Assembly (NCBI RefSeq): GCF_003096415.1
Contig: NZ_QEKH01000042.1
Location: 1-34,554, forward strand
Length of the DNA stretch: 34,554 bases
Direction of reading: 5' to 3'
From: Victivallis vadensis
GTDB taxonomy: Bacteria > Verrucomicrobiota > Lentisphaeria > Victivallales > Victivallaceae
In this document: positions 1 to 34,554 of the stretch, one piece after another
How positions within the stretch are numbered: the first letter of the stretch is position 1
How the letters are laid out: each line of letters opens with the position of its first letter
Made by a program: the position numbers and the translations under genes
The notes under the pieces: generated by a model
The model's database searches: none
What the model saw: only the letters and a program-made list of their open reading frames with translations
What the model was told of the DNA's origin: nothing

Positions 1-105
1 AGAAAATCTTTCAGCTCCCACGGATTTTCTGCTTGCTTTTCCATTTTCTCCGTTGTATAGTACTTCTCATTGAACCAGTTTCAGGAAAACTTTAGATTAT
101 AAATT

Positions 106-1556
106 GTTAATGTCCCAAATTTTGTGATGGGACGTGTTGCTTGACAAAGTTGCATCTGCCCTTTATTTTGAGTTTACTCAACGACTCAACATAAAGGGAA
201 AGCAGATGCAAGGTAAGATTAGCATGGATCTATCGTTTTGTCAATCAGAGACTGGTTTTTCTTTGGACGAACTCGTGGTAAAACTGGGCGATGTGTATGA
301 ACGCAAGGCTTTCGGCGAGCTGCTGAAGATGATCTTGCAGATGGTTCAAGAGATTCTGATGTACCGAATCTTTCATGGCAAAACGGATGCGGTGAAGTGT
401 TGTGACAGCGGCCACCTCCGCATGAATGGCAGCTTTGAGCGTCGGATTCGCACCAGTCTTGGCGAGTTCAAAATGTCGTTTTGGCGGGTGAGTTGTTCCG
501 CTTGCGGCAAGACGTTCTCGCCGCTGCAGCGGTTCATTCATCTGGGGCGTTATCAGACGAAAACCAATGAACTGGAAAAGTTGGTGATCGAAGCCGCGAG
601 CGAAACAAATTATCGTCGAGCCGTTCGAGATTTGGCGCGTGATGGCAAATTACCGGTGTCATTTCATACCGCGCATGGCTGGGTATTACGAACGGATTGC
701 GATGAAATCGATCTTTCCAGGCAGGTGATCGGTTCCGTTCCGATTCAGATCATGCCTGACGGAACCGGCTTCAAGGGCGAAGGGCGTGACGGCAAGGCAC
801 GCAAAGGCGATTTGAAAGTAGTCATCGGCATTACCCAAAAGGGAGAAATCTTCCCACTGGGAAGTTGGGCTGGAACCAGTTGGGACACGATCAATAAGCA
901 ATGAAAAGAGCAAGAGATGAAGCTCCCGGACGGCAGCATTCTGATCTGCGATGGCGAACTGGGATTATCCGAAGCATTTGCCGAATACGCTTCGGAACAG
1001 CAACGCTGCCACTGGCACATCAATCGGGATTTGTACCACGCAATGTACCAGGACGGCGGACGCAAGGCGGATTCAAAACCAATTCAGGACGCATTGGCCG
1101 GAGCGTTGGCGATCGAATTGCCGCAAGAGGATTTTCAATCGGTTTCCGAGCAGGAAAAAAGCGATATTGAGGCGAGAATGGAGAAAACCGAAGCGGCCAT
1201 AGACCAACTGATCGGATATTTTCAAGGGCACGGTTACGAGGCGGCGGCGACCTATATGCGTCGGGCGAAAATCGGCATGTTCGGCTACGTTCGCCGCTGG
1301 CTGAAATGGGGACTGATCTCTCCCAGAGCCTCGTCGATGGTCGAAAGAGTTAGCCGGGAATTGGGCCGCAGGATCAAGAAGATTGCCTACGGGTGGAGCG
1401 ACAAAGGCGTAACGAAAGTTGCGAGAATCATATTGAAACGGTTTGCCAACGCCGGAGCATGGGAGGACTACTGGCAAAAACGCATGGATATTATCGGCAA
1501 CGTCGTCATCGGCGTTGGAAATTACAAGTGTTCTTCACAAAATTTGGGACAATAAC
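106..1556 (+). mobile_element. Insertion sequence with 22-bp terminal inverted repeats
   Basis: The left end (106-127) and right end (1535-1556) are inverted copies of each other, differing at one base near the outer tip. They enclose one transposase gene of about 450 codons, and the stop codon of that gene lies inside the right repeat. Total size about 1.45 kb. I saw no convincing target-site duplication: the flanks are AT-rich and do not match clearly. The element is complete in outline but the transposase is broken, so it probably cannot move by itself. Confidence 0.8.
206..1555 (+). pseudogene. DDE-type IS transposase interrupted by an in-frame TGA
   Basis: Two open segments lie in the same frame, ending at 904 and resuming straight afterwards, separated only by TGA at 902-904. 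Reading through gives a continuous protein of about 450 residues. The context (INKQ-stop-KEQE) suggests a TGG tryptophan codon changed to TGA. Visible features are a Cys-x2-Cys pair (CSACG), a first catalytic Asp in PDGTGFKG and a second in ICDGELGL. The layout resembles ISKra4 or ISLre2/UPF0236-type transposases; I cannot choose between them. I prefer the start at 206 (AAGGGAAAG just upstream) over the GTG at 134. TGA serves as a normal stop in neighbouring genes, so recoding is unlikely. Confidence 0.75.
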
Positions 1557-1707
1557 AAAATGGCCTCTTCACCAGAATTTATGGGGATAATATGCTCATT
1601 TTGAGCGTAATTTTTCTGACAGTCAAAATAAAGTGACGGATATTTCCGTCATTTCTGGCAAAATGACGGATGATTTTCTTGATACTTATTAGGGGGGGTG
1701 GATGAAA

Positions 1708-1884
1708 AAAACATTTTTTCTTCCAAACCGGCAAAAGTCGTATTTACATCAGGTTCTGGCGGCTGTCAAGTGGCAAACGGAATAAAAGCGACCAACGGGA
1801 GCGATTATGCCGGATTGTTGCTTGACTGATGGCGGGTTCTGATGTATCTCACTCCGATTCACCCACAAATTCCCGTGAAGACCC
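1708..1884 (-). repeat. Dispersed repeat, copy 1 (about 177 bp)
   Basis: This segment is the reverse complement of 12964-13141 with only scattered mismatches along its full length. The other copy is inserted into an IS1380 5' fragment and is flanked by a short duplication, so the pair behaves like a small non-autonomous mobile element. No ORF is conserved between the copies. I see no obvious terminal inverted repeats. Confidence 0.8.
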
Positions 1885-2103
1885 ACAAAATGTTTATAAT
1901 CAATACAAATTACAACTCAAGATGGAGGTGAAGTCAAACAAAACACAGGAGGATTACGTCTAAAAATCGGGATTTGCAGTTATTTTTTGGCGCAAAACGA
2001 AAAAAAGCTCATAAAAAAGGATCGCGCAAATCGTTTTTACCAAAAATCACCTTGCAAATCGAAGAAAAGAGCTGTTTTTTACAGCAAAACAACAAATGTG
2101 AAG

Positions 2104-2118
2104 GAATCACGGTGATTC
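2104..2118. promoter_or_regulatory. Operator-like palindrome upstream of the esterase gene
   Basis: GAATCAC-G-GTGATTC is a perfect 7+1+7 palindrome lying 64 bp before the start codon at 2183. Size and symmetry suit a dimeric repressor site (LacI- or GntR-like). No regulator for it is encoded nearby, and the function is inference. Confidence 0.35.
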
Positions 2119-2182
2119 GTTCACGGAATTAGGATTATGGAATTTTTGACAACGAATCAACAAAAACAGGATTCAAGATTCG

Positions 2183-4183
2183 ATGAAAACGGCAAAAAAA
2201 TTTAATTTCTACAAAATTTTCGGCTCACACATGGTATTGCAGCGGCAGCGTCCTATCCTATTCTCGGGTACTGCCGACGCGGAGAAGTTCATCACATTAG
2301 CGTTCGCCGGAAAGAGCACCACTGTTGCGGCGGATGCCAACGGCGTCTGGCACGCCGAATTTCCGGCACTGGAAGCGGGCGGCCCCTATGCCGCCGAACT
2401 CAGCGGCGATGAAGAGTCCCCGGTTGTAACCTTGAACGATATCCTGATCGGGGACGTATGGATGTGCTCCGGCCAATCCAACATGGAAATGCCCGTTTGG
2501 AGCGAAACTCCATCCTGGCGTTCCGCCGACGGCGAGGCGGTCGCCGCGGCATCAAACTACCCGCAACTGCGGCTTTTTAATTCCATCCTGGATCGCCGGA
2601 TGTCGCCAGACCAGCCTCTGATCGATGAAAACGGTCCCGGCTGGGAGCTCTGCACCCCCAAAAGCGTTGAAAGTTTCAGTGCCTGCGGCTTTTTCTTCGG
2701 CCGTAAACTGATGCAGGACTTGAACATTCCGATCGGTTTGATTTCGACCGCCTGGGGCGGCACCGATATCGAAGCCTGGATTTCCCGTGAAAAATATGAA
2801 CAGGAAGGGTGTCGGGAATTTCTGCGGAAACGTGATCTTTTGGCTGCTTCGAAGTCCGATGAAAAAGGCGATTTTGAAACGGAATTCAACGCCTGGCTTC
2901 AACGTTACAATGCCTGTCGGGAGGAGGGAAAGACCGAATATACCGCTTGGTTGCAACCGGATTTCGATGACTCCGATTGGGAAAGTAATTCACTGATCTT
3001 CCCTCTTCTTGTTCCCGGAGAAAAGATCTTCCGCTGCGCCTTCGAACTTCCCCGGGAGATGGCCGGCAAGGAGCTGACCCTCTCTCTCGGCACGTTAAAC
3101 GATGTGGATGAGACCTATCTGAACGGTGTTCTGATCGGCAAGACGTATGTTGACGTGCCGGCCTACTGGTCGGTAAGACGCACCTATACCATTCCGGCCG
3201 GAGTCGCCAAAGCAGGCCGTAATGTTCTGGCGGTCATCAACGACAACCATTACAGTTCTGGCGGGTTCACTCCGGAGCGCCCGGTCAAAATTACGGTGAC
3301 GGGGCACCCGGAGCAGCAGGTTGCATTGACGCAGTGGCGCGCAAAAATAGCTTTCCTCGCGGATCTCGAAAAAATCGGGATCCGGCCGACGGTGGAAGTA
3401 GTCGAACAGAATATTCCCTGTACGCTGTTCAATGGTATGATGTATCCCTGGTTCAAGTATCCGGTGCGTGGAGTCATCTGGTATCAGGGCTGTAACAATA
3501 CCGGCAGAAAAGATTACTATGTACACCACCGTTATCTGATCGAAGACTGGCGCCAACAGTGGAACGAGCCGGAACTGCCCTTCTTTCTGGTTCAACTTGC
3601 CGGCTTTGCGGAACACTGTCCGGAAAACCGTGGAGAAGAGAATCGCTGGCAGCAGCAGGAGCCCGAAGAGAATCCGCCTTATGCGCTCACCCGGGAAATC
3701 CAGGCTGAAATGCCAAAACTCTACGATAACGTCGGCATGGCGGTGACGATGGATATCGGTGACCAGTATGACATTCACCCCAGCGATAAAAAGACTCTCG
3801 GCTACCGTCTGGCCTGTGAAGCGGAACGGATGGTCTATGCAATGCAGAGAGTTTCACAGGGGCCGGAATTCGATCGCTTTGTCGTTGAGAATGGTAAGGC
3901 TCGCGTCTTTTTCAAGCATACGGAAGGCGGTCTTTGCACCCGTGACGGCAAAGCCCCCGGCGCGTTTGCACTGGCGGGCAAAGACGGCAAACTGCAATGG
4001 GCCGAAGCCGAAATCGACGGGGATACGGTTTTGGTTTCTTCGCCGGTCATCACCGAGCCGGTGCGGGTTCGCTATGCCTATGCCGGATACCGCGGCGATT
4101 GCAACTTGATGAACGGCGCGGGGTTCCCGGCAGTTCCATTCCGTTCCGATAAAGGCGACTACAACAGCGAAACCGTCCGCTGA
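2183..4183 (+). CDS. Sialate O-acetylesterase-family carbohydrate esterase
   Basis: 666 residues, SGNH-fold esterase of the SASA (DUF303) family, which removes O-acetyl groups from sugars. The nucleophile motif is CSGQSNMEM with Ser99; later come GLISTAWGGTDIEAW and VIWYQGCNN, and the Asp/His pair lies near the C-terminus in DIGDQYDIHP. A beta-rich insert at about residues 250-370 (DFDDSDWES ... LNGVLIGKTY ... GRNVLAVIND) resembles the galactose-binding-like domain common in this family. No signal peptide: the N-terminus is MKTAKKFNFYKIFGSHMVLQ, so it is probably cytoplasmic. The start has only a weak ribosome site (CAGGATT). It stands alone, followed by a strong hairpin. The substrate is not readable from sequence; acetylated plant glycan is as likely as sialic acid. 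Confidence 0.88.
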   Translation: MKTAKKFNFYKIFGSHMVLQRQRPILFSGTADAEKFITLAFAGKSTTVAADANGVWHAEFPALEAGGPYAAELSGDEESPVVTLNDILIGDVWMCSGQSNMEMPVWSETPSWRSADGEAVAAASNYPQLRLFNSILDRRMSPDQPLIDENGPGWELCTPKSVESFSACGFFFGRKLMQDLNIPIGLISTAWGGTDIEAWISREKYEQEGCREFLRKRDLLAASKSDEKGDFETEFNAWLQRYNACREEGKTEYTAWLQPDFDDSDWESNSLIFPLLVPGEKIFRCAFELPREMAGKELTLSLGTLNDVDETYLNGVLIGKTYVDVPAYWSVRRTYTIPAGVAKAGRNVLAVINDNHYSSGGFTPERPVKITVTGHPEQQVALTQWRAKIAFLADLEKIGIRPTVEVVEQNIPCTLFNGMMYPWFKYPVRGVIWYQGCNNTGRKDYYVHHRYLIEDWRQQWNEPELPFFLVQLAGFAEHCPENRGEENRWQQQEPEENPPYALTREIQAEMPKLYDNVGMAVTMDIGDQYDIHPSDKKTLGYRLACEAERMVYAMQRVSQGPEFDRFVVENGKARVFFKHTEGGLCTRDGKAPGAFALAGKDGKLQWAEAEIDGDTVLVSSPVITEPVRVRYAYAGYRGDCNLMNGAGFPAVPFRSDKGDYNSETVR

Positions 4184-4187
4184 CCCC

Positions 4188-4222
4188 CATCGCCCGGCCG
4201 AAGAGTTCACGGCCGGGCGATG
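4188..4222. terminator. Strong hairpin between convergent gene ends
   Basis: A perfect 12-bp GC-rich stem (4188-4199 with 4211-4222) with an 11-nt loop starts 4 bp after the esterase stop codon and covers the end of the convergent glycerate-kinase fragment. There is no T tract, so it may stop transcription in both directions inefficiently or protect the mRNA ends. Confidence 0.5.
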
Positions 4223-4506
4223 ATTCCGGCAAGATTGCGCCCCATTCGTACTAAATTCTCGCGAGTTTGTGTCAATGCTTCCGCAAACGGGCCGGGACCG
4301 GCGGCGATGCTGAAGGCGGCGGCAAACAGATGATCCGGGTCACGGAAATCACGGCCTAATGCACCGGATACCAGAATTGTCGCCCCCCCCGCCCTTCTGG
4401 CGCGTCGCGCAATGACTCCGCACAGTTTCCCTTTCAAACTTTGTTCGTCACTCCTGCCCTCCCCGGTAATCACCCAATCCGCACCGGCGGCGATCCGGTC
4501 GAATCA
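4207..4506 (-). pseudogene. Glycerate kinase, C-terminal fragment
   Basis: Only the last ~95 residues remain. Reading from an in-frame TGA near 4507 gives FDRIAAGADWVITGEGRSDEQSLKGK..., which matches the conserved ADLVITGEGR-D-Q-GK segment of GlxK/GarK-type glycerate kinases (about 370-400 residues, ATP-dependent phosphorylation of glycerate). The family-typical tail (AFSIAAGPGPFAEAL...NLAGII) is intact. The N-terminal three quarters are missing, and no start codon with a ribosome site is present. It is a dead gene end left by a deletion or insertion. Confidence 0.72.
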
Positions 4507-4629
4507 AGCATGCAGTCGGGTGCAATAACGAACTTCATGATCGCCTTCCAGTCTACATTGATTACGATGATACAATGTAAATCCAACCACAAAATTTTTC
4601 AATGCGTTCAGAGACGAATTTATGAACCA

Positions 4630-4815
4630 TCAGAATATGGCGAACTCATAAAATTCGATCCGGGTGCCAGAGAGATCCACCCGCAGGGTCGCCGACAATC
4701 GAACTCCGGGGTCGGTTTCGGTCGCCGTATCGACTTCAATCAGGTCAAAACCGGATTCTGTCGTTGCAAAGTAAGCGCCCAGCGTTTCGGTAGCGCACGC
4801 TTCCGCAAAAGCGTG
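4630..4815 (-). pseudogene. C-terminal remnant of an unidentified protein
   Basis: A minus-strand reading frame ends with FHAFAEACATETLGAYFATTESGFDLIEVDTATETDPGVRLSATLRVDLSGTRIEFYEFAIF in spirit: an alternating, beta-rich composition that looks coding, without a start codon. Its beginning runs into the upstream region of the IS110 fragment near 4815-4880. I do not recognise the family. It may equally be chance. Confidence 0.3.
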
Positions 4816-4931
4816 GAAACTTGGGTTTAATCTGCATGCAAAGTCCAGTGGCCTTGCAAAGGTGGAATTTTCTGCAATATTACAACAGGAGGATCCGAGG
4901 AACATCAATCAACATCCTCGGTGTTAAGGCC

Positions 4932-5318
4932 ATGAATACAATTTCATCAAGCAAGCCCCTCAAAGAAGATTTTGAACGCAGGTATCGGAAGAATTTGGAA
5001 ATGCTCAATCCGAATGCCGCCGGTTTGGATTTACACAAAGAAGAAATCTGGGTATGTCCGGGAGGGTTCCAAGACAATCATGAACCGGAAGTAAAAACCT
5101 TCGGGACATTAACTGGTGAATTACGTAAGTTAGTCGCCTATCTGAAGGAGAAAAAGGTGACGGCAGTAGCCATGGAAGCAACAGGAATCTATTGGATTCC
5201 TGTATTTGAAATGCTGAAAAATGAGGGTTTCGATACTTGCTTGGTGAATGCCCGCAATATTAAAGGCGTAAAAGGACGTCCTAAAAGCGACTATGCCGAT
5301 TGCGTTTGGATCAGTTAG
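4932..5318 (+). pseudogene. IS110-family transposase, N-terminal fragment
   Basis: About 128 residues from ATG 4932 match the RuvC-like DEDD domain of IS110 transposases: first acidic residue in AAGLDLHKE, second in AMEATGIYWIP, then LVNARNIKGVKGRPKSDYADCVWI. In this family the protein continues for another 200-300 residues after DCVWIQ-type sequence, including the C-terminal transposase_20 domain. Here it stops right after DCVWIS, so only the N-terminal third survives. The frame extends upstream to 4821, but the family start fits 4932. IS110 elements lack long terminal repeats, so I cannot place the left end. Confidence 0.82.
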
Positions 5319-5669
5319 AACAAGTAAGTTCTGATTCTTTCGTTTTGATCTGTTTTGCTGTCAACAGAATGTTCGGTTTTTGATAGTATGTCGTGTAGTC
5401 TATCCTTGCTCAGGATGTGAGCTTAAATACAGTTTGCGAATACTATTTTTTGAATGGAACAGCAAAATGCGAGGATTCAAAATCGATCCGTTGCCAATAA
5501 CAGTGTCCGATTTTTTGATTGAGAAAGCAAAACAGTTACAAGTTTTGAAATAAAACTGCAAGAAATTGCAGATGGAGTTTTTTTGTCTCATAAGGCAAAA
5601 ATGAGGGTCTAACAAAGAAAATAAACAAAAAACGTAAAATAGAGGGTTCAGCCCCTTGACTTTTACATA
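5319..5669. other. Non-coding stretch after the IS110 fragment
   Basis: About 350 bp without a convincing gene. The only long frame (minus strand, 5400-5711) is low-complexity and resembles no family. The segment is AT-rich and separates the broken IS110 gene from the IS66 scrap and the GRE cassette. Confidence 0.5.
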
Positions 5670-5731
5670 ACAGGATTGCGAGACGCTGCCCACCGGCTTC
5701 GTTTCCGGCAAAGAGGCAGTTCTTTCGGATG
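5670..5731 (-). repeat. IS66 transposase scrap, identical over 62 bp to 11183-11244
   Basis: These 62 bp are identical to 11183-11244, where the reverse strand codes for the IS66 C-terminal IRKNCLFAGNEAGGQRLAILYS segment. Similarity fades on both sides, with a loose match continuing to GAGGCGTTCGG. Both copies have the same orientation, and the GRE cassette plus its regulator lies between them. Confidence 0.85.
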
Positions 5732-5761
5732 TTCCAGGTGAGGCGTTCGGACGGCTTGTTG

Positions 5762-6679
5762 TTACCCCTCGACGACCGGGATGTTTGTCCGGTTCTGAAG
5801 GAATTTCAGGTAATCCCCGCTCGCCTTTTTTGAAGGGAATTTCGCTTCACAGAGCAATGGCCGTCCCAGACGCTTATATTTGTCCTCTCCTAATGGCTGG
5901 TAGGGTTCGATTTCAATTCTCCTGACACTTTTCAGCTCTGCCGAGATTTCAAGAAGTTCCTCGCTGTAAGCGGAGGAATCGTTGATCTCCGGAATCCATG
6001 GGCAACGTAAAACCAGCGGCGCGCCGCACGCATCGAGCTTTCGCAGGTTGCCGCGGATCCGCTCCGCCTCCACGCCGGTAAGCCTGCGGTGATCCGCTTC
6101 GGAAGCCTTGAAATCCCACAGCCACAGACTGACCAGCGGAATCAGGGCGCGGATATGCTCGAACGAAGCATAGCCGGATGTTTCAACGCAGGTATGGATT
6201 TTCTCCTTCCGGGCCAGTGAAAGCAGGTGGAACAGATAATCGAAGTGCGCCAGCGGCTCCCCGCCGGAAACCGTCATGCCGCCGCCTGAAGTTTCATAAA
6301 AAACCCGGTCTTTCAGAACTTCCGCCATGACTTCTTCCGGTGAAAGATGCCTGCCGCACAACTCAAGGGCGCCGGCGGGACAGTTTGCGGCGCAAATCCC
6401 GCATTGCGTGCATCGTTTCCGGTCAAAGAGATGCATCTTGTTTTCCATGCGGTGGCATGACGCCGGGCAGACAGTGAAACACGCTCCGCAGCCCACACAC
6501 CGGGACGGGGTAAAGAATATTTCACTTTTTTCTGACTGCGATTCCGGGTTATGGCACCAGAGGCACCGTAAAGGACATCCTTTCAGAAACACAGTCGTGC
6601 GGATGCCCGGCCCGTCATGCACGGAGAAGTGTCCGATATCAAAGATTTTTGTATCAGCAGCGGTCATATCAGGCGGCAT
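5762..6679 (-). CDS. Glycyl-radical enzyme activating protein (radical SAM), copy 1
   Basis: 305 residues, PflA-type radical SAM enzyme that makes the glycyl radical on its partner using SAM. The radical-SAM cluster motif Cys-x3-Cys-x2-Cys is seen at C35, C39 and C42 (GCPLRCLWCHNPE). It is followed by two ferredoxin-like four-cysteine clusters (CVGCGACFTVCP and CTQCGICAANCP), the arrangement of the activases of dehydratase/decarboxylase-type GREs rather than of pyruvate formate-lyase itself. The SGGGMTVSGGEPL motif is the SAM-contact region. It begins 3 bp after the GRE stop codon, so the two are almost certainly co-translated. A second Met (codon 5) is an alternative start. A paralogue sits at 33306. 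Confidence 0.93.
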   Translation of the reverse strand: MPPDMTAADTKIFDIGHFSVHDGPGIRTTVFLKGCPLRCLWCHNPESQSEKSEIFFTPSRCVGCGACFTVCPASCHRMENKMHLFDRKRCTQCGICAANCPAGALELCGRHLSPEEVMAEVLKDRVFYETSGGGMTVSGGEPLAHFDYLFHLLSLARKEKIHTCVETSGYASFEHIRALIPLVSLWLWDFKASEADHRRLTGVEAERIRGNLRKLDACGAPLVLRCPWIPEINDSSAYSEELLEISAELKSVRRIEIEPYQPLGEDKYKRLGRPLLCEAKFPSKKASGDYLKFLQNRTNIPVVEG

Positions 6680-6682
6680 CTC

Positions 6683-8929
6683 TCAGTATATGTTGCGGGA
6701 GATGAATTCACGCTGCTTTTCTTCTGAAAGCGTGATGAATTTTGCGGAATATCCGTAGAGCCGGACAATCAGCGAAGCATGATTCTGCGGATTTTTCTGC
6801 GCATCCTCAAGCTCTTCCCGGCTGATGCAGTTCAGCTGCAGCATACCGCTTCCGCGGACAAGTACCCACGCTTTCAGGAACCCGCTCAGCAGCGCCTCCG
6901 TCAGACCGTTCTTCGACAGGCTCAAGGTCAGCACGGAATTGGCCGGGAAGCGGAGCAGCGGCAACGACGCCGTGTCGGAGAATACCTGCGTTACGGCATC
7001 GGCGTGCGTCCGCGCCGGGGTCAGTCCCTGCGAGAGAAAATCTCCGGCTCTGCGGCCATCCGGTGTCGCCCGGGTGACCTTCGCCCAGTCGATGATATCA
7101 CGGTAACTGTAGAGCCCGCACTGATATATTCCGCCCAATTCGTTGCGGAAACCGGCGACATAATCCGCTAGGTCATTGAGAATGCGAGCCGTCAACCGTG
7201 CGGCTTCCCCCTTGCCGTCGCCCAGATGCGGAGAAGCCATAGCCCGGCAGCGCAGCGCCTCCGCATCACGCCAGTCATTGCGGATCACTGCGAGGAGGCG
7301 CGGCAGCGGAACGGGATTTTCTCCGAAACAGATCGTCTTCAGCGCGAGCAGGGAATCTACCAGTACCGCAACCCCGGTGAACGGAATGCCATGCGGACTG
7401 TAACATGCTCCGCCCGCGGAATAGTCCCGGCCGCTTTCGGCGCAGCCGTTCAGACAGGCGGAGAAAAACGGACAGGGATTGACCTGCGTCCACAGAGCGC
7501 CATATTTCTGCTGGATGCTGAAAAGCTGATGCAGCGCCAGTTTTATATTATCCATTACAATGGAATAGACCCCCTCGAACGAAGTGGCGCCGTCAAGTTT
7601 CCGGAACGGCAGTTCAAGTGACTTTTCATCCTCATTCTCCTCATGGATACTCAGATCAACGCATTTTCCGAGACTGAAATAGCTGTTGGCGCCCTGACTG
7701 TGCTCATATCCCTCCAGAATGTTCTCCCAGCAGCCGCCCGCCACATACCTTGCTGCGCTTTCAGGCGTTTTGCCCGCCATGATCTGGGACGGGATGACAA
7801 TGTCGTCGTTCAGAAACGACAGCACGTTCCGGTCGGCCAGAAAGTCTTTGGCCGCCTCCTGGAACAGAACTGCCGGCGTCCTGGAACTGAAACGGATATG
7901 AATTTTGGGATAGGTCAGTTTCAATTCGCGATGCGCCTTCAGAAAAAGGAAGGTGAGTTCATTGGTCACATCATTGCCGCTCTCATCCAGACCGCCAAGA
8001 ATCAGCGTGTCTCCCTGTTCTCCGGCGTTGAACTGCCCCTCAATCGGACGGTCGAAATCAAGTTTGCTGTCCGTCTGAAGCATATACAGGCAGATCAGTT
8101 CGTAGGCTTCCGCTTCAGTCAGGCGTTTCTCCTGAATATCCCGGCGGTAAAGCCGGATAAGCTGGCGGTCGGGAGACCCCAGAACGGACATGCCGATGCC
8201 GTCGAGAACACTGCCGAGCTCATGGAAGAACCAAAGGCATTCCAGGCCTTCGTAAAATGTCTGCGGCGGATTCCACGGTATCCGGCGTGCGGCCGTCCGT
8301 ATCCGTTCCAGATTTTTCCTTTCCTCCGGAGATTCGGCCGAGGCGAGTTTCTCCTCTGCGGCGGCGGCAAACTTTTCGGCGATTTTCCGAACCGCCAGAA
8401 TGCCGCGCCGGGCGGCTTCATAGAATTCGGCTTTTTCCGGTTCCGTATTTCTGGCATGTCCCTCTTCAAGACGCTTCAATATACCGGACAATCCCAGTTC
8501 CAGCATGTTGGAGAACGGGAAACAGTGGTGATCGTAATCATAGTACGGCCCGTACGACAGATGCAGACCGATCAAATCGCCATAGCAGTACCGCCTGTAA
8601 TCTGCGGCCTTTTCCGGAGAATCTGAATACAGCGCCACATTGCGTAAATACAACCAGCCGCCGGAACTCAGATTAACGCAGCCATCATATTCCGCCATTT
8701 TCAGACCGGTTTCAAAGAAAAACGGATTATGCGGCAGCAAAACCGGTATGAATTTATCGGCGATGATTTCATATTGTCCGGCCTTGAGCATCATGGGGGA
8801 AAGACCGGAATTGGCCTCCGCGAAAGCGTCCATCTCCTTTTTCAGAGGGTTGAACGGCCTTGAGACACAATGGGATGATATCCCACGATAGTAATTTCCC
8901 CATTCCCGTTTGATTTCTGCGTATTTCAT
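6683..8929 (-). CDS. Glycyl radical enzyme of the PFL2/dehydratase type, unknown substrate
   Basis: 748 residues, close to the usual GRE size (about 780-850, so slightly short). The C-terminal glycyl-radical site is VRLYGYSAKF with Gly726, near the consensus RVxGYSA. The thiyl cysteine is seen as YVAGGCWEN, with Cys400 and Glu402. The Cys-x-Glu pattern is that of dehydratases and C-S lyases (glycerol, propanediol, choline, isethionate), but Trp between them is unusual; Val or Ile is usual. The start at 8929 has GGAG upstream. It lies between an SDR oxidoreductase and its activase in one minus-strand operon, with a divergent AraC regulator. A diol/polyol dehydratase or lyase is likely; I would not name the substrate. 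It should be an oxygen-sensitive cytoplasmic enzyme. Confidence 0.88.
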   Translation of the reverse strand: MKYAEIKREWGNYYRGISSHCVSRPFNPLKKEMDAFAEANSGLSPMMLKAGQYEIIADKFIPVLLPHNPFFFETGLKMAEYDGCVNLSSGGWLYLRNVALYSDSPEKAADYRRYCYGDLIGLHLSYGPYYDYDHHCFPFSNMLELGLSGILKRLEEGHARNTEPEKAEFYEAARRGILAVRKIAEKFAAAAEEKLASAESPEERKNLERIRTAARRIPWNPPQTFYEGLECLWFFHELGSVLDGIGMSVLGSPDRQLIRLYRRDIQEKRLTEAEAYELICLYMLQTDSKLDFDRPIEGQFNAGEQGDTLILGGLDESGNDVTNELTFLFLKAHRELKLTYPKIHIRFSSRTPAVLFQEAAKDFLADRNVLSFLNDDIVIPSQIMAGKTPESAARYVAGGCWENILEGYEHSQGANSYFSLGKCVDLSIHEENEDEKSLELPFRKLDGATSFEGVYSIVMDNIKLALHQLFSIQQKYGALWTQVNPCPFFSACLNGCAESGRDYSAGGACYSPHGIPFTGVAVLVDSLLALKTICFGENPVPLPRLLAVIRNDWRDAEALRCRAMASPHLGDGKGEAARLTARILNDLADYVAGFRNELGGIYQCGLYSYRDIIDWAKVTRATPDGRRAGDFLSQGLTPARTHADAVTQVFSDTASLPLLRFPANSVLTLSLSKNGLTEALLSGFLKAWVLVRGSGMLQLNCISREELEDAQKNPQNHASLIVRLYGYSAKFITLSEEKQREFISRNIY

Positions 8930-8949
8930 AAAAAAACTCCATATTTCTG

Positions 8950-9718
8950 TTAATTACCGGAAAAGCCGCCATCTACAACCAACAGCTGCCCATCCATAAA
9001 TGAACTCAAGTTACTGCCGAGAAACAAAGCGACTCCGGCGATTTCCTCCGGTTCTCCCAGACGTCCGGCCGGATATTTCTGAATAATGGACTTGTAACGC
9101 TGATCCTCAAAACAACCTTGCCGCTCTGTCAGATCAGTACGAATAATACCGGGAGCGATCGCATTGACCTGGATGTTGTATTGAGCAAGCGAATTCGCCA
9201 TGCAGCGGGCCATGGCGGCGACTCCGGCTTTCATGACTCCATAGCCGAAGTTTCCACCGCCTTCCCGTATGGCGCAAATGGACGAGATCAGGATTATCTT
9301 TCCATTGTGTTGGGCTTTCATAAAGGGGATCGCCTGCCTGGAAAAGTCATAGGGAGCATCCAGCATAAGCGCTTCGCTTTTTTTCCAGTTGTCTTCAGTA
9401 CAGTTTTCTATGGTTTCAACGAATTGCATTCCTGCGTTGTTCACCAGAATATCAAGCCGCCCTCCCAATTGTTTCACGACTTCGGCGATTAAGCCGCGGC
9501 GTGACGATTCGTCACCGATGTCGCATGAAAAATAATGTCCCGGCGTTCCTGTTTTTTCCAGATCGGCAAGAATCCCGCTTCCATCATGGTTCTTTGCAAT
9601 GACTGCCACTTCTGCGCCATGTTCGGCATACGCCAACGCTATGGCCCGACCGATACCGCGCCTTCCTCCGGTAACGATTGCTGTCTTTCCGGTAAAGTCA
9701 AGATCATTTTTTTTTCAT
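8950..9718 (-). pseudogene. SDR-family NAD(P)-dependent oxidoreductase, out of frame at an A9 tract after the ATG
   Basis: The body is a classical short-chain dehydrogenase: Rossmann motif TGGRRGIGRAIA, NNAG, catalytic Ser in LISSI, Tyr-x3-Lys as YGVMK, and the NAIAPGIIRTDLT and VDGGFSGN tail. The overall look is of KduD/gluconate-5-dehydrogenase-type sugar or polyol oxidoreductases. The only ATG that would include the Rossmann motif (9716-9718) is followed by nine adenines (plus-strand T run 9707-9715). Nine puts the rest out of frame, while eight would give MKKNDLDFTGKTAIVTGG. An in-frame TTG at 9636 would lose the nucleotide-binding motif. The rest has no defect, so slippage or a recent one-base change is possible. 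It begins the GRE operon, 20 bp before the GRE gene. Confidence 0.8.
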
Positions 9719-9798
9719 TTGAACCGCTCTTTGTTTTTTTGTAATTTCTTTGTATATTATTATATATCAAAAAAAGGCAAAAGGAATGGATTTTTATA
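9719..9798. promoter_or_regulatory. Divergent intergenic region between the GRE operon and araC-like gene
   Basis: Eighty AT-rich bases separate the outward-facing starts of the SDR gene and the regulator, so both promoters and the regulator's binding site most likely lie here. TATATT/TATTAT-like boxes are present around 9750-9765, but no clear pair of -35 and -10 boxes stands out. The regulator has AAAGGAATGG upstream of its ATG. Confidence 0.5.
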
Positions 9799-10650
9799 AT
9801 GGAAATCATGCACTTTCCCGACATTGAAGATAAAAGTCATCTCTCGTTGTTCAATGCATCGAACATGATTGTTCTGCATCTTCTCCGCAAAGAACGCCTG
9901 TCGTTTCATGACAGATGCGTTTTCCCTTACAATATTTTGGTTCTTGTATTTGAAAGCGATAATTCAGGAGAGAGTTTTATCGACAACGGAATTGGTTTTT
10001 CCCGTATTCTGAAGGAAAATCATTTTTATTTTATTCCAAGCGGGCAAGCGGCTGATTACTGTCTCCAACCTGGAATTATGTATTATACATTTCATGTTGG
10101 TTTTGAAAAATTTCCAGGGATAGATCTTTTCAATTCGGAAAATTCTCAATGCCTTGAAGGAGACGCCTCTGCAATGATTCAGGAAATGGCCCGGATTTGG
10201 CAGGATGAAAATGCAATGCGGCAAGTTTGCCGCATCCGCGCTTTGCTGCTGGATTTCTTTTTGAAACATTGGCCGGAAGGAACCGAGAGTGAAATGCAAA
10301 AATCCGATCCGATTTTAGACCGATTGCTGCCGTTTATTTCTGAACAATGCAATGCGTTAATGACAGTGGAATCACTGGCTGAAAAAATGGAAATGAATGC
10401 GGATGTTTTCCGCAGAAGATTCAAAAACAGGTTTAAGCTAACACCAAAAACATATCTGACCAATATACTTCTGCGGAAAGTAATGGCTCTTCTTGCTGAT
10501 CCGTCAATTACTTTGAGAGAGGTGGCGGGAAAACTTGCTTTCAGTTCGGAATTCTATCTTTCTCGATTCATGAAAAAGCATACCGGCCGTTCTCCAACTG
10601 AATATCGCACTTTTTTCAAACAAAGAAATATGCTTCACTCTGCTCGGTAG
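9799..10650 (+). CDS. AraC-family transcriptional regulator
   Basis: 283 residues. The N-terminal ~170 residues form a cupin-like ligand-sensing part (…LVFESDNSGESFIDNGIGFSRILKENHFYFIPSGQ…YYTFHVGFEKF). The C-terminal ~100 residues hold the two helix-turn-helix motifs: TVESLAEKMEMNADVFRRRFKNRF and TLREVAGKLAFSSEFYLSRFMKKHTGRSPTEYR, the second being the family signature. It is transcribed away from the SDR-GRE-activase operon and shares its 80-bp upstream region, so it is the likely activator of that operon and may sense its substrate. An alternative ATG lies three codons in. Only one base separates its stop region from the 23-bp repeat at 10651. Confidence 0.9.
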   Translation: MEIMHFPDIEDKSHLSLFNASNMIVLHLLRKERLSFHDRCVFPYNILVLVFESDNSGESFIDNGIGFSRILKENHFYFIPSGQAADYCLQPGIMYYTFHVGFEKFPGIDLFNSENSQCLEGDASAMIQEMARIWQDENAMRQVCRIRALLLDFFLKHWPEGTESEMQKSDPILDRLLPFISEQCNALMTVESLAEKMEMNADVFRRRFKNRFKLTPKTYLTNILLRKVMALLADPSITLREVAGKLAFSSEFYLSRFMKKHTGRSPTEYRTFFKQRNMLHSAR

Positions 10651-11045
10651 TGTCCGAAGTTTTGCGCACATTTGTTCCTGAGCGATTACAGACGACAAAC
10701 GTGACTTGGCGGAGCCTCCCGTATGCAACGTATCCCTCGCTGGACTGCCGAACCAGTCCGTCAAGATGCGTCCAAATCTCTTTTTCAGCGATTTCAATCG
10801 CTCCGGCGGCGGAGTCCCTTTACGGATTCCGGTACTTTCCGGGATAGGTAATGTGAGCGCCGAACCATTCGCCGCGAAACTCTTTCAGCACTTTTCGGCG
10901 GCTTGCGGCGTGTATGCCCAGTGAGCCCCATGGTAAAGGAAAATATCGGCGATAGAGTTTTGAAAAGATTAGAACAGGAAAAGGTGATGCCATCTGGCGT
11001 TTGAGCACCAGACGGCATTCTCTCTTCATAATAATGAGCCTGAGC
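10651..11045. other. Degenerate stretch beginning with a 23-bp inverted-repeat partner
   Basis: Begins at the araC-like stop with TGTCCGAAGTTTTGCGCACA, found inverted at about 14646-14668. The minus strand carries short stretches in different frames (…RRKVLKEFRGEWFGAHITYPGKYRNP and KKRFGRILTDWFGSPARDTLHTGG…) that may be a frameshifted gene, but I could not assign a family. A 10-bp imperfect hairpin (10987-11018: ATGCCATCTGG with CCAGACGGCAT) follows. Confidence 0.45.
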
Positions 11046-11315
11046 TCATTGACAACTTTGCTTTGCCTCTGGGATCAGCGAATCAATCTGTCCTGCCGGA
11101 GTGGAATTCAAACGCGGCAGAACGTCTTCGAGCCACTTGCGAAAGCAGATGCCGTTCGCTTTGCATGTTGCAGCGAATGAATACAGGATTGCGAGACGCT
11201 GCCCACCGGCTTCGTTTCCGGCAAAGAGGCAGTTCTTTCGGATGATCGCAATTCCCCGGTTGAGGCGTTCGGCCGGATATTCTAATGTTAGAATATCCGG
11301 CCTTATCCTCATCAT
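11046..11315 (-). pseudogene. IS66-family transposase, C-terminal fragment
   Basis: The frame reads ...YPAERLNRGIAIIRKNCLFAGNEAGGQRLAILYSFAATCKANGICFRKWLEDVLPRLN..., which matches the well-conserved IS66 (TnpC) C-terminus: IGRKNWLFA…GA…A..YSLIETAKANG.dP..YL..vL..LP. Only about 70 residues of a protein of roughly 500 remain. The upstream end runs into a 15-bp perfect palindrome (11271-11302), where the frame no longer matches the family. A 62-bp piece of the same segment is repeated at 5670-5731. Confidence 0.82.
11271..11302. repeat. Perfect 15-bp palindrome at the IS66 fragment boundary
   Basis: 11271-11285 and 11288-11302 are perfect reverse complements with a 2-nt centre. Such a long stem with almost no loop forms a cruciform or a very stable hairpin. 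It sits where the IS66 homology ends, which suggests it arose during the rearrangement by inverted joining. Confidence 0.85.
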
Positions 11316-11324
11316 CTGGCTACT

Positions 11325-11379
11325 CTCAGGATTTGGCGATTCCTGCTTAATTTATCTGTTTTTCATGCCAAATCCTGAG
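11325..11379. repeat. 13-bp perfect inverted repeat upstream of the recombinase fragment
   Basis: CTCAGGATTTGGC (11325-11337) is repeated inverted at 11367-11379 with a 29-nt spacer. It may be a recombinase binding/crossover pair or an IS end, because a tyrosine-recombinase-like gene starts just downstream. Confidence 0.8.
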
Positions 11380-11402
11380 GATAATGTTTTTGTGTGGTAT
11401 AG

Positions 11403-11433
11403 TAAATCACCTAATTTTACAGGAGGTGATTTA
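11403..11433 (+). promoter_or_regulatory. Hairpin that masks the Shine-Dalgarno and start of the recombinase gene
   Basis: TAAATCACCT (11403-11412) is perfectly complementary to AGGTGATTTA (11424-11433). The right arm holds half of the strong AGGAGGTGA ribosome site and the first base of the ATG. Folding would block translation initiation, a layout seen in transposase and recombinase mRNAs to prevent read-through expression. Confidence 0.6.
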
Positions 11434-11867
11434 TGTATCAAGACTATGACCGGGCGGCAAATCAAGTAATTAATCATCTAACCAAGAGGCATTGTGCTTC
11501 CAGCATCATATACATGAACAAGCGATGCTTTCGTTTGTTTAAGGAATATATGATAGAGAAGAATATCGAATATTCCCAAGAGTTAATAATTGATTGGCTG
11601 GAAGATTGTATTCGCCACCTCTGCAGTACGACATTCAGATGCTACCGATTAGCTTTGTTCAGGTTGAATGATGTATTGGAGAATCGTCAGATTGCCGTAA
11701 CAAGGAGTCCGCTGAATTATCAATACCTGAATAAAAAAGGCAAAGAACTTCGTACGCAGATTCCGCATGCGGTCCATGTACCGCGAAATACATCGACTTC
11801 TTTTTTTCGATGGAGGCCAGCAGGCATTCGGAAAGTACAAGGCAGTCAGAGGCCCCCCGTCTTGTAA
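11433..11867 (+). pseudogene. N-terminal fragment of a tyrosine-recombinase-like integrase
   Basis: From the ATG with an excellent AGGAGGTGA site, about 110 residues form an all-helical stretch (MYQDYDRAANQVINHLTKRHCASSIIYMNKRCFRLFKEYMIEKNIEYSQELIIDWLED…RLALFRLNDVLENRQI) that resembles the SAM-like core-binding domain of tyrosine recombinases. From about residue 112 the sequence becomes low-complexity (HVPRNTSTSFFRWRPAGIRK) and the catalytic R…HxxR…Y half is missing. The tail is probably a frameshift or a junction. It lies directly after IS66 debris, so it is likely part of a dead mobile element. The assignment rests on overall resemblance only. Confidence 0.5.
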
Positions 11868-11912
11868 ATCACAAAAGCCGTCAATGGAGTAAACTCCGTA
11901 TGACAACACCGC

Positions 11913-11941
11913 GCGCGCCGGTTATCGTGCAACCGGCGCGC
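11913..11941 (-). terminator. Hairpin after the truncated hydrolase
   Basis: An 11-bp perfect GC-rich stem (11913-11923 with 11931-11941, 7-nt loop) begins 10 bp beyond the stop codon at 11951 of the minus-strand gene. The following bases are only moderately T-rich (GTGTTGTC), so it is a plausible but imperfect intrinsic terminator. Confidence 0.5.
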
Positions 11942-11950
11942 AGACGTTTA

Positions 11951-12703
11951 TCACTCGCCTGTCAGCTCAAAAAAGACTGCCGGCTCCTTGAGTTTTGTGG
12001 TGTCGATGGTGAAATGAAGTTGACCGTCCTTTGCCGCAACCGGAATGCTTTCAATCCGATCCCCGGCCATATTCAGCGCGTACAGTTTCGGTGATGACAT
12101 GGGGTTATTCAAAGTAAATTCGAATTTCCCGCAGCGCAGCAGCACCGGAAGTCGGCCCTTGTCCACCTGTTCCAACCGCTTGTCGCTGGTAAACGTCTGT
12201 CCGCTGTTGAGGGCATCCGTCGTCACGACCAGCAGAATGCGCCCAGCTTTCGCCAGCGGACTGTTTTCATCCAGCGAAACGACCGCAAGTCCCACCGGGA
12301 TGCCGGCCGATTTCAAGGTCGCCGCCCCCATCGGCATCGGATGATCCGTTTTGACCACACACATCTCCAGCTGCGGCGAGACCACTGTGATCTCATTCTT
12401 GTCGGTGTCAAGCAGCACTTCGCCGGAACCGGACTGATAAATGCCTTTCCGCGTATCCGTGCGGTTTTTCGCCGGGAGGATTCGCAAACGCCGGAGCTGT
12501 TGGACGATCTGGGACATATTCAGAAGCTTGTCATCCTCAACCGCCTTGTCGCGCTGGCGGTACTCGCCCGAAGGCCCAAGCCGCAAATCCACGGAATTCG
12601 CCTTCGCCTCCGCGTCGTCATTGTAGCACATTCCGTACTGCGTCAGCCAGCTCCATGTAATCAATATACGGTCTCGAAAATTGAATTCAAGGGCAAATTG
12701 CAT
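11951..12703 (-). pseudogene. C-terminal part of a large multidomain glycoside-hydrolase-like protein
   Basis: 250 residues without a recognisable N-terminal catalytic domain. The stretch RRLRILPAKNRTDTRKGIYQSGSGEVLLDTDKNEITVVSPQLEM, followed by VGLAVVSLDENSPLAKAGRILLVVTTDALNSGQTF and a beta-rich tail, matches the C-terminal region of long glycoside-hydrolase-like proteins of PVC bacteria, in which a TIM barrel precedes this beta domain. The gene at 17346 ends in a related domain (TTLISLDGKPIFESKKMLLAS). In full-length relatives several hundred residues should come before it. Upstream is non-coding sequence and an IS1380 5' fragment, so the 5' part was probably lost by rearrangement. The listed start is only the first available ATG. 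Confidence 0.6.
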
Positions 12704-12825
12704 TGATTATATCAAGTCAGGTCTCATTTTTCATTTCATGGCTTTTTTTATCTGGAGGCGAGAGTATAATTAAGTGTTGTACAACAAAAGCGCGGTTTAC
12801 AACCGCTCAAATTGAGAGGAACCTG

Positions 12826-13230
12826 AAGCCGTGAAATAATCGGAGGATTCAAGGATGGAATAGTTGAAAAAGTTGCTGGTTTGCAGTATATTATGTATGG
12901 TAATCGCATCATGGACTTACTCAACCCGATAGGAGAAACGATGGCAAATCGGTTTAGAATTACGGGCTCTTCGCGGAAATTTGTGGGTGAATTGGAGAGA
13001 GATACATCAGAACCCGCCGGCAGTCAAGCAACAATCCGGCATAATCGCTCCCGTGGGTCGCTTTTATTCCGTTTGCCACTTGACAGCCGCCAGAACCTGA
13101 TGTGAATACGGCTTTTGCCGGTTTGGAAGAAAAAATGTTTTACGCAAAGCAGGGAAGAGATTATAGCCACAGGGGGCATCGCCATGGTGGGAGCCTTGCT
13201 GAACGATAATCGAGGCCTGGCAAGCAACGA
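12826..13230 (+). mobile_element. IS1380-family 5' fragment, interrupted by the 178-bp repeat
   Basis: The leader (CCGTGAAATAA…TTGCAGTATATTA…ACTCAACCCGATAGGAGAAACG) and the first codons (MANRFRIT) are nearly the same as at 34222-34360, where the protein continues uninterrupted as MATRFKITQSREDLIATGGIAMVGALLNDNRGLAS. Here the coding sequence breaks at 12964, a 178-bp repeat follows, and the transposase text resumes at 13142 (ACGCAAAGCAGGGAAGA…GGGGGCATCGCCATGGTGGGAGCC) up to about 13230. The rest of the transposase is missing. Confidence 0.72.
12964..13141 (+). repeat. Dispersed repeat, copy 2, inserted into the IS1380 fragment
   Basis: 178 bp, reverse complement of 1708-1884 apart from scattered mismatches. 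TTACG occurs on both sides (12960-12964 and 13140-13144), whereas the uninterrupted IS1380 copy at 34348-34352 has it once; this is what a 4-5 bp target duplication would look like. There is no coding capacity. Confidence 0.8.
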
Positions 13231-13470
13231 AATTTGACGGAAACCGAAACAGAAATCAGAACAGAAAACGCCGGAAAATCCGGCAAAAAAACAAAGTTTG
13301 AATCCGAATGAAAAAACAAAGACAAAATTTCACGGATTCAGGAGGAAGAAAATATGATACCTCTGAATGATGTAGGAATGCAGCATCGAATGCTCCTCCA
13401 AGGACTGAAAGGATTTGATCCCGCTGACATTAACGGCAATTTAACAACCCGCAATCAAGGAGATACGATA

Positions 13471-14190
13471 ATGTCTACTCGAGAATTCAGGAATTTTACA
13501 TTGATAGAACTGCTCGTGGTGATCGCCATCATCGCGATTCTCGCCGCAATGTTGCTGCCCGCGCTTAACCAGGCACGGGAAAGAGCCAAGAGCTCCTCCT
13601 GCGTCTCAAATTTGAAGCAGGTCGGATTGGCAAGCAATCTGTACCAAAACGACAACAAGGTCTTCGCGGAGACGGAAGCCAACTGGTCCGGCGCTACGCG
13701 AGGGAGCTGGGGATATCAGTTTTATCGGCTGAACTATCTGAGAACGGTCCCCACTATGTATTGCCCCGTACAGTATAAACCGGACTTTATCCCCACGAAT
13801 GAGGATATCACCTGGAGCTACTGGAATAATATTTATGGACAGAATATGTATGCTTGGCAGACTAGTACCTCCACACGGCTTAGTGCGCTGAGCAGCAGTC
13901 ATATTCGCAAGCCTTCCCAGAAGGCTCAAATTCTCGATTCCCTAATGACGGGGCAAGAAAGCGTACGGAGTGTCGGGTGGCACGAGGTCTATTCATGGCC
14001 TCAAAGCGGAGCTAATCAGGGGAACGCGTCTCCGAACCATGGCCGGAATTGCAATATTCTGTTTTTTGACGGCCACGTCGGTACGGTGCAGTCGAATGCT
14101 TCCGATATTGCCGGGGTAATCCCTTTGTATAACACGGGACTACTCGGATACGATTGGAGCCCGGGGAACGTGTGGTCCATGTATAATTGA
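13471..14190 (+). CDS. Pseudopilin-like protein with prepilin N-terminus and H-x9-DG C-terminus
   Basis: 239 residues from ATG 13471. The type IV prepilin-like leader MSTREFRNF is followed by [45 protein letters not shown]: a cleavage site before Thr, Glu at +5 of the helix, then one hydrophobic membrane helix and an N-terminal methylation-type motif. The globular part has aromatic-rich stretches, and near the end lies [12 protein letters not shown], exactly His-x9-Asp-Gly, the signature of the large DUF1559-like pseudopilin families of Lentisphaerae and Planctomycetes. AAGGAG precedes ATG 13471. A second in-frame ATG at 13354 also has a strong AGGAGGAAG site but would give an unusually long 48-residue leader. 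Role: probably a surface or type II secretion-like component. Confidence 0.88.
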
Positions 14191-14724
14191 TGCAATGTGC
14201 AAGTTTTTTATGACGGAACAATAAGAGACGCCTGATTGAAACCGTTACCGGTCAATTGACTGAACATTTCAAGTAACCGGAATCCGTTATGCCGACGATC
14301 CGACGATCTTCGGCATCGGACTCAATTGCCGCGTTGCGGAAAGCGGGGGGTATCGGGCGAGGAGGAGACTCTGCGCCTCTATGTTTATAGAAGAGAAAAT
14401 GAATTTTGCAGGGCTCCTGCTCTGGGGCGAACAGCCCTGCGCAATCAGGCTGAGCGCCCTGTTCCTGTGGCGCAGGTTAAACCAGCTGGCATTGCAACAC
14501 CATTAATATCTGGATTTTACACAGTATGATTCCTCGTTTATTGTCGAATCATCAACCAAGGGAAAACGAATCTTCTCAACGGCCCCGGGGTCTGCAATCT
14601 TATTGGCGGAACTGGTATGATGATAGTTTTTGGGTCGAAACAAGTAAATGTGCGCAAAACTTCGGACATTACCATTTTGGTATAAAGACGGTTTTATGCG
14701 ATTTTCAGAAAAAGAAATGTCATT
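14191..14724. other. Non-coding stretch with a GC hairpin and an inverted-repeat partner
   Basis: About 530 bp without a believable gene. It contains an 8-bp perfect stem (GCAGGGCT 14408-14415 with AGCCCTGC 14433-14440), and at about 14646-14668 the inverted partner of the sequence next to the araC-like gene. The SGNH hydrolase starts 57 bp later, so its promoter should lie at the right end. Confidence 0.5.
14646..14668 (-). repeat. 23-bp inverted partner of 10651-10673
   Basis: TGTGCGCAAAACTTCGGACA and the preceding AA match the reverse complement of the sequence starting at 10651. The pair points inward with TGT…ACA outer ends, like terminal inverted repeats of a transposable element about 4 kb long, but flanking bases show no target duplication. 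Confidence 0.7.
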
Positions 14725-16023
14725 ATGATTTTCTCCACGCCTCCCTTTCGACCGGGAGAAAAGGTCGTATGCCTCGGGGACAGCACAACACATGATGGAT
14801 ATTGGCTTTATGATTTAGCGCAAATGATCCAGTGCCGTCAGAATGTCTGTGTTGATTTCATCAATGCCGGAGTTTCCGGCGGTAATTTAGCAGGCGCGCT
14901 ATCGCGTTTGGACTGGGATGTCATTGCTTGTCATCCCGACCGGGTTATCATCTGTTTCGGGCTGAATGATGTATTCAGAGAGCTCTACGACACACTTGCT
15001 CCCGATGCGGCCAAAAGAGCGGAGCGGGAACTGCATCTGCGTGAATTTTCCGACCGTCTTGCCCTTGCGGTTCAACGTCTGCGGGACGCAGGAATCCCGG
15101 TGGTGGTAATGAGTTCATTCCCCTTCGACGAATATCATCCGCTCACCGAAGCGGGAAAGGAACTTATCTGCTGTAACACGCAGGGACTGGCAAGGCTCAA
15201 CGAACTCGCGAGAACATTTTCAGAAAAAGAGTCCTTGCCCTTTATCGATATTTTCACGCCCATGACACAATATTACCGACAGTTTTCTAACTTTCAGATC
15301 TGTTCCGACCGGGTTCATCCCCGGCGGTTCGGCTATCTGCTGGCCGCCGCCGCCATCTATGACGCCATTTACGACACCGAGGAAAATATACTCTCTCTCG
15401 CATCCGGGAAAACTCCGGAAAGTCTGCATGGCGGCAAGGTGGAAGCGTTGTCTTTTACCAACCGCTTCTGCCGTTTTTTCTGGACGCCCGATCTTCTGCC
15501 GTTTGACCGTAGCAGCTATTTCGAAACCGCTGACAAAATAGTCGATCTTTCAGCTCCGCTATCCCGAATGAATTGGGCCATTGATGGCTTGGATGCTGAA
15601 CCTTATTCTTTGAAAATGAACGGGATCCCATGCGGAATCATTCACGGAACCATGTTGAAGAACACCATGGACATCGCGCCATCGGCAATCCCGCTCCAAG
15701 CTCAATCTGCTCATATTGCGGCACTTCTTGCCGAGGAAAACCGCCAGGATCTGGGGCTGCGCCGTTTGGCTCAATGCGATCTGATTGTCTCCGAACGCGG
15801 CGGCAATCCGACTGCCGAAAATGATACCCGAAAAATTCTGGATGATTATATTCACATAGAGTGTGCGAAATCTCAATATCAATCCTATTATGCTGCAGTG
15901 ATCGAGGATTATTGGCAAAAGCGTCCTTTTCGGAATCTGTTCTTGGAAAACCGTGCCCGGGTGCGTTCGGCGCTGGAGAAAATCCGTCTCGAACCTGTTT
16001 TTGTCGAATTGGAACGAATGTAA
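14725..16023 (+). CDS. SGNH/GDSL-type hydrolase (putative carbohydrate esterase)
   Basis: 432 residues. The N-terminal ~220 residues form an SGNH domain: block I VVCLGDSTTHDG with nucleophile Ser20, block II NAGVSGGN, block III GLNDV, and block V SDRVHPRRFGY with the Asp-x2-His pair. The C-terminal half (about 220-432) is an uncharacterised extension seen in related lipolytic/acetylesterase-like proteins of polysaccharide loci. There is no signal peptide, so it probably acts in the cytoplasm, for example by removing acetyl groups from imported oligosaccharides. It ends 26 bp before a gene-start remnant with its own ribosome site, so another gene once followed in the same operon. Confidence 0.85.
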   Translation: MIFSTPPFRPGEKVVCLGDSTTHDGYWLYDLAQMIQCRQNVCVDFINAGVSGGNLAGALSRLDWDVIACHPDRVIICFGLNDVFRELYDTLAPDAAKRAERELHLREFSDRLALAVQRLRDAGIPVVVMSSFPFDEYHPLTEAGKELICCNTQGLARLNELARTFSEKESLPFIDIFTPMTQYYRQFSNFQICSDRVHPRRFGYLLAAAAIYDAIYDTEENILSLASGKTPESLHGGKVEALSFTNRFCRFFWTPDLLPFDRSSYFETADKIVDLSAPLSRMNWAIDGLDAEPYSLKMNGIPCGIIHGTMLKNTMDIAPSAIPLQAQSAHIAALLAEENRQDLGLRRLAQCDLIVSERGGNPTAENDTRKILDDYIHIECAKSQYQSYYAAVIEDYWQKRPFRNLFLENRARVRSALEKIRLEPVFVELERM

Positions 16024-16049
16024 CCTCTAAATTAGAAGGAAGCTTATTA

Positions 16050-16097
16050 ATGAAAAGCAATTTTTTACATGCCCTTGAGCGATCACCAGAGCCATGA
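16050..16097 (+). pseudogene. Start of a lost gene (15 codons)
   Basis: AGAAGGAAG precedes ATG 16050, which reads MKSNFLHALERSPEP and then TGA. The pattern (short helix with ALERSPEP) resembles the beginning of uroporphyrinogen-decarboxylase-like proteins, which often start with xxFLxALxxxxPDRVP, but 15 residues are too few to be sure. The downstream part is gone. Confidence 0.3.
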
Positions 16098-16272
16098 TTT
16101 CAATGTAAATTTGACCAATCAGGAAAACGTTGTTTTTACTGATTCGGAAAAGGTGCTATAACTGAAATAACTATACCGTAGAATAGGCAAAATTCAAATT
16201 AAAAATATTTGTTTGCTGATTATTAAATGCCATAAAAACGTTTGCGCGCTCTCATGTCTTTTCAGATTTTCG

Positions 16273-16456
16273 TTTTTTCAATAAAAAGCTTGTATTTTCT
16301 GAGATCATGAACCAGGCGGGAATTCCATAGAGTCTCAGTCATGGAACTGAAAAGGGCGCATGTACAATCGGTTTTATCGATTTCAAGAAGGAGCTGGAAT
16401 ATTATTATCGTCATAAAGTCAATTTTTTCAGTTGAAAACTTGTAATTTCTGAGATC
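16273..16456 (+). repeat. Pair of 34-bp direct repeats spaced by 150 bp
   Basis: Copies at 16273-16306 and 16423-16456 share TTTTTTCA, then AAAA and CTTGTA-TTTCTGAGATC; by eye 29 of 34 bases agree. They may be repeated regulatory sites, ends of a small element or a decayed tandem duplication. Confidence 0.65.
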
Positions 16457-16546
16457 GAGTGTATTTTATTAATAAATTGCAATTTAGCTTTTTTTCGGAT
16501 GTTTTGTGCCGGAACGTGTTAAGTTTGGGAAACTCAGAATCCTACC

Positions 16547-16572
16547 GGGGGTTCGAATTCCCCTCTCCGCCA
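16547..16572 (+). other. tRNA 3'-end-like remnant (possible attachment-site scar)
   Basis: GGGGGTTCGAATTCCCC followed by TCTCCGCCA looks like a T-arm plus the 3' side of an acceptor stem with CCA. Upstream GTGCCGGAACG resembles the D-arm side of a serine tRNA. The spacing is 1-2 bases off for a functional tRNA and no 5' acceptor strand is seen, so it is not a tRNA gene. Such a 3' end is what integrating elements leave as an att site. Confidence 0.35.
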
Positions 16573-16839
16573 CACTTACAACAAATACAATCCCCCTTGT
16601 ATCTACCCAGAGTCTCCTTCATCTCCTATCTGACCCTATTGTTTACTGCTGATAATTGAAGGTAGCCTGTTGATCGCCTCTGTCAACGCCCTTCCCGCAT
16701 GGTTGTAGAGTTGATTCGTCCGTACATTAACGTTAATCAAACAGGGAATTGAGGCTATGAGTACCCCGATTTTAAGGCATAATACTCCACGGGAATTCTT
16801 ATTGTCACCTCCCGTATTGATTTGCTGAACGATTAATTG

Positions 16840-17337
16840 TCAATATCTTGCGTAAACCTCTCGAAAACATTTGAACCACGGACAATGCCGTCCGAACTTC
16901 ACAATAAAAACATTCGCATGTCGGGTAAATCTGCATCCGACATAAATCAAATCCTGCAAAACCGACCGCAGCCGACGCTGTGCGACATTGATTTTAACCG
17001 GCCAAATTTCTTTGAAGGTCAAGGCTTCCTGCCCGATACGGCGCAAGCAATTGTTAGCCAGCGCCGCCAAGTTTAAAATCAGTGCATTGGTGGCGAATTT
17101 GCCGCGGGGTAAACGCTCAAGCCCCATGTCGCTTTTTAATTCGCTGTGGAATTGTTCACTGGTTGCGTGTGCGCGGTAGAGTTCAATGCAAATCGCTTCA
17201 TTCTCCAGTAAATTCGTCCACCATGTTGAACCTTCAAGTTCCGGAAGGAGAAGAGGTTGACCGTCTGCATCGGTTAGCCGCCCGTTTTCATTGTAAAGGG
17301 TGATGGGATCCGGTTTTTCCGACAAAAAAGTCATCAT
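16840..17337 (-). pseudogene. IS1380-family transposase C-terminal fragment, with a foreign N-terminus
   Basis: 165 residues. From about residue 22 the sequence is a clear IS1380 C-terminus: LLLPELEGSTWWTNL…ICIELYRAHATSEQFHSELKSDMGLERLPRGKFATNALILNLAALANNCLRRIG, with the family's YxxH-t-eQFHSE-K-D glutamate motif. The N-terminal two thirds of the transposase are missing. Residues 1-20 (MTFLSEKPDPITLYNENGRL after a first Met) instead look like the first residues of the GH36-like protein at 28359 (MKFLSDKADSITLYSETGKI), with a GAGGA ribosome site before the ATG. The ORF may therefore be a GH36-like gene start joined in frame to a transposase end. Confidence 0.72.
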
Positions 17338-17345
17338 GTTTATCC

Positions 17346-19176
17346 TCTTGACTCAAAGAACAAATATGGTTCTTTTGATATTCTGGCGAATGCCTGGGGG
17401 GCAGGGAGTGTGGAGAAACCGAGTACGACATTGGTTCCGGAATTCTTCGCCTACAACAACAGCCGTGGTAAAATGCAGCCGACCGGTGACGGAGCATACC
17501 GTATTTCAGCAAACAGACTTCCCCAATATTCCTGGGACATGGGAGTGCGATTCAAAATTGATAACCCGGGAAATGGCAAACATTGTTCGATTCGTTTCAA
17601 AATACGTTCACTTACTCCTAAAAAAGTGCGTTTTTATGCCAGAATGGAGCAACCCCCATATCAACATATTGGTCTCGAAAAAGAACTGTCGCTTACTCCT
17701 GAATGGCAGGATGTTTCAGTCTCCGAAGTTCTCAAAGGCTCGGAATACAATCGCGATAAGCATACTGTTATAGGTGTCCTGGAATACGGGGCCGAGCAGG
17801 GAGATATTGAGTTTCGTGATCTTGTCATGAAAGCCGGCAACCAAAATCTGTTGAAGCCTGACGATAATTTTGAAACCGGAATTCATGTTCCCGCGGTGAG
17901 TGAAGGACCTGCCGATCGCGATTTTCGAGAATTTACCGTGAATACACAGATCGCTACTGTAAAGGAATTGAAAGAACACCTGCGTACCATCGGGGTCAAG
18001 GTCCCCATCATCAATACTCAAACGCCATACGGCGGTGTCTCCGGTCAATGGGCTACTCATGTGACTGACGACTATTGCGATACGCACGACTATTTCCAGC
18101 ATCCCAACTTTTCCGGGCTGAAAATCACGACCCAAAACAGCGCTATCGTAGGAGACCCCGATGGCGGAACTCTTTCCATGAGCGCAATCCTCAGAGAGCA
18201 GGGAAAACCGTTTGTTATTTCCGAGTCAAGTACGCCAAATCACAATGATCATGGTGCAGACATGCTGCCCTTGAATAGTATTTTCCTTTCCATACAGGAC
18301 ATTGATGCCCTGACTACACACGCATACGCCCATTGTACCAATCAATACGATGAGAATATCGGCATGGATGCTTTTATGATAGCCGGCAGAGCCAATGTGG
18401 TAGTTCACTATCCTTTCGCGTCTCTGCTTTTTCGTCAGCGCAGAATGCCGATGGCAAGAGCCACATCAACTCTGGTAGTGCCCACATTCGATATGCTGGA
18501 CAACTCTGCGTTGGACTACTCCACCCAGCACTTGCTGGCTTATCGGACGGCTGGAAGTCATCTCGGCAGTTATTCCTCACGTTTCTTCTTTGTTTTTGAT
18601 GAAAACTGCAAGGCTCCGTATTTGCAGGGAGCGAAAGCGATTCCCCGCAAGACCGAGGCAGGGGCCGTCGCCAGCGAGGATGGATCGTTCCTTCTCTATC
18701 AAAAAGCAAAACCCGGTCCATATGCGACATTGAATTTGCCTGATGCGAAAATGTTGACAGGGCATGTTGGCGGATCGTCATTTACGGTTGGAGATGTGAG
18801 ATTTGATATCGCCGCGCGCCCTTGGCCGGATAAGAATCTGCCCGCATTCAGTTGCACAACACTGATCTCTCTCGATGGGAAACCAATTTTCGAGAGCAAA
18901 AAAATGTTGTTGGCATCTTCCGGCAGGACAGAGGCGCAAAATCTGAAATTAAGCGAAGACCGGAAGACGGTCGATGCAAAAGCCTCCAATTCATGGGGCG
19001 ATCCGCCGAACGTTTCGGAAACGGTTGCGTTCGATGTCACGCTGCCAGGCGCCCCGTACAAACTGACGGTTCTGGATGGTGCCGGAATGCGCAAAGGAGA
19101 GCCGCGGAATTCCGTTAACGGAAAGGTCAGGATCACGCACGAAGATCGAAGCCTTTGGTTTCTGCTGGAACGGTAA
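17346..19176 (+). pseudogene. Truncated multidomain glycoside-hydrolase-like protein with carbohydrate-binding domain
   Basis: The open frame runs from inside the preceding IS fragment. From about 17346 it reads LDSKNKYGSFDILANAWGAG before the first GTG (17410), so the real start is lost. In order: a beta-sandwich carbohydrate-binding-like domain (about residues 10-150 from 17410: FAYNNSRGKMQ…SIRFKIRSL…DIEFRDLVMKAG), then the second half of a TIM-barrel-like domain (RDFREFTVNTQI…VPIINTQTPYGG…DTHDYFQHP…FVISESSTPNHND…HAYAHC), then a C-terminal beta region (TTLISLDGKPIFESKKMLLASSGRTE) related to the fragment at 11951. I find no NEP-type acid/base residue, so the first half of the barrel may have been deleted. 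It is probably non-functional, although 588+ residues stay open. Confidence 0.6.
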
Positions 19177-19209
19177 TCCCTAAAAAAAATATTAGAAAAG
19201 AATCGATGC

Positions 19210-19235
19210 CGGGAGGGAATCAAATTTCCCTCCCG
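19210..19235 (+). terminator. Hairpin between the truncated hydrolase and the GH5 gene
   Basis: A 10-bp perfect stem (CGGGAGGGAA 19210-19219 with TTCCCTCCCG 19226-19235) and a 6-nt loop lie 34 bp after the stop codon at 19176 and 31 bp before the GH5 start. No T tract follows; it may be a weak terminator or set the 5' end of the operon mRNA. Confidence 0.5.
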
Positions 19236-19266
19236 TAGAGAAAAATTGAAAGAAACATAAGGACTT

Positions 19267-20304
19267 ATGAAAACCGTGCAACAATATATCACCCCCCGTC
19301 GGCGTGGATTCAATTTACCCAACCTTTGTTTTTCCGGCTATAGCAATGTTAAGTCGCGGGATTACCCCAATACCTATCAGGAAGACGATTTCCGATTGAT
19401 TTCTGACTGGGGATTCAATTTTGCACGGCTTCCGATCAGCTACCGTTGCTTGACTCGTCAAGAACATCCTTTTGAGTTGACGGAAGAGGGATTGTCCAAA
19501 ATCGATCAGGGCATCGAGTTTGGACTCAAATACAACATCCATATCAATCTCAACATTCACCGTGCCCCTGGCTTCTGCATCAACGATGATGAACTGGAAC
19601 CCTTTGGCTGGCTTGATGAGAACGGCGTCGCCGTGGACTATTTCAGTGCCATGTGGTGCAAATTGACCCAGCGGTATCGCGGCATCTCTTCGGAGCGCTT
19701 GACTTTCAACTTCATTAATGAACCGGATGAAAAACCAAGGATTGGTCCCAATCTTACTCGCCCGAAATACAGCGAAATTATGAAGCGGTTGATTGCCGAG
19801 GTGCATGCCATTGATCCAGATCGCCATTGTGTTTTCGATGGTTGGCGGGCTGCAACGGAGCCGATGCCTGAATTGACCGGCATAGCCAATACTTCGCAGA
19901 GCTTCCATGCCTACTACCCGCATGAACTCACTCACTACAATTTGTGGGATGGGGCAAGACGGGTGCCGACATGGCCCATGCACGCGGCCGAAAACAATTA
20001 TTGGGATCGGCACACGTTGGAGATCTTTTTCCAGAAGTGGGTGCAGTTTTCCGTTGATAACAACATCGGTGTCCATGTTGGCGAATTCGGCTGTCATAGT
20101 AATACTCCGTATCAGGTTATGCTGAATTGGATGCGCGATCAGCTTTCGCTTTTCAAGGAGTACAACCTGGGGTTCGCATTGTGGAATCTCAGAGGAGAGT
20201 TTGGGATCATCAAAAGTATCCCGAATCCCGGAATGCCGATTGACAAACGCTGCGGCGACTTCTACTTTGACGAAGCGCTTCTGAAACTTATGCAGGAAAA
20301 TTGA
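19267..20304 (+). CDS. GH5-family glycoside hydrolase (cellulase/mannanase-like)
   Basis: 345 residues, a single TIM barrel of the GH5 (clan GH-A) type. Visible features: RGFNLPN at the first strand, WGFNFARLPISY (conserved Arg), INLNIHR with a conserved His (~98), acid/base Glu152 in FNFINEPDE, HAYYP with the His-x-Tyr pair at 214-216, and nucleophile Glu273 in VGEFG. This set is complete, so the enzyme should be active on beta-linked glucan or mannan oligosaccharides; the subfamily is not resolved. No signal peptide, so it is probably cytoplasmic. It is the first intact gene of the long plus-strand carbohydrate operon; the next gene starts 32 bp later. AAGGACTT precedes the ATG. Confidence 0.9.
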   Translation: MKTVQQYITPRRRGFNLPNLCFSGYSNVKSRDYPNTYQEDDFRLISDWGFNFARLPISYRCLTRQEHPFELTEEGLSKIDQGIEFGLKYNIHINLNIHRAPGFCINDDELEPFGWLDENGVAVDYFSAMWCKLTQRYRGISSERLTFNFINEPDEKPRIGPNLTRPKYSEIMKRLIAEVHAIDPDRHCVFDGWRAATEPMPELTGIANTSQSFHAYYPHELTHYNLWDGARRVPTWPMHAAENNYWDRHTLEIFFQKWVQFSVDNNIGVHVGEFGCHSNTPYQVMLNWMRDQLSLFKEYNLGFALWNLRGEFGIIKSIPNPGMPIDKRCGDFYFDEALLKLMQEN

Positions 20305-20336
20305 TTTATGTATGTTCCGATAATGAGGAATTTGAC

Positions 20337-21902
20337 ATGAATGAATCCAACTTCCGACCGGAAGATTACGCCCATATTGCGTGCTATTCCCAAACAGGGG
20401 AAGTCCCATTCAACGGCAATGAAGAAATTCAGATCGCGCTTTCGGAATCCGGGGCAATCACCGTTCAAGCGGATCGGACACCACTCACATTCGTCCGGAT
20501 TCGCTGGAACCTGTCGCTTCCGACGGATGCTTTGACTTTGGGGGATGCCTGGGAACGCAGCTACGGTGATTTAGAATGGCGCCATCTCAATGCGGCTCAT
20601 TTCATGCCGTGGTATTTTCTGCTGCAAACCCAAACCGATATCTATGGTTTCGGCGTCAAAGTTCGCCCTGGTGCTTTCGTCGGGTGGACGGCGGACCCCC
20701 TAGGGGTCAGTTGCTGGTTGGATTTGCGTAACGGAGGAAAAGGTGTGCGGCTGAATGGACGCTCATTGCACGCCGCAGATTTGGTTTTTTCCAAATATTC
20801 CGGTATTTCTCCGTGGCAGGCTGCTCGACGTTTTTGTCATGAAATGTGTACAGACCCTATATTTCCGAAAACGCCGGTTTACGGCAGCAACAACTGGTAT
20901 TACGCTTACGGAAACATCACGGAAGCAAGCGTACTGGAGGACTGCCGGCTTCTGGCGGATCTGACAACCGGACTTGCCAATCGTCCCGTTATGGTGATTG
21001 ATGACGGCTGGCAGGTGATGCGGCAGGAAAACCAGCCTAATTATGGTCCGTGGAACAGAGGAAACGAATTTTTTCCGTCCATGGACAAGATAGCCGAAAA
21101 AATGAAAGCACAGGGGGTCCGCCCCGGTATTTGGTATCGCCCTCTTTTTTTGAGAAGCGAAATCATTCCGGGCGGCGCATATCTCCGAAATGAAAAGTGG
21201 ATACTTGATCCGTCACATCCGGATGTACTGACCCAGGTGTCGCAGGACGTGAGTTGTTTTCGAGATTGGGGATTTGAATTGCTGAAGCATGATTTTTCCA
21301 CCGTGGATACGACAGGAAACTACGGTTTTGCAGCTCATCCCTGGCTTTGTTCCGGCGACTGGGGATTTTTTGATCGTAGTCATACCACGGCGGAGATCCT
21401 TCGGGAGCTCTATCGGACAATCCGCCGTGCCGCCGGTGATATGTTGATTCTCGGATGCAACGTTGCAGGCCATTTGGCTGCCGGATTTCAGGAACTTTCC
21501 CGAACTGGCGACGACACCTCCGGGCGTCGATGGGAACGAACGCGAAAAATGGGTATTAACACACTCGCTTTCCGGCATGCACAGCATCGGACTTTTTTCG
21601 ACATGGATGCGGATTGTGTCGGCATATCCGGGAAGATTCCATGGCATTTCAATCGGCAATGGGCTAAGTTGATTGCGGCAAGCGGCTCCTCTCTTTTTCT
21701 GTCGCCCAAGCCAGGCGTGCTTTCTGAACAGGAAACAGCGGAAGTCAAAGAACTTTTCCGGCTTGCCGCGCAAGGAAAGATTCAGGCGGAACCGCTGGAT
21801 TGGATGACCAACCCATGTCCGGCCATCTGGAAAATCGCCGGCGAGAAAGTAACGCTTGCATTGTATGACGCCTCCGGAGACGAGCCGGATTTTTTACCGT
21901 GA
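20337..21902 (+). CDS. GH36-like alpha-galactosidase-type hydrolase, copy A
   Basis: 521 residues from ATG 20337 (GAGGA upstream); the frame opens at 20301 but that start overlaps the GH5 stop and lacks homology. Clan GH-D features: a beta-rich N-terminal domain (1-170), then a barrel with VYGSNNWYYAYG, MVIDDGWQ, RPGIWYRPL, nucleophile Asp319 in LLKHDFS, GCN at ~373, and the acid/base region RTGDDTSGRRW (Asp392/393). It should remove alpha-galactosyl residues, though the short N-terminal domain and lack of a clear C-terminal domain place it away from classic GH36. No signal peptide. The paralogue at 28359 has the same motifs and the same C-terminus (EPDFLP). It is followed 30 bp later by a GH130 gene. 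Confidence 0.85.
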   Translation: MNESNFRPEDYAHIACYSQTGEVPFNGNEEIQIALSESGAITVQADRTPLTFVRIRWNLSLPTDALTLGDAWERSYGDLEWRHLNAAHFMPWYFLLQTQTDIYGFGVKVRPGAFVGWTADPLGVSCWLDLRNGGKGVRLNGRSLHAADLVFSKYSGISPWQAARRFCHEMCTDPIFPKTPVYGSNNWYYAYGNITEASVLEDCRLLADLTTGLANRPVMVIDDGWQVMRQENQPNYGPWNRGNEFFPSMDKIAEKMKAQGVRPGIWYRPLFLRSEIIPGGAYLRNEKWILDPSHPDVLTQVSQDVSCFRDWGFELLKHDFSTVDTTGNYGFAAHPWLCSGDWGFFDRSHTTAEILRELYRTIRRAAGDMLILGCNVAGHLAAGFQELSRTGDDTSGRRWERTRKMGINTLAFRHAQHRTFFDMDADCVGISGKIPWHFNRQWAKLIAASGSSLFLSPKPGVLSEQETAEVKELFRLAAQGKIQAEPLDWMTNPCPAIWKIAGEKVTLALYDASGDEPDFLP

Positions 21903-21932
21903 TTGGATATCGACACAATAAAGGGATGTTTT

Positions 21933-22901
21933 ATGCATAAACTGATTTTCAATAAATACGCCGGAAATCCGGTGCTGACCGCGTCGCAGTTCCCCGCCGA
22001 CATCATGTACGTGATGAATCCGGGGGCGATCAAGTTCAACGGCGAATATCTGCTTCTGGCAGACGCCGCCACCACTTCCACGCCGATCATTTTCTGGATT
22101 GCCAGAAGCCGCGACGGCATCCATTTTACCCCCGATCCCGAACCGATCGACTGGCCCGCGCACCGCTATCACGAGACCTGCGTCTTCGACATTCGCGTCA
22201 CCGAGCTGGAGGGAATCTATTACCTGATGTATTGCAGTATGACGGTGGAACGCGGGGTCGCGTTGGGGTTGGTGAAGACCACCGATTTCATCCACTTCGA
22301 GCGGATCGAACAGGCCGATATGGGGTACGAGTTCCGTAACGGCGCGCTCTTCCCCGAGAAGATCAACGGGCACTATGTGCGGTTCGACCGGCCTATGCCG
22401 AAAACCATTGAAGAACCGGCGGGAATGTGTGTTTCCTATTCCGACGACCTGAGTCGCTGGTACGGAACCGTCGATCTGATGCAACCGCGCCAAGGCTGCT
22501 GGGATTCTCTCAAGATCGGGGCCGGAGCGGTGCCGATCAAAACCGAAGTGGGCTGGCTGGAAATCTATCACGGGGTGGACAACAGTTCCTGCAACGATTA
22601 CATCTACCGTTTGGGGACGGTTCTGGTCGACTTGGAAGACCCGTCGAAGATCATCGCTCGGGCGGAACTGCCGGTGATGTGGCCGGAGAATCCTTACGAA
22701 CTTTCCGGACGCTGTTCCAATGTCGTGTTTACCGCCAATGCCCTGCCGGAGGCGGACGGGACGATTTGGATGTATTACGGCTGTGCGGATACCTGTATCG
22801 GGCTGGCAACGGCCCGGCTGGATGAATTGGTCGATTTCACCTTGCATGGAGAAAACCGCCGGATCCGGAAGTTTTTCCGGACCATCGGCGAAGAAAAATA
22901 A
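21933..22901 (+). CDS. GH130-family beta-mannoside phosphorylase-like protein, copy A
   Basis: 322 residues from ATG 21933 (AAGGGATG upstream), a five-bladed propeller of the GH130 family, which phosphorolyses beta-mannosides such as mannosyl-glucose to mannose-1-phosphate. Motifs: GNPVLTASQFP, YVMNPGAIKFNGEYLLLADA, the proposed catalytic Asp86 in CVFDIRVT, YYLMYCSMT, GYEFRNGALFP, WDSLKIGAGAVPIKTEVGWLEIYHGVD and YRLGTVLVDLEDPSKIIAR. Phosphate-binding basic residues lie in ARSR and FDRPMPK, but I cannot assign the acceptor. It has a close paralogue at 27307: 54 of the first 60 residues agree. Cytoplasmic by lack of a signal peptide. Confidence 0.9.
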   Translation: MHKLIFNKYAGNPVLTASQFPADIMYVMNPGAIKFNGEYLLLADAATTSTPIIFWIARSRDGIHFTPDPEPIDWPAHRYHETCVFDIRVTELEGIYYLMYCSMTVERGVALGLVKTTDFIHFERIEQADMGYEFRNGALFPEKINGHYVRFDRPMPKTIEEPAGMCVSYSDDLSRWYGTVDLMQPRQGCWDSLKIGAGAVPIKTEVGWLEIYHGVDNSSCNDYIYRLGTVLVDLEDPSKIIARAELPVMWPENPYELSGRCSNVVFTANALPEADGTIWMYYGCADTCIGLATARLDELVDFTLHGENRRIRKFFRTIGEEK

Positions 22902-22955
22902 CGTTCGACGGACAGCGCCGTCCGCACAATTCAAACATCAACATCGGGATCAGAA

Positions 22956-25028
22956 ATGCTGCAGAAAGAATACGAGAGCTTTTCCGCTGACCTGCCGCTG
23001 GAGCACGTTCATACCGGTCTGGCGATCGGCAACGGACTCCTCGGACTTTCCGTCTGGGGAGAAGCCGGCACGATCAATATCACGCTGGGCTGCGCCTCGC
23101 TTTGGGATCACCGGGGCGGCGAACTTTGGAAACAGGAGCAGCGTTATGACAATGTCTGCCGGGCGCTCGCGGCCAAAGACGAAAAACGGATGGGGGAACT
23201 TTTTCCGTGGAGCAAATTCAACCCCAGTGTGATTCCGCTGGCGCGCATCGTCCTGCCGTTGCCAGGGGCGGAACGGGTGAAACTGTCGCTGGCGGATTCT
23301 CTGCTCGCCGTGGAGGGAAAAGATACCCGTGTGGAGATCCGGCTCTCCCAGCGGGACAAGGGACTTCTGGCTTTGCGCGGATGCGGGGATTTTCAGTTGC
23401 TCCCCGGTTTTGACCTGGCTCCGGTCCTGAAGGAGCGCGGGTTTTCCGCTCCCGAAAAACAGAATGACGGTTTTCGGCAGACGATGCCCGCCGATCCGGC
23501 ATACGGCGTACTTTTTTCCCGGCAGGAAGACGGGGTGTTTTTCCGTTTCTTTCGGGGAGAACCACAGGAACCGCGCGGCTCTTTTGCCGAACTGGAAGAG
23601 GAGAACCGCGCATTCTGGCGCGCCTTTTGGGAACGCGTTCCCGAGGTCCGGACCGGAGACGCCGGAACCGATGGTTTTTACTGGCGCGGGATCTTCGCCT
23701 TTCAATGCATGACCGCCGCCGACGGCGCGCCTGCGGGACTTCAGGGCCCGTGGATCGAAGATGAGCAGTTGCCCCCGTGGAGTTCGGATTACCACTTCAA
23801 CATCAATGTCCAGATGTGTTACTGGCCCGCCTGCCGCGCCGGGCTCTTCGACAACCTGAAACCGCTATGGTCGATGCTGGAGAGCTGGAAAGAACGGATG
23901 CGGCACAATGCGAAGTGTTTTGTCGGCATCGACGACGGCTATGTGATCCCCCACTCGGTGGATGACCGTTGTGTGAACCTGGCGGGATTCTGGCCGGGGA
24001 CGATCGACCATACTTCCGCCGGGTGGACCGCGTCGATGATGTTCGAGTACGCGCGCTATTCCGGGGACCTGGAGTTCCTGCGCCGGTTCGGATTTGACTT
24101 CATGTGCGGCGTCATGCGCGTTTACGAAGCAATGCTGACCTTTGACGGAGAACATTATGCCATTCCGTATCTGACCTCCCCCGAATACCGCGGTATGGGA
24201 ATGGACGCATGCGGGCGCAATCCCTCGTTTCATCTGGCGGCAATCCACCGTCTGCTGCAAGATATTTTTGAAGCGGCGGAGTTGCTGGGAACCGGAGTCC
24301 CGCCGCGCTGGCGCGAGATTCAGGAGAAACTCCCGTGGTACAGCGAATGCGATGGCGAAATCGCGCTGTGGGATGGTCTGAAACTCGACATGAGCCATCG
24401 CCATCATTCTCATCTCGCAGCGGTCTGCCCCTTTGATACTGGGCATATTCCGGACGCCGTGCTGCAAAAAAGTCTCCATAGCTGGATTGAACACGGCATG
24501 GGTACTTGGGCTGGGTGGAGTATCCCGTGGGCGGTCATGCTGCACACCCGCATGGGAAATCCGGAGATGGCGCAGTTTCTGTTGGAGATCTGGCCGAAAC
24601 TCTACACCAACAAAGGCGGCAGAACCCTGCACGATGCGAATTTTCCCGGTTTTTCCACGGGGCTGCTCGGCAGCAACCGCGTGATGCAGATGGATGCCGG
24701 CATGGGGGTTGTCGCTGCAATACTGGATGGATTTCTTTATGAAAAGCAGGGCGTGCTTGAACTTTTCAGAGGATTTCCATCAGAAAGCGGCTGTTCCTGC
24801 CGGAATATCGCGTGTCCTAGCGGACTGCGTTTTTCTGGAAGCTTGGATCGTTTTTCATTTACGGCAGAACGCAATGTCGTGCTGCGATTCCGCTTTCCGA
24901 ACGGAAAATGGACGGATCGTGAACTGCACCATTATGCGGCGAACAGTGTTTTTGAGATAGAATTGAAAGCGAGAGAAACCGTTACATTCTGTCGATGCGT
25001 TCAACCAAAACAGGAGGGCATACGATGA
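22956..25028 (+). CDS. GH95-family hydrolase (alpha-L-fucosidase/alpha-L-galactosidase type)
   Basis: 690 residues. N-terminal beta domain with LAIGNGLLGLSVWGEAGTINITLGCASLWD, the counterpart of the GH95 opening LPLGNGRLGAMVFGG. The (alpha/alpha)6 barrel has LQGPWIEDEQLPPWSSDYHFNINVQMCYWPA with the two active-site Asn residues (family motif DYHLNINLQMNYW), then LKLDMSHRHHSHLAAVCPFD, GWSIPWAVMLHTRMGN and TLHDANFPGFSTG near the catalytic Asp. In this family an inverting mechanism uses Glu, Asp and Asn; Glu of the acid is not certain here. It is shorter than typical fucosidases (about 780-900). The ATG at 22956 has only a weak ribosome site. The stop codon overlaps the next gene's ATG. Confidence 0.8.
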   Translation: MLQKEYESFSADLPLEHVHTGLAIGNGLLGLSVWGEAGTINITLGCASLWDHRGGELWKQEQRYDNVCRALAAKDEKRMGELFPWSKFNPSVIPLARIVLPLPGAERVKLSLADSLLAVEGKDTRVEIRLSQRDKGLLALRGCGDFQLLPGFDLAPVLKERGFSAPEKQNDGFRQTMPADPAYGVLFSRQEDGVFFRFFRGEPQEPRGSFAELEEENRAFWRAFWERVPEVRTGDAGTDGFYWRGIFAFQCMTAADGAPAGLQGPWIEDEQLPPWSSDYHFNINVQMCYWPACRAGLFDNLKPLWSMLESWKERMRHNAKCFVGIDDGYVIPHSVDDRCVNLAGFWPGTIDHTSAGWTASMMFEYARYSGDLEFLRRFGFDFMCGVMRVYEAMLTFDGEHYAIPYLTSPEYRGMGMDACGRNPSFHLAAIHRLLQDIFEAAELLGTGVPPRWREIQEKLPWYSECDGEIALWDGLKLDMSHRHHSHLAAVCPFDTGHIPDAVLQKSLHSWIEHGMGTWAGWSIPWAVMLHTRMGNPEMAQFLLEIWPKLYTNKGGRTLHDANFPGFSTGLLGSNRVMQMDAGMGVVAAILDGFLYEKQGVLELFRGFPSESGCSCRNIACPSGLRFSGSLDRFSFTAERNVVLRFRFPNGKWTDRELHHYAANSVFEIELKARETVTFCRCVQPKQEGIR

Positions 25029-25492
25029 TGGCATTCCGATACCATTCGATCCGTCCTGGCAAAATCTGGCTGGATACGGAAGGGAACCCGATTCATGCGC
25101 ACATGCCGCGACTTTTCTTTGAAGACGGCATCTATTACTGGTACGGGCTGGACAAGAGCCGCACCACCGGGGATATGGAGTTCTGGCACTGGGGCGTCCG
25201 TTACTATCGCTCCCGCGACCTTTACAACTGGGAGGATCTCGGTTCCCTGATCCCGCCTGACCTGACCGCGCCGGATGCCGCGCTGTCGCCTGAAAATATG
25301 CTGCTTTACAATCTGATTCACAGGGAATGGACTACAGATGAAACTCTGGAATACGAACGGAACGGCAAAAACAAACTTTACGGTTTCTGCGGAGATTATG
25401 ATGTAACAGTGGAAACTGATTCCGGAACGTACCGGCAGACGCTGACCATATCCAGGAACGAGCCTGACTGGCAGGAAGTTCATCTGAAATAA
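25025..25492 (+). pseudogene. Chimeric ORF: GH43-like N-terminus joined to a xylanase-type C-terminal tail
   Basis: 155 residues with a good CAGGAGGG site. The first ~92 residues (SIRPGKIWLDTEGNPIHAHMPRLFFEDGIYYWYGLDKSRTTGDMEFWHWGVRYYRS…PDAALSPENML) match the start of the intact GH43-like gene at 29937 almost residue by residue. After ATGCTG at 25298-25303 the paralogue continues DRPHIL, but here the sequence turns into LYNLIHREWTTDETLEYERNGKNKLYGFCGDYDVTVETDSGTYRQTLTIS. This resembles the C-terminal beta tail of GH10-like xylanases of PVC bacteria (…EW-T…G…F-RGF-GDY-v). An in-frame deletion between two hydrolase genes is the simplest origin. The product lacks most of the propeller and should be inactive. 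Confidence 0.72.
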
Positions 25493-25527
25493 TCCCCAAA
25501 AAATCAAACCAAACGAGGAAACAACAC

Positions 25528-26789
25528 ATGATACAGGAATCATTGGTATGCAAAGCATACGAACTGGCAAAAGAGCGTTATCAGGCATTCGGCATTGATA
25601 CGGACAGCGTGGTGGAAAAATTATTTCAGATTCCGATATCGGTTCAGTGCTGGCAGGGCGACGATATCGGCGGCTATGAAAAACGCACCGGGGCATCCGG
25701 AGGCGGAATACTCACAACCGGCAATTATCCGGGCAAGGCCCGCACGGCGGACGAACTCCGACAGGATGTAGACCAGCTCCGGACGCTGGTCAGCGGCAAG
25801 TTCCGTTTTGCGCTTCATGCCATCTATCTGGAAAGCGAACAGCCGGTAGACCGGCGCGAAATCAGACCGGAGCATTTCGCCCGGTGGACTGCCTGGGCGA
25901 AGGACCGCGGTATCGGACTTGATTTCAATCCGACTTTTTTGCCCATCCGATGGCAGCGGACGGCTTTACTCTTTCATCCCCCGATGCGGAAGTCCGCAAA
26001 TTCTGGATTGACCATGCAAAAGCCTGCCGCACAATCTGTGACAGCTTCGGACGGGAATTCGGCACCCCTTGTGTCATGAATACCTGGATTCCCGATGGCT
26101 TCAAGGACATTCCGGTTGACCGCCGCGGCGCCCGCGCCCGTCTGAAAGATTCGCTGGATCAGATCTTCGCAATCGAATACTCCAGAAAAAATCTTCTGGA
26201 TTCCGTTGAATGCAAACTGTTCGGAATCGGGATGGAAAGCTGCACCGTCGGCAGTCATGAATTCTACATGAATTATGCCAAGGAACATAATCTCATGCTG
26301 ACCATCGACTCCGGGCATTTTCATCCGACGGAGCAGATCAGTGATAAAATCAGCTCGATCCTGCTCTTTTTCCCGGAGATGCTGCTCCATATCAGCCGTC
26401 CGATCCGCTGGGATTCCGACCATGTGGTTATTTTTGACGACGAGCTGCAGTATATTGCGAATGAAACCATCCGCAATGATGTATCCCGAATTCATATCGG
26501 AATGGATTACTTCGATGCGACGATCAATCGTCTGGCGGCATGGGCGATCGGTTACCGGAACATTCAGAAAGCGCTTTGCAAGGCGATGCTTGAACCCTTT
26601 GCGCAGCTGCGCGACATGGAAGTTTCGGGAGATTGCACCGGACGGCTTGCTGTTACGGAAGAACTCAAAGCTATGCCGTGGCAGGCGGTCTACGATTACT
26701 ACTGCCTGAAAAACAATGTTCCGGTCGGGAATGACATGCTCGCAGTCATCCGGGATTACGAACAGAATGTACAGCTGAAACGGGGGTAA
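25528..26789 (+). pseudogene. rhaA: L-rhamnose isomerase, frameshifted at a T6 tract
   Basis: Two overlapping frames join into one protein of about 420 residues. The first (from 25528, GAGGAAAC upstream) reads QCWQGDDIGGYE…GGGILTTGNYPGKA…FALHAIYLESEQPVDRREIRPEHF…GLDFNPTF. The second carries on as AHPMAADGFTLSSPDAEVRKFW…CVMNTWIPDGFKDIPVDR…KLFGIGMESCTVGSHEFYMNYAKEHNLMLTIDSGHFHPTE, with the metal-binding Glu/Asp/His residues of L-rhamnose isomerase (rhamnose to rhamnulose). Alignment needs seven T residues at 25935-25940; six are present. Everything else looks intact, so the loss is recent, a sequencing error, or a slippery site. It fits a cluster that releases deoxyhexoses. Confidence 0.85.
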
Positions 26790-27295
26790 TGATGCATAAA
26801 ATCAAAGTACAGAAACTGACGCATGAAAATTTTCACCGGTACGGGACATTTGCTCCGCTCATCGACCCGCTGGCGGAAGAAGCGGCAGGTTCCAAAGATG
26901 CGGAGACAGTTTTTTTCCGGGATCTGCTGCAGCAGGATCTGTCCGGATCTGCGCCGTCCTATTCGACTTGCCGCGTTCTGCCGCGTCCGTTGATCATCAC
27001 CGATGCGGAATACCATAATCACACCTGTGAAGCGGCGGTGCCGCTGGACGGCGATGCGATTCTCTGGTTTGCCCCGGCGACGGCAGACAATGTTTTCCGG
27101 GCAGACCGAGCCGAGGCTTTTTTGGTTCCGCGCGACACCGTTGTTTCGGTCCGTCCCGGAGTCTGGCATCATGCAGCCTATTCCCTGAATGATCAACCGC
27201 TGAATGTATTGATTGTCCTGCCGGAGCGCACGTATGCAAATGATGCTTTCAGCCTCAAGCTGGAGTTGGACAGTCAGGCGGAAATCGAACTTTGA
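26789..27295 (+). CDS. Ureidoglycolate lyase-family cupin protein
   Basis: 168 residues, overlapping the rhamnose isomerase stop (TAATGATG), so translation is coupled. The C-terminal part, AEAFLVPRDTVVSVRPGVWHHAAYSLNDQPLNVLIVLPERTYANDAFSLKL, matches the ureidoglycolate lyase (AllA, PF04115) cupin family: a beta-barrel with the RPGVWHHA and LPERTYANDA signatures. AllA proper splits ureidoglycolate in allantoin use, but nothing else from purine breakdown is here. Coupling to rhamnose isomerase suggests a sugar or sugar-acid related job, for instance on a keto-sugar. Either of two adjacent ATGs may start it. Confidence 0.78.
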   Translation: MMHKIKVQKLTHENFHRYGTFAPLIDPLAEEAAGSKDAETVFFRDLLQQDLSGSAPSYSTCRVLPRPLIITDAEYHNHTCEAAVPLDGDAILWFAPATADNVFRADRAEAFLVPRDTVVSVRPGVWHHAAYSLNDQPLNVLIVLPERTYANDAFSLKLELDSQAEIEL

Positions 27296-27306
27296 AAGGA
27301 ATATCC

Positions 27307-28281
27307 ATGAGAAAACTGATTTTTGAAAAATTTGCCGGCAACCCGGTTCTGACGGCTTCGCAGTTCCCTTCCGACATCATGTATGTGATGAATCCCGGAG
27401 CGATCAAGTTCAAGGGTGAATATCTGCTTCTCGCAGATGCGGCGACGACATCGACGCCCATTGTATTCTGGATAGCAAGAAGCCGTGACGGCATTCATTT
27501 TACGCCCGATCCGGAGCCGATAGCGTGGCCTGCCCACCGTTATCACGAAACCTGCGTGTTCGATATCCGCGTCACGGAAATGGAGGGGGTGTATTACCTG
27601 ATGTACTGCAGCATGACCGTTGAGCGCGGGGTTGCGCTCGGACTGGTCAAGACGACTGATTTCGTTCATTTTGAACGGATCCACCAGGCAGATGTTGGGT
27701 ATGAATTCCGCAACGGTGCGCTTTTTCCGGAAAAAATCAATGGCCGCTACGTCCGTTTTGACCGTCCTATGCCGAAAAATATTGAGGAACAGGCGGGAAT
27801 GTGCATTTCCTATTCCGATGACCTCATACACTGGGATCATACAACAGCCCTCATGCAGCCGCGTCAGGGGTGCTGGGATTCTCTCAAAATCGGTGCGGGA
27901 GCAGTTCCGATCAAGACCGAAGCCGGCTGGCTTGAAATCTATCACGGTGTGGACAACAGTTCCACCAATGACTACATCTACCGGCTTGGAACCGTACTGC
28001 TTGATCTCCATGATCCCTCTAAAATCATCGCCCGTGCCGAATTGCCGGTAATGTGGCCGGAGTATCAGTACGAGCTTTGCGGACGCTGTTCCAATGTGGT
28101 TTTTACCGCCAATGCCCTGGTCGAAGACGATGGAACAGTCCGGATGTATTATGGCTGTGCGGACACCTGCATCGGTCTCGCAACCGCCCGGCTGGATGAA
28201 CTCGTCGATTTTACCCTGCATGGAGAAAATACAAGAATCCGTACGTTTTTCCGTACCGAAAAAGAAACAGGCGCAAATTGA
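27307..28281 (+). CDS. GH130-family beta-mannoside phosphorylase-like protein, copy B
   Basis: 324 residues from ATG 27307 (AAAGGAAT upstream); frame opens at 27292 but lacks the ribosome-site spacing. Same motif set as copy A at 21933 (GNPVLTASQFPSDIMYVMNPGAIKF, CVFDIRVTEMEG, WDSLKIGAGAVPIKTEAGWLEIYHGVDNSS). The genes differ mostly at third codon positions, so the duplication is old or one copy came from a relative. Copy B has 11 bp to the preceding gene and is followed by a GH36-like gene, the reverse of the order around copy A. Why two near-identical phosphorylases are kept is unclear; perhaps different acceptors. Confidence 0.9.
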   Translation: MRKLIFEKFAGNPVLTASQFPSDIMYVMNPGAIKFKGEYLLLADAATTSTPIVFWIARSRDGIHFTPDPEPIAWPAHRYHETCVFDIRVTEMEGVYYLMYCSMTVERGVALGLVKTTDFVHFERIHQADVGYEFRNGALFPEKINGRYVRFDRPMPKNIEEQAGMCISYSDDLIHWDHTTALMQPRQGCWDSLKIGAGAVPIKTEAGWLEIYHGVDNSSTNDYIYRLGTVLLDLHDPSKIIARAELPVMWPEYQYELCGRCSNVVFTANALVEDDGTVRMYYGCADTCIGLATARLDELVDFTLHGENTRIRTFFRTEKETGAN

Positions 28282-28358
28282 AGACAGGCATTCGTCTTTC
28301 CGGAAAAGCGGAATGAGCGAAATGCCGGGCATCAGACACCTGCATCAGGAGCAAACAG

Positions 28359-29909
28359 ATGAAATTTTTATCAGACAAAGCTGATTCCATTACCCTTTAC
28401 AGTGAAACGGGGAAGATATCACAGTTTGATGGCGGAAAAGTCTCCTTTGCCAATGGGAAACTGGAGATTTCTGCGCAAACTGCCCCCCTCTGTTTTCTGA
28501 GAGTACGCTGGAATTGTCATTTGCCGCAGGGAACCCGTTTTTGCGGCGATGCGTGGGAACGCACATACGGCGATGCGCAATGGGGCGGGTTTGACCCGTC
28601 CCGGATGCAGCCCTGGTATTTTTTCGCCCGCTTTCCGGATGAAAAGGTCATCTGCTGCGGAGTCAAAGTGCGTACCGGCGCCTTTGCCGCATGGACAGCC
28701 GATCCGGAAGGAATAACGCTCTGGTGCGACTTGCGCAGCGGGGGACGCGGTGTTCTGCTGAACGGACGGACTCTGCTTGCAGCAGAAGTGGAAAGCGAAG
28801 TATATTCCGGAATAACCCCGTATGCCGCGGCAGGAAAATTCTGCCGGAAACTTTGTCCAGACCCCGTCTTTCCGTCTGCTCCGGTATACGGAAGCAACAA
28901 TTGGTATTACGCCTACGGAAACATTTCAGAACAGAGTGTTCTGGAAGACTGCCGCTGTCTTGCCGGTTTGACCGAAGGGCTTGACAACCGACCTTTCATG
29001 GTTATAGACGATGGCTGGCAGGTACTCCGGAAAGAGAACGCCCCGAACTATGGTCCCTGGCAGCGGGGCAACAGTTTTTTCCCAGATATGCCGGCGCTTG
29101 CAGCGAAAATGAAAAAGCATCATGTACGTCCCGGAATCTGGTACCGTCCGCTGTATCAGCATGATCCGTCGCTGAAACGGGAATTGTTTCTCCGTGAAAT
29201 GCCGGATACCCTGGATCCGTCGCATCCGGATGTACTGGAGATTGTCTCCGGTGATATTTCCCGTTTGCGGGAATGGGGTTTTGAGCTGATCAAACATGAT
29301 TTCACTACGTACGACATTACCGGGCGGTATGCCTTTGACATGCACCCGTGGCCGTGTGAGAACGGCTGGAACTTTTTTGACCGCAGCCGCACGACTGCCG
29401 AAATCATGACCGACCTGTTCCGTACCATCCGCAAAGCGGCAGGGGAAGTTCTGATCATGGGCTGCAATACAGTCGGTCATCTTGCGGCAGGATTGCAGGA
29501 ACTTTCACGCACGGGGGATGACACATCCGGCAGACGCTGGGACCGCACCCGCAAAATGGGGGTCAACACCGTTGCTTTCCGAGGCTGTCAGCACCGGACT
29601 TTTTTTGACATGGATGCCGACTGCATCGGAATGACCGGAGCCATCCCGTGGGAACTGAACCGGCAATGGGCAGAGCTGGTGGCAGCCAGCGGAAGTTCCA
29701 TGTTTATTTCTCCGGATCCCCGTATTCTGACTTCAACGGAAATCAACGAACTGCGGCGGCTTCTCGCCACGGCATCCCGCGGCAGGATCGATGCGGAACC
29801 TCTGGACTGGATGGAGAACACCTGTCCGCGGCACTGGCGCATTAGCGGACAGAATCGAACCTTTGACTGGCAGGAAGAAGACGGCGGCGAGCCGGACTTC
29901 CTGCCTTGA
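28359..29909 (+). CDS. GH36-like alpha-galactosidase-type hydrolase, copy B
   Basis: 516 residues, AGGAGCAAAC before the ATG. Nucleophile Asp314 in LIKHDFT, VIDDGWQ at 216-220, RPGIWYRPL, GCN ~369, and RTGDDTSGRRW with Asp387/388, as in copy A. The N-terminal domain starts with MKFLSDKADSITLYSETGKISQFDGG, a sequence also seen joined to a transposase at 17337. It should share the clan GH-D mechanism and act on alpha-galactosides or a related sugar. There is no signal peptide. The C-terminus (GGEPDFLP) matches copy A (GDEPDFLP). It is followed 27 bp later by the GH43-like gene. Confidence 0.85.
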   Translation: MKFLSDKADSITLYSETGKISQFDGGKVSFANGKLEISAQTAPLCFLRVRWNCHLPQGTRFCGDAWERTYGDAQWGGFDPSRMQPWYFFARFPDEKVICCGVKVRTGAFAAWTADPEGITLWCDLRSGGRGVLLNGRTLLAAEVESEVYSGITPYAAAGKFCRKLCPDPVFPSAPVYGSNNWYYAYGNISEQSVLEDCRCLAGLTEGLDNRPFMVIDDGWQVLRKENAPNYGPWQRGNSFFPDMPALAAKMKKHHVRPGIWYRPLYQHDPSLKRELFLREMPDTLDPSHPDVLEIVSGDISRLREWGFELIKHDFTTYDITGRYAFDMHPWPCENGWNFFDRSRTTAEIMTDLFRTIRKAAGEVLIMGCNTVGHLAAGLQELSRTGDDTSGRRWDRTRKMGVNTVAFRGCQHRTFFDMDADCIGMTGAIPWELNRQWAELVAASGSSMFISPDPRILTSTEINELRRLLATASRGRIDAEPLDWMENTCPRHWRISGQNRTFDWQEEDGGEPDFLP

Positions 29910-29936
29910 GATGAAGCCATGCACAGGAGATACAAT

Positions 29937-30989
29937 ATGAAAAAAACTTACAATTCAATCCGTCCCGGAGAAATGTGGCTTGACACAGCCGGAAAGCCGA
30001 TCCAGGCGCACATGCCGCGTCTGTTTTATGAGAACGGCGTCTATTACTGGTACGGACTCGATAAAAGCAGAACCAATGGGGATATGAAATACTGGCACTG
30101 GGGCGTTCGGTATTACCGCTCGGCTGATCTTTACAACTGGGAAGACATGGGGTCGCTTATCCCGCCGGATCTGTCAAGTCCCGATGCTGTCATGTCCCCC
30201 TCGAATATGCTGGACCGTCCTCACATCCTCCGGAATCCGTCTACGGGAAAATACGTCTGCTGGTTCGACGGCTGCCACAGTCAGCGTGCCACCGTGCTGA
30301 TCGCAGACACTTTTTCCGGTCCATACCGTGTAATCCGTCCATCTTTCAATCCTCTTGACATGCCGTTTGGCGATTTTGATCTGGTTCAGACGGATGACGG
30401 ACGCGGATTCTGTTATTTCAACCGGCCGCACAAGGAGCTGATCTGCGCTGATCTGACGGAAGATTATACCGGAGTTTCCGGCGTATATTCAACTCATTTC
30501 AAGCGTATTTCTCCTCCGTATGTACGCGAAGCCCCGGCTCATTTTGAGCGGAACGGGAAACATTATCTCATAACTTCCGGAACGACGAGTTTTTACCCTA
30601 ATCCGTCGGAAACGGCTGTCGCGGATTCGCCGCACGGTCCGTTTGAAGTAATCGGAGATCCGCATGTTTCGGATGCAAGCCGAACTTCGTTTCATTCTCA
30701 GATTTCGCAGGTATTCAAGCATCCCGGCAAACAGGATCTTTACATTGCTCTGGCGGATCGCTGGCTTCCGGAAGAGATGGATGAACCATATGAACACACG
30801 GAAATGCTGTTCAACGCCTGGTTCAATCCGGAATACACGCCGCATAATCCGGAACTGGAAGGCGGCATAGAAGCTTCCCTTGAAAAAAACATCAGTCTCG
30901 CCCGTTACGTATGGCTTCCTCTGCGGTTTGAGAACGATGTCCCGCGCATCGACTGGCTGGATGAATGGAAAATCGAAGATTACAAATAA
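29937..30989 (+). CDS. GH43-like glycoside hydrolase
   Basis: 350 residues from ATG 29937 with AGGAGATAC upstream. Five-bladed propeller look: SIRPGEMWLDTAGKPIQAHMPRLFYENGVYYWYGLDKSR, then YWHWGVRYYRSADLYNWEDMGSL, LDRPHILRNPSTGKYVCWFDG, FGDFDLVQTDDGRGFCYFN, REAPAHFERNGKHYLITSGTTSF (acidic residue in the E-A-P motif), and the tail WLPLRFENDVPRIDWLDEWKI. This resembles GH43 subfamilies acting on beta-galactosides or galactofuranosides, in which the IQAHG motif occurs; the usual first Asp is not obvious, so the exact sugar is open. Its own N-terminus is duplicated in the chimeric ORF at 25025. Confidence 0.8.
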   Translation: MKKTYNSIRPGEMWLDTAGKPIQAHMPRLFYENGVYYWYGLDKSRTNGDMKYWHWGVRYYRSADLYNWEDMGSLIPPDLSSPDAVMSPSNMLDRPHILRNPSTGKYVCWFDGCHSQRATVLIADTFSGPYRVIRPSFNPLDMPFGDFDLVQTDDGRGFCYFNRPHKELICADLTEDYTGVSGVYSTHFKRISPPYVREAPAHFERNGKHYLITSGTTSFYPNPSETAVADSPHGPFEVIGDPHVSDASRTSFHSQISQVFKHPGKQDLYIALADRWLPEEMDEPYEHTEMLFNAWFNPEYTPHNPELEGGIEASLEKNISLARYVWLPLRFENDVPRIDWLDEWKIEDYK

Positions 30990-31070
30990 CTCCGGGATTC
31001 GTTTTGCGTGGAAAAATCTGCTGTTTGATTTCTGTGCCGGCAGGTTTACAAGGGAAAGGATGAATGAGAT

Positions 31071-32144
31071 ATGATAGTGAATAAAAATGTGGTTCAGCGG
31101 CTTCAGAGACTTCTGGATCAGGCGGTGGAAAGCGGAAAAGAGTGCGGCTGTCAGCTGGCAGTCTATGAAAACGGCGAACTGGCAGCTGATCTCTGCGCAG
31201 GGTATACAACACCGGAGGGGACGCAGAAAGTAATGCCGGATACGCTTTTTCCGGTTTTCTCGGTGGGCAAGGGAATATTTTCCACGGCGACGCACCGTCT
31301 GGTCGAAAAAGGTGTGCTGACTTACTCCGCCCGGATCGGCGATCTGTGGCAGGAATTCGACTGCGCCGTAAAAGAATCGGTTCTGCTGTGGCACATTCTG
31401 ACTCACCGGGGCGCACTCTTTCATACTCCCGAATGGCAGACGTATGAGGAACTGGCGGACTGGCAGACGATGTGTTCCCGTATTGCCGCGATGCGTCCGG
31501 CATGGAAGCCCGGTACCCGTTGTCATTATCATCCGTACACCTTTGCCTGGCTTCTCGGAGAACCGCTCTCCCGTGCCGACGGCAGAAGTCTGCCACAGAT
31601 TCTGAAAGATGAAGTGATCGTGCCGCTGAAATTGGAAAAAGAGATGTACTTCGGACTGGATGACGATGCGGCTGTCCGTGTGGCTCCGGTGGATGCCTCG
31701 CAGGTTTCCTCCGTGGATGCGGTTGTGCGGAGTGTGGCGTCTCCGGTGATTCAGCGTGCATGCATTCCCTCATTCAACGGAATCATGTCCGCCCGTGCCA
31801 TTGCCCGGCATTATGCGGCGCTGGATGCGGAAGTCGATGGAGTGCTCCTGCTGAAACCGGAAACTGTCGCTCATGCAGCCATTACCCGGCGTGCGGCGGA
31901 CGACCCCGTGGATCCCGTTGACCGCTGGCCCCGCTTTGGACTGGGGTATGTAACCCATGGTTTTGAAAATGATCTTTCCGGCTTGATCGGGCACGGCGGA
32001 GCGATCGGTTCAGAGGGACTGCTTGACCGCCGCCGGCATCTCGCACTCGGATTCACAAAAAACAAGATTGATCCGAATCATCCGAATCATCCGCTGCGGG
32101 ACAGCATTGCAATGGAGCTGGGACTGCCGATCCGGCATTGGTAA
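31071..32144 (+). CDS. Serine hydrolase of the beta-lactamase (class C/esterase) family
   Basis: 357 residues. The serine-lysine pair is seen in FPVFSVGKGIF (Ser64-x2-Lys67), followed by a helix-rich middle with WHILTHRGAL, GTRCHYHPYTFAWLLGEPL where the Tyr of the Y-x-N/Y-x-x motif sits near 153, and LIGHGGAIGSEG supplying the third motif. In carbohydrate loci such proteins usually act as esterases rather than as antibiotic-hydrolysing lactamases. No signal peptide, so it is cytoplasmic and unlikely to protect against beta-lactams. GGGAAAGGATG precedes the start. It is 81 bp after the GH43-like gene and 22 bp before the alpha/beta hydrolase. Confidence 0.85.
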   Translation: MIVNKNVVQRLQRLLDQAVESGKECGCQLAVYENGELAADLCAGYTTPEGTQKVMPDTLFPVFSVGKGIFSTATHRLVEKGVLTYSARIGDLWQEFDCAVKESVLLWHILTHRGALFHTPEWQTYEELADWQTMCSRIAAMRPAWKPGTRCHYHPYTFAWLLGEPLSRADGRSLPQILKDEVIVPLKLEKEMYFGLDDDAAVRVAPVDASQVSSVDAVVRSVASPVIQRACIPSFNGIMSARAIARHYAALDAEVDGVLLLKPETVAHAAITRRAADDPVDPVDRWPRFGLGYVTHGFENDLSGLIGHGGAIGSEGLLDRRRHLALGFTKNKIDPNHPNHPLRDSIAMELGLPIRHW

Positions 32145-32166
32145 AAATATAATAAGGAAAAATGAA

Positions 32167-32973
32167 ATGATTCAAACGATTGAAATTGAGCCGTTTCTGC
32201 AGGAAGGCGGTGTGGAGTTCCGCAAAAATCGTCCGCCGGCGGTTTCATACCCTGCGGGAGAGGTCGCCGAATGGTATGGTTTCAAACGGCATAATTTTGA
32301 ATTGGCGGGACGCCGTGGATTCATTGTCGAGCCGCCGAATCCGGCGCCGGGACTGCCCTGGTGCTGGTGTCTGCAGTGGGCGGAGGCTTTTGTTCCGCGA
32401 ACCCCTGCGTTGAAACTGCTGGAACGGGGATTTCATCACGTTCATCTTGATGTGTTTGATACGCGAATGAATCCGGATGGTGTGGCGGTGCTGGAAACAT
32501 TTTACCGCTTGCTGCGCGGGTTGAACTTCCATCCGAAAGCCGCGCTGATCGGGATGAGTTACGGCGGACTTTTCAGCTTGCGCTGGGCAGCGGAACATCC
32601 TGAGACGGTCGGCGCGATCTATCTGGATGCTCCGGTCTGCGATCTCGCTTTCAGCAAACAGAAAACGGGGATGGCGGAAAATATGGCTGCCTACGGCGTC
32701 AGTTCGCCGGCGGAGCTGCGGGCACATCCGCTTTCGCCGCTGAACAACGTCCGTCCCATTGCGGAGGCGAAACTGCCGATTCTCTGTATCCGCAGCGGAC
32801 AGGATCAGACTGTATCGCCCCGGACGAACATTGATCTTTTCAGCCACAGACTTCAGGCGGCAGGCGGCGATATTACCATCATCCGCCGGGATTATTACGG
32901 ACATCATCCGCACGGATTGGACGATCCCCAGCCGCTGGCAGACTTCATCCTGCAATACTATCCGGCTCCCTGA
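32167..32973 (+). CDS. Alpha/beta hydrolase (putative esterase)
   Basis: 268 residues from ATG 32167 (AAGGAAAAATG upstream); the frame is open from 32023 but the upstream part overlaps the previous gene. Nucleophile elbow IGMSYGGL with Ser131, acid region LPILCIRSGQDQTVSP with Asp, and catalytic His in YYGHHPHGLDDP. WCWCLQWAEAF after the first strand would form the oxyanion region. The fold resembles dipeptidyl-peptidase/acetyl-xylan-esterase-type hydrolases. Being last in the carbohydrate operon, it may deacylate glycans or remove feruloyl or acetyl groups; the substrate cannot be read. Operon transcription seems to end after it, but only a weak GGGA-type stem (CCCTGAAAAGGG) is seen. Confidence 0.82.
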   Translation: MIQTIEIEPFLQEGGVEFRKNRPPAVSYPAGEVAEWYGFKRHNFELAGRRGFIVEPPNPAPGLPWCWCLQWAEAFVPRTPALKLLERGFHHVHLDVFDTRMNPDGVAVLETFYRLLRGLNFHPKAALIGMSYGGLFSLRWAAEHPETVGAIYLDAPVCDLAFSKQKTGMAENMAAYGVSSPAELRAHPLSPLNNVRPIAEAKLPILCIRSGQDQTVSPRTNIDLFSHRLQAAGGDITIIRRDYYGHHPHGLDDPQPLADFILQYYPAP

Positions 32974-33066
32974 AAAGGGAATGAAGACAGGCAAAGTCTG
33001 GAAAAATCAGAAGATAAAAACAGTATTTTACGCCGTGTGCAAGTTTTATTGGAAAAAAACGAAAAA

Positions 33067-33150
33067 GAGCATGCTTGGGCTATTAATAGCCGAAATATCG
33101 ATTAAGTTAGGTTAGCTGCAACCAACTTAGAAAGGTATTCAAGCATGCTC
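33067..33150 (+). promoter_or_regulatory. Inverted repeat enclosing a small palindrome and the start codon of a short ORF
   Basis: GAGCATGCTTG (33067-33077) and CAAGCATGCTC (33140-33150) are perfect 11-bp arms about 60 bp apart. Inside lies a 14-bp palindrome (33078-33091: GGCTATTAATAGCC) and an AAGTTAGGTT/AACCAACTT near-repeat. The right arm includes ATG 33145. It may be an IS end or a leader that controls the short ORF. Confidence 0.6.
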
Positions 33151-33309
33151 ACGGAAGACTATATCACCGAAGTGTATTGTTTCATAGACGAGGAAACGTA
33201 TTCAGAATGTGATCTCTGGCGGTGTCGGGCCTGTCTGCGGTCGGACCGGCCGTGTCCGCTGTTCTGCAGTGATGGAAATTCTGAAAAAACAGAAGAGAAT
33301 GTGGAATGA
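33145..33309 (+). CDS. Small Cys-rich protein coupled to the activase (possibly a chimeric remnant)
   Basis: 54 codons: MLTEDYITEVYCFIDEETYSECDLWRCRACLRSDRPCPLFC in outline, then an acidic tail. The first 16 residues look like the beginning of IS982-type transposases (xxTEIYCxxDDF); the rest carries five Cys residues in about 20 positions, which could bind a metal or cluster. Its TGA overlaps the ATG of the activase (AATGA), so the two are translationally coupled. It may be a real small partner of a radical enzyme (as in 4-hydroxyphenylacetate decarboxylase, whose small Fe-S subunit precedes the activase gene), or an IS start joined to the end of a lost gene. I lean to the remnant. Confidence 0.4.
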   Translation: MLTEDYITEVYCFIDEETYSECDLWRCRACLRSDRPCPLFCSDGNSEKTEENVE

Positions 33310-34208
33310 CTGCCGGAATGATTTTCAATATCCAGAAATTCAGCATACATGATGGTCCGGGTATTCGGACCGCCGTGTTTCTGAAGGGGTGTCCCCTGCG
33401 TTGTGTCTGGTGCCACAACCCGGAGTCGTGGGCCGGAAAAGCGGAACTGCTTTTCAACGCCGCGAAATGTACGGTTTGCGGTCGCTGTGTCCCGGCGTGT
33501 CCGCATGGCTGCCATAAAATCGAGCAGGGGCGGCACGTCTTCAACCGGGAATTTTGCGTCGGTTGCGGAAAGTGCGTCAAACACTGTCTCTCTGATGCTC
33601 TCGAACTGTGCGGCCAACTCCGCAGTGTCGAAGAGGTCATCTCCGAGGTGCTGAAAGATAAGCTCTTCTACGACAACTCCGGCGGCGGCATAACGCTTTC
33701 CGGCGGCGAACCGATGGCCCAGTTCGATTTTACGCAGGAACTGTTGAAACGGGCAAAAGAGGCCGGACTGCACGTCTGTCTTGAGACATGCGGATTCGCA
33801 CCGCAGGAATATTATGCGCGGATTCTGCCTTTTGTCGATATCTTTCTCTATGACCTGAAAACGGTCGATGCCGAAAAACACCGCAGATTGACCGGGCAGG
33901 ATCTCGCCGTCATTCATGGAAATCTGCGTTTTCTGGACGAGAACGGCGCCCATATACGCCTGCGCTGTCCGCTGGTTCCCGGCGTGAACGATTCAGAGGA
34001 GGAACTCCGCGGGATCGGTGAGCTCGCGGAAACGCTTTCTCATGTTGCCGGGATTGATGTGGAACCCTATCATCCGCTGGGAGTGTCCAAAGCGCGTCAA
34101 CTGGGTATGCCGGAGTTTTTTGAAGCGCCGTTTACCCCGCAAGAACTGTGGTCGGCCTGGATCGCGCAGATCGCGCGGGCGACCCGGATCCCGGTCGGAA
34201 AACAATAA
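33306..34208 (+). CDS. Glycyl-radical enzyme activating protein (radical SAM), copy 2 without a partner gene
   Basis: 300 residues, same family and architecture as copy 1: radical-SAM Cys29-x3-Cys33-x2-Cys36 (GCPLRCVWCHNPE), two ferredoxin-type clusters (CTVCGRCVPACPHGC and CVGCGKCVKHC), SGGGITLSGGEPM, ETCG and DLKTVD. Complete by length. No GRE gene sits next to it in this window: upstream is the carbohydrate operon and a short Cys-rich ORF, downstream an IS1380 fragment. It could serve the GRE at 6683 or an enzyme outside the window, or be what is left of a deleted locus. ATG overlaps the stop of the preceding small ORF. Confidence 0.92.
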   Translation: MTAGMIFNIQKFSIHDGPGIRTAVFLKGCPLRCVWCHNPESWAGKAELLFNAAKCTVCGRCVPACPHGCHKIEQGRHVFNREFCVGCGKCVKHCLSDALELCGQLRSVEEVISEVLKDKLFYDNSGGGITLSGGEPMAQFDFTQELLKRAKEAGLHVCLETCGFAPQEYYARILPFVDIFLYDLKTVDAEKHRRLTGQDLAVIHGNLRFLDENGAHIRLRCPLVPGVNDSEEELRGIGELAETLSHVAGIDVEPYHPLGVSKARQLGMPEFFEAPFTPQELWSAWIAQIARATRIPVGKQ

Positions 34209-34221
34209 TCCTAAATCCGTG

Positions 34222-34513
34222 AAATAACAGGTAAAATTAAAGTTAAAACAGAGGCAAACCTCTTGGGTTGCAGTATATTACATGAGAATACAACATAACG
34301 AATGGACTCAACCCGATAGGAGAAACGATGGCAACGCGGTTTAAAATTACGCAAAGCAGGGAAGATCTGATAGCCACTGGCGGCATCGCCATGGTTGGAG
34401 CCTTGCTGAATGACAATCGTGGCTTGGCAAGTGTGGACAAGCTGACAACGGATCGTATCAAGGGAACCTCTATCAATAGTTTTTTGAAAGGAATTCCGTT
34501 TATTCATGTCTGA
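34222..34513 (+). mobile_element. IS1380-family 5' fragment, uninterrupted copy
   Basis: Same leader as at 12826 and in the same orientation, followed by ATG 34328 and MATRFKITQSREDLIATGGIAMVGALLNDNRGLASVDKLTTDRIKG, the N-terminal region of an IS1380 transposase. The frame then turns into TSINSFLKGIPFIHV-stop at 34513, far short of the roughly 450-residue family length. A stem follows (34510-34538, about CTGAAAATCTC with GAGATTTTTCAG). Its end is the window end, so a longer element outside cannot be excluded. Confidence 0.65.
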
Positions 34514-34554
34514 AAATCTCCGAATGAGATTTTTCAGAGTTGCCATTTAGTTTT

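What the first reader, a model, noticed from the sequence alone, without database searches (positions are those of the whole stretch)
12960..13144. 178-bp MITE-like repeat inserted into an IS1380 fragment with a short flanking duplication
The insertion splits MATRFKIT-|-acgcaaag at TTACG, which appears on both sides here but once in the intact copy at 34348. The second repeat copy (1708-1884) stands alone in an intergenic region in inverted orientation. No coding capacity and near-identical length suggest a non-autonomous mobile element not recognisable as a known family.
Basis: seen in the sequence. Interest (0 to 1): 0.58.

Follow-up and report, generated by a model that had tools for sequence, protein, structure and literature searches.

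The report
Broken MITE end carrying conserved hairpin
The repeat is the cut-off end of a small DNA parasite that depends on ISL3-type jumping genes, and that end carries a conserved hairpin, probably an RNA, which is also found in a second, unrelated kind of jumping gene of the same bacterial group.

Summary
The repeat is real (94% over 177 nt), but it is not a 178-bp unit. Window copy 2 is one end of a complete two-ended element of 322 bp (1563-1884), with tips GCCTCTTC.../GGGTCTTC... and a perfect 8-bp target duplication, ACAAAATG. Its tips and left end match autonomous ISL3-family insertion sequences in relatives, for example G035: 1520 bp, 8-bp duplication, ISL3 transposase. The element at 12960-13144 is the left end only. 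Its right side stops in the loop of a small hairpin, so TTACG is most simply the remnant of an 8-bp duplication after a deletion.

The unexpected part is inside. Most of the unit is a covarying hairpin with a near-invariant core that reads outward at the element's end. The same module sits in at least two deeply separated ISL3 clades (transposases 24% identical) and downstream of the transposase gene of an unrelated DDE family with an IS6-like domain. It is largely confined to Lentisphaeria (40 of 197 genomes). No Rfam family matched, and my paper searches found no description. I read it as an IS-end RNA module. That it forms a hairpin is well supported; strand, expression and function are inferred.

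The parts
12965..13139 (+). Truncated left end of an ISL3-type MITE or IS (tip GGCTCTTCGCGGAAATTTGTGGG first), no second tip
   Evidence: aligns with the first ~175 nt of the 322-bp MITE and of the G035 ISL3 element; stops in the loop of the A/T hairpin
12957..12964 (.).
   Evidence: ISL3-type elements here have 8-bp duplications
13140..13144 (.). Right TTACG: probable remnant of the 8-bp duplication after a deletion; its TT also fits the element's T-run
   Evidence: paralogous uninserted site at 34347
13003..13106 (-). Hairpin module R1 (copy 1), reads outward over the element's tip
   Evidence: 112.1 bits with model R1; fold z -3.63 on the minus strand, +0.71 on the plus strand
13116..13139 (+). 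Half of the A/T-apex hairpin; the truncation falls in its loop
1563..1884 (-). Complete 322-bp ISL3-type MITE
   Evidence: tips GCCTCTTCACCAG and GGGTCTTCACGGG, perfect 8-bp duplication
1555..1562 (.). Target duplication ACAAAATG, left
1885..1892 (.). Target duplication ACAAAATG, right
1563..1586 (+). Right-type tip GCCTCTTCACCAGAATTTATGGGG
   Evidence: matches the G035 ISL3 right tip
1862..1884 (-). Left-type tip GGGTCTTCACGGGAATTTGTGGG
1743..1846 (+). Hairpin module R1 (copy 2), reads outward
   Evidence: 115.9 bits with model R1
1700..1724 (.). A/T-apex hairpin beside the module
   Evidence: a similar palindrome beside the module in the ISL3 and family B elements
1645..1670 (+). Terminator-like stem in the middle of the MITE
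   Evidence: 4 found in 1500-2200, 0.7 expected

Best explanation
The sequence at 12960-13144 is the left end of an ISL3-type element, either a MITE like the one at 1563-1884 or a full IS. It inserted with an 8-bp target duplication (GAATTACG) and later lost its right part by a deletion ending in the loop of a small hairpin, so that about TTACG of the right duplication is left. The MITE family is moved in trans by ISL3 transposases (inferred from shared tips and 8-bp duplications). Inside the end lies a conserved module of about 104 nt that folds into a long hairpin. Probable mechanism, inferred: it works as an RNA read outward across the element's end, as the 3' tail of the transposase message in family B and as an outward or antisense transcript in ISL3 elements, and it controls what happens to transcripts that cross that end (read-through, stability or processing). 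I hold the identity at about 0.85, a functional hairpin at about 0.8, RNA rather than DNA at about 0.6, and the transcript-control role at about 0.3.
For: Tips and duplications: 9 of 90 hit rows had two tips with matching 8-mers, 8 of them perfect. Among these are three ISL3 elements of 1488-1520 bp and MITEs of 308, 310, 322, 433 (one mismatch), 530 and 531 bp. Transposases: L099, L092 and L076 all exceed the NCBIfam ISL3 cut-off, as does L200. ISL3 transposase homology lies just inside the module on the opposite strand in 13 of the 50 rows with at least 100 nt of inside sequence. Hairpin: 15 of 31 pairs show changes on both sides, covariation score 0.299 against 0.112 in shuffles (0 of 500 as high). 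Core against surroundings: L099 and L092 share 84% of the inner core but 46% of the outer arms, and their transposases 24%. Family B: 6 of 7 elements with sequence after the stop codon carry a hairpin there; four elements, L086, L211, L212 and L215, have perfect 8-bp duplications. RNA-like features: tandem G.A in 41 of 50 cores; outward strand folds better in 18 of 21 representatives.
Against: No expression data. Outside the GGTTC block, G-U and A-C mismatches are equally common (32 and 28), so the strand is not settled by wobble pairs. Related sequences can give covariation without selection on structure. The window's genome has no PF01610 match, so no mover was found for its MITE, although the assembly is in 87 contigs. 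Some ISL3 elements (L180, L183, L186) lack the module, so it is not needed for transposition in general. A one-step insertion with a 5-bp duplication is not excluded. R1 scored family B members L212 and L215 weakly (12.5 and 24.7 bits, there as L207 and L209); L210 and L211 were joined by folding and by eye only.
Confidence: 0.82

Rival explanations
1. The hairpin acts as DNA: a cruciform or a protein-binding palindrome near the IS end that tunes transposase access or insulates the element, without any RNA.
For: G-U and A-C mismatches are equal outside the GGTTC block (32 vs 28); the reverse strand also folds well (mean z -3.85); GGTTC is a direct repeat on both arms in most cores (37 and 42 of 50), as a protein-binding repeat would be.
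Against: The conserved tandem G.A (41 of 50) and the purine-rich internal loops fit a single strand of outward sense; two transposases from unrelated families would have to share one site; in three cores the GGTTC pair block is replaced by Watson-Crick pairs (L089, L084, L065).
Confidence: 0.3
2. The 12960-13144 copy is itself a mobile unit of 175 bp that inserted with a 5-bp duplication.
For: TTACG flanks it exactly and is single at the paralogous site 34347.
Against: No second tip; every two-ended relative found has 8-bp duplications and extends past this point; the breakpoint lies in a hairpin loop and shares TT with the flank.
Confidence: 0.08
3. Palindrome with no function of its own: the pairing is kept by template switching during replication, and the similarity reflects recent exchange between IS.
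For: Template switching can create and maintain hairpins (PMC8794818, start of abstract seen in the listing); the module is patchy among ISL3 elements.
Against: The inner core is far more conserved than the arms in comparisons between distant ISL3 elements (84% vs 46% for L099/L092); L099 against family B L086 goes the other way (71% vs 78%).
Confidence: 0.15
4. Divergent promoter pair: TTGACA-like boxes at the base of the stem drive transcription both into and out of the element, and the core is their shared operator.
For: TTGAC(A/T) occurs on both strands at the stem base in most cores listed.
Against: No peak of -10-like hexamers at 17 nt: mean score outward 1.62 at 17 but 1.78 at 10; inward 1.66 at 17 but 1.71 at 21.
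Confidence: 0.12

Closest known systems
ISL3-family insertion sequences and MITEs derived from them
   Same: Tips GGNTCTTC.../GNNTCTTC..., 8-bp duplications, ISL3 transposase in full-length relatives
   Different: Left end lengthened by a hairpin module that some ISL3 relatives lack
IS6/IS240-like DDE transposases (family B)
   Same: DDE domain matches PF13610 and the IS6 model; 8-bp duplications
   Different: About 510 aa with a zinc-finger-like N-terminal extension; below the IS6 cut-off (72.6 and 84.8 against 125 bits); hairpin between stop codon and right tip
IS110 bridge RNA
   Same: Structured RNA-like stretch in the non-coding end of an IS (bridge RNA recalled, not tested by model)
   Different: Neither carrier family is IS110; apical loop conserved instead of target-variable; 8-bp duplications
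TnpB/IscB omegaRNA (HEARO, RAGATH-18-derived reRNA)
   Same: RNA-like module reading out over an IS end
   Different: No gathering-level Rfam match in the window; no TnpB or IscB among the neighbouring proteins I identified; DDE transposases
IS10 RNA-OUT
   Same: Outward hairpin RNA on the strand opposite to the transposase gene, as in the ISL3 elements (RNA-OUT recalled)
   Different: In family B it lies on the transposase's own strand, downstream of the gene

Membership tests
MITE of the ISL3 family | Two terminal inverted repeats shared with an autonomous ISL3 element | tested here: met
   For the 322-bp element; not met for 12965-13139, which has one tip only
MITE of the ISL3 family | 8-bp target duplication | tested here: met
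   ACAAAATG on both sides of 1563-1884; for copy 1 only 6 of 8 positions agree
MITE of the ISL3 family | Several independent insertions | tested here: met
   L069 and L151 carry 310- and 308-bp relatives with perfect duplications
MITE of the ISL3 family | No transposase gene; moved in trans | not testable with these tools
   No transposase gene in it; trans movement inferred; own genome has no PF01610 match
ISL3 family (G035, G050 and L104 elements) | ISL3 transposase | tested here: met
   NF033550 over cut-off for L099 (G035) and L092 (G050); L104 by tblastn only
IS6 family (family B) | Transposase over the curated IS6 cut-off | tested here: not met
   72.6 and 84.8 bits against 125
Known Rfam RNA family | Match at gathering score | tested here: not met
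   Window: 0 matches; in 8 of the 31 loci then held: one tRNA plus two chance-level miRNA matches
IS110 bridge RNA | Lies in an IS110 element | tested here: not met
   Carriers are ISL3 and family B; one IS110 gene lies next to a tipless copy (L009/L085)
omegaRNA (TnpB/IscB) | TnpB or IscB nuclease next to the RNA | tested here: inconclusive
   None among the neighbours identified; no dedicated nuclease search run

The most novel reading that the evidence does not exclude
A new class of IS-borne structured RNA: one outward-reading RNA module, perhaps native to a new DDE family (family B), has been passed to at least two ISL3 lineages and their MITEs within Lentisphaeria, where it does the same job at the end of unrelated transposons.
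Probability: 0.45. Interest if true: 0.75.

Novelty: new variant of a known kind. Interest (0 to 1): 0.5.

Why it matters
MITEs of ISL3 elements are ordinary. A conserved hairpin module shared by transposons with unrelated transposases is not: it suggests a function tied to being at the end of an inserted element rather than to one enzyme, and it offers a sequence handle (model R1) to test it. It may also be one reason why assemblies of these genomes break at these elements.

Tried and rejected
Rfam at gathering and at E-value 1: nothing relevant. G-U against A-C as a strand test: not decisive. Divergent-promoter idea: no -10 peak. I first called the A/T hairpin a terminator (notes); its T-run lies inside the stem, so I dropped that, although real terminator-like stems lie in the middle of the MITE. 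Contigs that start inside the hairpin are probably an assembly effect: the cut lies about 141 nt from the tip in several contigs, as for a fixed k-mer. Papers: eight searches, listings and abstract starts only; no paper opened; none of the titles or abstract starts listed describes the module. Tree of 13 ISL3 transposases picked by me, broken ones left out: the module needs 3 changes (at least 2 by well-supported branches), but 55 of 500 label shuffles do as well, so patchiness is suggestive only. Rows dropped: alignment A2 used 15 of the 19 full-length cores (two duplicates and two degraded ones left out; 12 further loci were cut by contig ends). and later used 50 distinct cores of at least 94 nt and 55 bits out of 90 hit rows; the 90 rows include places fetched by two routes.

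Full report
OBSERVATION. The two window copies match over 177 nt at 94% on opposite strands. TTACG flanks copy 1 and occurs once at 34347. The window's genome holds four matches in all: the two in the window, a 130-nt one on C48 and a 42-nt one at the edge of C15. Of 61 genomes (own and relatives), 17 have a match, many at contig ends.

WHAT THE COPIES ARE. It lies just beyond a split transposase gene (134-904 and 917-1555) that matches the ISH6 model: 213 bits below and 244 bits above the cut-off of 240. Relatives of 310 bp (L069) and 308 bp (L151) share both tips and the middle, each with its own perfect duplication. Full elements with the same kind of tips are ISL3 insertion sequences: G035 1520 bp, G050 1518 bp and L104 1488 bp, all with perfect 8-bp duplications. 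The G035 and G050 transposases exceed the ISL3 cut-off. So the MITE is ISL3-derived, and 12965-13139 is its (or a full element's) left end. That copy ends in the loop of an A/T-rich hairpin, and its TT overlaps TTACG. The simplest account is an 8-bp duplication GAATTACG followed by a deletion. This last step is inference.

NO MOVER FOUND AT HOME. PF01610 has no match in the window's genome and matches in 27 of 61 genomes overall. The genome is in 87 contigs, so one may be hidden.

THE HAIRPIN MODULE. On the outward strand, copy 1 folds with z -3.63, against +0.71 on the other strand. Aligned over 15 sequences, the structure has 31 pairs, 89.4% of cells paired, 15 pairs with changes on both sides, and a covariation score of 0.299 against 0.112 shuffled (0 of 500 as high); sliding the partners destroys it. 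The structure came from folding one of these sequences, so the slid control leans in its favour. A core of the type CAAACGGAATAAAAG...TTATGCCGGATTG is nearly invariant. Between its halves a small stem keeps tandem G.A (41 of 50 cores) while the flanking pairs change between C-G, G-C and A-U. Three cores (L066, L076, L087) have an extra hairpin inserted there.

WHERE IT OCCURS. Model R1 finds it in 3 places in the own genome at the stricter setting; one search lists 5 matches, two of them the same places read on the other strand. It matches 20 of 61 relatives, 40 of 197 genomes of the class and 30 of 387 of the phylum, 28 of those in the class and 2 weak. A strict DNA pattern over 84,980 species genomes gave 62 stretches. 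Of these, 58 carry Lentisphaeria-type names (Lentisphaeria, Lentisphaerae, Victivallales, Victivallaceae, Oligosphaeraceae), two are 'uncultured bacterium', one a Neomarinimicrobiota MAG and one a Verrucomicrobia MAG. One IMG/VR contig of 2.9 million carries it beside a third kind of ISL3 transposase gene.

TWO CARRIER FAMILIES. In ISL3 elements the module lies between the left tip and the transposase gene and reads away from the gene. In family B it lies after the stop codon, on the gene's own strand, before the right tip. In both it reads outward, with an A/T palindrome on the inner side. Family B is an element of 1855-2021 bp with a transposase of about 510 aa, IS6-like in its DDE part but below the IS6 cut-off; 15 of 197 class genomes have it. 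Of nine family B loci examined, two end at the gene, one (L213, 162 nt downstream) lacks the hairpin and six have it. In L210 and L211 I joined it by folding and by the GGAATAA/TTATGCCG motif, not by the model. The stretches folded were chosen by me around the hairpin.

CONSERVATION AGAINST DESCENT. The L099 and L092 transposases are 24% identical, yet the inner core is 84% identical and the arms 46%. L180, whose transposase is 56% identical to L099's, has no module, and neither have L183 and L186. A tree of 13 transposases needs 3 changes, at least 2 by well-supported branches; label shuffling does as well in 55 of 500 cases, so the patchiness is suggestive only. L099 and family B L086 share more of the arms (78%) than of the core (71%), which fits an exchange of the module between families.

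STRAND. The outward strand folds better in 18 of 21 representatives (mean z -4.92 against -3.85). G-U exceeds A-C (65 to 30) only if the GGTTC block is counted; without it they are 32 and 28. I therefore call the outward RNA likely, not shown.

MECHANISM. Shown: tips, duplications, carrier genes, pairing. Inferred: movement of the MITE in trans, the deletion, expression as RNA, and a role in the fate of transcripts crossing the element's end. I found no description of this module in print; that statement rests on eight searches of the held library, of which I saw listings and abstract starts only.

Noticed in passing
window 134-904 and 917-1555: ISH6-family transposase gene split into two frames; the 322-bp MITE sits right after it.
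   Followed up: partly
G031 C83 (L086), L080, L210-L212, L215: Apparently unnamed IS family: DDE transposase of about 510 aa with a zinc-finger-like N-terminus, 8-bp duplications, 1855-2021 bp.
   Followed up: partly
window 5670-5734 and 11183-11247: 65-bp direct repeat, 98% identical; the second copy lies in an IS66 transposase remnant.
   Followed up: no
window 4821-5318: IS110-family transposase fragment (below cut-off).
   Followed up: no
window 16840-17337: C-terminal piece of an IS1380-type transposase.
   Followed up: no
window 21939-22238/27313-27612, 22476-22775/27850-28149 and 25040-25303/29949-30212: Duplicated blocks of gene-sized ORFs, 75-82% identical.
   Followed up: no
window 5762-8929 and 33306-34208: Glycyl-radical enzyme (PFL-like); two ORFs whose sequences look like radical-SAM activating enzymes (my reading, no search run).
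   Followed up: no
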